Assembly (NCBI RefSeq): GCF_030692605.1
Contig: NZ_JAUYUD010000084.1
Location: forward strand, 1 to 53,453
Source: Lutibacter sp.
Lineage (GTDB): Bacteria; Bacteroidota; Bacteroidia; Flavobacteriales; Flavobacteriaceae
Direction: 5' to 3'
Length of the DNA: 53,453 nt
Shown: piece by piece, positions 1 through 53,453 of the stretch
Layout of the letters: every line of letters starts with the position of its first letter
Position numbering within the stretch: the first letter of the stretch is position 1
Position numbers and translations under genes: made by a program
Notes under the pieces: model-generated
Told to the model about the DNA's origin: nothing
Seen by the model: the letters and a program-made list of their open reading frames with translations, nothing else
Database searches by the model: none

Positions 1-97
1 TCTGCTTTGAAACTAATAAACATGAATAATGTTTCTCTAATACTAATTTTACACATTCAAGTTTAAATGTGTAATCATATTTCACTTTTCTTTCCAT
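1..97 (-). CDS. Partial IS3-family transposase orfA (N-terminus)
   Basis: Reading leftwards from an ATG at 97, an open frame of 32 codons runs off the window edge. It begins MERKVKYDYTFKLECVKLVL, which resembles the N-terminal helix-turn-helix protein (OrfA) of IS3-family elements, IS150 group. The start lies 43 bases inside a matching terminal inverted repeat (116-140), the usual place for orfA. Only the beginning is visible, so it is unknown whether the element is intact or whether orfB follows. The family call rests on recognition of the N-terminal pattern and the inverted repeat together. Confidence 0.75.
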   Translation of the reverse strand, partial: MERKVKYDYTFKLECVKLVLEKHYSCLLVSKQ

Positions 98-115
98 AAA
101 AATACCCCCAAATAG

Positions 116-140
116 TGTCTAACTTTTTGGGGGCAGTCTA
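116..140 (-). mobile_element. Terminal inverted repeat (left end) of an IS3/IS150-like element
   Basis: On the minus strand this reads TAGACTGCCCCCAAAAAGTT followed by AGACA, the typical style of IS150-group ends (T-G/A-GACTG-A/C-CCC then AAAAAGTTAGACA). The outer tip is at 140, so the element extends left out of the window and the host sequence resumes at about 141. Just inside, CCCCCAAA (105-112) can pair with TTTGGGGG (126-133). That hairpin would form only in transcripts entering from outside, and IS elements often use such structures to block translation of read-through RNA. No target duplication can be tested without the other end. Confidence 0.7.
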
Positions 141-157
141 CTTGAGGTTGCTTTTTT

Positions 158-991
158 TTATTGCTTATTAGTTTCTTTAATTGTACTCCCTTTTTTTATT
201 GCTTTATGATTTTCATAGCAAAGTAGCACGGCTTCAATTAGTTGCAAATCGCTAGCTGCATTTATAAAATAGTCGGAGTAGTTGCATTCATTCAATAATT
301 CATTCAGTTCATCAGGTGTCATATCTAAATATTCCATCATAATTTCCCGATTAAAATTAGTTTCTAACATGGTTCTTAAAGCTCCATCTTCTTTTAACTT
401 TTTTAACTTTCTTAATTGTTGTGGCTTTTTTCCAAACAAATTATAAACATAGTCAATTGGTTGAAAAAGTGCCGCAATTGGCGAACTAAATTCTTTTCGT
501 TTACTTGCTCCAACTTCGTATGTTTGAGGTAAACCATTGATATGAATTCTAGCATATTTGTCTTGAGGAACATTTTTGGCATCTATCTCTAAAACACCAA
601 TTAGTTTATGCGATTTAACAACAATTTCTCTAATTTGCTCTGCTTTCTCGTGCAAAGCAATCACTAATTCATTTCCTTTTAAGAGATCGTTCGTAATTTT
701 TAATTTAATAGATTGAAATCCCAAATAGGATATATAAATGGTGTCATTTGCTTTTGTTGTTAATTCAAACCTCCCTTCATCATCAGTTACAGTACCTATT
801 ACTGAATTTAAATTGAACAAATGGGCACCCTTTAAGGTTTCATTTGTACCATGGTTAACAACTTGACCCTTTAAAAAAATAGCCAATTTAATGACCGTCT
901 TTCCAGTATCTTTAACTTTAGTTTCTTGTGAAAAACTCTTGAATGAAATTAAAAATAAAACAATAATTAATAGTTTCTTTTGCATATGCAA
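158..991 (-). CDS. Secreted carboxypeptidase-regulatory-like domain protein
   Basis: A 277-residue protein with an N-terminal signal peptide (hydrophobic core about residues 7-18, ending SFSQ). Residues about 40-115 form a carboxypeptidase D regulatory-like beta-sandwich, with the typical GTVTDDEGRFEL (66-77) and ISYLGFQ (87-93) motifs. This domain is the one found at the N-terminus of SusC-like transporters, but here it is not followed by a barrel. The C-terminal part is charged and helical (LRKLKKLKEDGALR) and unassigned. Such stand-alone proteins are common in Flavobacteriaceae, exported to the periplasm or outer surface, and of unknown role. The stop codon lies only 18 bases outside the IS end, so the original terminator, or even the tail, may have been displaced. 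Met1 or Met3 could be the start. Confidence 0.75.
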   Translation of the reverse strand: MHMQKKLLIIVLFLISFKSFSQETKVKDTGKTVIKLAIFLKGQVVNHGTNETLKGAHLFNLNSVIGTVTDDEGRFELTTKANDTIYISYLGFQSIKLKITNDLLKGNELVIALHEKAEQIREIVVKSHKLIGVLEIDAKNVPQDKYARIHINGLPQTYEVGASKRKEFSSPIAALFQPIDYVYNLFGKKPQQLRKLKKLKEDGALRTMLETNFNREIMMEYLDMTPDELNELLNECNYSDYFINAASDLQLIEAVLLCYENHKAIKKGSTIKETNKQ

Positions 992-1099
992 TTATAGGTA
1001 TTTAATGCGAAAATAAAAGTTAAATAAATCAAAAGAAAGACGCTACATTCAAATTTTTTAAATTCATAATTTTATGTACATTTAAAAAAAATAAACAGA

Positions 1100-2389
1100 A
1101 TGAAATTACTTACCTCTCTTTTGATTTTTGCAATTACACTTCAAATATCAGCCCAAACTATTTCAAAAACAGAAAAAAAGATTTTATCTACTGTTGAAAA
1201 AAATAATGCTGAAGCAATTTCTTTTTTAGAAACTGTTGTAAACATCAATAGTGGATCTTTAAATCCTGAGGGTGTTAAAAAAGTTGGAATGGTTTTTAAA
1301 GATGCTTTTCAATCTATTAATTTTAATACAAATTGGATTGAAATGCCCACAGAAATGAATAGATCAGGGCATTTATTTGCTGAAACTAGGGGAACTAAAG
1401 GCAAAAAACTGTTATTAATAGGCCATTTAGATACTGTTTTTGAAGAAGATAGTCCTTTTCAAAAGTATGAAAAATTGAATGACAGTATTGCAATTGGTCC
1501 TGGGGTAAATGATATGAAAGGTGGTAACATTATTATTTTATATGCCTTAAGAGCCTTGCAAGAAAATGGGTTACTCAAAAATGCACAAATAATTGTGGCT
1601 TATACAGGTGATGAAGAAAGCACTGGAGATCCAATTTCTATAAGTAGGAAAGAATTAATAGATGCGGCGAAAAGAAGTGATATTGCCTTGGGCTTTGAAA
1701 CTTCAACTGGATTTAACTACGCTACAGTTGCCAGAAGGGGATCATCGGATTGGAAAGTTGAAGTTGAAGGAGTTCAAGCTCATTCTTCTGGTATTTTTAA
1801 TGAACGGATTGGGGCCGGTGCAATATTTGAATTATCAAGGATTTTAAATGCGTTTTATACAGAAGTAAAAGGAGAAGAGTTTTTAACTTTTAACCCTGGT
1901 ATTTTAGTTGGTGGTACTGTTGCAGAAATCGACTCTAAAACGAGTAATGCATTTGCTTCTGGAAAAGCAAATGTTGTGGCTCAAAAAGCAATGGTTGAAG
2001 GTGGATTGCGTTTTATTTCGGAAGAACAAAAGCAAAATGCTCGTATTAAAATGCGAGAAATCACTACTCAAAATTTACCACAAACAAGTGCTACTATTTC
2101 TTTTATGGATAGTTATCCAGCTATGGCGCCAACCGAAGGAAATTATCAATTGCTAAAAACATTGAATAAAGTTAGTTTAGATTTAAATCAGGGTGAAGTT
2201 ATTGCGTATGATCCGGGAAAAAGAGGAGCGGCCGATACTTCTTTTGTTGCAGAATATGTTGATTGTTTGGATGGACTTGGAGCTATGGGAAATGGTGCGC
2301 ATACACCAAAAGAAACAATTAATTTAAAAACGTTTGAGGCACTTACCAAAAGAACAGCTCTTTTTATTTACCGACTTATAAATCAATAA
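1100..2389 (+). CDS. Secreted M20-family metallopeptidase (glutamate carboxypeptidase-like)
   Basis: A 429-residue zinc peptidase of the M20 family (CPG2/ArgE/DapE fold). A signal peptide ends about residue 18 (LQISAQ). Zinc-site motifs are visible: GHLDT (108-112, His109 and catalytic Asp111), GPGVNDMKGG (133-142, bridging Asp138), GDEES (170-174, catalytic base and ligand glutamates), and a late histidine in GNGAHTPKE near residue 405. Between them lies the dimerisation domain with the conserved HSSG. The likely substrate is an amino acid acyl or peptide bond, in the manner of glutamate carboxypeptidases, in the periplasm. It is monocistronic, facing the next gene with a separate promoter. 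The exact substrate cannot be read from sequence. Confidence 0.85.
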   Translation: MKLLTSLLIFAITLQISAQTISKTEKKILSTVEKNNAEAISFLETVVNINSGSLNPEGVKKVGMVFKDAFQSINFNTNWIEMPTEMNRSGHLFAETRGTKGKKLLLIGHLDTVFEEDSPFQKYEKLNDSIAIGPGVNDMKGGNIIILYALRALQENGLLKNAQIIVAYTGDEESTGDPISISRKELIDAAKRSDIALGFETSTGFNYATVARRGSSDWKVEVEGVQAHSSGIFNERIGAGAIFELSRILNAFYTEVKGEEFLTFNPGILVGGTVAEIDSKTSNAFASGKANVVAQKAMVEGGLRFISEEQKQNARIKMREITTQNLPQTSATISFMDSYPAMAPTEGNYQLLKTLNKVSLDLNQGEVIAYDPGKRGAADTSFVAEYVDCLDGLGAMGNGAHTPKETINLKTFEALTKRTALFIYRLINQ

Positions 2390-2425
2390 AGATTTTATTT
2401 AAAAAAAGGTTGTTCTAATTTTAAG

Positions 2426-2433
2426 TAACTTTG
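2426..2433 (+). promoter_or_regulatory. -7 box (TAACTTTG) giving a probably leaderless mRNA
   Basis: A perfect TAnnTTTG box ends four bases before the ATG at 2438. TTG occurs 15 bases upstream of the box, slightly short of the usual spacing. In Bacteroidota transcription starts a few bases after this box, so the message should begin at or just before the start codon. Confidence 0.5.
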
Positions 2434-2437
2434 CAAA

Positions 2438-3994
2438 ATGGTTAAAGAAATTCAAATTAGAGTAACACTTTTAGAAGAAAAAACTTCGGGAATTTTAAAT
2501 TTAAAAGCTGCCGAGTTTTTAAACCTAAATTTGAATGAAATAAATGCTGTTAAAGTATTGAGAAAATCGTTAGATGCCAGAAAGGCAACTATTTATTTTA
2601 ATTACAAACTTGCAGTTTATATTCAAGAAAATTTACCAGAATCTTCTACCTATAATTTTGATTATAAAGATGTTTCTCAGGCAAAACCTGTTCATATTAT
2701 AGGTTTTGGACCTGCTGGAATGTTTGCTGCGCTACGCTGTTTAGAATTAGGTTTTAAGCCTATTATTTTAGAAAGAGGGAAAAACGTAAAGGATAGAAGA
2801 CGTGATTTAAGAGCAATAAATCAATTTCATATTGTTGATGAAGATTCAAATTATTGTTTTGGTGAAGGAGGTGCGGGAACGTATTCTGACGGAAAATTAT
2901 ATACCCGAAGTTTAAAAAGAGGCGATGTGCGAAAAATATTTGAAAGTTTAGTGCATCATGGTGCCACAGAACAAATTTTAGTAGATGCTCATCCACACAT
3001 TGGAACAAATAAACTACCAAAAGTGGTTCAAAATATTAGAGAAACTATTTTAAAATTTGGAGGTGAAATTCATTTTGAAAGCAGGGTGGTCGATTTTAAA
3101 ATTAAAAGCAGTAAGTTAACTTCATTAGAATTGAAAAATGGTAATGAAATTCCTGTTGAAAAGGTAATTTTAGCAACAGGGCATTCAGCACGAGATATTT
3201 ACTATTTATTACACCGTAAAAACATTGCGTTAGAAGCAAAATCTTATGCAATGGGGGTTCGAGTTGAACATCCGCAACATATCATAGATTCCATTCAATA
3301 TCATTGTCAAGATCAAAGAAATGAGCTATTACCAGCGGCTTCTTATAGTTTGGTTCAACAGGTAAATAATAGAGGTGTCTATTCATTTTGCATGTGTCCA
3401 GGCGGGTTTATTGTTCCTTCAGCAACTGCCCCTGGAGAGGTTGTTGTAAACGGCATGTCTCCATCTAAAAGAAATAGCCTTTATGCTAATTCTGGAATTG
3501 TGGTTGAAATTAATGTAGAAGAGGATCTAAAAAATTACAATCATTTTGGAGTATTAAAAGGATTAGAGTTTCAAAAAGACATGGAAAAATTGGCTTTTAA
3601 TTCAGGAGGTCGAAGTCAGGTTGCGCCCGCTCAGAGATTAACAGATTTTGTGGATGGAAAATTATCAAATACATTAAACTCAACATCGTATCAGCCAGGA
3701 TTGAATTCTGCACCATTACATTCCTTACTGCCTAAAATTATAGGTGGAAGATTGCGAAAGGGTTTTGTTGCGTTTGGAGAAAAAATGAAAGGATATTATA
3801 CAGAAGAAGCCAATGTGGTTGGAGTAGAGTCTCGTACTTCATCACCAGTTAAAATACCAAGAACATCGCATTTTCAACATCCTGAAATAATTGGATTGTT
3901 CCCATGTGGAGAAGGTGGAGGGTACGCTGGAGGAATTGTTTCGGCTGCTATGGATGGTGAACGTTGTGCTGAAGCTGCAATATTGAATTATTAA
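2438..3994 (+). CDS. NAD(P)/FAD-dependent dehydrogenase (COG2509-like)
   Basis: A 518-residue flavoprotein of the uncharacterised FAD-dependent dehydrogenase group. After an 85-residue N-terminal domain, the Rossmann dinucleotide motif is GFGPAGMFAALRCLELG (89-105), ending in the acidic residue of ILERG. The family signature GEGGAGTYSDGKL occupies 142-154. The C-terminal FAD-binding motif is PCGEGGGYAGGIVSAAMDG near 489-507. The protein is cytosolic, with no signal or membrane segments. Its substrate is unknown; relatives are annotated only as FAD-dependent oxidoreductases. The start is fixed by the conserved N-terminal pattern MVKEIQIRV even though the -7 box sits only four bases ahead. A DUF1456 gene follows after 17 bases, so the two are probably co-transcribed. 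Confidence 0.85.
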   Translation: MVKEIQIRVTLLEEKTSGILNLKAAEFLNLNLNEINAVKVLRKSLDARKATIYFNYKLAVYIQENLPESSTYNFDYKDVSQAKPVHIIGFGPAGMFAALRCLELGFKPIILERGKNVKDRRRDLRAINQFHIVDEDSNYCFGEGGAGTYSDGKLYTRSLKRGDVRKIFESLVHHGATEQILVDAHPHIGTNKLPKVVQNIRETILKFGGEIHFESRVVDFKIKSSKLTSLELKNGNEIPVEKVILATGHSARDIYYLLHRKNIALEAKSYAMGVRVEHPQHIIDSIQYHCQDQRNELLPAASYSLVQQVNNRGVYSFCMCPGGFIVPSATAPGEVVVNGMSPSKRNSLYANSGIVVEINVEEDLKNYNHFGVLKGLEFQKDMEKLAFNSGGRSQVAPAQRLTDFVDGKLSNTLNSTSYQPGLNSAPLHSLLPKIIGGRLRKGFVAFGEKMKGYYTEEANVVGVESRTSSPVKIPRTSHFQHPEIIGLFPCGEGGGYAGGIVSAAMDGERCAEAAILNY

Positions 3995-4011
3995 TTTAAA
4001 ATTAAATTAAA

Positions 4012-4251
4012 ATGGGATTAAATAATAATGATATTTTTAAAAAATTGAGAGTTGCACATAAATTAAGAGATGAAGATATAGTAAATATATGTGCCTTGGT
4101 CGATTTTAAGATTTCTAAGAGTGAATTAAACGCTATGTTTAGAAGTGAAGATCATCCAAAATATATGGAATGTGGAGATCAAATGTTAAGAAATTTTTTA
4201 AATGGCTTAATAGTTCATTTAAGGGGACCAATGCCTCCAAAAAAGCAATAG
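4012..4251 (+). CDS. DUF1456 family protein, single-repeat (YehS-like half)
   Basis: A 79-residue protein matching the DUF1456 repeat: an NNDIFKKLRVAHKLRDEDIV start, then ICALVDFKISKSELNAMFR and CGDQMLRNFLNGLI. Enterobacterial YehS (about 156 residues) contains two such repeats. Here only one is present, ended by a normal stop after a short basic tail (MPPKKQ). The function of the family is unknown. It lies 17 bases behind the FAD dehydrogenase and probably shares its message. No frameshift to a second repeat is visible downstream, because the following 27 bases lead straight into the converging neighbour. Confidence 0.8.
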   Translation: MGLNNNDIFKKLRVAHKLRDEDIVNICALVDFKISKSELNAMFRSEDHPKYMECGDQMLRNFLNGLIVHLRGPMPPKKQ

Positions 4252-4278
4252 CATTTTAAAGTTAAGATTTTATATTTT

Positions 4279-5064
4279 TTAACAATCTAAACTGTTGAAA
4301 TTGAATCCAATTAAATTACTGTATATAAACTCATAATTTAATAGTTGTTTTAACTTTTTATTTGATATAATTTTATTTTCTCTACTTGAGTTTTTATTAA
4401 ATATTGGAACTGGCAACTCTATATCAACACTTGCTTTTGTATAAAAATCTCGTCTAGTAGGATGCATATCAGCACAAGCATTAAAAGTTTCCCCCCAAAC
4501 TCCATTTTTAATTATTTTTGAAATTATTACAATGCAATCGTCTCTATGAATCATATTTACAAATCCATCAGGATTTGGAATAGCATTTCCATTTTTAAAA
4601 AAGTTACCTGGTTTTCTATCGTAGCCAAATAATCCTGCAAAACGGATAATGGTTGTAGTAAAATTGGCGTTCACTATAAAAAGTTGTTCAATTAGTGCCA
4701 AATTAGAATTATTAGTTTGAAAATATTCAGTTATAATTTTAGTTGAATTGTTGTAAACCGAAGTTGAACTAATAAAAATGACCTTTTTTATGCTTGAATT
4801 TTCAATAATAGAAATAAGGTTTTTAAAACTTCCTATATTTTTTGATGGAATATTTATGATAAGGATTTCAGCTTTAAAAAAAGTGTAATCAATGTTTAAG
4901 TCGTTTTCAACATTAATTAAAAAAGGATTCCCAATTTTTTCAATTTCATTCAGTTTAGATGGAGTAGTGGTTGATGCATTAATTGCATAACCAACTGAAT
5001 TTAAAAGTACAGCAAGAGGTTTTCCTACCCAACCATAACCAAGAATGCTTATTGTATGAGCCAA
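4279..5064 (-). CDS. NAD(P)-binding epimerase-like protein (extended SDR)
   Basis: A 261-residue protein with an N-terminal Rossmann motif ILGYGWVGKPLAVLL (residues 7-21) and a later VIFISSTSVYNN segment typical of the extended-SDR/NAD-dependent epimerase fold (YeeZ-like). It also shows the conserved FAGLFGYDRKPG and a HRDDCI patch near the C-terminal third, both common in this subgroup. The active-site tyrosine context is not the classic YxxxK, so catalysis is uncertain. The protein is cytosolic. It lies 41 bases downstream of the secreted hypothetical gene on the same strand. Substrate unknown. Confidence 0.7.
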   Translation of the reverse strand: MAHTISILGYGWVGKPLAVLLNSVGYAINASTTTPSKLNEIEKIGNPFLINVENDLNIDYTFFKAEILIINIPSKNIGSFKNLISIIENSSIKKVIFISSTSVYNNSTKIITEYFQTNNSNLALIEQLFIVNANFTTTIIRFAGLFGYDRKPGNFFKNGNAIPNPDGFVNMIHRDDCIVIISKIIKNGVWGETFNACADMHPTRRDFYTKASVDIELPVPIFNKNSSRENKIISNKKLKQLLNYEFIYSNLIGFNFNSLDC

Positions 5065-5105
5065 ATTTTATTGTTTTTAGTATTAAAATTACACAGAACC
5101 TAAAA

Positions 5106-5828
5106 TTACTTACTATTTAAATAAATTGGAAGTAACTTGTTAAGACCAAAATCTATTCTTGTTTGGCAATCTTTTAAATCACCTTCAAATTTAAATTTTT
5201 TAGGAACTCCTAAACAATAAATTCCTTTTCTGTTGGCCATTCTTTCCAATTTATAAAATGCTTTATCCGATAAATTGTTATATAAAGGATCTAAAACGAC
5301 ACATTGTTCGTTTGTTCCTTGTGCCTCATCCCATCGAACTGCTTCAATTCCAGTAATTTTTGAGGGTGAAAAATAGACATTTCTTAAGAATGGAAAAGTA
5401 GCTTCAAAAACTGAAAGAGACCCTTTTTGACCAAATAAAATGAGTTCTTTATTTCGAACTATGAAGATCTGAATAAACCTATTTTCTAATTTTGAAAATT
5501 GATCAATTGCAATTGCTGCAATTCCAATCCACTTTATATCATGTCCTTGTTTAAGACGTTCATTATCAAACCATACATAAAAATCTCTAATTTGGCTAAC
5601 GGTACTATATTTTAAGAAGCCGTTTTCTTGAGATAAATTGAATTGATTTGCCCTATTCCATATTGTAGAATTATTAATTCTATCCTTTTTTAACCAACAA
5701 CCTTGATCTAATATTATTTTGTTAGTTTCGTTTTGGTATGTTTTTAAATTTTTCCATTCTTGAGAAAAAACAAAAGAAAAATTTAAAACAATAAAAAAGA
5801 CACTAATTTCAATTTTATTTTTTTTCAA
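5106..5828 (-). CDS. Secreted conserved hypothetical protein starting just after tRNA-Leu
   Basis: I choose a TTG start at 5828, giving 240 residues that begin MKKNKIEISVFFIVLNFSFV and end the signal peptide at VFSQ. The frame stays open upstream to an ATG at 5945, but residues coded there are simply the translated tRNA-Leu gene (GGIGRRAS...CWFESS), so that longer start is an artefact. The mature part has conserved-looking blocks: GCWLKKDR, QIRDFYVWFDNERLKQGH, KWIGIAAIAIDQ, and a C-terminal LERMANRKGIYCLGVPKK. I recognise it only as a protein family of Flavobacteriaceae without a secure function. The tRNA terminus and this gene are 16 bases apart, so it may be transcribed from the tRNA promoter. 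Confidence 0.65.
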   Translation of the reverse strand: MKKNKIEISVFFIVLNFSFVFSQEWKNLKTYQNETNKIILDQGCWLKKDRINNSTIWNRANQFNLSQENGFLKYSTVSQIRDFYVWFDNERLKQGHDIKWIGIAAIAIDQFSKLENRFIQIFIVRNKELILFGQKGSLSVFEATFPFLRNVYFSPSKITGIEAVRWDEAQGTNEQCVVLDPLYNNLSDKAFYKLERMANRKGIYCLGVPKKFKFEGDLKDCQTRIDFGLNKLLPIYLNSK

Positions 5829-5844
5829 CAGAAGTTTTTTTTTG

Positions 5845-5929
5845 TGCGCGTGACTGGATTCGAACCAGCACATTCTAAGCGAACACCAGCCCCTCAAGCT
5901 GGCGCGTCTACCAATTCCGCCACACGCGC
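5845..5929 (-). tRNA. tRNA-Leu (anticodon GAG)
   Basis: An 85-base class II tRNA. The acceptor stem is GCGCGTG/CACGCGC with discriminator A. The D-arm contains GGAATTGGTAGAC. The anticodon stem-loop is CCAGC-TTGAGGG-GCTGG, giving GAG. A long variable arm follows, then the T-arm GCTGG-TTCGAAT-CCAGT. CCA is not encoded. Confidence 0.95.
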
Positions 5930-5978
5930 ATAGGTGTGCAAACAAAAAAAGTTAAGCAATTTGCTCAACTTTCCTTAG

Positions 5979-6051
5979 TGACCGGGCTGGGGCTCGAACC
6001 CAGGACCACCTCCTTAAAAGGGAGGTGCTCTACCAACTGAGCTACCAGGTC
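5979..6051 (-). tRNA. tRNA-Lys (anticodon TTT)
   Basis: A 73-base tRNA with D-arm GCTCAGTTGGTAGAGC, anticodon stem-loop CCTCC-CTTTTAA-GGAGG (anticodon TTT) and T-arm CTGGG-TTCGAGC-CCCAG. The acceptor arms are GACCTGG and CCCGGTC, which leaves a T-C mismatch at positions 5:68. All other pairs are standard. Discriminator A, no encoded CCA. It is first in the pair and lies 49 bases ahead of tRNA-Leu. Confidence 0.95.
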
Positions 6052-6072
6052 ATTTCTTTCTCTTAGCGAGTG

Positions 6073-6102
6073 CAAATATACTATCATATATTAAAAATAC
6101 AA
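6073..6102 (-). promoter_or_regulatory. Promoter of the tRNA-Lys/tRNA-Leu transcript
   Basis: Minus strand TTG (6102-6100), a 19-base spacer, then TATATTTG (6080-6073), a perfect match to the Bacteroidota housekeeping consensus. The box lies 21 bases upstream of the tRNA-Lys 5' end. Confidence 0.8.
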
Positions 6103-6165
6103 GTTTTTTTGTATTGTTTTTTGACCGATATTTGTATACTCTTTTAAAATAACAACCCTACAAAT

Positions 6166-6684
6166 ATGAAAATAGTTTTATTAGGTTATATGGCAAGCGG
6201 AAAATCGGTTGTTGGTGAGAAGTTAGCTCAAGCGTTAAAATTAGACTATATAGATTTGGATTCATTTATTGAAACTAATGAAGGAATGTCTATTTCTGAA
6301 ATATTTAGCGAAAAAGGAGAAATTTATTTTAGAATTAGGGAGGGAGAATATTTACAAATATTATTAAACACAGTCAATAACACAGTGATATCTATCGGTG
6401 GGGGCACACCTTGTTATGGTAAAAATATTGAATTTATAAAAGAACAATCTTTATCATTTTACCTCAAAGCAAGTGTAAGCACTATATTTAATCGAGTAAA
6501 AAAAGAGATTTCAAAACGCCCTTTGATAGCTGATTTTACAGATCCTGAATTATTAAAAGAATATATCGCAAAACATTTATTTGAACGAAATAACTATTAT
6601 CAAAAAGCAGATTTTACCGTTTCTGTTGATAAAAAAACTATTGATGAAATCTGTTTAGAAATAAAAGAACGTATACCTAATTAA
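6166..6684 (+). CDS. aroK: Shikimate kinase
   Basis: A 172-residue P-loop kinase that phosphorylates shikimate at the 3-hydroxyl in aromatic amino acid synthesis. The Walker A motif GYMASGKS occupies residues 7-14. The shikimate-binding aspartate is Asp32 (DLDSFIE), the substrate arginine is in FRIRE (Arg58), the GGGT Walker B-like motif is at 78-81, and the LID arginine lies in KRPL. Length and motif order match AroK. It is cytosolic. The gene converges on the phosphoribosyltransferase with an 8-base overlap of the coding ends, so no separate terminator fits between them. Confidence 0.95.
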   Translation: MKIVLLGYMASGKSVVGEKLAQALKLDYIDLDSFIETNEGMSISEIFSEKGEIYFRIREGEYLQILLNTVNNTVISIGGGTPCYGKNIEFIKEQSLSFYLKASVSTIFNRVKKEISKRPLIADFTDPELLKEYIAKHLFERNNYYQKADFTVSVDKKTIDEICLEIKERIPN

Positions 6685-7174
6685 GCTCTGCAAACGATTT
6701 CCCTTCGTGTAAAACAACATTAACGTGTTCTAAAAGAGATGTTGATAGAGAAATTCCTTTATAATCTGCTTTTACCGGATATTTTTTATGATTTCTATTT
6801 ATCAAAACGGCTGTTTTAAATCGTTTTAATGGAACCTCTAAAAAATGTTTTATGCTGTAAATAAGTGTAGTCCCTGAATTTAGCACATCATCTACTAAAA
6901 CCAACGATTTATTTTTATACTGAACATCTGAAAGACTTGTACTTACGGGTTTTAAAGGATTTTTTTTATCAATATATACTTCACATAAAACTACTTTTAA
7001 AGGAGAAATTTCTTCAAGAATCCTTGCTATTTTAGATGCAAAAATAAAACCATTACCATTAACGCCTGCAATAATAATCTCCCTTTCATTGTAATTATTT
7101 TCATACAATTGATATGCAATTCTTTTTGTTTTATTATTAATTTGTTCGTTGGTTAAAATAATTGATTGCTCCAT
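6677..7174 (-). CDS. Phosphoribosyltransferase (PyrR/hypoxanthine-type fold)
   Basis: A 165-residue type I phosphoribosyltransferase. The PRPP-binding loop is VLVDDVLNSGTT (92-103), preceded by an AGVNGNGFIFASKIA segment that forms the pyrophosphate loop. The N-terminal helix pattern and ISLSTSLLEHVNVVL end resemble PyrR-like proteins, but the base specificity or regulatory role cannot be assigned. It is cytosolic. It overlaps the aroK 3' end by 8 bases on the opposite strand. It is probably the last gene of the hslR-SDR-methyltransferase group, separated from the methyltransferase by 60 bases. Confidence 0.8.
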   Translation of the reverse strand: MEQSIILTNEQINNKTKRIAYQLYENNYNEREIIIAGVNGNGFIFASKIARILEEISPLKVVLCEVYIDKKNPLKPVSTSLSDVQYKNKSLVLVDDVLNSGTTLIYSIKHFLEVPLKRFKTAVLINRNHKKYPVKADYKGISLSTSLLEHVNVVLHEGKSFAELN

Positions 7175-7234
7175 ATAAAATATATTTTTATCAAAGATAA
7201 AAAATCGATGATTGATTTTAGATAAGTTTAATTT

Positions 7235-7822
7235 TTAATTTCTTTTTGCAATTAAAAAAAGTTCATTTCCATCTCTAGGTTTAATTGAATTATAACATTT
7301 TTCAAACGTCAAAATTTTAAACTGGTTGTTAAATAGTTGAAGGTACTCAATTAAGCTTCCGCCAAACGGAGGCCCTTCATCTGTCAGCTTAAAATCAAAA
7401 AATAAACCAACCAATTTTCCTTTATTATTCAATAAATCAAATATTTTAGTCACATATTTTTCTCTAAATGAAGGGTTTAATGCACAAAAAAAAGTTTGTT
7501 CAATAATTAAATCGTATGTTTTATAATGTTCGAAAAAATCTTGTTGAATCAATTTCTTTTCAGGGAAATCTGGAGTTCTATCCCTGAAATTATCCAATGG
7601 TTGTTTGGCTATGTCAATTATAGTGACATTTTTAAATCCTTGTTGAAATAAATATTCAGCTTCATAACTATTTCCAGCACCTGGAATTAGTATTTCGATA
7701 TCCTTATCGGTAAGTTGATCTATATATGCTTGCAGCGGCGTTGAAATTGCACCAATATCCCAACCCGCTTGACCTGATTCATATTTTTCTTCCCAATACC
7801 TTTTATTAAATGAATCCAACAT
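7235..7822 (-). CDS. TPMT-family SAM-dependent methyltransferase
   Basis: A 195-residue methyltransferase of the thiopurine S-methyltransferase family. It starts with the family's WEEKYESGQAGWDIG block (10-24). The SAM-binding motif is IPGAGNSYEAEYL (46-58), followed by the acidic IIDIA strand end. FFCALNPSFREKYV and GPPFGGS are conserved in bacterial members, some of which act on thiols, halides or metalloids. Substrate unknown. The stop of the SDR gene lies 3 bases upstream, so the two are translated from one message. Confidence 0.85.
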   Translation of the reverse strand: MLDSFNKRYWEEKYESGQAGWDIGAISTPLQAYIDQLTDKDIEILIPGAGNSYEAEYLFQQGFKNVTIIDIAKQPLDNFRDRTPDFPEKKLIQQDFFEHYKTYDLIIEQTFFCALNPSFREKYVTKIFDLLNNKGKLVGLFFDFKLTDEGPPFGGSLIEYLQLFNNQFKILTFEKCYNSIKPRDGNELFLIAKRN

Positions 7823-7825
7823 AAT

Positions 7826-8617
7826 TTAAATGGATTTTAAAAAACCACCATCAATTGGAATGTTTGCTCCTGTAATATAAGATGCCGCATTTGAGGCTAA
7901 AAACGAAGCTAAAAAGCCAAATTCTTTTGGTTCACCTAGCCTTTTCATAGGAATTTGATTGATAAGTTGAGCAAGTTGTTCTTCTGGGGTAATATTATTT
8001 TTAATAGCTTGAAATTCATTTAATTGTTGAATACGCTCTGTATCAAAAATTCCAGTAAATATATTGTTAACCGTTATTCCATATGGTGCAACTGCGCTAG
8101 ATAATGTCTTAGCCCAAGCCACAACTGCTGCCCGTATAGTATTGCTTAAAACCAGATGAGCTAATGGTTCTTTTACGGATATTGAAGTTGCATTAATAAT
8201 TCTACCATAATTAGTTAATTTCATTTGCTCAATAGCAAGCATAGTAGCAAAGCAAGTCGTTTTAAAAAGTAAATCAAATGCTTTTTGGTAATCTTCTATA
8301 GTTTTTTCTAAAGCTCCACCTGCATCTGGCCCATTGGTATTATTTACCAAAATATCAACTTTATTTGTTAAAAAATAGGTTGATAATGTATTCTGAAATG
8401 CCTCAAAATCATAAAAATCAACAACAAGGTACTTATGCTTTTGATTTTGCTGTATGTTCAGTTCTTTTAAGGTTTGACTAAGCTTTCCTTCATTTCTGGC
8501 CATTAACGTAACAGTAGCACCACACTCCGCCATTTGTAAAGCAATTGCTTTACCTAAACCTTGAGTGCTTCCCCCAATTAATACATTTTTAGTTGTTAAA
8601 TCAATTTTCATCATCAC
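7826..8617 (-). CDS. Short-chain dehydrogenase/reductase with atypical active site
   Basis: A 263-residue classical-length SDR. The NAD(P) motif is GGSTQGLG (15-22) and the NNTNG structural motif is at 92-96. The catalytic Ser145 is present (INATSIS). At the position of the usual YxxxK the sequence reads SNTIR, so tyrosine is replaced by Ser158 and lysine by Arg162. The C-terminal IDGGFLKSI is typical. This LSNTxRA arrangement recurs in a known SDR subgroup annotated as 3-oxoacyl-ACP reductase-like, so it is probably not a mutation. Its start overlaps the end of hslR by 17 bases. MMMK offers three possible starts. Confidence 0.85.
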   Translation of the reverse strand: MMMKIDLTTKNVLIGGSTQGLGKAIALQMAECGATVTLMARNEGKLSQTLKELNIQQNQKHKYLVVDFYDFEAFQNTLSTYFLTNKVDILVNNTNGPDAGGALEKTIEDYQKAFDLLFKTTCFATMLAIEQMKLTNYGRIINATSISVKEPLAHLVLSNTIRAAVVAWAKTLSSAVAPYGITVNNIFTGIFDTERIQQLNEFQAIKNNITPEEQLAQLINQIPMKRLGEPKEFGFLASFLASNAASYITGANIPIDGGFLKSI

Positions 8618-8972
8618 TATATTCTTCTATATCTCTTCGATCTTTTTTGGTTGGTCTGCCACTTCCTTTTTTTCTATAAAAATCTTTAGAATATTTTAAT
8701 AATTCCATTTTATCAAACTCTTCTTGTGGTGTTATATCTTTTCGGTACAAATCAACTAATTTAGCTCCAACTCGGCTACCAGGAAAGTCAATTATTTCAA
8801 TGTGATAATTTATTTGATCTTTTCTTATAACAAGTTTTTCTCCTTTATTTACAGACTTAGATGGTTTTAAATTATCTCCATTCAGTTTAATATGTCCTTT
8901 TTTACAAGCTTCTGTAGCAATAGTTCTTGTTTTAAAATAACGAATGCACCACAAAAATTTATCAACTCTCAT
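8601..8972 (-). CDS. hslR: Ribosome-associated heat shock S4-domain protein (Hsp15-like)
   Basis: A 123-residue RNA-binding protein. The S4 domain occupies residues 1-60 (MRVDKFLWCIRYFKTRTIA...CKKGHIKLNG). A basic C-terminal extension, KKGSGRPTKKDRRDIEEY, is typical of Hsp15/HslR, which binds stalled 50S subunits carrying nascent chains. Length fits the family. It is the first gene of a minus-strand group (hslR, SDR, TPMT, PRTase) and overlaps the SDR by 17 bases. A perfect -7 box lies upstream at 9007-9014. Confidence 0.9.
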   Translation of the reverse strand: MRVDKFLWCIRYFKTRTIATEACKKGHIKLNGDNLKPSKSVNKGEKLVIRKDQINYHIEIIDFPGSRVGAKLVDLYRKDITPQEEFDKMELLKYSKDFYRKKGSGRPTKKDRRDIEEYSDDEN

Positions 8973-9006
8973 ATAATAACGTTAAAATTCAATTTTTATC
9001 TTTTTT

Positions 9007-9014
9007 CAAAGGTA
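9007..9014 (-). promoter_or_regulatory. -7 box TACCTTTG ahead of hslR
   Basis: A perfect TAnnTTTG on the minus strand 35 bases before the hslR ATG. No convincing TTG at -33 is seen. Confidence 0.5.
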
Positions 9015-9050
9015 GTAAAATAGTATCTTGCGGCCTTAAAATTTAATTAA

Positions 9051-9875
9051 ATGAAATTTAAGAATTTTGGATTATTAATATTGTTAGGTATCGCAATTTT
9101 TGCCTGTAAAAAAGATGATGTAAAAGTCAATTTTGATGCAGCACAGCAAGCAATTGAAGACGATGCTGCCTTAGTAAAATATTTAGAAACACACTATTTA
9201 AATGCTGTTGATGGAGGAATATGGACTATTAAAAATGGTGAGACTCCTTTAATGAGTCAAGTGCAAGTTCAAAATATTACAAAAGATGATATTGATTATA
9301 AATTATATTTTTTAAAACAAAGTGAAGGGGTTAGTTTTTCTCCAACCAGAGCGGATTCTGTATTAACAACTTATTCAGGAATGTTATTAGATAGCACCGT
9401 TTTCGACTCTAGTTCTAACAGATTATGGTTGTCTCTAACCAATGTAATTGATGGTTGGAGCTATGGTTTTGTTAACTTTAAGGGTGGAACAAAGGTTATA
9501 AGACCTGATGAATCATTTTATTATGAAAATTATGGAAAAGGAATTTTATTCATCCCTTCAGGATTGGCTTATGGAAATTCTTTTCAAAGTATAATCCCAC
9601 AAAATTCGCCATTAATTTTTCAAATTACTTTGAGAGATGTAAATAAAGCTGATCACGATAATGATACCATTTTATCAATTTTAGAAGATAGAGATGGCGA
9701 TGGAAATGTTAAAAATGATGATACCGACAAGGATGGAATTCCAAATTATTTAGACGCCGATGATGATGGAGATGGAAGGCTTACTAAAAATGAAGACGCC
9801 AATGGAGATGGAAATCTTGAAAATGACGACACCGATAATGATGGCATTCCAAACTATTTAGATAAAGATAATTAG
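9051..9875 (+). CDS. FKBP-type prolyl isomerase lipoprotein with calcium-binding repeats
   Basis: A 274-residue exported lipoprotein with lipobox IAIFAC (Cys19) followed by KKDD. Residues about 75-200 form an FKBP fold. The end of that domain reads IPSGLAYGN...IIPQNSPLIFQITL, the usual substrate-pocket signature of FKBP isomerases and the GldI-related lipoproteins of Flavobacteriaceae. The C-terminus (about 205-274) is a run of acidic thrombospondin type 3-like repeats (DRDGDGN, DTDKDGIPNYLD, DTDNDGIPNYLD) that bind calcium. Isomerase or chaperone activity in the periplasm is inferred. A bidirectional terminator follows directly. Confidence 0.8.
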   Translation: MKFKNFGLLILLGIAIFACKKDDVKVNFDAAQQAIEDDAALVKYLETHYLNAVDGGIWTIKNGETPLMSQVQVQNITKDDIDYKLYFLKQSEGVSFSPTRADSVLTTYSGMLLDSTVFDSSSNRLWLSLTNVIDGWSYGFVNFKGGTKVIRPDESFYYENYGKGILFIPSGLAYGNSFQSIIPQNSPLIFQITLRDVNKADHDNDTILSILEDRDGDGNVKNDDTDKDGIPNYLDADDDGDGRLTKNEDANGDGNLENDDTDNDGIPNYLDKDN

Positions 9876-9912
9876 CATAAAAAAACTCGCAATTTGCGAG
9901 TTTTTTTATGCT
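9874..9912. terminator. Bidirectional rho-independent terminator
   Basis: A near-perfect palindrome: an A-run, ACTCGCAA, one or more loop bases, TTGCGAGT, then seven T. It serves the FKBP gene on the plus strand and the converging beta-barrel gene on the minus strand, whose stop codon lies inside it. Confidence 0.85.
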
Positions 9913-10624
9913 ATAAATTTTGGTGATTCCTCCATCCAGATCCACTTCTATTTCGTTTTTCAGAACCATTTATTTTTAAAAGATTTATGTGCAAGCTTAT
10001 GGATAATTGACTTGAATTATATTCAAGCAAATGAGCGACATTGGTACCATAAATCGATCTTACAATATCAACTCGTTGAAAATCAACGGGGCTAATACCA
10101 TACTGATAGCGAAAATCAACACCAAATCTTCCAAAATCTACTAACAAACCTATTCCAACATCAAACGATGATTTATTAAAAACAATAGGGTATTCAACTC
10201 CTTCAAGTTCCATATCAGATACAACACTAAAAATTGGACCCGCATAAATCCATATCGGATCATATAGTCTAACACCCAATAATATAGGGATATCTACCTT
10301 TGAAGAATTCCAATTTGCAATTTTTTGAGACAATGGATAACTATTTTTTGCTGTTGTAAAATTCATTTCTGATCTGATAAAAATTTTATCAAATTTTATG
10401 TTTAAAAAAAGTCCAAAATGATTTCCTAAATCTTTATCTGCCTGATAATAAAAATCTTCAGTTGGAATAACATTATTACCACCACCATTAGCCGTGCCAA
10501 TATGGTATAATTCACCAATAGCATTATAATTTATTCCACCTTTTAATCCAACAACAAATTCCTGTGCGGTTAATGAAATATGAAACAACAACAAACAACA
10601 AAATAATCCAGTAATTTTTTTCAT
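9911..10624 (-). CDS. Outer-membrane beta-barrel (PorT/OmpA-type) protein, paralogue 1
   Basis: A 237-residue protein with a signal peptide ending about residue 20 (SLTAQ). Alternating hydrophobic strands follow (FVVGLKGGINYNAIG, HFGLFLNIKF, PIWIYAGPIFSVV, FGRFGVDFRYQYGISP), typical of the outer-membrane beta-barrel/PorT group. Strand order and spacing resemble the next gene on the same strand, so the two are paralogues. The tail KRNRSGSGWRNHQNL is basic and unusual after the last strand, so it may be a read-on extension. No specific cargo is indicated. The terminator palindrome overlaps its stop codon. Confidence 0.75.
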   Translation of the reverse strand: MKKITGLFCCLLLFHISLTAQEFVVGLKGGINYNAIGELYHIGTANGGGNNVIPTEDFYYQADKDLGNHFGLFLNIKFDKIFIRSEMNFTTAKNSYPLSQKIANWNSSKVDIPILLGVRLYDPIWIYAGPIFSVVSDMELEGVEYPIVFNKSSFDVGIGLLVDFGRFGVDFRYQYGISPVDFQRVDIVRSIYGTNVAHLLEYNSSQLSISLHINLLKINGSEKRNRSGSGWRNHQNL

Positions 10625-10707
10625 AAGAATATTTTTTTGAATTTTAGCATGTTAAATATAAGAACTTTAAATTAAAATGAAACTAAAATGAATAATAGTA
10701 ACATAAA

Positions 10708-10731
10708 AAATCCCTCACAAAGGAGGGATTT
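10708..10731 (-). terminator. Terminator of the second beta-barrel gene
   Basis: Stem AAATCCCTC/GAGGGATTT with a six-base loop. On the minus strand it is followed by a T-run (10710-10705). It lies 24 bases past the stop at 10755. Confidence 0.85.
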
Positions 10732-10754
10732 ATATTGTTTTTTAAAAATAAAAT

Positions 10755-11381
10755 CTATGATGCTTTCTTTTTGTTGGTAAAGCTATACGATAAACTAAAA
10801 ATCAATTGTTCTGGTCTAGAGTCTAAAGTAAAGGTTCTATTCTGAATATTATTATCAATAAATTCTACTTCATTTGAGTTAAAAGATCGTTCATAACGTA
10901 CATCAACTCCAAATTTACCAAAATCTAATGAAGCTCCTAAATTTAATCCTATTGTATAGTCACGCTCCATTTTATTAAATGTAAGTCCGTTAATATCATT
11001 ATCTAAAATATATTGAAATGAAGGACCTGCGAATACTTTTAAAGGTCCTAACAAATTTATTCCAATCAAGACGGGAACATCAATTTTAGACATGTCATAA
11101 TCTTCAACAGAAGTGCTATTTAACTCATATTCACTAGTGGTTTTTGTATATACAAATTCTGGTCTTAAATAGATGGAACCTAAATTTATTTTTCCATAAA
11201 AACCGATATTATAACCCGTTTTTTGACCACCTTTATTGTCAATAATAGTTTCAGTTGCATCCTTAAACTCACCATTCGAATTGTAGGTTAAACCAGCCTT
11301 AATTCCAAAATCGTTTTGAGAATTTGCATTTATAAAGGCGAGGGACAATACTAAACCTAAAAATAGATTTCTTAATTTCAT
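10755..11381 (-). CDS. Outer-membrane beta-barrel (PorT/OmpA-type) protein, paralogue 2
   Basis: A 208-residue protein. The signal peptide ends about residue 21 (FINANSQ). The barrel has about eight strands, shown by FGIKAGLTYNS, GSIYLRPEFVYTK, LKVFAGPSFQYIL, IGLNLGASLDFG, FGVDVRYERSF and a terminal aromatic strand, LIFSLSYSF, typical of outer-membrane insertion. It aligns by eye with the neighbour at 9911-10624 through FAGPSF, LDFGKFGVDVRYE and the PVLIG strand. The role is structural or porin-like and unknown. It lies 47 bases downstream of the transketolase half on the same strand. Confidence 0.8.
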   Translation of the reverse strand: MKLRNLFLGLVLSLAFINANSQNDFGIKAGLTYNSNGEFKDATETIIDNKGGQKTGYNIGFYGKINLGSIYLRPEFVYTKTTSEYELNSTSVEDYDMSKIDVPVLIGINLLGPLKVFAGPSFQYILDNDINGLTFNKMERDYTIGLNLGASLDFGKFGVDVRYERSFNSNEVEFIDNNIQNRTFTLDSRPEQLIFSLSYSFTNKKKAS

Positions 11382-11428
11382 TTTAATTTCATTTAAAGTT
11401 ACTTTTAGATAACGCAGTATAAATATCT

Positions 11429-12382
11429 TTATTTTCTAGCAATAACTTTTTTAACAGCTTCAACAATTGCTTTATCGGTTAATCCATATTTTTCCATTAA
11501 TTGTGCTGGTGTACCAGACTCTCCAAAGCTATCGTTTACGGCCACAAATTCTTGAGGGACTAATTTATTTTGAACTAAAGTTCGAGAAATACTTTCTCCT
11601 AAACCACCAATAATATTATGCTCTTCTGCAGTTACTACACAACCTGTTTTTGAAACTGATTTTAAAATTGCCTTTTCGTCTAAAGGTTTAATGGTATGAA
11701 TATTAATTACCTCGGCGCTAATACCCATGGCTTCTAATTGTTCGCTTGCTTGCAATGCTTCCCATACTAAATGACCTGTAGCTACAATGGTAACATCGGT
11801 TCCTTCAGTTAATTGAATAGCTTTTCCAATTTTAAATTTTTCGTTCTCTGGCATAAATACAGGAACAACTGGTCTACCGAAACGTAAATAAACAGGTCCG
11901 TGATGTGCTGCAATAGCAATGGTTGCGGCTTTAGTTTGGTTATAATCACATGTATTAATTACGGTCATTCCAGGAAGCATTTTCATTAACCCAATATCTT
12001 CTAATATTTGATGTGTTGCACCATCTTCACCCAATGTTAAACCTGCGTGAGAAGCACATATTTTTACATTTTTATCAGAATAAGCAATAGATTGGCGAAT
12101 TTGGTCATACACTCGTCCAGTTGAAAAGTTAGCAAATGTACCCGTAAACGGTATTTTTCCGCCTATTGTTAAACCTGCAGCTATTCCCATCATATTTGCT
12201 TCTGCAATTCCAATTTGGAAAAATCGTTCAGGGTGATTTTCAATAAATTTTTCCATTTTTAAAGATCCAATTAAATCAGCACACAAGGCAACCACATTTT
12301 CATTTGTATCCCCTAATTCTGCTAATCCAGCCCCAAAACCTGATCTTGTATCTTTTTTCTCTGTAAAGGTGTATTTTTTCAT
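11429..12382 (-). CDS. Transketolase, C-terminal subunit (split enzyme)
   Basis: A 317-residue protein covering the pyrimidine-binding and C-terminal domains of transketolase: TRSGFGAGLAELGD, then the pyrimidine-domain ERFFQIGIAEANMMGIAAGL, CASHAGLTLGEDGATHQ, and the C-terminal GHLVWEALQASEQL. In Bacteroidota transketolase is often split into an N-terminal (thiamine diphosphate-binding) and this C-terminal protein, normally encoded by neighbouring genes. Here the upstream gene on the same strand is maf and no N-half occurs in the window. The enzyme transfers two-carbon units in the pentose phosphate pathway. A dedicated -7 box (12408-12415) suggests it is transcribed alone. Confidence 0.9.
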   Translation of the reverse strand: MKKYTFTEKKDTRSGFGAGLAELGDTNENVVALCADLIGSLKMEKFIENHPERFFQIGIAEANMMGIAAGLTIGGKIPFTGTFANFSTGRVYDQIRQSIAYSDKNVKICASHAGLTLGEDGATHQILEDIGLMKMLPGMTVINTCDYNQTKAATIAIAAHHGPVYLRFGRPVVPVFMPENEKFKIGKAIQLTEGTDVTIVATGHLVWEALQASEQLEAMGISAEVINIHTIKPLDEKAILKSVSKTGCVVTAEEHNIIGGLGESISRTLVQNKLVPQEFVAVNDSFGESGTPAQLMEKYGLTDKAIVEAVKKVIARK

Positions 12383-12407
12383 TTTTGTTATTTATTAAAA
12401 ATCGTGT

Positions 12408-12415
12408 CAAAAGTA
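12408..12415 (-). promoter_or_regulatory. -7 box TACTTTTG ahead of the transketolase half
   Basis: A perfect TAnnTTTG on the minus strand, 26 bases before the start codon, in the 54-base gap after maf. It supports an independent transcript. Confidence 0.5.
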
Positions 12416-12436
12416 ATGATAATAGCCGATAAGAGG

Positions 12437-13018
12437 TTATAATTTTAACAATTCTTCATACAATTTATGAACAGGTAATCCCATAACATTGTAATAACTT
12501 CCTTCAATACGTGTAACCCCTATATAGCCAATCCATTCTTGAATCCCGTAACCACCAGCTTTATCTAAGGTGTTGAATTTATCTACATAATATTCAATTT
12601 CAGTTGCAGAAAACTCCTTAAAAAAGACCAATGTTTCATCAAAAAAAACATTCTCAATTTTTTTAGTTTTAATACAAATGGACGTAAAAACTTGATGTGA
12701 CTTTCCCGATAATTGTTGGAGCATTAATTTTGCATGTTCCTTATTAATTGGTTTCTCTAATGCACCATTATCAAACCACACAATGGTATCTGCTGTTATA
12801 ATAATTTGATTTTCAGTTATTTCATTCTCAAATGCAATTGCTTTTTCTTTAGCCAAATAATTAGTAATTTCTTCTGCCTTTAAATTATTTGAATAATTTT
12901 CTTCAATAGATTTAATCTTAATTTTAAAAGGAATGTCTAAAGCTCTAAATAATTCTTGTCTTCTAGGGGAAGCAGTAGCTAATATTATTTCTTGGTTTTT
13001 AAATTTATCTTGAAGCAT
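12437..13018 (-). CDS. maf: Maf-family nucleotide pyrophosphatase
   Basis: A 193-residue protein of the Maf/HAM1-like family that hydrolyses modified or canonical nucleoside triphosphates to monophosphates. The N-terminal signature LATASPRRQELF is at 13-24, catalytic ADTIVW at 76-81, GYGIQEWIG near 159, and the final Y-N-V-M-G-L-P. Length fits. It is cytosolic. Its start lies 2 bases from the stop of the prenyltransferase, so smpB, prenyltransferase and maf are one translational unit on the minus strand. Confidence 0.9.
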   Translation of the reverse strand: MLQDKFKNQEIILATASPRRQELFRALDIPFKIKIKSIEENYSNNLKAEEITNYLAKEKAIAFENEITENQIIITADTIVWFDNGALEKPINKEHAKLMLQQLSGKSHQVFTSICIKTKKIENVFFDETLVFFKEFSATEIEYYVDKFNTLDKAGGYGIQEWIGYIGVTRIEGSYYNVMGLPVHKLYEELLKL

Positions 13019-13020
13019 AG

Positions 13021-13932
13021 TTAAAATGATAAAGGCAATAATATAAGGGAATTGATTCCTAAAAACATAATTACTTTAAGTAAATTACTATAAAAACGAA
13101 AATCGGAATTTGTACGAGCAATTGGTAATTTATAACTAATATAAAGTAGAGGTAGCATACATGTACCAATCAAATAAAAACTCGCGGCCTTGTATATTAA
13201 GACATATTTATAAATAATAAACATTAAAGCAATAGAAAGAAATAAAGATAAAAAAGAAGCGATTTTTAAAGTTCTTTTTCTACCTATAATAATTGGTAAC
13301 GTGTTCATATTTAACATATAATCACCTTTTATATCTTGAACATCTTTAACAATTTCTCGAACTAAGTTTATGAAAAAAGCAAAAAAAGCGAGCACACCTA
13401 AAATGAATAATTCAAAAACGGAATCGGAAATATAAATTGCTTGTTCCGGAATTAAAAATAGGGGAACTAGAATACTAAAACTTATTAAAAAAGAAATTGC
13501 AATATTACCAATAAGTGGAAGTTGTTTTAATTTTTTCGAATAAAAATAAAGAAGAAGTGCGGCTCCAATAAAAATTAATGCAACAGAAGGTTTTTTTAGT
13601 TGAAGAGCCAATAGAACACCAAATAAAATACCAATTGTATTTAATATTTTATATATAATTTGGGTGTTTTCGATGGTAAATAAAGTTGTAACTATTAATT
13701 TTTTTGGTTTATTAACGACATCCGTTTTAAAATCTTTAAAATCGTTATAAACATAACCTGCAGCCATTATTGATAAAAGTGAAATTATATATAAAACAAA
13801 AATTGATGAAGATATAAGGTGTGTGTTCGAAATAGCTTGAAAAAAGACAAAGTTTATAAGTAGCTGGGTGTACCCCATTATCGCCAGGTTTTTCAACCTA
13901 ATTAGTTGTAAAAAACCAATTACTACTGCCAT
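13021..13932 (-). CDS. UbiA-family prenyltransferase (geranylgeranylglycerol-phosphate type)
   Basis: A 303-residue integral membrane protein with about eight or nine hydrophobic helices. The two Mg-diphosphate motifs of the UbiA family are visible: NDFKDFKTD (63-71) and DVQDIKGD (197-204). In Flavobacteriaceae this gene is usually annotated geranylgeranylglycerol-phosphate geranylgeranyltransferase, though its acceptor has not been established and it could serve quinone or lipid synthesis. It lies between smpB (9-base gap) and maf (2-base gap) on one message. Confidence 0.8.
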   Translation of the reverse strand: MAVVIGFLQLIRLKNLAIMGYTQLLINFVFFQAISNTHLISSSIFVLYIISLLSIMAAGYVYNDFKDFKTDVVNKPKKLIVTTLFTIENTQIIYKILNTIGILFGVLLALQLKKPSVALIFIGAALLLYFYSKKLKQLPLIGNIAISFLISFSILVPLFLIPEQAIYISDSVFELFILGVLAFFAFFINLVREIVKDVQDIKGDYMLNMNTLPIIIGRKRTLKIASFLSLFLSIALMFIIYKYVLIYKAASFYLIGTCMLPLLYISYKLPIARTNSDFRFYSNLLKVIMFLGINSLILLPLSF

Positions 13933-13941
13933 ATTCTAAGC

Positions 13942-14400
13942 TTAATTGAAATTCTTTTTTATTCTATCTAACTGAACTTTAGACTCTCTCGTTTTAATTG
14001 CATCGCGTTTATCATAATTCTTTTTACCCTTACAGAGCGCAATATCTAGCTTTGCCCAACCCTTGTCCGATAAAAATAAACGTAATGGAATAATTGTTAA
14101 TCCAACGTTTTGAACTTCTTTATATAATTTTTTTAATTCATTTTTATTCAACAAAAGTTTACGTTCGCTCTTAGTTTTGTGATTAAAGGCATGTCCATAC
14201 AAATACTCTTCAATAGACATGTTAATTACAAATAATTCTCCTGTAGTGTTAAATTCACAAAAACTTTCGGTTATTCTGGCTTTGCTTTCTCTAATAGATT
14301 TGATTTCGGTACCCGTAAGTTTTATACCGGCAGTATATCTATCAAGAATTTCGTATTCAAAACGTGCTTTTTTATTTTGTATGTTAATTTTCTTTTGCAT
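13942..14400 (-). CDS. smpB: SsrA-binding protein SmpB
   Basis: A 152-residue tmRNA partner needed for rescue of stalled ribosomes. Characteristic blocks are KKARFEYEI, AGIKLTGTEIKSIRES (24-39), NMSIEEYLYG, HKTKSERKLLLNKNELKKL, IIPLRLFLSDKGWAKLDIALCKGKKNYDKRD and a basic tail. This is close to the family's full pattern and length. The gene has a perfect -7 box at 14408-14415. It begins the smpB-prenyltransferase-maf group. Confidence 0.95.
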   Translation of the reverse strand: MQKKINIQNKKARFEYEILDRYTAGIKLTGTEIKSIRESKARITESFCEFNTTGELFVINMSIEEYLYGHAFNHKTKSERKLLLNKNELKKLYKEVQNVGLTIIPLRLFLSDKGWAKLDIALCKGKKNYDKRDAIKTRESKVQLDRIKKNFN

Positions 14401-14407
14401 ATATGTG

Positions 14408-14415
14408 CAAATGTA
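14408..14415 (-). promoter_or_regulatory. -7 box TACATTTG ahead of smpB
   Basis: A perfect TAnnTTTG on the minus strand, 7 bases before the ATG at 14400. The 5' leader would be very short. Confidence 0.5.
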
Positions 14416-14467
14416 CTACAAATTCAAAATATAAAATAACGGAATTGTGAATCTATTTTTAGAAGAT

Positions 14468-14977
14468 TTAGTAGTCAATTGTTAATAAAATATCTGTTTT
14501 CGAACTTTTTGTAATTGTAATAATATACAAATTAGAATTGTTTAGATCATCTATTTCAGGATATTTTTCACTGCCTAAAATTGTATTTACAAATAGGGGA
14601 GTAGTATTGCTATGCCCAACAATAAGCACATTTTTACCTTCGGTTTTTACAATAAAATCCTGGTCATATAAAGAATTTGTATTGTAAAATTGTAGTTCTA
14701 AATTTTTACTTAACGCAGTTGGTGATGCTGTTTCAATAGTTCTATTATAATTTGTGGTATAAACCAAGTCAAAATCAACGTTTTTAAATATAGTACTCCA
14801 TTTTTCTGCTCTAAGTTTTCCTTTATCAGTTAAATGGGGGTTTTTATCAGTTGGATCAGTTCGTTCTTTTTCAGCATGTCTAATAAGATAATAAGTAGTA
14901 CTTTTAATGTCTTGAACTTGGGCTTGAATTTGTAAAGTTCCTAATACAAGTATACACAGTAAAATTATTTTCTTCAT
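14468..14977 (-). CDS. Secreted histidine phosphatase family protein (SixA/PGM-like)
   Basis: A 169-residue protein of the histidine phosphatase superfamily. The signal peptide ends about residue 20 (LQIQAQ). The phosphoacceptor motif is IRHAEKE (Arg33-His34), and the second catalytic histidine is in IVGHSNTTP near 120. It is short, like SixA, and exported, so it probably acts in the periplasm on an unknown phosphoester. It stands alone between smpB and clpB on the minus strand. Confidence 0.85.
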   Translation of the reverse strand: MKKIILLCILVLGTLQIQAQVQDIKSTTYYLIRHAEKERTDPTDKNPHLTDKGKLRAEKWSTIFKNVDFDLVYTTNYNRTIETASPTALSKNLELQFYNTNSLYDQDFIVKTEGKNVLIVGHSNTTPLFVNTILGSEKYPEIDDLNNSNLYIITITKSSKTDILLTIDY

Positions 14978-15034
14978 AATTTATGAGTTATAAATAACGA
15001 ATATATAAAAAGTTTTATCCTTAGTGAGTAATTA

Positions 15035-17623
15035 TTATTTATTTCTAAAAACAATCACATCATCAAAAGCATCTAGCAAAATAGAACTTGTTGCCGTTAT
15101 TTTTCCTGCAAGAATTTCTTTTGAAAGCGCATTTATAATTTCTTTTTGGATAACTCTTTTTACTGGTCTTGCTCCAAATTGAGGATCGTATCCTTTTTCC
15201 GCTAACTTATGAACGGCATCTTCGGTATAATTTAATACTATTTCTTGTGTTTTGAGCAAAGTGATCATTTGTTTCAGCTGCAGTTTAACAATTTGTTTAA
15301 TTTCCTCCATATTTAATGGGGTAAACATAATTATATCATCTATTCTGTTCAAGAATTCGGGTCTTATAGTTTGTCGTAATAATGCAATAACCTCATCTTT
15401 AGTACTTTCTGTAATAAGATCTCTATTTTTCATATTCATCTTTTCAAAACGGTCTTGAATTATATCCGAGCCCATATTCGAAGTCATAATAATAATGGTG
15501 TTTCTAAAATCAGCAGTTCTACCCTTATTATCGGTTAACCTTCCCTCGTCCAACACTTGTAGCAAAATATTAAAAGTATCTGGGTGCGCTTTTTCAATTT
15601 CATCCAAAAGAATTACAGAATATGGTTTCCTTCTAACTGCTTCGGTAAGCTGGCCGCCTTCATCATAACCTACATAACCAGGGGGAGCACCAATTAATCG
15701 ACTTACAGAATGACGTTCTTGATACTCACTCATATCAATTCGAGTCAATGAATTTTCATCGTCAAATAGGTAAGTAGCAAGTGCTTTTGCTAACTCTGTT
15801 TTACCAACCCCAGTAGTGCCTAAAAACAAAAAGGTTCCTATTGGTTTTTTACCATCTTGAAGCCCTGCTCTGGAACGTCTTACGGCATCGGCAACAGCTT
15901 CAATAGCTTCTTGTTGACCAATTACAGTTTTGTGCAACTCATCTTCTAAATGTAATAGTTTTTCTCGATCGCTTTGCAGCATTTTTGTAACAGGTATTCC
16001 AGTCCACTTAGCTACAACTTCTGCAATATCTTCTCTTGTAACTTCTTCTTTAATCAATGCTGTAGCTGAATTTGAACTTAATTCTAACTGAAATTTCTCT
16101 AAAATTTCTTGTTCAGCCTTTATTTTACCGTAGCGTAATTCAGCAACTTTACCATAATCTCCATCTCGTTCTGCTCTTTCGGCTTCCATTTTATAATTTT
16201 CGATGATTTCTTTACTTTTTTGGATGGCATCTACCAATTCTTTTTCACTATTCCATTTTGCATGTATAGTATTTCGTTCATCCTTTAAATTTGCAACTTC
16301 TTTTTTAAGAAAGTTTAATTTTTTTTCATCGTTCTCACGCTTAATTGCCTCAATTTCTATTTCTAATTGCATTATTTTTCGATCCAAGACATCCAATTCT
16401 TCTGGTTTCGAATTTATTTCCATACGTAATTTAGCAGCAGCCTCATCCATTAAATCAATGGCTTTATCTGGCAAAAAACGATTTGTGATATAGCGTTGAG
16501 ACAGTTCTACCGCAGCAATAATTGCATCGTCTTTAATTTGAACTTTATGATGATGTTCGTATTTATCTTTTATTCCACGTAAAATAGAAATGGCACTTTC
16601 TGTATCTGGCTCATCAACTAAAACTTTTTGAAACCGACGTTCCAATGCCTTGTCTTTTTCAAAATATTTTTGATATTCATCTAAGGTTGTTGCTCCAATA
16701 GCCCTCAGTTCACCGCGTGCAAGTGCTGGTTTTAGAATATTTGCAGCATCCATAGCTCCCTGACCGCCACCAGCACCAATTAACGTATGGATTTCATCAA
16801 TAAATAGAACAATTTCACCATTGGCAGAAGTAACCTCTTTTATCACTGCTTTTAAACGTTCTTCAAATTCTCCTTTATACTTGGCTCCTGCAATAAGAGC
16901 TCCCATATCCAATGAAAAGATTTGCTTATCTCTTAAATTTTCAGGGATATCTCCTTTTATAATTCTATGCGCTAATCCTTCTGCAATAGCGGTTTTCCCA
17001 GTGCCAGGTTCTCCAACAAGCATTGGATTATTTTTTGTTCTACGCGATAATATTTGCAAAATTCTTCTTATTTCATCATCACGCCCAATTACAGGATCTA
17101 ATTTGCCGTTTTTTGCCAACTGATTTAAATTACGGGCATATTTATTTAATGAATTATACGTTTCTTCAGGATTTTGAGAAGTAATAGTACTACCTTTTCT
17201 AAGCTCATCAATTGCTGCTTTTATACTTTTCTCAGTAACTCCAATATCTTTTAAAACTTGTGATGTAGTGTCTTTGTTATTAAAAATGCTTATAAGCATA
17301 TGTTCAATTGAAACATATTCATCATTCATTTTTTTTGCTTCATTTTCAGCATTATTTAGCATTTTTGAAGCATTGCTTGATAACATTATTTCTCCTCCAG
17401 TAACTTTTGAATAACTATCTAAAGTTTTGTCATTTATTGCTTTTAGTAGGTCAAAATTAACCCCTAATTTTTTAAAAATAAAAGGAGCTACGTTTTCATC
17501 TACTTCAAAAATCCCTTTCAAAATATGTGAATTTTCTATTTGTTGATGACCATAACTTTGTGCAATTTGTTGTGCTTTCTGAATGGCTTCCTGCGATTTT
17601 ATGGTAAATTTATTTAGATTCAT
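15035..17623 (-). CDS. clpB: ATP-dependent disaggregase ClpB
   Basis: An 862-residue hexameric AAA+ chaperone that dissolves protein aggregates with DnaK. An N-terminal Clp repeat domain (1-150) is followed by the first AAA module with Walker A GEPGTGKT (204-211) and Walker B LFIDEIHTL. The long coiled-coil middle domain (about 405-525) is characteristic of ClpB. The second module has GTTGVGKT near 603 and VILLDEIEKAHPD. Length is standard. The divergent partner is ytxJ. The 141-base intergenic region carries two 13-bp palindromes that may be the heat or stress operator. Confidence 0.97.
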   Translation of the reverse strand: MNLNKFTIKSQEAIQKAQQIAQSYGHQQIENSHILKGIFEVDENVAPFIFKKLGVNFDLLKAINDKTLDSYSKVTGGEIMLSSNASKMLNNAENEAKKMNDEYVSIEHMLISIFNNKDTTSQVLKDIGVTEKSIKAAIDELRKGSTITSQNPEETYNSLNKYARNLNQLAKNGKLDPVIGRDDEIRRILQILSRRTKNNPMLVGEPGTGKTAIAEGLAHRIIKGDIPENLRDKQIFSLDMGALIAGAKYKGEFEERLKAVIKEVTSANGEIVLFIDEIHTLIGAGGGQGAMDAANILKPALARGELRAIGATTLDEYQKYFEKDKALERRFQKVLVDEPDTESAISILRGIKDKYEHHHKVQIKDDAIIAAVELSQRYITNRFLPDKAIDLMDEAAAKLRMEINSKPEELDVLDRKIMQLEIEIEAIKRENDEKKLNFLKKEVANLKDERNTIHAKWNSEKELVDAIQKSKEIIENYKMEAERAERDGDYGKVAELRYGKIKAEQEILEKFQLELSSNSATALIKEEVTREDIAEVVAKWTGIPVTKMLQSDREKLLHLEDELHKTVIGQQEAIEAVADAVRRSRAGLQDGKKPIGTFLFLGTTGVGKTELAKALATYLFDDENSLTRIDMSEYQERHSVSRLIGAPPGYVGYDEGGQLTEAVRRKPYSVILLDEIEKAHPDTFNILLQVLDEGRLTDNKGRTADFRNTIIIMTSNMGSDIIQDRFEKMNMKNRDLITESTKDEVIALLRQTIRPEFLNRIDDIIMFTPLNMEEIKQIVKLQLKQMITLLKTQEIVLNYTEDAVHKLAEKGYDPQFGARPVKRVIQKEIINALSKEILAGKITATSSILLDAFDDVIVFRNK

Positions 17624-17694
17624 TACGCTATTTTTTATAGTATTTATTAGTAAATTCGCAAAATGGATGCCAATTGACTTTTGGAAGAAAAGTC

Positions 17695-17738
17695 AGTCAT
17701 TTTGACTTTAAAATTAGGGCTTTTTAGACATTTTGTCT
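17695..17738. promoter_or_regulatory. Paired palindromes between clpB and ytxJ
   Basis: AGTCATTTTGACT (17695-17707) and AGACATTTTGTCT (17726-17738) are each perfect 5+3+5 palindromes. They differ only at positions 3 and 11, and the differences compensate so both stay symmetric. Their centres are 31 bases apart, about three helical turns. They lie 72-115 bases upstream of clpB and 27-70 upstream of ytxJ. No regulator is identified. Confidence 0.5.
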
Positions 17739-17764
17739 TTAATTAATTAAATATCAACTACTTT

Positions 17765-18151
17765 ATGGGAATTTTTAATCAATTTTTAAGTCGAAAATCT
17801 AAAGTGGAACAAATTGTTCTACCTTGGAATATTTTAAATGAATTAAATCAATTAGAGGAGATTATCAACATTTCACATTCTAAACCTGTTGCTATTTTTA
17901 AACATAGTACGCGTTGTGGAATAAGCAGAATGGTGCTTAGAAATTTTGAAAAATCATTTCATATTCCAACTGATATTCTGGAAATTTATTATTTGGATTT
18001 ACTTGAGTACAGAGAAATATCGAATGCTGTCGCGGCTACTTTTCAAATAAGACATCAATCGCCACAACTACTTATTTTGAAAAATGGGGTAACGGTTTAT
18101 ACTGCCTCACACAATGATATTCAGGCGGCAGATTTGATGAATTTTGTTTAA
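17765..18151 (+). CDS. ytxJ: Bacillithiol-system redox protein YtxJ
   Basis: A 128-residue monothiol protein of the YtxJ family, found in genomes that make bacillithiol. The signature KPVAIFKHSTRCGISRM (40-56) holds the single conserved Cys51. The C-terminal half, LLILKNGVTVYTASH, completes a thioredoxin-like fold. It is thought to act in de-bacillithiolation of proteins, but biochemical proof is limited. It is divergent from clpB and shares the palindrome-bearing intergenic region. It ends 2 bases before the converging lipoprotein gene. Confidence 0.9.
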   Translation: MGIFNQFLSRKSKVEQIVLPWNILNELNQLEEIINISHSKPVAIFKHSTRCGISRMVLRNFEKSFHIPTDILEIYYLDLLEYREISNAVAATFQIRHQSPQLLILKNGVTVYTASHNDIQAADLMNFV

Positions 18152-18153
18152 AA

Positions 18154-19344
18154 TTATTTAAATTTATTATTTTGAATAATGCTTTTAAGTTGTTGTTTTA
18201 AATCTTCTCCTGTGTCATAAATCATTTGTTCGTTTGAAGGAAAAGGAATAAATCTGTTATTAAGAAGTAAAATATGACTTTCCTCTAACGCATTTTTGTC
18301 ACCTCTAAAAGTTCCATACGTGTTTTCAAAAATAAATTCACTTCTTAAAGGAAATGATTCTAATAATTGGTTTGACTCTAAATCTATAAATGATATTTTT
18401 CCTATTACTTGAGCAGTTTTAAATTGGGTGTTTTCGTAAAAAGTACTTTTTATTGTTTTAAAGTTATCAACTTTTATTTTATTTCCTAAACTGTCTTTTA
18501 TGGTATTTCCTTTTTGGTCGAGCAAATATTTCCATCCATCTTTCACTTGTTTTTCCTGTACAACTATACGTTCTTTAATCTGCTCAGGAGACACGTTAAT
18601 ATCTTGAAAATCAATTAATAAATTGTAATCATGTTTAACATTTGTTTGCTCGTTTGAATGATAAACTGTCCAAAACGAATTTAATTTAAAGGTATCAATA
18701 TTAAGCAAATCATCTTGGAGCTTTTGAGGTATAAATTTATTGGTACTATTTTTCAGTTCAACAATTATAAAATCGGTTCCTTTAAAATGAGCTTCGCTCA
18801 TTAATTCCAGCACATTTTTGTAATTAGGTTTTAAGCCGTTTAAATAGTTTAAATCGGAATAGGCTTTCCTCAATTCTATTTTTTTGTTAGAATTCTTAAC
18901 AATGTTTACAGAGTTTTGATATAAATAATTTGAAAGCTGTTCTTTACTTTGAATAATTTTAGTATCGTAATTACTAAAGCTAAATGGTATTTGTTTGTTG
19001 TTTTTTAGATTAATCAAAGGCAATAAAGGTCTTATTTTTTCTTGACGTATATTAAGATTGGCATACGTATTATAAATTTTTTCAAAATTAGCAGGATTTC
19101 CTTCTTTTTCTAAAAATGAAATTAAATTTAAATCAACTTCTTCAGCTTTATCAAAAGCTTCTTTTAGCATAAAAACAAATGGTTGATTATTTTTCTTCAG
19201 TTTATCATTTCGCAATTGCTTTAAAGCAGTTTCAATTGCTTCATTGTAGTTTCCAAAATTAATTGCTTTTTGAGTTTTTTTAACACTATTACAACTAACA
19301 GCAACAACTAGACAGATAATAAGAGCTAATAAAGTTTGTTTCAT
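18154..19344 (-). CDS. Hypothetical lipoprotein
   Basis: A 396-residue lipoprotein with a hydrophobic N-terminus and lipobox VAVSCN (Cys18). The next 100 residues are helical and TPR-like (AINFGNYNEAIETALKQL...), then mostly beta-rich. I do not recognise a functional family; it looks like a Flavobacteriaceae-specific envelope protein. It converges on ytxJ with no room for a terminator between the stops. The fumarylacetoacetase terminator lies just upstream, so it must use its own promoter. Confidence 0.6.
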   Translation of the reverse strand: MKQTLLALIICLVVAVSCNSVKKTQKAINFGNYNEAIETALKQLRNDKLKKNNQPFVFMLKEAFDKAEEVDLNLISFLEKEGNPANFEKIYNTYANLNIRQEKIRPLLPLINLKNNKQIPFSFSNYDTKIIQSKEQLSNYLYQNSVNIVKNSNKKIELRKAYSDLNYLNGLKPNYKNVLELMSEAHFKGTDFIIVELKNSTNKFIPQKLQDDLLNIDTFKLNSFWTVYHSNEQTNVKHDYNLLIDFQDINVSPEQIKERIVVQEKQVKDGWKYLLDQKGNTIKDSLGNKIKVDNFKTIKSTFYENTQFKTAQVIGKISFIDLESNQLLESFPLRSEFIFENTYGTFRGDKNALEESHILLLNNRFIPFPSNEQMIYDTGEDLKQQLKSIIQNNKFK

Positions 19345-19366
19345 GATGTATGATTTAAATCAAAAA

Positions 19367-19388
19367 AAACTCTAATTTCTTAGAGTTT
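19367..19388 (-). terminator. Terminator of fumarylacetoacetase gene
   Basis: Stem AAACTCTAA/TTAGAGTTT with a four-base loop. On the minus strand it is followed by a run of T (complement of A 19369-19362). It begins 15 bases after the stop at 19403. Confidence 0.85.
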
Positions 19389-19402
19389 CAATTTTAGTTT
19401 TA

Positions 19403-20692
19403 TTATTTTTTTCGATTAAATGTTGGTAAAATTTTAGTTGTACATTCTCCAAATCCAATAGAAGCTTCTTTATTTTGACAATATCCTCTAATAATAACCT
19501 TATCGTTATCATCAAAGAAAAGTCTAGTTGAACCATCTTTTAAAGTAATTGCATTTTTACTTCCCCAAGTTAACTCTAACATGGAGCCATAACTTTCCTT
19601 TGTTGGTCCAGAAATAGTGCCGCTACCCATTAAATCACCAGCTTTAACATTACATCCATTGCTTGTATGATGGGTTAATTGTTGACCCATTGTCCAATAT
19701 AAATGTTTAAAGTTAGTCTCACTCAATAAATTAGCGTCCCCATTTTTAGTTTCTAAAAAGGCTTGCAATTTTATATCAAAACTATTGCCATTTTTTTTAT
19801 GTTTTAAATAGGAAAGTGGTTCAGGAGTTTGCACTGGACCTTCACATTTAAAAGGTTCCAAAGCATCCATTGTAACAATCCAAGGAGAAATGGTGGAAGC
19901 AAAACTTTTACCTAAAAATGGTCCTAATGGTGCATATTCCCATTTTTGAATGTCTCTTGCGCTCCAATCATTAAATAGTACCATTCCAAAAATATATTCG
20001 TTTGCCTCTTCTATCGCAATAGGTTCGCCTAAATTATTTACATCAGTAGTAATAAAAGCCATTTCAATTTCCATATCTAGTTTTTGAGTTGGTCCAAAAA
20101 CAGGACTCTCAGAGCTGCTATTCATCATTTGACCACTTGGTCTTCTAATAGAAGTTCCAGAAACAACAATGGAGGAAGCTCTTCCGTGGTATCCAATTGG
20201 CATATGTAACCAGTTAGGCATTAACGCATTATCTTTGCCTCTAAAAATTTCACCCACATTGGTTGCATGTTCTTTACTTGAATAAAAATCGGTGTAATCT
20301 CCTACATAAATAGGTAATAACATTTCAATTTCATTCATATCAAAAATGATAATTCCTCTATGAGCCATATTATCTCTTAAAATAGGATTTTCAGCATCAA
20401 AAACTTCGGAAATTCTGTTTCGAACTAATCTCCAGGTTTTTCTTCCATCAGAAATAAAATCATTTAAGGAATCCTGCATAAATATATCGTCAGTTAAAGG
20501 AATACCATTAAAATAACCTAACTGATGAAAAGCTCCAAGATCAATTGCATATTCTCCTATTCTTGTTCCAATTGTAATGATATCGTCTTTTGTAATAAAA
20601 ACTCCAAAAGGAATGTTTTGAATTGGAAAATCACTTCCTTTATCAATATCCAACCAAGTTTTTTTACTAGGATTATTAGCTAAAATTTTCAT
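19403..20692 (-). CDS. fahA: Fumarylacetoacetase
   Basis: A 429-residue enzyme that hydrolyses fumarylacetoacetate to fumarate and acetoacetate, the last step of tyrosine degradation. The N-terminal SH3-like domain is followed by the catalytic FAH domain. Conserved blocks: VGDYTDFYSSKEHATNVG (metal aspartate and catalytic histidine), WLHMPIGYHGRASSIVVSG, LDMEIEMAFI (metal glutamates), NDWSARDIQKWEY, GPFLGKSFA. Length is that of the bacterial/animal enzyme. It is cytosolic and divergent from glyA. A terminator at 19367-19388 isolates it from the lipoprotein downstream. Confidence 0.95.
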   Translation of the reverse strand: MKILANNPSKKTWLDIDKGSDFPIQNIPFGVFITKDDIITIGTRIGEYAIDLGAFHQLGYFNGIPLTDDIFMQDSLNDFISDGRKTWRLVRNRISEVFDAENPILRDNMAHRGIIIFDMNEIEMLLPIYVGDYTDFYSSKEHATNVGEIFRGKDNALMPNWLHMPIGYHGRASSIVVSGTSIRRPSGQMMNSSSESPVFGPTQKLDMEIEMAFITTDVNNLGEPIAIEEANEYIFGMVLFNDWSARDIQKWEYAPLGPFLGKSFASTISPWIVTMDALEPFKCEGPVQTPEPLSYLKHKKNGNSFDIKLQAFLETKNGDANLLSETNFKHLYWTMGQQLTHHTSNGCNVKAGDLMGSGTISGPTKESYGSMLELTWGSKNAITLKDGSTRLFFDDNDKVIIRGYCQNKEASIGFGECTTKILPTFNRKK

Positions 20693-20746
20693 TAACTTTT
20701 TTGTTTTTTACCGTTATTAAATATTCTTATCAAATATAGAAGTTTA

Positions 20747-20778
20747 TTGCTAATTGCAAAATGAAATTACTATTTTTG
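20747..20778 (+). promoter_or_regulatory. Promoter of glyA
   Basis: TTG (20747-20749), a 21-base spacer, then TATTTTTG (20771-20778). It is 32 bases upstream of the glyA ATG. Confidence 0.6.
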
Positions 20779-20810
20779 AGCATAATTTAACTTTTAAATA
20801 ATATTTTATA

Positions 20811-22085
20811 ATGCAACGTGACCAAATTATTTTCGACTTAATTGAAGACGAGAGAGAAAGACAAACAAATGGGTTAGAATTAATAGCTTCAGAAAACTTT
20901 GTAAGTGACCAAGTAATGGAAGCAATGGGCTCTGTTTTAACCAATAAATATGCAGAAGGATATCCTAATAAAAGGTATTATGGAGGCTGTGAAATTGTTG
21001 ATATTGTAGAACAAATAGCAATAGATAGGGCTAAAGAGCTTTTTGGTGCTGAATATGTAAATGTACAGCCACACTCAGGCTCCCAAGCAAACGCAGCTGT
21101 TTATCAGGCTGTTTTAAATCCTGGCGATAAAATATTAGGATTTGATTTATCACATGGGGGTCATTTAACACATGGTTCTCCCGTTAATTTTTCTGGAAAA
21201 TTATATAAAACATCATTTTATGGTGTAGAAAAAGAAACAGGTGTTTTGAATTATGATAAAATTCAAGAAACAGCTACTCTTGAACAACCAAAATTAATTA
21301 TTGCTGGGGCATCTGCGTATTCTAGAGATATCGATTTTGAGCGTTTCAGAAAAATTGCTGATTCGGTAGGTGCATTATTAATGGCAGATATTTCGCATCC
21401 TGCTGGTTTAATTGCTAAAGGAATTTTAAATGATCCAATTCCTCATTGTCATTTTGTGACAACTACAACACATAAAACATTAAGAGGTCCAAGAGGTGGA
21501 ATTATTATGATTGGGAAAGATTTTGATAACCCATTTGGATTAACATTAAAAAATGGAAATTTAAAAAAGATGTCTTCATTAATAGATTCGGCAGTTTTTC
21601 CGGGAAATCAAGGCGGACCTTTAGAGCATGTAATTGCTGCTAAAGCTGTTGCTTTTGGCGAAGCTTTAACAGATAATTTTTTGCATTATCAAATCCAAGT
21701 GAAGAAAAATGCAGCCAAAATGGCTGAAGTTTTTGTTGAAAAGGGATATAAAATTATTTCTGATGGAACGGATAATCATTGCATGCTTATTGACTTACGG
21801 AATAAAAATATAAGTGGTAAAGATGCTGAAAATGCATTGGTAAAAGCTGATATTACTGTAAATAAAAATATGGTTCCTTTTGACGATAAATCTCCTTTTA
21901 TTACTTCTGGAATACGAGTTGGAACCGCTGCTGTCACTACTCGGGGCCTCAAGGAAAAAGATATGATTACAATTGTTAATTTAATTGATGAAGTAATTAA
22001 AAACTATACCAACGAAGAAGTGTTAGCCTCTATTTCTGAAAAAGTTCATGAAATGATGAGCGATAGACCTTTATTTAAATGGTAG
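20811..22085 (+). CDS. glyA: Serine hydroxymethyltransferase
   Basis: A 424-residue PLP enzyme that interconverts serine and glycine with tetrahydrofolate, the main source of one-carbon units. Motifs: LIASENF near the N-terminus, [11 protein letters not shown] (84-94), the PLP lysine in [14 protein letters not shown] (Lys222), and the C-terminal [14 protein letters not shown]. Length and motifs are standard. It is cytosolic. GcvT, the other folate-glycine enzyme, is encoded about 2.6 kb away on the opposite strand. A strong terminator follows. Confidence 0.97.
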
Positions 22086-22103
22086 CTTAACTGAAATTAA
22101 AAG

Positions 22104-22138
22104 TGGTCTGAAAGTAAAAAAATCAGACCATTTTTTTT
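22104..22138 (+). terminator. Terminator of glyA
   Basis: Stem TGGTCTGA/TCAGACCA (22104-22111 and 22123-22130) followed by eight T. The rmuC stop lies directly behind on the other strand. Confidence 0.9.
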
Positions 22139-22140
22139 AC

Positions 22141-23481
22141 TTAATCATCCTGTTCATCATCGTCATTTTCTCCTGCTCTTTCAACTATTTTTTGTGGGAG
22201 TATTTTTTTAGCTTTAGCGCCCATTTTTCTCAATTTTTCAACACTAACAATTAAATTACCTTTTCCTTCAAATAACTTGTTCATCGCGTTTTTATATTCG
22301 GATTTGGCATCATCCATTTTTTTACCAACATTTGTTAAATCGGTAATAAAACCTTCAAATTTATCGTACAAAGCACCAGCCTGACGTGCAATTTCAATGG
22401 CATTTCGTTGCTGTTTCTCATTATTCCACATACTGTCAATAGTACGTAAAGTAGCCAAAAGAGTAGTAGGTGTAACAATTACAATATTTTTTTCGAATGC
22501 TTTATTATATATTTGATTATCAATATTAATAGCTACTGCAAAAGCAGGTTCGATTGGAATAAAAAGCAACACAAAATCAGGCGATTTCATTTCATATAAA
22601 TCTTCGTATTTCTTTTCACTAAGTTGTTCAATATGGCGTTTAAGCGAATTTACATGTTCTTTTAAAAAGCGTTCTTTAGCCAAATCATCTTCGGTATTTA
22701 CAAATTGCTCATAAGCGGTTAATGAAACCTTAGAATCGATTACCATTTTTTTATCATCAGGTAAATGAATTACAATATCTGGTAATACTCTTTTACCTTC
22801 AGAAGTTGTAAAACTTTGTTGCACAAAGTATTCTCTATCTTTTTCTAGTCCAGATTTTTCCAAAACGCGTTCTAAAACCAATTCTCCCCAATTCCCTTGA
22901 GTTTTACTATCCCCTTTAAGAGCTTTTGTTAAATTAATGGTTTCTTTGCTCATTTGAATATTTAAATCTTTTAACCCAATAATTTGCTGACGTAAAGCGG
23001 CATGATAATCTATACTTTCTTTATGCGTTTCTTCAACTTTTTTCTCAAATGTTACAATTTTTTCTTGTAAAGGTGATAAAATAGATTTTAAATTTTCCTT
23101 ATTTTGTTCTGTAAATTTATTCGATTTTTCTTCCAATATTTTACTTGCTAAAATTTCAAAATCTTTCGTGAATTTTTCTTGTAATTTTTCAACTTCAGCT
23201 TTGTTTTCATTTAATTTTTCTTCTAAATTAGAATAGGCCGAAATTTTTTGAGTCAGCCTTAAATCAATTTCGTGTTTTTCAGAAATAAGAAGACTTTTAT
23301 CATCATTTAATACTTTAATATTGTTTAAGTTAAGTTCTTTTTCTTCAAGTAATAGTTTATTACGTGTTTCCAACTCAGAAGTTATTTTTTGATAACTGTT
23401 TTTAGTGATAGTTTTACCTAAAAACCAACCAATAATTGCAGTAATGCTTAAAATAATTCCATTCATAATATAGTGTTCCAT
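22141..23481 (-). CDS. rmuC: DNA recombination protein RmuC
   Basis: A 446-residue protein. A membrane helix at about residues 5-22 (NGIILSITAIIGWFLG) anchors it. A long coiled coil runs from about 30 to 170. The RmuC nuclease-like domain follows, with KTQGNWGELVLERVLEKSGL, PDIVIHLPDDKKMVIDSKVSL and LLFIPIEPAFAVAI. RmuC limits inversions at short repeats and is fused to or near nucleases in many bacteria. The acidic C-terminus (ENDDDEQDD) is typical of flavobacterial copies. It is 2 bases downstream of the DsrE-like gene. Confidence 0.93.
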   Translation of the reverse strand: MEHYIMNGIILSITAIIGWFLGKTITKNSYQKITSELETRNKLLLEEKELNLNNIKVLNDDKSLLISEKHEIDLRLTQKISAYSNLEEKLNENKAEVEKLQEKFTKDFEILASKILEEKSNKFTEQNKENLKSILSPLQEKIVTFEKKVEETHKESIDYHAALRQQIIGLKDLNIQMSKETINLTKALKGDSKTQGNWGELVLERVLEKSGLEKDREYFVQQSFTTSEGKRVLPDIVIHLPDDKKMVIDSKVSLTAYEQFVNTEDDLAKERFLKEHVNSLKRHIEQLSEKKYEDLYEMKSPDFVLLFIPIEPAFAVAINIDNQIYNKAFEKNIVIVTPTTLLATLRTIDSMWNNEKQQRNAIEIARQAGALYDKFEGFITDLTNVGKKMDDAKSEYKNAMNKLFEGKGNLIVSVEKLRKMGAKAKKILPQKIVERAGENDDDEQDD

Positions 23482-23483
23482 AG

Positions 23484-24026
23484 CTAATTAAAATTTATAA
23501 TATGATATCCGTTTTGTTGGTATTCAACCAATGTCGTTAATGCAGATAATGCTATTTTTACATCACCTGAAAGCTCTTTTATAGCAAAGTCACTTGCTAA
23601 AAATGATTGTCCACAAACAAATAATTCAACATTGTTTTTTTTAAGTTGTTGTAATAAATCCAAATTGGGATTCTCAATTTCAAATTTATCTACATACGCT
23701 TCATTGTTTAGTACATTTTTGGTTGCTGAACCATGCAATACAACAGCAACCTTCATATTTTTCAAAAAAATTCCTTGTTGTGCGTGCATATTTAAATATC
23801 GTGCAACTGTATTTAGTAAGGAATTTATTCCTTTCCCATTTGAATTGTCAGAATAAATATCGAAAATGACTTTATACTCAATATTTTTTTTCAAAAGTAA
23901 ATCTGCATTTTCTACTTGATAAACTTTCCCGTAATTCATTAGAATCGGTCCCGCTACTGCTTTAGTTTCCTGAGCAAATAAAACCGATGAAACCAAGAAG
24001 ACTATTATAAGAAGTAATTTATTCAT
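23484..24026 (-). CDS. Secreted DsrE-like protein
   Basis: A 180-residue protein with a signal peptide ending about residue 18 (VLFAQ). The core resembles the DsrE/DsrF alpha-beta fold: YKVIFDIYSDNS, KVAVVLHGSATKNVL, NVELFVCGQSFLASDFA, and VKIALSALTTLVEYQQNGY. A cysteine occupies the FVCGQS position found in many members. Secreted DsrE-like proteins are of unknown function; a role in sulfur transfer is not demonstrated. It is the leading gene of the pair with rmuC (2-base gap). Confidence 0.75.
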   Translation of the reverse strand: MNKLLLIIVFLVSSVLFAQETKAVAGPILMNYGKVYQVENADLLLKKNIEYKVIFDIYSDNSNGKGINSLLNTVARYLNMHAQQGIFLKNMKVAVVLHGSATKNVLNNEAYVDKFEIENPNLDLLQQLKKNNVELFVCGQSFLASDFAIKELSGDVKIALSALTTLVEYQQNGYHIINFN

Positions 24027-24060
24027 TTTTAAAAGAATTGTGAGATGAATTTAATTTAAT

Positions 24061-24092
24061 TTGAAAATATAAAATTAAGATAATTATATTTG
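24061..24092 (+). promoter_or_regulatory. Promoter of the acyltransferase gene
   Basis: TTG (24061-24063), a 21-base spacer, then TATATTTG (24085-24092), 48 bases before the ATG. Confidence 0.6.
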
Positions 24093-24140
24093 TCTCCATA
24101 ACCAGAGTAAATGAATTAAAACTGAGTTATTAACAACACT

Positions 24141-24680
24141 ATGAGATTAATTGCACGATTTATACTTTACACTTTATTTGGATGGAAAGCAGTTGGTAGT
24201 TACCCTCGAAATATTAAAAAATTTGTGTTAATTGCTGCACCTCATACACATTGGCAAGATTTTCCGTTGGCAATGTTGTACAAATTTGCTGAAAGTATGC
24301 CGGCTAATTTTATTGGAAAAGCTTCGCTTTTTAAACCTCCATTTGGTTTTATATTTAAATGGCTTGGAGGTGAACCGGTTGACAGAAGTAAAAGCACTAA
24401 TTTGGTACAGACAATTGTTGATGTTTATAACAATAAGGAAAATTTTATTTTGGGAATTTCACCGGAAGGAACCAGAGAAAAAGTTGATAAATGGAAAACT
24501 GGTTTTTATTTTATTGCAAAGGGGGCAAATGTGCCAATTGTAATGGCAACCTTAGATTTTAAAAATAAAGAAATTAAAATGTCCGAACCATTTTACCCAA
24601 CTGATAATATGGAAGATGATTTTGAATTTATGCAAAATTTTTATGTTGGTGTATTGGGTAAAAAGCCAGAAAATTATTAA
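24141..24680 (+). CDS. Short 1-acylglycerol-3-phosphate acyltransferase-like protein
   Basis: A 179-residue PlsC-like acyltransferase. The catalytic HX4D appears as PHTHWQD (about residues 37-43), followed by FIGKASLF and the substrate motif PEGTRE at about 111-116. The final glycine- and proline-rich VPIVM strand follows. It is much shorter than the usual PlsC and lacks the N-terminal membrane helices, like small acyltransferases of Bacteroidota. The acyl acceptor is unknown. It converges with gcvT: the two coding ends are adjacent. Confidence 0.8.
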   Translation: MRLIARFILYTLFGWKAVGSYPRNIKKFVLIAAPHTHWQDFPLAMLYKFAESMPANFIGKASLFKPPFGFIFKWLGGEPVDRSKSTNLVQTIVDVYNNKENFILGISPEGTREKVDKWKTGFYFIAKGANVPIVMATLDFKNKEIKMSEPFYPTDNMEDDFEFMQNFYVGVLGKKPENY

Positions 24681-25763
24681 TTATCCTTTATAAAAAGGTA
24701 ATTTTACTACTGATGCTTTTAAATTTTTGTTTCTAACTTCAATATATATATCAGCACCAAGTTTTGAGTTTTCAATAGTAACATATCCCATTCCAATTGC
24801 TTCTTTTAAAGAAGGACTCATAGTGCCAGAGGTTACAACTCCAATTTCTTCATTTTGTAAATTTTTAATTTTATAATCATGCCTCGGAATTCCTTTGTCA
24901 ATCATTTTAAATGCAATTAATTTTTTGGAAACGCCGTTTTCTTTTTGTTTTAGTAATTCTTCAGAATTGATAAAATCTTTATTAAATTTAGTAATCCAGC
25001 CTAAACCGGCTTCAATAGGTGAAGTAGTATCATTTATATCATTTCCATACAAACAGAATCCCATTTCTAAACGAAGTGTATCTCTAGCTGCTAAACCAAT
25101 TGGTTTAATTCCATATGCTGAACCCGCTTTAAAAACAGCATCCCAAATTTTTTCTGCATCTGAATTATTAAAATAAATTTCAAATCCCCCCGAACCTGTA
25201 TAACCAGTTGCTGAGACAATAACATTATCAACACCAGCAAAAGTACCTTTTTCAAAAGTATAATATGTCATATTAGCTAAATCTATGGTTGTTAGTGCTT
25301 GCAACGATTTAACGGCTAACGGACCCTGGATTGCTAATAAAGCTGTCTTATCAGAATTGTTTGTCATAGCTACTTCTAAATCGTTATGTTTAGAAATCCA
25401 ATTCCAATCTTTTTCAATATTTGACGCATTTACAACAAGCATAAATTCATCTTCAGCCATTTTATAGACTAATAAATCATCAACTATTCCACCATCATAG
25501 TTTGGCATACAGCTATATTGAACTTTTCCAACAGTTAACATAGAAGCATCATTAGAAGTTATTTTTTGAACTAACGCTAACGCTTTTTCACCTTTTAGAT
25601 AAAATTCTCCCATATGAGAAACGTCAAAAACACCAACAGCTGTTCTAACAGTTTCGTGTTCACTATTTATTCCTTCATATTGTACGGGCATGTTATAACC
25701 AGCAAATGGAACCATTTTAGCACCTAATTGTTCATGTATGTGAGTTAATGCAGTGTTTTTCAT
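24681..25763 (-). CDS. gcvT: Aminomethyltransferase, glycine cleavage T protein
   Basis: A 360-residue folate enzyme of the glycine cleavage system that transfers the methylene group from the H protein to tetrahydrofolate. It has the family's N-terminal [20 protein letters not shown], the [12 protein letters not shown] segment, [13 protein letters not shown], and the catalytic-domain [13 protein letters not shown] and [13 protein letters not shown]. Length matches. GcvH and GcvP are not in the window. Cytosolic, apparently monocistronic. Confidence 0.96.
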
Positions 25764-25872
25764 ATAGGTATAAATTTGAAGTGCTAAAATACTAAATTCT
25801 CTATAAGTGAAATGGTATTAAGTTATCTTTTTAGTGTAATATATTTTTAATAGAAATCCATTTTCTTTTTTC

Positions 25873-25880
25873 TATATTTG
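25873..25880 (+). promoter_or_regulatory. -7 box TATATTTG ahead of Xaa-Pro aminopeptidase
   Basis: A perfect TAnnTTTG 29 bases before the ATG at 25910. No clear TTG at -33. Confidence 0.5.
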
Positions 25881-25909
25881 AATTTCACAGAAGTATTAAT
25901 TTTAAATTT

Positions 25910-27382
25910 ATGTGTCACCAAATCCAATTTCTATTTTTATTTTGTTTTCTTTTTTTGAATAGTAATGCTCAAAATAAAGAGTTACCAAAAGACTATTTAT
26001 CTAAAGAATTTCATAAAGGAAGACGTGAACAATTACGAAAAATAATGCCTGCTAAAAGTGTTTCTGTATTTTTTACAAACCCAGTTAGAAATAGAGCGAA
26101 TGATGTTGATTTTCATTTTCACCAAGATCCAAATTTTTATTATTTAACAGGCTATAGAGAACCTAACTCGGTTTTAATAATATTTAAAAATGATCAAAAA
26201 ATACAAGGAGAATTAATCAATGAAATTATTTTTGTACAAGAAAAAGATGCATTTGCAGAAATGTGGAATGGTAAAAGACTTGGAATTGAGGGAGTTAATA
26301 AAGAACTCGGATTTAATTATGTTTACAATGGTTTTGAATTTATAGATGCTAAAATTGACTTCTCTAATTTTGACCACATTTTAGTATCACCTTTTGAAAA
26401 TGATGTTAGGGATACAGATAATGAAGCAGATTTATATGATTTAATTGCCACTTTTAAGCAACAAATTTCGATCAATTTGACTCAATCAAAAAAACAAAAT
26501 TTTGATAAGAATCAAGCAAAATTTAGGAAAACGATTGATACCAAAACCTTCCAATCATTAATGGCAAGTTTGCGTGAAATTAAAACAAAAGAAGAACTAT
26601 TATTAATAAAAAAAGCTGTAGAAATTTCTGCTATTGGCCAAATAGAAATTATGAAAGCAATGCATCCAGCAATGTCTGAATTAGAAATACAAGGGGTTCA
26701 CGAATTTGTTTATAAAAAATATGGTGCTGAGTATGAAGGCTATCCATCAATTGTAGGAGCTGGAAATAACGGTTGCATTTTGCATTATGTAGATAATATT
26801 AAACCTGTTGTTGGGGATGGAAGTCTTGTTTTAATGGATTTAGGAGCTGAATATCACGGGTATACAGCAGATGTAACGCGTACAATACCTGCAAATGGGA
26901 AATTTACTGTAGAACAAAAATTAATTTATGATTTGGTTTTTAAAGCTCAAGAAGCCGGTATTGTATCAATGAAAATTGGGAATAATTTTAATCATCCAAA
27001 TCAAATAACTAGAACAATAATTAATAATGGACTAGTAGAATTAGGAATTATTAATTCTCAAGATGAAGATCATCTGTATTATCCACATGGCAGTTCGCAT
27101 CACATAGGTTTAGATGTGCACGATGCTAGTAATTTTGGTCCTTTTGAAGAAAATATGGTTATTACAGTGGAACCTGGAATTTATATTACTGAAGGTAGTA
27201 ATTGCGATAAAAAATGGTGGGGAATTGCTGTTAGAATTGAAGATGATATATGGATTACCAAAAATGGCCCCATAAATTTATCCGCAATGGCTCCCAGAAC
27301 TTCTGAGGATATTGAAAAAACAATGCTTTTGCCAAGTGCTTTGGATGCTTTTATTTTACCAAAACTAGATGAAGGTTTTTAA
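25910..27382 (+). CDS. Secreted Xaa-Pro aminopeptidase (M24B)
   Basis: A 490-residue dinuclear metallopeptidase with a signal peptide (FLFLFCFLFLNSNAQ, cleaved about residue 21). The N-terminal aminopeptidase P domain (KSVSVFFTNPV...FHQDPNFYYLTGY) is followed by the pita-bread catalytic domain. Metal ligands are visible: Asp in LMDLGAEYHGYTADVTRT (two aspartates), His in YPHGSSHHIGLDVHD, and glutamates in VEPGIYI and VRIEDD. It cleaves N-terminal X-Pro bonds, probably in the periplasm. It converges with the transsulfuration gene; no clear terminator is seen between them. Confidence 0.9.
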   Translation: MCHQIQFLFLFCFLFLNSNAQNKELPKDYLSKEFHKGRREQLRKIMPAKSVSVFFTNPVRNRANDVDFHFHQDPNFYYLTGYREPNSVLIIFKNDQKIQGELINEIIFVQEKDAFAEMWNGKRLGIEGVNKELGFNYVYNGFEFIDAKIDFSNFDHILVSPFENDVRDTDNEADLYDLIATFKQQISINLTQSKKQNFDKNQAKFRKTIDTKTFQSLMASLREIKTKEELLLIKKAVEISAIGQIEIMKAMHPAMSELEIQGVHEFVYKKYGAEYEGYPSIVGAGNNGCILHYVDNIKPVVGDGSLVLMDLGAEYHGYTADVTRTIPANGKFTVEQKLIYDLVFKAQEAGIVSMKIGNNFNHPNQITRTIINNGLVELGIINSQDEDHLYYPHGSSHHIGLDVHDASNFGPFEENMVITVEPGIYITEGSNCDKKWWGIAVRIEDDIWITKNGPINLSAMAPRTSEDIEKTMLLPSALDAFILPKLDEGF

Positions 27383-27452
27383 ATAAGATCCTTTCTCGGA
27401 AGCAGTATTAAGATTCAAATTATGCAAATTCTTGTGTTAATCAGGGATATTA

Positions 27453-28601
27453 TCAAACATCCTTAACCCTTTTCCCTTCCAACGCATAGCTCCAATCGTC
27501 AATTAAATCGTCAATATGTTCTATTCCAACTGAAATTCTTAGTAAATTAAAGGGAGTAGGACTCTCTTTTCCCTCAACAGATTTTCGATGTTCAACAAGG
27601 CTTTCAACACCACCTAAGCTTGTAGCAGTTGTAAAATATTTTAAATTAGTAGAAACTTTGATTGTTTCAGCTTCAGTTCCTTTAATTAAAACTGACAGCA
27701 TTGCTCCAAAACCTTTTTGTTGCTTTTTTGCAATTTTATGTTGAGGATGACTTTTTAAACCTGGATAATTAACCTTTTCAATTTTAGGATGGTTTTCTAA
27801 AAATTGAGATAAAGCAAATGCATTTTCTGTTTGCTTGGTAATTCTTAAATGCAACGTTTGAATTCCGCGCGCAATCAACCAGCAATCGAATGGAGAAGGC
27901 ACGGCTCCGTTTAATAATTGAATCGATTTTATTTTTTCAGCTAATTTTGAATTGTTTAATACCACACAACCTCCTAAAACATCGCTATGACCACCAAAAT
28001 ATTTTGTTGTTGAATGAATTACATAATCAGCACCTAAATCTAACGGATTTTGAAAAACAGGAGTTAACCAAGTATTATCAACAGCACATAAAACACTATT
28101 TTTATTAGCAATATTAACAATTGCACTAATATCGGTAATTTTTAGTTGAGGATTTGACGGAGATTCAACCCAAATTAACGAAGTGTTTGGTCTTATGGCC
28201 TTTTCAACTGCTTTTAAATCAGTCATATCCACTAAATCATAAGTTAAACCCCAAGCTTTAAAAACTTCATCCATTAATCTTTTTACAGCATAATAAATAT
28301 CATCAGGCAGCAACACGTTATCGCCAGTTTTTAAACTTTGGAATATACTACTTATAGCAGCCATACCTGAAGAAAAAGCAAAAGCATAGTTTCCGTTTTC
28401 TAAAATAGCAATACTTTTTTCAACAATTCTTCGATTGGGGTTATCGTTTCTAGCATATAAAAAGTCACTATTATAACTTCCATCTTCATTTCGCTTATAG
28501 GTACTTGATAAATAGATCGGAGTACTTACTGAATTAATATCAATAAACTGATTTTCAGTGCTTTTAAGTGCAATTGTTTCAAATTTTGGTTTAAGTTTCA
28601 T
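27453..28601 (-). CDS. PLP-dependent transsulfuration enzyme (cystathionine gamma-synthase/beta-lyase type)
   Basis: A 382-residue PLP enzyme of the Cys/Met metabolism family. The ARNDNPNRR substrate motif (51-59), FAFSSGMAAISS, AVDNTWLTPVFQNPL and the PLP lysine in HSTTKYFGGHSDVLGG (Lys200) are present. SLGGVESLVEHR and a C-terminal LLRISVGIE are typical. Gamma-synthase (MetB), gamma-lyase and beta-lyase cannot be separated reliably by eye. It is the final gene behind thrABC, the DUF6265 and VOC genes, so methionine/cysteine synthesis from homoserine is the likeliest role. Confidence 0.85.
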   Translation of the reverse strand: MKLKPKFETIALKSTENQFIDINSVSTPIYLSSTYKRNEDGSYNSDFLYARNDNPNRRIVEKSIAILENGNYAFAFSSGMAAISSIFQSLKTGDNVLLPDDIYYAVKRLMDEVFKAWGLTYDLVDMTDLKAVEKAIRPNTSLIWVESPSNPQLKITDISAIVNIANKNSVLCAVDNTWLTPVFQNPLDLGADYVIHSTTKYFGGHSDVLGGCVVLNNSKLAEKIKSIQLLNGAVPSPFDCWLIARGIQTLHLRITKQTENAFALSQFLENHPKIEKVNYPGLKSHPQHKIAKKQQKGFGAMLSVLIKGTEAETIKVSTNLKYFTTATSLGGVESLVEHRKSVEGKESPTPFNLLRISVGIEHIDDLIDDWSYALEGKRVKDV

Positions 28602-28613
28602 TATACTGTGTTA

Positions 28614-28988
28614 TTACTGAATTAATTGAATATAATTTCCACACGTGTCATCAAAAATAGCTTCCATTCCCAAATCTTGTTTGGTAGAAGGTTTAATAAA
28701 TTTAACTCCTAAATTTATCAATCGTTGATATTCATTTTCAATATTTTTAGTACTGAAAGTAATTATTGGTAATTTTTTAGCGTAAACTTTAGTTTGAAAT
28801 GGTGCGTAAATTTCATTATCGACGGGCTCAAGTAAAATGGATGGTCCGTTAACTTCATCTTTTTTATAAATTATAGCTAAATAATGTTCAGGCATGTATA
28901 ATTTTTTGTCAAAATTTAAAACTTTGGAATAAAAATCAAATGCTTTAGCTACATCCAATACTGGAATACTAGTCATAGAAAGTTTCAT
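28614..28988 (-). CDS. VOC-superfamily (glyoxalase-like) protein
   Basis: A 124-residue vicinal oxygen chelate protein. The N-terminal TSIPVLDVAKAFDFYSKVLNF pattern and the repeated betaalphabetabetabeta organisation (ILLEPVDN, ITFSTKNIENEYQRL) match. C-terminal metal-site motif: IFDDTCGNYIQLIQ. The substrate is unknown; family members include glyoxalase I, dioxygenases and resistance proteins. It lies 12 bases upstream of the transsulfuration gene and abuts the DUF6265 gene without a gap. Confidence 0.8.
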   Translation of the reverse strand: MKLSMTSIPVLDVAKAFDFYSKVLNFDKKLYMPEHYLAIIYKKDEVNGPSILLEPVDNEIYAPFQTKVYAKKLPIITFSTKNIENEYQRLINLGVKFIKPSTKQDLGMEAIFDDTCGNYIQLIQ

Positions 28989-29495
28989 TTAATCATTTTT
29001 TATTTTAGTTTTATATTTAAACAATACTTCTTCTTCATTACCCAATTTATCTTTAAAAATAACATAAATATTTAATTCTGTATTTGAAATTTTTTCAAAC
29101 GTAAAATCGTTGAAATAAACTTTAGTTGGCTCAACTTTAACTAATTGAAAAACTTCAGATTCATCTTTTTCTTCCCAACCACTTAAATTATTATTAAAGT
29201 GTTTAATTCTAAAAATCAATGTTTCATTTTCTTCAGAAATGGTCATTATTTCATAAAACTGTACTTTTCCATCAACGACTAGCTTAAAAACACCCATCAT
29301 TGAATCTCCATGAGGAGGCATCCAAATTTCTTCTAAATTACCACCCAATTGTTGTCCTTCCCAATTGCCAGCAATCCAAGAAACATCATTTAAAGTAGTT
29401 TTTGGAGAACCAATTTCAGAATTATATTTTAGCGTATTTTGGGAATTACCAAAATTTATGGAAACAAATAATAAAAAAACTATAAAATTTTTCAT
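28989..29495 (-). CDS. Secreted DUF6265-like protein
   Basis: A 168-residue protein with a signal peptide (LLFVSINFGNSQ). The core VSWIAGNWEGQQLGG...EEIWMPPHGDSMMGVFKLV is the pattern of the DUF6265 family (lipocalin-like beta barrel of unknown function). The rest, VYFNDFTFEKISN and beta-strand alternation, fits a small barrel. It abuts the VOC gene and lies 56 bases after thrC on the same strand. A role in threonine or methionine metabolism is only implied by position. Confidence 0.75.
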   Translation of the reverse strand: MKNFIVFLLFVSINFGNSQNTLKYNSEIGSPKTTLNDVSWIAGNWEGQQLGGNLEEIWMPPHGDSMMGVFKLVVDGKVQFYEIMTISEENETLIFRIKHFNNNLSGWEEKDESEVFQLVKVEPTKVYFNDFTFEKISNTELNIYVIFKDKLGNEEEVLFKYKTKIKND

Positions 29496-29551
29496 TGAGT
29501 ACCGATTGAAAATCGCATAGCTAATTTATTGTTTTTAATTGAAATTACAAT

Positions 29552-30847
29552 TTAAGAAGTAAGTAAATGTTGCTTTAATTGGTTGTAATTGTCAATTTTA
29601 AAAGCAATTTTCTCTTTATCAATTACTTCCTTAATTTGTTTTGGCAATTCAATTTTTATATTTAATACGGGTTCTATTACATCCAAAAATTTAACAGGAT
29701 GAGCCGTTTCTAAGAAAATGCCACATGTATTTTGACTAATTTCATATTTTTTTAAACCCAAATAGCCAACAGCTCCATGAGGGTCAGCAATATAGTTAGA
29801 GGTTTTCATAATTTCTTTCATTGCCTCAATGGTTTCATCATCTGTAAATGAATAGGAGGAAAGTTGTTTTCTTAATTCCACAATATTGTTATTAAATAAT
29901 TCTAAAATACGCACAAAATTACTTGGATCACCAACATCCATAGCATTTGAAATAGTTTGTTTTGAAGGTTTAGCAATGTAATTACCTGTTTCTAAATAAT
30001 TTGGAAAAACATCATTTACATTGGTTGAAGCTATAAATTGTTTAACCGGTAAACCTAATTTTTGAGCCATTAATCCAGCGCAAATATTCCCAAAATTTCC
30101 ACTTGGAACAGAAAATACTATATTTAAATTATTATTTTTAAGCTGTTTATATGCGAAAAAGAAATAAAACATTTGTGGCAACCAGCGAGCAACATTTATT
30201 GAATTTGCCGAAGTTAAATTCAAAACTTTTGTAAGCTCATCATCTAAAAAAGCCGTTTTTACCATTGCCTGGCAATCGTCGAACGTACCGTTAACTTCTA
30301 AAGCTGTTATATTTTTCCCTAATGTGGTTAATTGTTTTTCTTGAACATCACTTACTTTACCACTTGGATATAAAATTACAACATCTACACCTTCAACATT
30401 TAAAAACCCGCTAGCCACAGCGCCACCTGTGTCACCCGAAGTAGCAACTAAAACAGTTACCTTTTGTGTATCATCTTGCTTATTAAAATAACCTAAACAA
30501 CGCGCCATAAATCGTGCGCCAACATCTTTAAAAGCCATTGTAGGACCGTGGAAAAGTTCTAAAGTGAATATATTTTCATCAATATGGACTAATGGGAAAT
30601 CAAAATTAATAGTTTCTTCAATTATCTTTTTTAAATCTTTTTCAGGTATTTCACCTTTTATAAACTGTTTTATTACTTCGTAAGCAATTTCCTCATTGGT
30701 AAAATAACCAATGTTCTTAAAAAAACCAATAGGCAATTTCTTAATTTTTGATGGAAAATAAAGGCCTTTATCAGGAGCCAAACCTTTTACAACGGCTTGT
30801 TTAAAGGATACTTTAGGTACTATTTTGTTAGTGCTGTAATATTTCAT
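29552..30847 (-). CDS. thrC: Threonine synthase
   Basis: A 431-residue PLP enzyme converting O-phosphohomoserine to threonine. The PLP lysine is in ELFHGPTMAFKDVGARF (Lys107). Other blocks are VATSGDTGGAVASGF, SANSINVARWLPQM and VPSGNFGNICAGLMA. The length and the N-terminal MKYYSTN are of the bacterial type. It is the third gene of thrA-thrB-thrC, 2 bases after thrB. Cytosolic. Confidence 0.97.
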   Translation of the reverse strand: MKYYSTNKIVPKVSFKQAVVKGLAPDKGLYFPSKIKKLPIGFFKNIGYFTNEEIAYEVIKQFIKGEIPEKDLKKIIEETINFDFPLVHIDENIFTLELFHGPTMAFKDVGARFMARCLGYFNKQDDTQKVTVLVATSGDTGGAVASGFLNVEGVDVVILYPSGKVSDVQEKQLTTLGKNITALEVNGTFDDCQAMVKTAFLDDELTKVLNLTSANSINVARWLPQMFYFFFAYKQLKNNNLNIVFSVPSGNFGNICAGLMAQKLGLPVKQFIASTNVNDVFPNYLETGNYIAKPSKQTISNAMDVGDPSNFVRILELFNNNIVELRKQLSSYSFTDDETIEAMKEIMKTSNYIADPHGAVGYLGLKKYEISQNTCGIFLETAHPVKFLDVIEPVLNIKIELPKQIKEVIDKEKIAFKIDNYNQLKQHLLTS

Positions 30848-30849
30848 AA

Positions 30850-31773
30850 CTATTTAATTATTTTTATTCCTTCTGAATTAATTTTTGAACTGTAAACATC
30901 AAAAGGAATTCCTGTTTTTTTGTAATTTTCTTTTAACGCTAACGCAACGGTTTTTGCGACATTTTCTCCTTTGCAAAGTGCAAAAATAGAAGGTCCCGAT
31001 CCCGAAATTCCACAACCTAAAGCACCTGCATTTAATGCTGATTCTTTAACTTTATAATAATTTGGAATTAGCGTTGCTCTTATTGGTTCAACAATAAAAT
31101 CTTCTAACGACCTGCCTATTAACTCATAATCTTCAGTATACAATCCGCTTATTAATCCACCTACGTTTCCCCATTGTTTTACAGCATCTTTTAATAAAAC
31201 TGTCGGACTCAATATGGCCCTAGCATCTACCGTTTTTATTTCGATATGCGGATGAATAACTGTTACAAATAATTCTTTAGGAGTATTAATTTGTATAATA
31301 TCTAAAGGATTATAACTTCTTACGAGCGTAAAACCACCAAAAAGGGCAGGAGCAACGTTATCTGCATGCAGCGTACCACTTGCTAATTTTTCACCTTCCA
31401 TAGCAAATTTGACTAATTGAGTTTTGTTAAAAGGTTTTCCTAGTAACTCATTAATTCCCCAAACTGCTCCAGCTGCACTTGCAGCACTACTACCAATTCC
31501 ACTACCTGGCTTAATGTTTTTATAGATTTCTATTTCAAAACCAAATGAAGTTTCCATCTCGTTTAAAAGAGCTAATGCAGCAACACCAGCAACATTTTTT
31601 GTAGTTTCTAAGGGTAATTTTTGACCTACAATTTTTGTTATTCGAACTCCTGGCTCATTAATTTTTTTAATGATCATTTCATCGCCAATATTGTCTAATG
31701 CCAATCCTAATACGTCAAAACCACATGAAATATTGGCAATAGTAGCAGGTGAAAATATTTTTATTGAGTTCAT
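30850..31773 (-). CDS. thrB: Homoserine kinase
   Basis: A 307-residue GHMP kinase that phosphorylates homoserine. The ATP-binding motif is PGSGIGSSAASAAG (89-102). The N-terminal FSPATIANISCGFDVLG motif and the C-terminal GCGISGSGPSIFAL motif complete the fold. Length is standard. It lies 2 bases from both thrA and thrC, so the three genes are one translational unit on the minus strand. Confidence 0.97.
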   Translation of the reverse strand: MNSIKIFSPATIANISCGFDVLGLALDNIGDEMIIKKINEPGVRITKIVGQKLPLETTKNVAGVAALALLNEMETSFGFEIEIYKNIKPGSGIGSSAASAAGAVWGINELLGKPFNKTQLVKFAMEGEKLASGTLHADNVAPALFGGFTLVRSYNPLDIIQINTPKELFVTVIHPHIEIKTVDARAILSPTVLLKDAVKQWGNVGGLISGLYTEDYELIGRSLEDFIVEPIRATLIPNYYKVKESALNAGALGCGISGSGPSIFALCKGENVAKTVALALKENYKKTGIPFDVYSSKINSEGIKIIK

Positions 31774-31775
31774 AA

Positions 31776-34220
31776 TTAATTATTTCCAATTCTTATAATA
31801 TCTGCAAATAATCCTGATGCTGTAACATCTGCTCCAGCACCTGCACCTTTAATAATTAAAGGTTGCTCATTATAGCGATTAGTGAAAAATAATACAATAT
31901 TATCTTTTCCCTGTAGGTTATAAAACGGATGATCTGGCGAAACTTCTTGTAAACCTACTTTTGCTTTTCCATTTTCATATTGAGCTACGTATTTTAACTG
32001 ACAATTATTTTTAATAGCTTTTGCATAAATAGCATTAAAATGTTTTGCCTCCAATTTAAGCGTTTCCAAAAAAGATGTAGGTGAATTTGCATTTTTACTA
32101 GATTCTGGTAAAAATGATTCATTTACAATACTTTCCAATTCAATTTTTTCTCCACTTTCTCTAGCTAAAATTAATATTTTTCGCATTACATCCAATCCAC
32201 TTAGATCTATTCTTGGATCTGGTTCTGTATATCCTTCAATTCCCGCTTGGTTTACAACGTCATAAAAAGAGGTATCCGCATTAAAGTTATTAAAAATAAA
32301 GTTTAAACTCCCCGATAAAACTGCTTGTATTTTAGTAACCTTATCGCCCGAAGCAATTAAATTTTTTAAGGTATCGATAATAGGTAGTCCTGCACCCACA
32401 TTGGTTTCAAATAAAAATGGGGCATTGTATTCTCTTGCTAATTTTTTTAATTTACTATAATGGCCATAATTAGAAGAACATGCAATTTTGTTACAAGTAA
32501 CCACAGCAATGCTTTCTTTTAAATAATCGCCATATAAATTTGCAACAGCCTCATTTGCAGTATTATCTACAAAAACACTATTTATAAAATTAAGTGATGT
32601 TACTTTATTATGAAATAAATTAAAATCTAGATTTTCACCTTTTAACAAAGATTTTTTCCAACTTCTTAAATCAATTCCATCTTCATTAAAAATCATTTTT
32701 TTTGAATTGGTTAAAGCAATCACTTTTACTTGTAAATTAAAATTAGTCAATAAATAATCTTGTTGCTTAAATATTTGTTCAATTAATTTATTACCCACGT
32801 TACCAACACCAACAATAAATAAATTTAGTTGTTTTGTCTGATTTTCAAAAAATGCGGCGTGTAAACTATTTAGTGCTTTTTTAACATCTTTAGCAGCAAT
32901 TACTGCTGAAATATTCCGCTCCGATGCACCCTGAGCAATGGCTCTAATGTTTACATTGTTTCGCCCTAAAGTACTAAACATTTTACCGCTTATGCCTTGA
33001 TGACTTTTCATTTGATCGCCAATTAAGGCAATTATGGCGTTGTTTTTCTCAACTAAAAGCGGCTCAACTCTTTTTTTCTCTATTTCGTAACTAAACTCCG
33101 CATCCACTGCAATTTTTGCCTTTTCACTATCTTCATTGGTAACTGCCATGCATATAGAATGTTCGGATGAAGCTTGGGTAATAAGCGCTATATTTATATT
33201 TTGAACAGATAACGCCTCAAATAATCGTTTTGAAATTCCTGGAATACCAATCATTCCACTTCCTTCTAAGGTAATAAGTGCACTATTTTCTATATGACTT
33301 ATTCCAATGATAGAATTTGACGATGCTACATTTTTATCAATGGTTGTTCCACTGTGGGTAGGATTGAAAGTATTCTTAATTTTAATTGGAATATTTTTAT
33401 TGAAAACAGGCTGAATAGTAGGTGGATACAAAACTTTGGCGCCAAAATGAGATAGTTCCATGGCTTCTTGATACGAAATATTTTGTATAGGAAACGCCTG
33501 TTTAACAAGTTGTGGATTTGCGGTATACATTCCGTTTACATCGGTCCAAATTTCCAAAACAGATGCATTTAATGCCGCAGCCATAATCGCCGCAGAATAA
33601 TCTGAGCCTCCACGACCTAAGGTTGTAATTTCACCTTCATCACTTTTAGAAACAAAACCGGGTAATAGTACAATTTGATTCTTGTTTTCTTTAAAAAAAG
33701 ATTGAATAGAAGTATTTGTCTTTTTGAAATTAACCGTAGCTTTTGAATAATTATTATTAGTACTAATTAAATCTCTCGCATCTTTATAAACAGCATCTAA
33801 ATTGCTAGAAATAAATGCTTCTGAAATAATATAAGCAGCTAAAAGTTCTCCGAAACTCACAATTTTAGCTGTGGTTTTTGCAGATAATTCGTTGACCAAA
33901 TAAATTCCTTCTAATATTTTATCAAGTTCTTTTAAGCTGATACTGATTTCAATTAAAATTTCAACACCTCTTTTACTTGAAAACAATTCTTCAACAATTT
34001 GAACATGCCTTTTCTTAATTAATTTGAACACATTTTTATATTCTAAATCTGATTTTGAAGCAAGTTGTGCTGCATTTAGAAGCAAATCGGTAATACCACC
34101 AAAAGCAGAAACAATAATAACTACTTTATTTTTTGATGAATTTTCTTTAACAATTAATTGTACTTGCTTAATATTTTGAGCGGTGGCCACTGAAGAACCT
34201 CCAAATTTTAAAACTTTCAT
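31776..34220 (-). CDS. thrA: Bifunctional aspartokinase/homoserine dehydrogenase
   Basis: An 814-residue fused enzyme. Residues 1-300 are aspartokinase (VLKFGGSSVATAQNI, FGELLAA, TLGRGGSDYSAAIMA). Two ACT-type regulatory repeats occupy about 315-460 (LEGSGMIGIPGISKRLF, LIGDQMKSHQGISGKMFS). The homoserine dehydrogenase part is at about 470-814 (VGVGNVGNKLIEQIF; GGxxDE-type segment near ETNVGAGLPIID; AGADVTASGLFADIIRI). It makes aspartyl phosphate and homoserine, entry to threonine and methionine. It is the first gene after the Thr-rich leader, so attenuation and allosteric feedback by threonine are both plausible. Confidence 0.97.
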   Translation of the reverse strand: MKVLKFGGSSVATAQNIKQVQLIVKENSSKNKVVIIVSAFGGITDLLLNAAQLASKSDLEYKNVFKLIKKRHVQIVEELFSSKRGVEILIEISISLKELDKILEGIYLVNELSAKTTAKIVSFGELLAAYIISEAFISSNLDAVYKDARDLISTNNNYSKATVNFKKTNTSIQSFFKENKNQIVLLPGFVSKSDEGEITTLGRGGSDYSAAIMAAALNASVLEIWTDVNGMYTANPQLVKQAFPIQNISYQEAMELSHFGAKVLYPPTIQPVFNKNIPIKIKNTFNPTHSGTTIDKNVASSNSIIGISHIENSALITLEGSGMIGIPGISKRLFEALSVQNINIALITQASSEHSICMAVTNEDSEKAKIAVDAEFSYEIEKKRVEPLLVEKNNAIIALIGDQMKSHQGISGKMFSTLGRNNVNIRAIAQGASERNISAVIAAKDVKKALNSLHAAFFENQTKQLNLFIVGVGNVGNKLIEQIFKQQDYLLTNFNLQVKVIALTNSKKMIFNEDGIDLRSWKKSLLKGENLDFNLFHNKVTSLNFINSVFVDNTANEAVANLYGDYLKESIAVVTCNKIACSSNYGHYSKLKKLAREYNAPFLFETNVGAGLPIIDTLKNLIASGDKVTKIQAVLSGSLNFIFNNFNADTSFYDVVNQAGIEGYTEPDPRIDLSGLDVMRKILILARESGEKIELESIVNESFLPESSKNANSPTSFLETLKLEAKHFNAIYAKAIKNNCQLKYVAQYENGKAKVGLQEVSPDHPFYNLQGKDNIVLFFTNRYNEQPLIIKGAGAGADVTASGLFADIIRIGNN

Positions 34221-34530
34221 AATATTTACTTAGTAAAATGATTAAATAATAATGAACTGACTCGTAGTTCTCTAATTAAAGAATACGATATAACGAACGG
34301 ATAATATAATAGCTAAAACCCCTAAAGGGTAATTGTAGAAGTTGTAAATGTAGTTGTGCCAAAAATCATACTCACATCATAATGAGATGATGTATTAATA
34401 AATCTAATATGATTTTTACCTTTTTGCATTGGACAAATTAACTATAAAAAAATAAGATTAAAAAATTAAAAATCATTAATTTGGTATTTTATCTAAATTA
34501 TTAAATATATAACATTAAAAAATTAAAAAT
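34221..34530. other. lysA-thrA intergenic region with leader, repeats
   Basis: A 310-base region without a long gene. It holds the threonine-rich leader peptide (34322-34369), short inverted repeats around it (for example CATCAT/ATGATG upstream), and an 18-bp direct repeat ATTAAAAAATTAAAAATC at 34457-34474 and 34514-34531, just past the lysA stop. A minus-strand TTAATTTG, one mismatch from TAnnTTTG, lies upstream of the leader. No strong rho-independent terminator could be identified by eye. Confidence 0.6.
34322..34369 (-). CDS. Threonine-operon leader peptide (Thr/Ile-rich)
   Basis: A 15-codon ORF, MIFGTTTFTTSTITL, stopping at TAG. Seven of 15 codons are threonine and two are isoleucine, the same composition logic as the enterobacterial thr leader. 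It ends 101 bases before the thrA start. Ribosome stalling at the Thr codons in threonine or isoleucine shortage could couple to transcription or access of thrA. A classical terminator hairpin is not evident; only a 4-bp ACCC-loop-GGGT at the stop and a weak GAACT/AGTTC were seen. The codon clustering is the evidence; the mechanism is inference. Confidence 0.65.
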   Translation of the reverse strand: MIFGTTTFTTSTITL

Positions 34531-35742
34531 CTAATCATTAAAATCAATTAAGATTTGATTTTTTATTAAATCCTCAAAATTTTCTTGAGTTCTAACTAAA
34601 TAATCGCCGCCATTATACACTAATACTTCTGCTGGTCTAAATCTTGAATTATAATTAGATGCCATTGAAAAACAATAAGCTCCAGCATTTTTAAAACGTA
34701 GAACATCGCCTTCTCTAATTTCACTTATTCTTCGGTTTGATGCAAAAGTATCTGTTTCACAGATATAACCAACCACGGAGTAATAGCGTTCTCTTCCTTC
34801 AGCGTTACTTATATTATCAATCTGATGATACGAATCGTAAAACATTGGTCTAATTAAATGATTAAACCCACTGTCAATACTTGCGAAAACCGTTGATGTT
34901 GTTTGTTTTACTACATTAACATGAGCTAAAAACTGACCCGATTCACTTACTAAAAACTTGCCTGGTTCAAACATTAATGTTAGCTCTTTGCCATATTCTT
35001 TACAAAATTCATTGAATCTTTCCGACAATTTTTCCCCTAATTCTTCAATGTTTGTGGAAATATCTCCTTCAGTATATGGAACTTTAAATCCGCTTCCAAA
35101 ATCAATGAAATCTAAGTTTTCAAATTCCTTAGCAGCATTAAATAAAATTTCGGTTGCCGCTAAAAACACATCAATATCTAAAATATCAGAACCAGTGTGC
35201 ATATGAACACCATTAATTCTCATCCCAGTATTTTGAACAATTCGTTTAATTAAAGGAACCTGATAAATTGAAATTCCGAATTTAGAATCGATATGCCCTA
35301 CAGAAATTTTTCTATTTCCACCAGCCATTATGTGCGGATTTATTCTAACACACACAGGAACAGATGGGTATAGATGCCCAAATTGCTCCAAAATAGATAT
35401 ATTGTCAATATTAATTTGAACACCTAATTTCGAAACTTCTTCAATTTCTTTTAATGATACTCCATTTGGAGTAAAAATAATGGATGAAGGATCAAATCCG
35501 GCTTTTAAACCGAGTAGAACTTCTTGAATAGAAACTGTATCGATTCCAGATTTTAATTTTTTGAAAAATTTCAAAATACTTAAATTAGAATTTGCCTTTA
35601 CAGCATAATTAATTTTTAAACTTTTAACAGTGGCAAAAGAATTTATAATTCTGTTGTATTGAGAGCTAATTTTTTCAGTATCATAAACATATAAAGGACT
35701 TCCGTATTTTTCGGTTAGTGAAACTAATAATTGATTATCCAT
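34531..35742 (-). CDS. lysA: Diaminopimelate decarboxylase
   Basis: A 403-residue fold-type III PLP enzyme that makes lysine from meso-diaminopimelate. The PLP lysine is in INYAVKANSN (Lys49). HMHTGSD, the glycine-rich FIDFGSGFKVPY and the FEPGKFLV motif are conserved. Near the C-terminus, VVGYICETDTFA supplies the partner-subunit cysteine. Length fits. It has its own promoter with a palindrome between -33 and -7. It is upstream of the thr operon on the same strand, separated by the leader region. Confidence 0.96.
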   Translation of the reverse strand: MDNQLLVSLTEKYGSPLYVYDTEKISSQYNRIINSFATVKSLKINYAVKANSNLSILKFFKKLKSGIDTVSIQEVLLGLKAGFDPSSIIFTPNGVSLKEIEEVSKLGVQINIDNISILEQFGHLYPSVPVCVRINPHIMAGGNRKISVGHIDSKFGISIYQVPLIKRIVQNTGMRINGVHMHTGSDILDIDVFLAATEILFNAAKEFENLDFIDFGSGFKVPYTEGDISTNIEELGEKLSERFNEFCKEYGKELTLMFEPGKFLVSESGQFLAHVNVVKQTTSTVFASIDSGFNHLIRPMFYDSYHQIDNISNAEGRERYYSVVGYICETDTFASNRRISEIREGDVLRFKNAGAYCFSMASNYNSRFRPAEVLVYNGGDYLVRTQENFEDLIKNQILIDFND

Positions 35743-35764
35743 TCATTTATTTTTTTTGAAGGTT

Positions 35765-35790
35765 CAAAAGTATAAAACCAAGATTGGTTT
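35765..35790 (-). promoter_or_regulatory. lysA -7 box with adjoining palindrome
   Basis: Minus strand TACTTTTG (35772-35765), 23 bases before the lysA ATG. Immediately upstream, 35775-35790 is AAACCA-AGAT-TGGTTT on the plus strand, a perfect 6+4+6 palindrome in the spacer where a repressor could block polymerase. Confidence 0.45.
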
Positions 35791-35856
35791 AAAAATATAA
35801 TTGTTAATAATAACAAAATTTAACAGATTGTTATTTTTATGTTACTTAAAACTAAT

Positions 35857-35890
35857 AAAAAGGAGGATAGTTACATATATTCTCCTTTAT
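35857..35890 (-). terminator. Terminator downstream of pepT
   Basis: Stem AAAGGAG/CTCCTTT (35859-35865 and 35882-35888) with a 16-base loop. On the minus strand the stem is followed by TTTATT. It starts 24 bases past the pepT stop. Confidence 0.65.
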
Positions 35891-35912
35891 ATTTCATAAC
35901 ATTAAAAAGATG

Positions 35913-37145
35913 CTATTTAGATTTTTCAGCCGTTAGAGAAGCAATTTTTACAATTACATCAGTTGCCAGTTGCAACGATTCTGCTGCAACATATTCATAC
36001 CGTCCGTGAAAATTATGTCCGCCAGCAAATATATTTGGACAAGGTAATCCTTTGTACGACAGTTGTGATCCGTCAGTACCACCTCTAATTGCTTTAATAA
36101 TAGGTTTTAAGCCAAGTTGTTTCATAGCTTCTTCAGCAATATCAACAATATGCATTACAGGCTCAATTTTTTCGCGCATATTATAATATTGATCTTTAAT
36201 TTCAACTTCAATCAGGTTGCTACCAAACTTTAAATTTAAATTGTCAGCAATTTTTTGAAATAACACCTTTCTCTCTTCAAATAATTTTCTGTCGTGATCT
36301 CTTATAATATACTGAAGTTCTGTTTTTTCAACTTCACCCTTCATAGTGTGTATGTGATAAAAGCCTTCATAACCCTCAGTTTCTTGAGGAATTTCATGTT
36401 GAGGTAAATTTCTCATAAACTCATTGGCTATTAGCATTGAGTTGATCATTTTCCCTTTAGCGTATCCAGGATGTACAATTTTTCCATTTATAATAACTTT
36501 AGCACCTGCAGCATTAAAATTTTCATATTCTAATTCACCAACCTGACTTCCATCCATCGTATATGCCCATTCAGCTCCAAATTTTTCTACATCAAATTTG
36601 TGTGCTCCTTTACCAACTTCTTCATCGGGAGTAAAGCAAATTCTAATTTTACCGTGCTTAATTTCTGGATTATTTACTAAAAATTCCATTGCCGAAACAA
36701 TTTCAGTAATTCCAGCTTTATCATCGGCTCCTAATAGGGTAGTGCCATCTGTTGTAATTAAAGTCTGACCTTTATAAAGTAATAAATCATCAAAATAACT
36801 AGGTGAAAGCACAATATTTTGTGCTGCGTTTAAAATAATATCTTCCCCGTTGTAATTTATATGAATCTGGGGTTTTACATCTGTTCCACTGTAATCAGGA
36901 CTTGTATCAATATGGGCAATAAAACCAATAGTAGGTACTTTAAAATCTACATTAGAAGGCAAGGTTGCCATTACATAGCAATTTTCATCTAATGTAATAT
37001 CTTCCATTCCAATTTCTTTTAAATCATCTACTAAAACATGAGCTAAATCCCATTGTTTTTGAGTGCTAGGAAAATCTGGATTCTCTGGATCAGATTGGGT
37101 GTCAATTGTAACGTATTTTACAAAACGATCTATAATTTGTTGCAT
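35913..37145 (-). CDS. pepT: Peptidase T (tripeptide aminopeptidase)
   Basis: A 410-residue M20B zinc aminopeptidase releasing the N-terminal residue of tripeptides. Metal ligands: His78 and Asp80 in [10 protein letters not shown], Asp141 in [10 protein letters not shown], Glu175-176 in TPDEEVG, Asp198 in YTMDGS, and the late histidine in FAGGHNFHG. Length and motifs match PepT. It is cytosolic. A near-consensus promoter (37162-37192) and a terminator downstream make it monocistronic. Confidence 0.95.
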
Positions 37146-37161
37146 TTTATTTATTTTTTAT

Positions 37162-37192
37162 CAAAAGTAGTTATTCATAAAGGCTTAAGCAA
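37162..37192 (-). promoter_or_regulatory. Promoter of pepT
   Basis: Minus strand TTG (37192-37190), a 20-base spacer, then TACTTTTG (37169-37162), 16 bases before the ATG. One of the best matches in the window. Confidence 0.7.
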
Positions 37193-37206
37193 TTTCTTTT
37201 CAACAA

Positions 37207-37761
37207 TTATTGTAAAAATTTAACTTGTTGGATTAAGGAAATTGACTCGCAAATTCGTTCATCAACATTTTTATTACCAAAAACCTCAGAATAGGCATTA
37301 AAAAATGAAGTAGAGCCTAGTAAAACAGTAATGTTAAATTTGTGATATACTAAATTATTTCTAGTACCTTGAGCAATATAAAAATAGGCGGGTTTATTTT
37401 GAAATGATATTTCTCCTGCTTTGATAATTTTTAGACTATTAACGTTTAAAATGGAATCGTTTTCTCTTTTAAAAATAGCATCAAATTGAATTGTTCCAAA
37501 ATTATGGGAAGCACCTAAAATATAGGCGTCAGATAATTGCTTAGTGGTATCTGCACTAAATATTTCCGAAACATTTTTATCGAAATATAAATCTGTTTTC
37601 CAAGTAGTTGGAATATTTAATATAAAGTTTTTATTGAAATCTGTTTTGCTACTAACATTTTCAAATTTTGTTGTTTTGCATTTTAATATTTTTTCTAATT
37701 CTGTTTTTTTTGAGCACGAAAACAACAATAAGTACAGTGCAAATAATATAAAATTTTTCAT
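37207..37761 (-). CDS. Hypothetical lipoprotein (PsbP-like appearance)
   Basis: A 184-residue lipoprotein with lipobox LLLFSC (Cys16) and then SKKTE. The mature part has an NFILNIPTTWKTDLYFD block and a KAGEISFQNKPAYFYIAQG block that resemble the PsbP/DUF1795 alpha-beta fold, but I cannot assign it firmly. It lies 5 bases downstream of the beta-propeller gene on the same strand and is probably translated from the same message, so the two may act together in the envelope. Confidence 0.55.
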   Translation of the reverse strand: MKNFILFALYLLLFSCSKKTELEKILKCKTTKFENVSSKTDFNKNFILNIPTTWKTDLYFDKNVSEIFSADTTKQLSDAYILGASHNFGTIQFDAIFKRENDSILNVNSLKIIKAGEISFQNKPAYFYIAQGTRNNLVYHKFNITVLLGSTSFFNAYSEVFGNKNVDERICESISLIQQVKFLQ

Positions 37762-37766
37762 TAAAT

Positions 37767-38798
37767 TTAATTTAATATAAATTTTGCAATAACTTCGTTT
37801 CCAGAAAGCCAGCCAGTATTTTTTGATGACATGCGAACGGTATAAAACCCTTCATTGCTAATTTTAGCCCAATCTCTTCCAGCGTTTTTAGAATAAAAAA
37901 TTCCACTTGTAGAAACCGCAATTACTTCTTTTCCTTTTGTGTTTGGTACATATTGCACGCAACTAACATAATGTGGTTCTTTATTTTCGCTTACTACTTC
38001 CCAATTTTTTCCACCATCTTTGGTAATTGCTTTATTAGCAGCATTACCAAATTTATCTGTAAAATCACCACCACAAATTATTCCTTGTTTTTTATTATAA
38101 AAATCAACTGTATATATACCTGCTGTACTTTTTCCTTGAATTACGGGTGTTTCATATACTTTCCAACTTTTACCCATACTTGAAGTATGAAAAACACGAG
38201 ATTTATTACCCCCTGAAACCAACCATGCATTTTTGCCAAAAATCGCAATGTTGGTGTTACTGGCAGCAAAAGCAGCTTCACCTTCAACCGTTTTTGGTAA
38301 ATTTTCACAAGGTATTTTAGTCCAAAAATTTCCGCCATTTGCAGTAATTAAAACAGATAAACAAGTATCGGTTGGGTCGCCCAATGCAATTCCATTCAAA
38401 TTGTCAAAAAACTTCATAGAATCGTAAAAAACTTTTTCATGTTTTTCAGTATATACAATACTTAAATCTGATTTATTTAATTTATACAATAGGGCAGGAT
38501 TCCCAACATTCAAGACAAAAATATTATTATTATTTATTGCCAATGCCCGAAAATGAGGAATAAGTGTATCTATTTTAATGGGTTTAAAATTTTTAATTTG
38601 ACCAGAATTTGAAATAATTCCTACATCACCAATAGACCCAGCAAATACTACTGTAGAATCATTTAAAAGCTCAATGGCACGGATGCTTGAACCCTTAATC
38701 TCGATTTTTTCAATTGATATTATTTTTTCTTGGGCCAGCATATTTTGAGTGCCAAAAATAAAAAGGAATACTTTTAATACAAAAATGTTTGATTTCAT
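37767..38798 (-). CDS. Secreted beta-propeller protein (BNR/Ycf48-like)
   Basis: A 343-residue protein with a signal peptide ending about residue 22 (NMLAQ). Repeats of the BNR/photosystem II stability factor kind recur, with asp-box-like pieces: ITANGGNFWTKI, TSSMGKSWKVYE, TKDGGKNWEVVS, SKNAGRDWAKIS. These blades predict a seven-bladed propeller. The role in Flavobacteriaceae is unknown; 'sialidase-like' names would be misleading without catalytic residues. A -7 box lies at 38818-38825. The lipoprotein gene follows after 5 bases. Confidence 0.8.
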   Translation of the reverse strand: MKSNIFVLKVFLFIFGTQNMLAQEKIISIEKIEIKGSSIRAIELLNDSTVVFAGSIGDVGIISNSGQIKNFKPIKIDTLIPHFRALAINNNNIFVLNVGNPALLYKLNKSDLSIVYTEKHEKVFYDSMKFFDNLNGIALGDPTDTCLSVLITANGGNFWTKIPCENLPKTVEGEAAFAASNTNIAIFGKNAWLVSGGNKSRVFHTSSMGKSWKVYETPVIQGKSTAGIYTVDFYNKKQGIICGGDFTDKFGNAANKAITKDGGKNWEVVSENKEPHYVSCVQYVPNTKGKEVIAVSTSGIFYSKNAGRDWAKISNEGFYTVRMSSKNTGWLSGNEVIAKFILN

Positions 38799-38817
38799 AA
38801 AATATTCTAAATATTTT

Positions 38818-38825
38818 CAAATGTA
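38818..38825 (-). promoter_or_regulatory. -7 box TACATTTG ahead of the beta-propeller gene
   Basis: A perfect TAnnTTTG 20 bases before the ATG at 38798, after the S41 terminator. Confidence 0.5.
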
Positions 38826-38840
38826 CTTATTTCAACACAT

Positions 38841-38866
38841 AAAAAAAAGCGACCAATTGTCGCTTT
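38841..38866 (-). terminator. Terminator of the S41 peptidase gene
   Basis: Stem AAAGCGAC/GTCGCTTT around CAATT; on the minus strand it is followed by eight T (38848-38841). The S41 stop lies four bases upstream of it. Confidence 0.9.
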
Positions 38867-38869
38867 AAA

Positions 38870-40369
38870 CTATTCTTTTTTTAGAAAATTATCTGGAAAT
38901 TTTTTATCAACATACATTCTGTTTTCTGTTTTTGAAACACCTTTAACATCGGTCAATTCATTTAATTTCAAACCTACATTAGATGAAGATGACTTACTTC
39001 CAGTAGTAATATGTGCAATTGCTCTAGCTAATAAAGGCTCTGTTTCTAACCCTAACTCTTGAAATTCGGCAACATACTCTATCTTTTCAACGGTTGGATC
39101 AAACCCATCTTTATCATTCGCTCCAATTTTATTAACTGTCTCTAATACAATAGGTTGTAAAGCCCATTTATGTCTTGGGTTTAGATTAGCGCCTGTTTTG
39201 CTAAAATTATCTGAATCATACAACGTTACAGAAGCTGTATATTTACCAGAAGTTTTTGTTCCAACTGTTATAACATTAATATATGGATTTAGGCCATTTA
39301 TAATTAATTCACTCGCCGAGGCTGAACTACTAGTGGTTATTACATACAATTTTGTTAAATTTAAACTATTTATAGGGATTCTAACAGTTGAACCATTTTC
39401 TGTTTTTACAATTTCATTGGTAAAATTATCAACCAACCAAGTTGGTTGATTTTTTTCAAACCATTGTTGTAATTCATTATTCCATTTTTCTTTTAGAAAT
39501 AATTGGCCGTTAAATTGACCTGTAATCATGCCAGCCAAATATGTGGCTGTAGTAACAGAACCACCACCATTATAACGTAAATCTAAAATAAGTTCGGTTA
39601 CACCATCAGCCTTTAACTGACCGAAAGCTGTATTTAATTGTTGATCGTAAGAACTTGTAAAACTGTTATACATAATATAACCAATTTTTTTTCCTCCAAT
39701 GTTAAAGGTTTTGGTAATGTAAACTGGATTTTCTTGATATTCACTTTTAGTAAGTGTTACCGATTTTCCATTTGAAATTGGGTTTCCTCCATTTAAATCA
39801 GCAAAATTCATTGTATACGTATCCAATGCTAAAAGTGCTTGGTAATTATCTGCAGTCATTGGTGTTCCATTTATTGCATTAAATACATACCCTCTTTTAA
39901 CATCTTTTCCAACAGCATTTGAATTTGGCAATATGTAACGTACATATCCCAAAATTTTAGTGCTACTTCCAGTTTCATATGCCAATCTGTATTTTACACC
40001 ATTGCTAGTGCTTATGCCTTGAAATGAATTTTCCAATGCTACATAATCATCTACAATCCAAGACCATTTATCGGTATTTTGTCTATCGTAAATTAAACTT
40101 TCAAAAAAATCATCAGGATCAGAATAAAAACTTAATAATTTGTAATAAGAAGCATTATCTTTATCTTTAGTATTATTTAAATTAGGAACATTATCTTTCC
40201 ATAAATAATAAAAATTCATACCTTCCCATATAAAATCTTGAATTTCAACTTTTGAAAAATCCAAGGAGCCATTATTATCTGGTCTAATTTCATCATCATT
40301 TTTATTACATGCAAATACTAAACTTAGGAGAATTATACTAATAATAGAGTAGTAACTTATTTTTTTCAT
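38870..40369 (-). CDS. S41-family peptidase lipoprotein
   Basis: A 499-residue C-terminal-processing-like protease. Lipobox SLVFAC (Cys21). A PDZ-like region lies at about 115-225 (RGYVFNAINGTPM). The peptidase core holds KKIGYIMYNSFTSS, LILDLRYNGGGS, and the serine cluster ITTSSSASASELIINGL (about 345-360) with the catalytic lysine expected in GTKTSGKYT near 376. It probably degrades misfolded proteins at the inner face of the outer membrane; substrates are unknown. A strong terminator ends the gene. It is divergent from the ECF sigma gene. Confidence 0.88.
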   Translation of the reverse strand: MKKISYYSIISIILLSLVFACNKNDDEIRPDNNGSLDFSKVEIQDFIWEGMNFYYLWKDNVPNLNNTKDKDNASYYKLLSFYSDPDDFFESLIYDRQNTDKWSWIVDDYVALENSFQGISTSNGVKYRLAYETGSSTKILGYVRYILPNSNAVGKDVKRGYVFNAINGTPMTADNYQALLALDTYTMNFADLNGGNPISNGKSVTLTKSEYQENPVYITKTFNIGGKKIGYIMYNSFTSSYDQQLNTAFGQLKADGVTELILDLRYNGGGSVTTATYLAGMITGQFNGQLFLKEKWNNELQQWFEKNQPTWLVDNFTNEIVKTENGSTVRIPINSLNLTKLYVITTSSSASASELIINGLNPYINVITVGTKTSGKYTASVTLYDSDNFSKTGANLNPRHKWALQPIVLETVNKIGANDKDGFDPTVEKIEYVAEFQELGLETEPLLARAIAHITTGSKSSSSNVGLKLNELTDVKGVSKTENRMYVDKKFPDNFLKKE

Positions 40370-40510
40370 GCTTATTATTTTAAATTTACAAATTGAGTCG
40401 CAATATAATTATTTTTTACAACAAAAATTATACCTAAATGTAACAAAAAAATAAGTTATTCGTCATAACAATAAGAACCATAAAAATTAGTAGATCTAAC
40501 CTAATTTAAA

Positions 40511-41020
40511 ATGAACGAATCGGAGTTTTTAAAAACAGTAATGCCCTTTAAAGATAAGGTGTTTAGAGTAGCTAAAAGGCTATTAATTTCTGTAGAAGAG
40601 GCTGAAGATGCAACTCAAGAATTATTATTTAAATTATGGAAAAATAAATCGAAGTTAGTCGAATACAATAGTGTTGAAGCTTTTGCAATGACCATGACAA
40701 AGAATTATTGTTTTGATCGCTTAAAATCTAAACAAGCAGCTAATTTAAAATTGGTTCATAGTAATTATAAAGAAAATGGGATTTCATTACAGAATAAATT
40801 AGAATTAAATGACAGTGTAGATATAGTTCATCAACTAATTGAAAATTTACCAGAACAGCAAAAATTAATAATTCAATTAAGAGATATAGAGGAATATGAG
40901 TTTGATGAAATTGCAAAAATGCTTGATATGAAGCCTACTGCAATTAGAGTATCACTTTCTAGAGCAAGAAAAACAATTAAAGAACAATTATTAAAACAAC
41001 ATAAATATGGAATTAGCTAA
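40511..41020 (+). CDS. ECF-family RNA polymerase sigma factor
   Basis: A 169-residue sigma-70 family protein. Region 2 is at about 10-75 (VFRVAKRLL, EEAEDATQELLFKLWK, AFAMTMTKNYCFDRLKSK) and region 4 at about 105-160 (LPEQQKLIIQLRDIEEYEFDEIAKML, AIRVSLSRARKTIKEQL). There is no region 3, as in ECF factors. Its last 14 bases overlap the next gene, which has an anti-sigma look. It is probably the first gene of an operon with that gene and two DUF4252 genes, a common Bacteroidota layout. Confidence 0.9.
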   Translation: MNESEFLKTVMPFKDKVFRVAKRLLISVEEAEDATQELLFKLWKNKSKLVEYNSVEAFAMTMTKNYCFDRLKSKQAANLKLVHSNYKENGISLQNKLELNDSVDIVHQLIENLPEQQKLIIQLRDIEEYEFDEIAKMLDMKPTAIRVSLSRARKTIKEQLLKQHKYGIS

Positions 41021-41441
41021 CATAGAAAAGTTGTTGGAAAAATATCTAAATGCGGAAACAAGCATTGCTGAAGAGAAAACACTTAAAAAATACTTTTCAA
41101 GCAACCAAATTGCACCACATTTAGTTGAATATCAAACGTTATTCAGTTATTTTACAACGAGTAAAAGCGAAAAGTTTACAAAAACCATCCAATTAAAAAG
41201 CAAAAAACGAAATTGGAAATGGATTTCTGTTGCTGCAACCGCATTATTAATTGTAAGTGTTTATACCGGTTATCAAAAAAACCAAGAGTATAAAGCTGAA
41301 AAACTATACACCGAAACGCGAGATGCATTAGGATTGCTGTCTGCAAACCTAAACAAAGGTTCCAATGCAATAGGACAATTGCAACATTTTGAAACCACAA
41401 CAAATAAAGTATTTAAACAACCTAAATCAGTAAAAAAATGA
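41007..41441 (+). CDS. Probable anti-sigma factor, single-pass membrane protein
   Basis: A 144-residue protein. The N-terminal 60 residues, LEKYLNAETSIAEEKTLKKYF, are the typical cytosolic helix of small Bacteroidota anti-sigma proteins. A single transmembrane helix spans about 72-88 (WISVAATALLIVSVYTGY). A short periplasmic tail follows. There is no recognisable catalytic motif. Function is inferred from position: it overlaps the sigma gene by 14 bases and precedes DUF4252 genes. Confidence 0.7.
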   Translation: MELANIEKLLEKYLNAETSIAEEKTLKKYFSSNQIAPHLVEYQTLFSYFTTSKSEKFTKTIQLKSKKRNWKWISVAATALLIVSVYTGYQKNQEYKAEKLYTETRDALGLLSANLNKGSNAIGQLQHFETTTNKVFKQPKSVKK

Positions 41442-41956
41442 AAAAAATAATAATTATAATCGTTATGGTAGCTGCACCATTTTTTGCTATCGCACAAAGC
41501 TCATTGTTTGATAAATTTGAAGACATGAATGATGTTTCAAGTGTAATAGTTAACAAAGAAGCATTTAAAATGTTGAGTAAATTTAAAGGGAGTGGGCCAG
41601 AAGTAAAAGAATATATGGATTTAGTTCAAAACATAGAATCTTTTAGAGTATTTACAACCGAAAATAGTGCTATTGCTAGTCAAATGAGCGTCACAATAGA
41701 CAGTTACCTAAAATCTTCAAAATTAACTGAGTTAATGAGAATTAAAGATAAAGATGCCAATGTAAAAATTTACATAAGACAAGGAAAGGATGAAAATCAT
41801 GTAAATGAACTTTTAATGTTTGTAAATGATATGAAAAACAAAACCAACCAACAAGCGGTTATTTTATCGCTAACTGGATCTATTGATTTAAATAAAATTT
41901 CAACATTAGTGGAACCTCATATTCCAAATAGCGGAAAACATTTGAAAAAACAATAA
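41438..41956 (+). CDS. DUF4252 protein (secreted)
   Basis: A 172-residue protein with a signal peptide (VMVAAPFFAIAQ, cleaved about residue 18). The pattern SLFDKFEDMNDVSSVIVNKEAFKML is typical of DUF4252, a family found downstream of ECF sigma genes in Bacteroidota. A KDANVKIYIRQ strand lies in the middle. Function unknown. It overlaps the anti-sigma gene by 4 bases and is followed 2 bases later by a second DUF4252 gene, so all four genes are translated from one message. Confidence 0.8.
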   Translation: MKKIIIIIVMVAAPFFAIAQSSLFDKFEDMNDVSSVIVNKEAFKMLSKFKGSGPEVKEYMDLVQNIESFRVFTTENSAIASQMSVTIDSYLKSSKLTELMRIKDKDANVKIYIRQGKDENHVNELLMFVNDMKNKTNQQAVILSLTGSIDLNKISTLVEPHIPNSGKHLKKQ

Positions 41957-41958
41957 TA

Positions 41959-42504
41959 ATGAAAAAATTAAAAATTTCAATGTCGCTTTGGTCAGTTGTG
42001 CTTTTATTTATAGCTTGTGATTTAACACCGTCTTTGCAAAAATATATTGTAGAAAGTAAGGAAAACAACGAATATATTGCAATTGACTTGCCTGCGAGTA
42101 TTATTTCTTTAAACGAAACTGAGGTGTCAGAAGAAATAAAAGCAACATTAGCTACCATTAAAAAAATGAATTTTATTGCTTTACAAATTACGGATACCAA
42201 TAAAGCCTTATTTGAAAGTGAAAAGCAAAAAGTGAAAACAATTCTTAAAAATCCTGAATATAAAGAATTGATAAAAGTAAATAATAATGGAACTAATATA
42301 GTTGTTTGTTATTTAGGCAAAGAAGAAGCTATCAATGAGGTGGTTATATTTGGATCTGACAATAAAAAAGGATTGGCAGTTGTAAGAGTTTTAGGAGAAA
42401 ATATGAATCCGGCCGATATATTTAAAATTTCTCAAGTTATAAATATCGATTCCAATTCTACTCAAGTTAAAGCGTTAAAAGGAATTTTAGGAGGCTTTAA
42501 ATAG
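41959..42504 (+). CDS. DUF4252 lipoprotein
   Basis: A 181-residue lipoprotein. The N-terminus is hydrophobic with lipobox LLFIAC (Cys20). The core (KKMNFIALQITDTN, NGTNIVVCYLGKEEAINEVVIFGSDNKKGLAVVRVLGENMN) matches DUF4252 in layout, more diverged than the preceding gene. Together with the first it suggests a pair of envelope sensors or targets of the sigma factor. It is the last gene of the operon and is followed by a terminator-like hairpin. Confidence 0.75.
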   Translation: MKKLKISMSLWSVVLLFIACDLTPSLQKYIVESKENNEYIAIDLPASIISLNETEVSEEIKATLATIKKMNFIALQITDTNKALFESEKQKVKTILKNPEYKELIKVNNNGTNIVVCYLGKEEAINEVVIFGSDNKKGLAVVRVLGENMNPADIFKISQVINIDSNSTQVKALKGILGGFK

Positions 42505-42528
42505 AAAAAAAATAATTAATCAATAAAT

Positions 42529-42562
42529 AAAAAGCCATGCGTTATATTTCGTATGGCTTTTT
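42529..42562 (+). terminator. Terminator of the sigma/DUF4252 operon
   Basis: AAAAGCCAT and ATGGCTTTT (stem 42530-42538 / 42553-42561) flank GCGTTATATTTCGT, followed by a short T-run. It lies 25 bases past the last stop. Confidence 0.8.
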
Positions 42563-42576
42563 AACGTTTGGTTAAC

Positions 42577-42605
42577 TTGTAAAATGTTTTAAAATAGTAT
42601 TTTTG
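42577..42605 (+). promoter_or_regulatory. Promoter of the M1 aminopeptidase gene
   Basis: TTG (42577-42579), an 18-base spacer, then TATTTTTG (42598-42605), 23 bases before the ATG at 42629. Both parts are consensus matches. Confidence 0.7.
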
Positions 42606-42628
42606 ACCCCTTATATACATTATTTTTT

Positions 42629-45067
42629 ATGAAGAATTTTATATTATTATTAGTAGTTCTAGTTTCTTTTATCGGCCAAACCCAAACCACTTCTTATAGG
42701 CCAGAACGAACCAAAGAAAACAATTTGGTTCACACCAAATTAAAAATCGATTTTAACTTTGAAAAAAGTCAATTGAATGGTGAAGCCTGGATAACACTTT
42801 CTCCACATTTTTACACTACTAATAAAGTAGTATTAGATGCTAAATCTTTTTTAATTCATGAAATTAAAGTGAATAATGTAAAAACAAGTTATAACTATTC
42901 TAATAATCAGCTAACTATAGATTTAAACAAAGAGTTTAAAAGGGGTGAAGAATACAATGTTTATATAAAATATACAGCAAGACCCGAAGAAGTTACTCAA
43001 AAAGGAAGTGAAGCAATAAAAGACGCAAAAGGACTTTATTTTATTGATCCTAAAAACGAAGATCCAGAAAAACCAACTCAAGTTTGGACACAAGGAGAAA
43101 CTGAGGGCAGTAGTTGTTGGTTTCCGACCATAGATGCTCCAAACCAAAAAACTTCACAAGAAATATTTATGACAGTGCCAGATAAATATGTGACTTTATC
43201 GAACGGAAAATTGGTTTCTCAAACAACAAATTCAAACAACACCAGAACAGATTACTGGAAATTTAATCAAAAACACGCACCTTATTTATTTTTTATAGGG
43301 GCAGGGGAGTTTAGCATTGTAAAAGATAGTTGGAACGGACTTGACGTTAATTATTACGTTGAAAAAGAATTTGAAAATGAAGCAAAATCTATTTTTGGAA
43401 ATACTCCCGAAATGCTTTCATTTTTTTCAAAAATAACAGGAATACAATATCCTTGGGATAAATACAGCCAAATTGTTGTTAGAGATTTTGTAAGTGGCGC
43501 CATGGAAAATACCACTGCAGTTGTTCACGCTGAAAATGCTCATCAAAAAAAAGGACAATTAATTGATGAAAATTTATGGGAAGAAACAATTGCCCATGAA
43601 GCATTTCATCATTGGTTTGGTAATTTGGTGACTACTGAAAGCTGGTCTAACCTCACTGTTAATGAGTCTTTCGCTACCTATAGTGTCTATTTATGGTTTG
43701 AATATAAGTATGGAAAAGATAAAGCAAACGCTCACATGCAGAGCGATATTGAAACCTATTTAACAAGTGAAAGTGATAAAAAAGATTTAGTACGATTTTA
43801 TTATGAAGATAAAGAGCATATGTTTGATGCTGTTAGCTATCACAAAGGAAATGCAATTCTACATATGTTGCGAAATTATTTGGGTGATGATGCTTTTTTT
43901 ACAGGAATAAATCAATATTTAACAACGTATAAGTACGGTACCGCTGAAGCGCATCAATTAAGATTAATTTTTGAAAATGTTAGTGGTAAAGATTTAAATT
44001 GGTTTTTTAATCAATGGTATTTTGGAAATGGTCATATAAAAGCAACATTAAATTACGATTACAATACCATTAATAATACGGTAACTGTTACTATTATTCA
44101 ACATGATAAAGCGTTTCAATTTCCGTTAGATATAGATATTTATGAAGAAACTATAAAAACAAGACATTCTGTTTGGGTTTCAAATAATCAGGAATCATTC
44201 ACATTTCCGTTTACTAAATTACCTAAACTAATAAATATTGACCCAGAAAAGGTGCTTTTAGCCGAATTTACTGATAAAAAAACTATAGAAAATTATATTT
44301 TTCAGCTCAATAATGCACCTCATTATCTCGACAGAAAACAAGCTATTGAAGCCTTAAAAGAAAAACAGTTAGAAAACAGAAATGCTTTTAATGCCGTTTT
44401 TAAAGTATTTAACGATCCATACTATGAAATTAGAATTTTGGCATTAGAAAACATCGATCTTTTTCAAAAATATAACAAAAAAGAAGTGATTTTATTGATT
44501 GAAAAAATTGCTCAGAACGATCCAAAAACATTAGTAAGAGCCGCTGCAATAAAGGTTTTAGGTAAATTATTAGATATTAAATACAAACCTTTGTTTGAAG
44601 CAGGTATAAAAAATGAATCGTTTAGTATTATTAGTAGCTCATTAACATCACTGCATCAAATTGATAAAGCAGCGGCCGTGAACGAGATTTTAAAATTGAA
44701 TAGTGAAACAAAAGAATATATGGCAGATGCGGTAACTACAATATTTATTAGAGAAAAAGATAAAACTCAATTAGCATTTATTGCTAAACATGTTTTAAAA
44801 GGAATGTTTTTAAATCAAGACGAAAGAAAACAGCAACTTTACGGTGAAGCATTTAAATGGATTGCCGAAAGTGATAATATAGAGGCAATAAGCAATCTTA
44901 CAAACGATTTTGTTAAGTTAGGCTCCCAATATAAAAAGTACAATTTTGATAAGATGGCCATTAATATGTTAAACCAAATGGTTTCCTTACAGCAACAATC
45001 AAAAAATTCAAATAAACAAGAGTTGGTATTAGTAATAAGAACAGGTATTTCAAAACTTCTTCAATAA
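42629..45067 (+). CDS. Secreted M1-family metallo-aminopeptidase
   Basis: An 812-residue zinc aminopeptidase with a signal peptide ending about residue 18 (IGQTQ). After the N-terminal beta domain the GAMEN substrate motif is at 290-294. The zinc motif HEAFHHWFGNL begins at His323 and the third ligand is Glu346 (NESFATY). The C-terminal third (about 560-800) is a helical HEAT-like repeat array (LVRAAAIKVLGKLL, NPYYEIRILALENI type). It cleaves N-terminal amino acids from peptides, probably in the periplasm. It has its own promoter and a strong bidirectional terminator. Confidence 0.93.
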   Translation: MKNFILLLVVLVSFIGQTQTTSYRPERTKENNLVHTKLKIDFNFEKSQLNGEAWITLSPHFYTTNKVVLDAKSFLIHEIKVNNVKTSYNYSNNQLTIDLNKEFKRGEEYNVYIKYTARPEEVTQKGSEAIKDAKGLYFIDPKNEDPEKPTQVWTQGETEGSSCWFPTIDAPNQKTSQEIFMTVPDKYVTLSNGKLVSQTTNSNNTRTDYWKFNQKHAPYLFFIGAGEFSIVKDSWNGLDVNYYVEKEFENEAKSIFGNTPEMLSFFSKITGIQYPWDKYSQIVVRDFVSGAMENTTAVVHAENAHQKKGQLIDENLWEETIAHEAFHHWFGNLVTTESWSNLTVNESFATYSVYLWFEYKYGKDKANAHMQSDIETYLTSESDKKDLVRFYYEDKEHMFDAVSYHKGNAILHMLRNYLGDDAFFTGINQYLTTYKYGTAEAHQLRLIFENVSGKDLNWFFNQWYFGNGHIKATLNYDYNTINNTVTVTIIQHDKAFQFPLDIDIYEETIKTRHSVWVSNNQESFTFPFTKLPKLINIDPEKVLLAEFTDKKTIENYIFQLNNAPHYLDRKQAIEALKEKQLENRNAFNAVFKVFNDPYYEIRILALENIDLFQKYNKKEVILLIEKIAQNDPKTLVRAAAIKVLGKLLDIKYKPLFEAGIKNESFSIISSSLTSLHQIDKAAAVNEILKLNSETKEYMADAVTTIFIREKDKTQLAFIAKHVLKGMFLNQDERKQQLYGEAFKWIAESDNIEAISNLTNDFVKLGSQYKKYNFDKMAINMLNQMVSLQQQSKNSNKQELVLVIRTGISKLLQ

Positions 45068-45090
45068 AAGAAATAAATTTATTATTATTT

Positions 45091-45117
45091 AAAAGCTTCC
45101 AACTTGGAAGCTTTTTT
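45091..45117. terminator. Bidirectional terminator, M1 peptidase / XRE regulator
   Basis: AAAAGCTTCC and GGAAGCTTTT around AACTT, a perfect 10-bp stem with A- and T-runs on the outer sides. It ends both converging genes. Confidence 0.9.
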
Positions 45118-45577
45118 ATGGCCTATAATTTTTAAAAGTTCCATTGGTATAAAAAATCACAATTCTTTCAATTTCTTCTATGGTGGTTGGTTGATTTTCA
45201 TCCATCTTTAAAGAATTTCCGTTAGTATCTGATTTTAATGAAGAAGATGCAACACTTTTAAGTGAATTTGTTGTTAAATCTTCATTTTCACTGTATCCTT
45301 TCATCTCGTTTTCTGTAAATAGAGTAGAGGAATAGTTCTTATTACTTTTAATTACGGGAAAGGCTCCTTTATCTAAAATAAGCCAATTGAAATCAACCTC
45401 AGGAAACTCATTCATTATTTTCAAAACAAAATCTAAGCTTGGCTTATTCCTACCAGATAAAATATGTGATATGCTAGAACGTGGTACACCAATTTTATCG
45501 GCAAACGTTGCAGCTGTTAATTGATAATAATCAATTATTTTATTCAGCTTAATAGAAAAACCGTCTTGAACAGTCAT
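45116..45577 (-). CDS. XRE-family helix-turn-helix regulator
   Basis: A 153-residue regulator. The N-terminal HTH_3 domain (about 11-65) shows TAATFADKIGVPRSSISHILSGRNKPSLDFV, typical of Cro/CI-type binding. The middle and C-terminus (about 75-150) are serine- and asparagine-rich, unstructured, with no sensor motif. This short layout is common in Flavobacteriaceae. Upstream is a region with two direct repeats of TTACATTTGT that double as -7 and -33 elements, and three palindromic TTACAATTGT copies further on, which suggests autoregulation. Target genes are unknown. The adjacent M14 peptidase is a candidate. Confidence 0.8.
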   Translation of the reverse strand: MTVQDGFSIKLNKIIDYYQLTAATFADKIGVPRSSISHILSGRNKPSLDFVLKIMNEFPEVDFNWLILDKGAFPVIKSNKNYSSTLFTENEMKGYSENEDLTTNSLKSVASSSLKSDTNGNSLKMDENQPTTIEEIERIVIFYTNGTFKNYRP

Positions 45578-45941
45578 AATTCACAAATGTAACTTAGTGT
45601 TATTGTAACAAATGTAATTCATTTTTGCAAAATATCCTATTTTAAACATTAAAGTTCCTAATATAATTTAAGATTATTAATTTAATCGTTTATATAACAC
45701 TTACAATGACCTCAAATACAGTATATTATAATCAATGAATAAAATATTTCTATAGTACTTTAGAGAAACCACAATAGTTTAGAATTAAATCTAATTACAA
45801 GTTACAATTGTATAATAAATATCAAAAATTATTATTTACAATTGTGAATTACAATTGTAAATTATTCATTACGAAGATAATTTGATTCTATACTTAGCTT
45901 AACAAAGATTTATTTAACTTTGATAATTATAATTATTAAAA
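45578..45941. promoter_or_regulatory. Intergenic region with five TTACAWTTGT motifs
   Basis: A 364-base gap with no gene. Minus-strand TTACATTTGT occurs at 45583-45592 and 45608-45617, overlapping the XRE gene promoter: TACATTTG is the -7 box (45591-45584), and the upstream copy supplies TTTG at -33 after a 17-base spacer. TTACAATTGT, palindromic when extended, occurs at 45802-45811, 45836-45845 and 45849-45858, ahead of the M14 gene. The rest (about 45620-45800) is AT-rich with nothing recognisable. Confidence 0.55.
45915..45922 (+). promoter_or_regulatory. -7 box TAACTTTG ahead of the M14 peptidase gene
   Basis: A perfect TAnnTTTG 19 bases before the ATG at 45942, downstream of the TTACAATTGT copies. 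Confidence 0.5.
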
Positions 45942-47048
45942 ATGATTTCAGTTGAAAATTTAGAACAATGGTTCGCTTCCAATTACGAAAGGACTATTAG
46001 TGGTCGCTATATTTTGTACAATAATATCAAGTCGTTGATTGAAGAGCTTCCTTCTTGTTATAAGAATGAATTGCTTGGTTTTTCAACAAATGGAATTCCA
46101 ATTCACAAAATTTCATTTGGTACAGGTCTGAAGAAAGTATTGATTTGGTCTCAAATGCACGGCAATGAGTGTACTGGTACAAAAGCACTTTTTGATTTGT
46201 TTAAATTTCTGACTCCTTCTAATACTATCTTTCGCGAAGTGATTGCAGAAATTTCAAAAAAATGCACCATTGAAATTATTCCAATGCTTAATCCTGATGG
46301 TGCAATTGCCTTTACTCGAGAAAACGCTGTAGGAATTGATTTAAACCGGGATGCCGTTAAAAAAGATGCGATTGAGAGTAATTTATTGCGCAATACGTTA
46401 GAGGAATTTAATCCTCAGTTTTGTTTTAACTTACATGACCAGCGGTCTATTTTTAATGTGGAAGATTCATCGAACCCTGCAACCATTTCGTTTTTAGCAC
46501 CTTCCGAAGATGTAGAGCGAAATTTAACGGATGGAAGAATTGAAACTATGAGCGTTATTGTTGCTATGAATAACTTTTTACAAAAACTAATTCCAAATCA
46601 GATTGGCAGATATACTGATGAATTTTACCCAACCGCCACAGGAGATAACTTTCAAAAATTGGGACATAACACTATATTAATTGAAGCAGGCCATTATTTT
46701 GATGATTATGATCGAGAAATTACTCGCAAATATAATTTTTACGCCTTGTTAAGTGGGTTATTGTTTATTGCAACAAGCTCTGATTATAAAAATTATGAAT
46801 CTTATATGTCTATTCCAAACAACAATACAAAATATTTAGATGTTATCTATAAAAACGTTTCAACTAAAATTAACGATAAAATTATAGTAGAGGATATAGG
46901 TATTCAATTCAAATTCAAAGTAATAGATGGTGAATTAGTTAAATACCAGCATATTGAAAATCGAGGAGATTTGTCAAATTACTACTCAAATACCATCATT
47001 AATGCGGAATATTTAAATTTTTCTGAATTACTATTATCAAATTCGTAA
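45942..47048 (+). CDS. M14-family zinc carboxypeptidase-like protein
   Basis: A 368-residue protein. Zinc ligands of the M14/succinylglutamate desuccinylase fold: HGNE (His73, Glu76) and the later His165 in NLHDQ. LNRD (134-137) supplies substrate arginine binding, and the catalytic glutamate is expected in LIEAGHY near 246. No signal peptide, so probably cytosolic. In Flavobacteriaceae such proteins are often annotated peptidase M14 and their substrates are not defined. It precedes the Lrp regulator by 67 bases. Confidence 0.82.
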   Translation: MISVENLEQWFASNYERTISGRYILYNNIKSLIEELPSCYKNELLGFSTNGIPIHKISFGTGLKKVLIWSQMHGNECTGTKALFDLFKFLTPSNTIFREVIAEISKKCTIEIIPMLNPDGAIAFTRENAVGIDLNRDAVKKDAIESNLLRNTLEEFNPQFCFNLHDQRSIFNVEDSSNPATISFLAPSEDVERNLTDGRIETMSVIVAMNNFLQKLIPNQIGRYTDEFYPTATGDNFQKLGHNTILIEAGHYFDDYDREITRKYNFYALLSGLLFIATSSDYKNYESYMSIPNNNTKYLDVIYKNVSTKINDKIIVEDIGIQFKFKVIDGELVKYQHIENRGDLSNYYSNTIINAEYLNFSELLLSNS

Positions 47049-47078
47049 AAAAATTTAGTTATTTAATCTTTTTTTTAA

Positions 47079-47086
47079 TAAATTTG
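47079..47086 (+). promoter_or_regulatory. -7 box TAAATTTG ahead of the Lrp regulator gene
   Basis: A perfect TAnnTTTG 29 bases before the ATG at 47116. No TTG at a sensible distance. Confidence 0.45.
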
Positions 47087-47115
47087 CATATTATTTTTTA
47101 GTTAACAATATAATT

Positions 47116-47595
47116 ATGAAAAAATTTGTACTAGATGAGATTGATCATCAAATATTAGATATTTTAATAGAAAATGCGAGAACGCCTTTTACAGATATTG
47201 CTAAAAAGTTAGTTGTCTCAGCAGGAACTATTCATGTGAGAGTTAAAAAAATGGAAGATGAGGGGATTATTAAAGGCTCTACATTAACCATAGATTACGA
47301 GAAAATGGGATATTCTTTTATTTCTCACGTAGGTATTTATTTAAATAAAACGTCAAAAACCAAACAAGTGGTAAATGACTTAAAGAAAATTCCAAACGTT
47401 ACAATTGCGTATATTACTGCAGGAAAATACAATATTTTCTGTAAAATTAGGGCTCGTGACACGACACATGCCAAAGAAATAATTTTTGAAATTGATGATA
47501 TTGATGGCGTTTCAAGAACTGAAACGATGATTTCTTTGGAAGAAAGTATCAATGATAAAACACGTTTAATGCATTCTATTTTTAGAGATTATTAA
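47116..47595 (+). CDS. Lrp/AsnC-family transcriptional regulator
   Basis: A 159-residue regulator. The N-terminal winged HTH (about 5-60) reads LDEIDHQILDILIENARTPFTDIAKKL...TIHVRVKKMEDEGIIKGSTL. A RAM (ligand-binding) domain is at about 70-145 (YSFISHVGIYL, VTIAYITAGKYNIFCKIRARD). It probably responds to an amino acid. It is placed between the M14 peptidase and the branched-chain-type dehydrogenase, which might be targets, but nothing in the sequence proves this. Confidence 0.9.
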   Translation: MKKFVLDEIDHQILDILIENARTPFTDIAKKLVVSAGTIHVRVKKMEDEGIIKGSTLTIDYEKMGYSFISHVGIYLNKTSKTKQVVNDLKKIPNVTIAYITAGKYNIFCKIRARDTTHAKEIIFEIDDIDGVSRTETMISLEESINDKTRLMHSIFRDY

Positions 47596-47616
47596 AATAT
47601 TACAAATAAAACAAAC

Positions 47617-47653
47617 AAAAATCCTTGTCATTTAATTGTCAAGGATTTTTTTT
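47617..47653 (+). terminator. Terminator of the Lrp regulator gene
   Basis: AAAATCCTTG and CAAGGATTTT (stem 47617-47626 / 47640-47649) followed by a T-run. It lies 22 bases after the stop. Confidence 0.9.
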
Positions 47654-47714
47654 ACACCAAATTTTCATAGGTTTTCTTTAACTTAGTCCACTTGTAATAA
47701 AATTCAATTTAATA

Positions 47715-49688
47715 ATGCAATTTGACAGAAAAAATTATACCAACGAACAACTATTGGATTTTTATAAAGCCCTCTTAAAACCTCGGCTAATTGAAGAAAA
47801 AATGCTTATTTTACTTCGCCAGGGTAAAATTTCTAAATGGTTTTCTGGAATTGGGCAAGAAGCTATTTCTGTTGGAGTTACTTTAGCTCTGGAAAGTGAT
47901 GAATATATACTTCCAATGCATCGCAATTTAGGCGTTTTTACTTCAAAAAATATTCCTTTGTATCGCTTATTTTCTCAATGGCAGGGAAAATCAAACGGCT
48001 TTACAAAAGGAAGAGATCGTTCCTTTCATTTTGGCACTCAAGAATATAAAATAATTGGAATGATTTCACATTTAGGTCCTCAATTAGGAATTGCTAATGG
48101 GATTGCCTTAGCACATTTATTAAAAAAAGAGGCAAAAGTAACTGCTGTTTTTTCAGGTGAAGGTGGTACTAGCGAAGGAGATTTTCATGAAGCATTAAAT
48201 GTTGCAGCTGTTTGGAGTTTACCCGTTATTTTTTGTATTGAAAATAACGGATATGGACTTTCAACACCAGTAAATCAACAATTTAAATGCGAAAATATAG
48301 CCGATAAAGGTATTGGCTATGGTATGGAAAGCTACATCATAGACGGAAATAATATATTAGAAGTTTATTCAAAAATAGATGAAATTGCAAAAAGTGTTCG
48401 TGCTAATCCAAGACCTATATTAATTGAGTTTAAAACATTTAGAATGCGTGGTCATGAAGAGGCGAGTGGTATAAAATATGTTCCAACAGACTTAATTAAA
48501 CAATGGGAGTTACAAGATCCTATTGAAAATTATAAATCATTTTTAACCGTCCAAGGAATTTTGTTTGAAAAAAATGATGCTCAGATTAGAAATAAAATTT
48601 CTGAAGAAATTAATGAGAATTGGCAAAAGGCAAATAAAGAATCACCGCTTGAGTCATCTACTGCAAATGAATTAAATGATGTTTATTATCCTCATTTTTA
48701 TTCTGAAATAAAACCTTCAAGTAATACTTCAGACAAGAGGTTTATTGATTCTATTTCCAGCGCTTTAAAACAAAGCATGATGAAGTTTGATAATTTGATT
48801 TTAATGGGACAGGACATTGCCGAATATGGTGGTGCTTTTAAAATATATGAAGGCTTTTTAGCTGAATTTGGAGAAGAAAGAGTTAGAAATACACCAATTT
48901 GTGAATCATCAATTATTGAAGCAGGTTTTGGTTTATCTATAAAGGGGTTTAAATCCGTAATAGAAATGCAATTTGCTGATTTTGTTACTTCAGGTTTCAA
49001 TCCTGTAGTTAATTTATTAGCAAAATCCAATTATAGATGGGGTCAAAAAGCAGATGTAGTTGTAAGAATGCCTTGTGGCGCAGGGGTTGGTGCAGGTCCA
49101 TTCCATAGCCAAACAAATGAAGCTTGGTTTACAAAAACACCTGGATTAAAGGTTGTATATCCAGCCTTTCCGTATGATGCAAAAGGATTATTAGCAACTG
49201 CCATTGAAGATGAAAATCCAGTATTATTTTTTGAGCATAAAGCACTTTATCGAACTATTTCACAAGAAGTTCCAGATGATTACTACACCTTACCCTTAGG
49301 AAAAGCCACCTTGGTTTATGAAGGTATGGAAATTTCTATAATAGCCTATGGTGCGGCTGTACATTGGGCATTGAATGATGTAATAAGCAATTCTATTTCT
49401 GCCGATATTATAGATTTACGAACATTACAGCCTTTGGATACTGAATGTATTTATAACTCCGTTAAAAAAACTGGCCGTGCTTTAATAGTTCAAGAAGATA
49501 CGTTGTTCGGTGGCATAGCCTCCGATATTTCAGCTCTAATTATGGAAAATTGTTTTACTTATTTGGATGCACCAGTAAAAAGAGTAGGTAGTATAGAAAC
49601 ACCTATTCCGTTCGAAAAAACATTAGAATCACACTATTTACCCAAAGAACGGCTACTAAGTGAAATTAACGCATTATTAGCATACTAG
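47715..49688 (+). CDS. Fused alpha/beta E1 component of a 2-oxoacid dehydrogenase
   Basis: A 657-residue thiamine diphosphate enzyme. Residues 1-330 are the alpha-type part, with SGEGGTSEGDFHEALN (147-162) and the ENN (176-178) of the TPP motif. From about 345 comes the beta-type part (LMGQDIAEYGGAFKIYEGFLAEFG, VRMPCGAGVGAGPFHSQTNEAWF). In Bacteroidota, alpha and beta subunits are often one protein, annotated dehydrogenase E1 component or 2-oxoisovalerate dehydrogenase. It decarboxylates a branched-chain or pyruvate-like 2-oxoacid and passes the acyl group to E2. E2 and E3 are not in the window. Confidence 0.88.
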   Translation: MQFDRKNYTNEQLLDFYKALLKPRLIEEKMLILLRQGKISKWFSGIGQEAISVGVTLALESDEYILPMHRNLGVFTSKNIPLYRLFSQWQGKSNGFTKGRDRSFHFGTQEYKIIGMISHLGPQLGIANGIALAHLLKKEAKVTAVFSGEGGTSEGDFHEALNVAAVWSLPVIFCIENNGYGLSTPVNQQFKCENIADKGIGYGMESYIIDGNNILEVYSKIDEIAKSVRANPRPILIEFKTFRMRGHEEASGIKYVPTDLIKQWELQDPIENYKSFLTVQGILFEKNDAQIRNKISEEINENWQKANKESPLESSTANELNDVYYPHFYSEIKPSSNTSDKRFIDSISSALKQSMMKFDNLILMGQDIAEYGGAFKIYEGFLAEFGEERVRNTPICESSIIEAGFGLSIKGFKSVIEMQFADFVTSGFNPVVNLLAKSNYRWGQKADVVVRMPCGAGVGAGPFHSQTNEAWFTKTPGLKVVYPAFPYDAKGLLATAIEDENPVLFFEHKALYRTISQEVPDDYYTLPLGKATLVYEGMEISIIAYGAAVHWALNDVISNSISADIIDLRTLQPLDTECIYNSVKKTGRALIVQEDTLFGGIASDISALIMENCFTYLDAPVKRVGSIETPIPFEKTLESHYLPKERLLSEINALLAY

Positions 49689-49704
49689 TATTAAACTTAG
49701 GAAC

Positions 49705-49747
49705 TGATTTAAATCATATAAATTAGGTTCAATAAGCGCTAAATTTA
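49705..49747 (+). promoter_or_regulatory. FNR/CRP-like dyad and weak -7 box ahead of the kinase gene
   Basis: TGATTTAAATCA (49705-49716) is a perfect 12-bp palindrome with the TGAT-N4-ATCA core of FNR/CRP sites. A weak -7 box TAAATTTA starts at 49740, 35 bases after the dyad start. The dyad centre is about -40 from the predicted transcription start, the class II activator position. Confidence 0.45.
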
Positions 49748-49767
49748 ACATTAATCATTTACTTATA

Positions 49768-50928
49768 ATGATGTTAACTGTTAAAAAAGCGTTCTATAAA
49801 GTTTGTTTTGACTCAATGAAAGTGGGTATTCTAGTATTTGATAAATCTCAAGAAATAGTACTAGCCAATGAACCTTTTTATGAATTGATTGGTTATCATA
49901 AAAATGAATTAATTGAGAAAAATATTTCGAGTTTATTTAAAAATAATCAAATTCTTATAAATTTAATAAATGATTCGTTAAAACTAAACTTCAATCCAAT
50001 CCTTGAAACTATTATAATTTCTAAACAAAAGGATGAAATTCCTGTTGAAGTCATATTTGGTACTATTTTATATAAAAATCAAACATATTATAAAATATTA
50101 ATCACAAATATATCTTTTAGAAAAAAGCAAGAACAAAAAATTTCCAAAAGGAATTACAAATTAGAAAAAGAACTTGCAAAGCGTAATTTTGAATTAGAAC
50201 AAGCTATTGCAAAGCTTCAAAATTTATTACAAAAAGAAGTAGAACTCAATCAATTAAAAACAAAATTCATTTCATTAACAACACATGAATTTAAAACTCC
50301 ATTGAGTGGCATTTTGTCTTCGGCTGAATTATTACTGAAATATGCCAATTTAAATAATCATTTAAAACAAAACGAACATGCTCTTAAAATAAAGGCATTG
50401 GTTACAAGGCTCAATACTATTTTAGATGATTTATTAACACTTGAGAACATTGAATCTGGCAATATTAATACGACTTATTCTCAATTTAACCTTACTGATT
50501 TATGTTATGAATGCATTGAAAATTTAACACCACTTTTAAAGAAAAATCAAGTTATTAGAATTAATAGTGATGTTACCATCTTGTTCCATGATGCAAAAAT
50601 ACTAACTATTATAATTACCAATTTACTTTATAATGCAATTAAATATTCCAATGAAAATAGATTAATTAAGCTTAAAATAAGAGAGCTCAAAAAAAGCATT
50701 ATTTTTTATGTAATTGATCAGGGCATTGGTATTCCCCTTGATGAACAGAATTGGGTGTTTAACAGATTTTTCAGAGCAAAAAATGCAATTTTTTATCCAG
50801 GGACAGGAATTGGTTTAAACATTGTAAAAGGGTATGTGACTAAATTAAAAGGAAATATTTCTTTTAAAAGTGTTGAAAATGAAGGTACTACATTTAAAAT
50901 AAAGTTACCAAAATTAATATCAAAATGA
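49768..50928 (+). CDS. Soluble PAS-domain sensor histidine kinase
   Basis: A 386-residue kinase without transmembrane segments, so it senses a cytosolic signal. A PAS domain is at about 10-120 (SMKVGILVFDKSQEIVLANEPFYELIGY). A coiled-coil linker (about 120-160) leads to the dimerisation/phosphoacceptor motif THEFKTPLSG (His173). The ATPase domain shows the N-box NLLYNAIKYSN, the G1 box DQGIGIPLDE and the G2 box GTGIGLNIVKGY. No haem- or flavin-binding residue can be pointed out. It ends 4 bases inside the response regulator, so the two are translationally coupled. Confidence 0.88.
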   Translation: MMLTVKKAFYKVCFDSMKVGILVFDKSQEIVLANEPFYELIGYHKNELIEKNISSLFKNNQILINLINDSLKLNFNPILETIIISKQKDEIPVEVIFGTILYKNQTYYKILITNISFRKKQEQKISKRNYKLEKELAKRNFELEQAIAKLQNLLQKEVELNQLKTKFISLTTHEFKTPLSGILSSAELLLKYANLNNHLKQNEHALKIKALVTRLNTILDDLLTLENIESGNINTTYSQFNLTDLCYECIENLTPLLKKNQVIRINSDVTILFHDAKILTIIITNLLYNAIKYSNENRLIKLKIRELKKSIIFYVIDQGIGIPLDEQNWVFNRFFRAKNAIFYPGTGIGLNIVKGYVTKLKGNISFKSVENEGTTFKIKLPKLISK

Positions 50929-51974
50929 AAAAAATACTAATAATTGAGGATGATAAAATTGTTTGCGAAAACACATGTGAAATATTAGAACTTGCAAATT
51001 ACATAGTGAAAACAGCAAATAATGGTAAAAAAGGTGTTTTATTAGCAAATGAGTTTAAGCCAGACCTCATTCTTTGCGATATTTTAATGCCAGAATTAGA
51101 TGGATTTGGTGTTTTACAAATAATTTCTAAAACTCCTGAATTAGAGTCTGTTCCATTCATTTTTTTAACTGCAAAAACTCATTATGAAGATCTAAGAAGG
51201 GGTATGGATTTAGGCGCTGATGATTATTTAACAAAACCAATTGAAGAATCTGAATTATTAAGGGCAATTGATAGTAGATTAAAAAGGGTGGAAGTATTTG
51301 AGCAAAAAATTTCTTCAAAAACGAGTTTAATTCCAAAAAACAGATTATCCTTGGAAACTGCTTCAGATTTCAAGATTTTTTTAAAAGACAAAGAATTATT
51401 TACCTTTAAAAAGGGTGATACCATTTTTTACAATGGAAATATAAGTGAATATATATTTGTTATAAAAAAAGGATTGGTAAAAACTTATAAATCCAATGAC
51501 TTTGGGAAGGAATTAATTACAGGCTTATATACTGATAATCAGATATTTGGATTTGTATCTTTCACCTTACATATTCCATATCAAGAAAATGCAAAAACCT
51601 TGAGTGCAACAACATTGTACAAAATAAATAAAAAGGAAATTTACAATCTTCTTAAAAATAAATCTCAAGTTATATATAGTTTTATTGATGTGTTAGCACA
51701 AAATTTACTGAAAGCAAATGAAAAACAACTATCGTTAGCATATGCATCAGTACGAAAAAAAACTGCTGATACATTATTACAATTATTAGAAAAGTACCCA
51801 AAAGAATTTACTCATGAAATTTTGTTTAAACGAGCAGACTTGGCTAGTTTAATAGGTATTGCAAAGGAAACCCTAATTAGAACATTACATGATTTTAAAC
51901 AAGAGAAACTAATAAATATTAACCAAACTGGCATTGAAGTTATTGATGAACAGAGGTTGCTTAAAATTCAATAA
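50925..51974 (+). CDS. Response regulator fused to a CRP/FNR-type DNA-binding protein
   Basis: A 349-residue protein with three parts. The receiver domain at 1-120 has the acidic pocket Asp9/Asp10, phosphoacceptor Asp52, Thr82 and Lys104. A cyclic nucleotide-binding-like domain is at about 150-270 (FKKGDTIFYNGNISEYIFVIKKGLVKTY). A winged HTH at about 285-345 shows KRADLASLIGIAKETLIRTLHDFKQEKLI, the CRP/FNR pattern. Receiver-CRP fusions occur in Bacteroidota, so phosphorylation probably controls the CRP-like domain. TGATTTAAATCA-type dyads lie near its own operon and downstream, and are natural candidate targets. It overlaps the kinase by 4 bases. Confidence 0.88.
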   Translation: MKKILIIEDDKIVCENTCEILELANYIVKTANNGKKGVLLANEFKPDLILCDILMPELDGFGVLQIISKTPELESVPFIFLTAKTHYEDLRRGMDLGADDYLTKPIEESELLRAIDSRLKRVEVFEQKISSKTSLIPKNRLSLETASDFKIFLKDKELFTFKKGDTIFYNGNISEYIFVIKKGLVKTYKSNDFGKELITGLYTDNQIFGFVSFTLHIPYQENAKTLSATTLYKINKKEIYNLLKNKSQVIYSFIDVLAQNLLKANEKQLSLAYASVRKKTADTLLQLLEKYPKEFTHEILFKRADLASLIGIAKETLIRTLHDFKQEKLININQTGIEVIDEQRLLKIQ

Positions 51975-52008
51975 TTCAGAAATATATGATAACAATCATC
52001 CGATAATA

Positions 52009-52051
52009 TGATTTAACTCATTGATTTTCTTTTTAAATAGCAGTAATTTAG
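52009..52051 (+). promoter_or_regulatory. FNR/CRP-like dyad and -7-like box ahead of an RNA/ORF transcript
   Basis: TGATTTAACTCAT (52009-52021) matches the first dyad at 12 of 13 positions. TTG (52021-52023), a 20-base spacer and TAATTTAG (52044-52051) form a weak promoter. Dyad-to-box distance is 35 bases, the same as at 49705-49747. The predicted start is near 52055. Confidence 0.45.
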
Positions 52052-52075
52052 AGGGTGCAAAAGAATAAATCTAAC

Positions 52076-52189
52076 TAAGAAGATTAATGCAAAATATAAG
52101 AATTGTGTTCTGAGAGTATAATTAGAAAAAATGGATATTTTGAAAAATGCAGCACACAATAAATTAATTGAAATTGCATAATCTTCTTA
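52076..52189 (+). ncRNA. Candidate 6S-like (6S-Flavo type) structured RNA
   Basis: A long nested imperfect hairpin. The outer stem pairs TAAGAAGATTA (52076-52086) with TAATCTTCTTA (52179-52189). After a one-base bulge (A52087) it continues with TGCAA/TTGCA (52088-52092 / 52174-52178). A 9/13-base internal bubble follows. The inner stem is ATTGTGTTCTG (52102-52112) with CAGCACACAAT (52150-52160), one mismatch. The apical loop is 37 bases. A long rod with a large central bubble is the architecture of 6S RNA, and a Flavobacteria-specific 6S family is known. The family assignment is inference from shape only. No standard gene fills this 265-base gap. Confidence 0.45.
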
Positions 52190-52224
52190 AGGAATCCGAG
52201 AAGAGTTTGTCTTCTCGGATTCTT
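52190..52224 (+). terminator. 15-bp hairpin 15 bases before the next start codon
   Basis: GAATCCGAGAAGA (52192-52204) and TCTTCTCGGATTC (52210-52222) pair perfectly around GTTTG, extended by two more pairs, followed by TTATAAAAT. It could terminate the RNA at 52076-52189, or act as a 5' UTR element for the gene whose ATG is at 52240. The T-run is weak. Confidence 0.6.
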
Positions 52225-52239
52225 ATAAAATAAAAACCT

Positions 52240-52695
52240 ATGAGAAATATTATCTTAAACCAACAAGAACCTCAGGCATTTTTAAGTATGAGTTTCGACC
52301 AATTACATAAGGAATCCCAAAATTGGATTTCTGAAATTGAATTTATTAAAGTCGAACAATTTTTTTTGCAAGAATTGTTGTCAGAACATATTATGGGAAT
52401 TTGCAATACCCATAATTTTAAAAATGCAAAATTTTTTTTAAACAGCATCAATAACGAAAAAATACTTGGTCTTAAATTAATTGAATCAATAAAAGAACAT
52501 AAAATAAATTTGGCTCTATTAATAGAACGTATTTATTTAAAAAAGGAAGATTCCTTTAGAAAAAATCATAAATTACTTGAATTAGATCTCAAAAATTATG
52601 TTCAAAATTTCAAATACATAAAGGAACAAGTTTTTGAATTAATTCTGGTTATTATGAGAAATGAAAAGAATTTAAAATTACAACTTAATAAATAA
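52240..52695 (+). CDS. Unrecognised small helical protein
   Basis: A 151-residue protein rich in leucine, lysine and glutamate, predicted mostly helical and cytosolic, with no signal peptide, membrane segment or catalytic motif. Only a few weakly conserved-looking runs stand out: FDQLHKESQNWISEIEFIKVE, HNFKNAKFFLNSI, QVFELILVIM. I do not recognise it. The 265 bases upstream hold no other gene. They carry a dyad-containing promoter, the RNA candidate and the hairpin, so it may be made only by read-through of the hairpin, or be controlled by it. Met17 is an alternative start. Confidence 0.55.
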   Translation: MRNIILNQQEPQAFLSMSFDQLHKESQNWISEIEFIKVEQFFLQELLSEHIMGICNTHNFKNAKFFLNSINNEKILGLKLIESIKEHKINLALLIERIYLKKEDSFRKNHKLLELDLKNYVQNFKYIKEQVFELILVIMRNEKNLKLQLNK

Positions 52696-53323
52696 TAATA
52701 AAAATACCGTTTTCAAATTTTAGAACTTCGTAATGTTTAAAAGCACTAAAATGTAATTCGCTATGAACGTGATAGTTAATAAATTACATTTTAAAGAAAT
52801 CAAATGAACTGGATGGTTAATTTAATTTGGGGTGTTAAATTAACTCCTAATTGTTTGAACATATAAACAAAAAGAATTAAATGGAAGAACTAAGAATTGA
52901 AAACGGTTGTTTTGTATTTATAATTTAGTTTTATTAAAATTAATTGTAATAGCAGCAATTACTGTATATTTGTATTATAATGTTAGCGTGGGGCCCGTCC
53001 TGAGCTTTTGGCCGAAGGGTTACTTTGCTTTGCTCACTTCCTTGTTATTTTATAAATAGGAGTTTGCGAATTCCGTAAACTCCATTTGGCTAAAAGCAAA
53101 GTTTAACTTTTCATATCTTGAAAAGTTTTATACCAAAAAGTTACTTCTACAATGTTAATGAAATCGACTATTGGAGATTCACGAGCTCTTATTTGTAAAA
53201 TAAAAGAGTAGCGAGTAAACACTTATTATGCTGACTGACGAAAGGAGGGAAGTGTAATGTGTGTGGAATGGGATAAGTGTTAAAAACTTTTCATTAACTA
53301 TGATTTTCCGTAATAAGTAATGG
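52696..53323. other. Non-coding, hairpin-rich region before the IS630 end
   Basis: A 628-base gap without a gene. Hairpins: TAAAATGTAATT/AATTACATTTTA (52747-52758 / 52782-52793), GTTAATTTAA/TTAAATTAAC (52816-52825 / 52835-52844), GGAGTTT/AAACTCC (about 53059-53083), AACTTTTC/GAAAAGTT (53105-53127), AACACTTAT/ATAAGTGTT (53218-53226 / 53273-53281). GTTAGCGTGGGGCCCGTCC (52982-53000) opens a locally GC-rich, repeat-like stretch that differs from the AT-rich surroundings. Some of the right part may belong to the IS630 element. Confidence 0.5.
52944..52972 (+). promoter_or_regulatory. Promoter reading into the GC-rich segment
   Basis: TTG (52944-52946), an 18-base spacer, then TATATTTG (52965-52972). 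It would start an RNA at about 52977, directly ahead of the GC-rich stretch; no CDS follows. Confidence 0.5.
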
Positions 53324-53453
53324 TTAAAATTTAATGTCGTATTTAATGCCAAAATTATTCAGCACTAAATTTAATTGTTCTTTGAGGTTTTTAAAGCATT
53401 TATAAGCATCGAAATCTAGCCATTGATATTTTATTCTTCGCCACAGTATTTCT
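53324..53453 (-). CDS. Partial IS630-family transposase (C-terminus)
   Basis: Reading leftwards from the right edge, one frame gives 42 residues, beginning EILWRRIKYQWLDFDAYKCF and ending FGIKYDIKF before a TAA at 53326-53324. The WRRIKYQWLDF block resembles the end of the DDE-type transposase of IS630-family (Tc1/mariner-like) elements. The rest of the element lies outside the window, so its completeness is unknown. The stop should be within some tens of bases of the IS end, but no terminal repeat could be identified with only one end visible. Confidence 0.7.
   Translation of the reverse strand, partial: EILWRRIKYQWLDFDAYKCFKNLKEQLNLVLNNFGIKYDIKF

Follow-up and report, generated by a model that had tools for sequence, protein, structure and literature searches.

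What the 310-nt intergenic region in front of the threonine biosynthetic genes of a Lutibacter genome does, and how it might sense threonine, is the question raised by this locus. The region lies in a stretch of 53,453 nucleotides that was analysed in full and is referred to below as the window. On the minus strand, it separates lysA (34531-35742) from thrA-thrB-thrC (34220 down to 29552) and contains a threonine-rich leader [Table 1]. All four genes are named by NCBIfam equivalogs above cut-off, and the closest named relatives of thrA, with 71% identity, are found in Lutibacter (Flavobacteriaceae). The genome harbors at least two further aspartate kinase genes (G000:C2:26313-28715 and G000:C62:12073-13410), one of which matches the whole fused aspartate kinase/homoserine dehydrogenase and is 37% identical to it.

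Table 1. Features of the thr locus, in coordinates of the window.
Feature	Coordinates	Strand	Remarks
Predicted -7 promoter box TTAATTTG	34434..34441	minus	One mismatch to consensus TAnnTTTG; last G 4 nt ahead of the leader start codon
Leader ORF MQKGKNHIRFINTSSHYDVSMIFGTTTFTTSTITL	34322..34429	minus	35 codons plus stop; predicted +1 is its A; start and length class common to relatives
H0/H1 hairpin	34361..34417	minus	First half of leader; candidate RNA polymerase pause hairpin
H0 arms (10 bp)	34417-34408 and 34370-34361	minus	
H1 arms (7 bp)	34393-34387 and 34380-34374	minus	
15-codon ORF MIFGTTTFTTSTITL, then stop	34322..34369	minus	3' part of leader; ATG within the 3' arm of H0
Thr codon tract ACA ACT ACA TTT ACA ACT TCT ACA ATT ACC	34328..34357	minus	7 Thr, 1 Ile; Thr enrichment 0-7 codons before H2 in 79 loci
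H2, ACCC-UUUA-GGGGU	34318..34330	minus	5' arm is the last Thr codon; loop/3' arm contains the stop codon
U-rich, G-poor tail and conserved motif ATATTATCCG	34298..34317	minus	Motif at 34307-34298; family form CATAT..CC
H3	34262..34288	minus	AT-rich hairpin downstream, without U-tract
thrA, bifunctional aspartate kinase/homoserine dehydrogenase I	31776..34220	minus	NF006959 above cut-off
thrB, homoserine kinase	30850..31773	minus	NF002288 and TIGR00191 above cut-off
thrC, threonine synthase	29552..30847	minus	TIGR00260 above cut-off

A preliminary description of the region had drawn attention to a 15-codon ORF with seven Thr and two Ile codons, located 101 nt upstream of thrA. Its composition and the distance from its stop codon to thrA (101 nt) proved correct, but the true frame is longer and comprises 35 codons. 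The 15-codon version was ruled out as the real leader because the start in relatives lies further upstream and keeps a constant distance from the promoter: it is the corresponding codon (M/V-Q...), 4 nt past the -7 box. When the 310-nt intergenic region was shuffled 5000 times with dinucleotides preserved, seven Thr in 13 codons never arose (maximum 5), and on both strands of the window the leader frame is the sole ATG-started ORF of fewer than 80 codons with at least six Thr in 13 codons.

The start of the message can be predicted from the promoter. Among 33 loci of the Lutibacter group, the end of the -7 box and the start codon (ATG, sometimes GTG) are exactly 4 nt apart in 32, three of these boxes ending in TTTA rather than TTTG; the 33rd, L095, was scored with an ATG further upstream as its start, and its M-Q start also lies 4 nt past a TTTG. 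According to the available text of a study of Flavobacterium psychrophilum, the box TAnnTTTG occupies positions -12 to -5 relative to the transcription start site in that species, and leaderless mRNAs make up 5.5% of the set (PMC9723704). Together with the 4-nt spacing, the published position of the box places +1 at the start codon, and the thr leader message of the Lutibacter group is therefore predicted to be leaderless, beginning with the leader start codon or no more than a few nt away from it. The spacing as scored is longer in Winogradskyella (7 nt in 13 of 15 loci) and in Flavobacterium (6-15 nt in 15 of 16, one not scored), so that a 5' UTR of a few nt is predicted there.

The preliminary description had staked its proposal on the presence of the leader in close relatives. 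We compared 110 thrA upstream regions (80 named-record loci, 29 from same-genus genomes, and the window), 95 of which are distinct and come from Flavobacteriaceae and near relatives; L083, a copy of the window, was left out of the collection, and the record of L082 is titled Rhodobacteraceae, its thrA being 59% identical to that of the window. An ACCC(C)..GGG(G) hairpin (H2) located 50-280 nt before thrA was found in 79 of the 95 distinct regions, all 79 of them with a Thr/Ile-rich leader in the same place. The absence from close relatives that had been named as a refutation is not what is seen. In each of the 79, the frame reading ACC as a codon is, of the three frames running through H2, the richest in Thr and Ile; given that ACCC..GGG was the search pattern, the evidence lies in the frame and the Thr content alone. 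Thr occupies codons 2-5 before H2 in 42-54 of the 79 loci and codons 1, 6 and 7 in 30-37, and thrA starts 57-204 nt past the leader stop. A conserved stretch of sensing codons at a set position next to an RNA hairpin, a general trait of leader-peptide attenuators, is thereby present in 79 of the 95 regions, and the Thr frame and H2 keep the same register in every one of them. Within the Thr tract, synonymous differences are not the prevailing kind (984 synonymous versus 1693 nonsynonymous in pairwise codon comparisons), in part because Thr is exchanged with Ile and the tract varies in length.

The 16 distinct regions devoid of H2 were read by eye. L020 has a Thr/Ile leader followed by an ordinary terminator. 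In seven (L019, L022-L024, L028, L029 and L031), thrA directly follows a gene that we take, from its end, to be a threonine dehydratase gene, and has no leader of its own, an arrangement suggesting that thrA may be under ilv control in these loci; in the other eight, neither a leader nor an operon fusion was seen. Four more same-genus loci that stand outside these counts (L226-L229, L226 repeating L016) all have H2.

The element extends beyond the family. A thrA match at E up to 1e-100 was obtained in 25 of 119 genomes drawn from the class, and the upstream regions of 21 of the 22 non-family genomes with thrA (all except G130) were taken in. Six of these 21 regions are of the H2 type, two have an inverted H2, four have a classical leader and terminator (L218 being counted as classical by eye, as the automatic rule picked another stem there), eight have no visible leader and in one the start was not located. 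The H2 type was also found in three of five further loci within the order and in both further genomes of the family (L224 and L225). In some distant leaders, the five codons next to H2 include no more than two or three for Thr (L211, and L222 with its frame set by eye). In L209 and L214, thr leaders of another order, the G-C pairs of H2 are inverted (ACGGG..CCCGT) and the hairpin lies in the same place after the Thr codons; its exchanged arms sit on the stop codon (ACGGGGTAACCCGT and ACGGGGTGACCCGT). Threonine attenuation by a stalled ribosome, as first proposed for this locus, is well supported by this conservation (79 of 95 regions, nine loci in other families or orders, and the two inverted-hairpin loci), and it is very probable, judging from sequence comparison, that thrABC is under Thr-responsive regulation.

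H2 is a small hairpin. Of 90 local folds, 89 give it 4-8 bp; its median free energy is -6.6 kcal/mol (79 loci), and its stem is kept while the sequence changes: loops vary and outer pairs are A-U or U-A. Just outside the core, a standard pair is present in 43 of 79 loci versus 33.5 expected from independent columns, a modest excess. The stop codon falls 2 to 8 codons past the start of H2, and programmed frameshifting at CUU UAG was considered and dropped for this reason. A pairing of GGGGU from H2 with a downstream A(U/C)CC was likewise set aside, being inconsistent by eye (AGCC and AACC variants). The RNA that follows is rich in U, with 55% T in +1..+10 versus 32% beyond +40, except in L052/L053 where it is A-rich. 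We note that a stretch similar to ACATAT(C/A)A, which resembles the CATAT..CC motif after H2, is also found inside many leaders near nt +17 to +24, in differing reading frames (34417-34405 in the window, leader codons 5-8).

A covariance model of H2 and its motif (R1) found the thrA site at E <=2e-4, once per genome, in 23 of 25 same-genus genomes; since several thrA loci had trained the model and the best 150 first-look candidates per genome were scored, with places compared by eye, the informative part of this result is that no second strong site appeared among the scored candidates. The combination is not a general element: other R1 matches in 40 genomes have E values of 0.009 or worse, and five weak ones that were fetched (L161-L165) resemble chance by eye, L162-L164 being a single coding-region stretch shared by three related genomes. 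Among the genomes of the class draw, R1 was strong in three only, all within the family, and a weak match in G114 (E 0.07) precedes its thrA. A pattern search of the window's own genome for H2 together with a motif in which one position had to be A or C gave no match, because the window has T there.

Two other parts of the region are structured. Alignments were made for 33 Lutibacter-group, 16 Flavobacterium and 15 Winogradskyella loci, with 13 others as well as L054 and L066 left out. When arms were swapped between the 33 Lutibacter-group loci, permutations as good as the cognate pairing occurred 0 times in 2000 for H1, 0 in 2000 for H3 and 13 in 2000 for H0, versus 1935 in 2000 for a control pair, all of these tests being inflated by relatedness among loci. 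Against shuffles, the H1 region had a mean z-score of -1.1 in 78 loci, and the H3 region one of -1.4 in 79. The window's leader region as a whole does not fold into an unusually stable structure (z -0.85; equal or better folds in 44 of 200 shuffles). By analogy, H0/H1 may be a pause hairpin letting the first ribosome catch up with RNA polymerase.

The preliminary description had further stated that no classical terminator hairpin is obvious. This holds for the long kind, as no intrinsic terminator with a long GC stem and a U-tract was found before thrA in the window, and neither the terminator search of the window nor a rule-based scan revealed a canonical long terminator at H2 or H3; it does not hold for hairpins in general, as the short H2 sits on the stop codon and the 5' half of the leader also folds. 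Under a lenient terminator rule, a stem passes in 14 of the 79 loci, the best being H2 itself, and none passes in the other 65, with the proviso that the rule needs three G-C pairs and that AT-rich stems such as the Winogradskyella H3 therefore cannot pass. Two of the 11 distant H2-type regions pass, namely L168, by a stem located before the leader, and L220, which has a weak terminator-like stem after the leader besides H2.

The his and ilv operons of the same bacteria present a different picture. Of 23 his loci found, 17 were scored, the other six being cut off or without the His-codon pattern; in 17 of 17, the leader (M..HHHHFHTGTQAS and similar) ends before a long terminator with a U-run, which in the window's genome measures 12 bp. 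Among ilvD regions (25 found, 18 scored, shorter ones dropped), 13 of 18 have a terminator, and the window's genome carries both his and ilv leaders with ordinary terminators. Set against 14 of 79 thr loci in which H2 itself is the passing stem, these counts indicate, as far as sequence can tell, that the same bacteria use ordinary attenuators for his and ilv yet not for thr. The suggestion that the mechanism could differ from the classical one was sound: the thr element is devoid of the terminator seen in all 17 his loci scored, and has instead a short hairpin that takes in the last Thr codon.

Some of these his and ilv loci have further features. L144 and L146 have two successive Ile/Val/Leu-rich leaders upstream of ilvD, each with a terminator; L147 has two terminators, and L143 an upstream leader and a second leader ahead of ilvD, giving these four loci apparent tandem attenuators. 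Just before hisG (L113-L135), many loci have a GATTTACTCAAAC-like stretch that is the reverse complement of the 5' arm and loop of the his terminator and that seems, by eye, to co-vary with the terminator arm (e.g. L114); it may form a further switch pairing.

How, then, could a leader without an ordinary terminator control thrABC? In the mechanism that we favor, RNA polymerase would pause at H0/H1 until the first ribosome catches up. This ribosome would then meet Thr/Ile codons running straight into H2, the 5' arm of which is the last Thr codon. With charged tRNA-Thr scarce, it would stall on the last few Thr codons and cover the 5' arm, H2 would be kept from forming, and thrABC would be transcribed; with threonine plentiful, it would leave at the stop codon in or after H2, H2 would form and, together with the U-rich, G-poor tail and the AUAU..CC motif, would stop transcription by weak, probably factor-assisted termination. 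No antiterminator would be needed, because the ribosome itself occludes H2. The sequence itself displays the leader and its Thr tract, the constant register between frame and H2, the H2 stem, the motif, their conservation and the lack of an ordinary long-stem terminator; we infer the transcription start, the stalling and the OFF step, and consider it probable, if far from assured, that the element is a Thr-responsive leader-peptide attenuator of thrABC in which the H2-occluding ribosome is the ON state and H2 the OFF state. Whether H2 is the very site of transcription termination is a closer call, on which we lean slightly to the negative. The complete version would be a two-state attenuator without antiterminator, in which a leaderless leader bears on its final sensing codon a short hairpin that the stalled ribosome occludes, and this hairpin and an AUAU..CC signal end transcription by a non-canonical, factor-assisted termination; it is proposed tentatively, as the less probable side of the matter.

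Several observations bear on this proposal. The tail after H2 is not a clean U-tract and is A-rich in L052/L053, making intrinsic termination doubtful there; weak factor-assisted termination fits the U-rich tail found in most loci, but not the A-rich one. NusA and NusG are described, in the available text of a study of Bacillus subtilis, as intrinsic termination factors (PMC8060035). Against the occlusion model counts that a ribosome halted at the earliest Thr codons, 5-8 codons ahead of H2, would fall short of the hairpin. The model, moreover, assigns no part to the conserved H3 and leaves the AUAU..CC motif unexplained. Also on the negative side are the shortness of H2, its modest outer-pair excess, the lack of a synonymous majority in the Thr tract, the ordinary stability of the window's leader fold, the second stem in L220 and the eight regions with neither leader nor operon fusion.

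The RNA after H2 also brings Rho to mind. Were the OFF step Rho-dependent, the ribosome would leave at the stop codon, the G-poor, pyrimidine-rich RNA beyond H2 would load Rho, and a stalled ribosome, or its effect on H2, would prevent this. The missing ordinary terminator is in line with such a scheme, as is a depletion in G (14 of 869 nucleotides in +7..+17 versus 435 of 5416 beyond +30). The C content after H2 is modest, however (11% in +1..+10), a ribosome stalled upstream would leave the same RNA bare, so that the direction of control is not obvious, and the fixed H2 would be left unexplained; we regard Rho-dependent control as unlikely.

The leader might alternatively act on the translation of thrA or on mRNA decay, as for the leaderless poly-Cys ORFs of mycobacteria, with which, from the available text on these, it would share its predicted leaderless start (PMC9031893). 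The absence of an ordinary terminator and the presence of a conserved H3 between leader and thrA would suit this reading too. The start region of thrA (-20..+20), about half of which is unpaired in the four groups, nevertheless shows little pairing with the leader (mean fraction 0.00-0.11 for each of its zones), and it lies 57-204 nt past the leader stop. Re-initiation across such distances is unlikely. Control of translation or of mRNA stability accordingly seems to us an improbable account of the element.

A classical attenuator, with an antiterminator and with H3 or a pairing that escaped us as its terminator, appears quite improbable. The structure of H3 is conserved within the Lutibacter group, and classical thr leaders exist in other orders; in Winogradskyella, H3 reads TGTCT..AGACA and is followed by TTTTATTC, and the 5' end of the RNA pairs weakly, at a mean probability of 0.17-0.23, with the RNA beyond H3. 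On the other hand, no U-tract follows H3 in the Lutibacter and Flavobacterium groups, and the terminator rule, which AT-rich stems cannot pass, returned either no stem (65 of 79 loci) or H2 as the best one (the other 14). In the averaged pair probabilities of the three groups, neither a pairing between H3 and the leader nor an antiterminator, apart from the weak long-range Winogradskyella pairings, was prominent; weak or transient pairings would escape such an analysis. That the leader encodes a functional small peptide, or that the Thr-rich ORF is incidental, is highly implausible, as the open frame and nothing more speaks for it, the peptide differs across groups outside the Thr/Ile tract while Thr content and H2 register are kept, and shuffles fail to yield such an ORF.

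Beyond this locus, threonine leaders are widespread in Flavobacteriaceae and also present in other Bacteroidota, and within one genome the his and ilv operons have attenuators of the ordinary design, the thr operon one of a stripped-down design. Should H2 and its motif stop transcription, they would offer a compact natural handle on pausing and termination by the Bacteroidota RNA polymerase, and on the coupling of leaderless-mRNA translation to transcription, both of which are, to our knowledge, little studied. If the two-state reading is true, a separate class of attenuators would exist over several orders, alongside the classical his/ilv type in the same cells.

The thr attenuator of E. coli and other Gammaproteobacteria (Rfam Thr_leader) consists of a Thr/Ile-rich leader peptide, an antiterminator and a long GC terminator with a U-tract. 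The present leader resembles it in being a Thr/Ile-rich peptide, the presumed sensor of charged tRNA-Thr, encoded directly upstream of thrABC; it differs in that neither a long GC terminator with a U-tract nor an antiterminator was found, its hairpin is fused to the last Thr codon and its start is predicted to be leaderless. Two tRNAs were the only Rfam matches at gathering level in the whole window, no Rfam leader family matched 34215..34480 at E up to 10, and eight related loci, including his, ilv and classical thr leaders, gave no gathering match. The classical thr leaders of other Bacteroidota orders (L216, L217 and L219) are also Thr/Ile-rich and located upstream of thrA, but have GC terminators with T-runs that the window's type lacks. 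With the his and ilv attenuators of the same Flavobacteriaceae, the thr leader shares a richness in the end-product residue, the genome and the regulatory logic; the his leader differs in its long terminator with a U-run and, by eye, in a longer box-to-start distance, neither of which is a feature of thr.

Leaders of this kind, presented in the preliminary description as classically gammaproteobacterial, are less foreign to flavobacteria than this wording implied: besides the his and ilv leaders with terminators in the same genome, strong clues for leader-peptide attenuation at amino-acid operons were reported for F. psychrophilum in 2021, with a 5' element noted at hisG, in the available text of that paper (PMC9723704). 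The word threonine occurs 0 times in its main text, which does not name thr (PMC9723704). In Bacteroides thetaiotaomicron, short ORFs in long 5' UTRs have been described, in the available text, as reminiscent of leader peptides (PMC7366714). Attenuation in flavobacteria is in this sense already published; a thr leader in Bacteroidota, or a thr architecture with H2, was not found in the literature searched, in which subscription journals are thinly covered. As far as known, the nearest analogue of the thr leader is provided by the mycobacterial leaderless poly-Cys attenuators (Canestrari 2020), in which, according to the available text of the sources, attenuation operates via ribosome speed (PMC9031893, PMC13236596). 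Both are short ORFs with a run of the sensed codon, and the leaderless start and the control over biosynthetic genes described for the poly-Cys ORFs are predicted for thr (PMC9031893, PMC13236596). As far as that text goes, the thr leader differs from them in residue, phylum and genes, in the conserved hairpin on its last sensing codon, and in the 57-204 nt that separate it from the gene.
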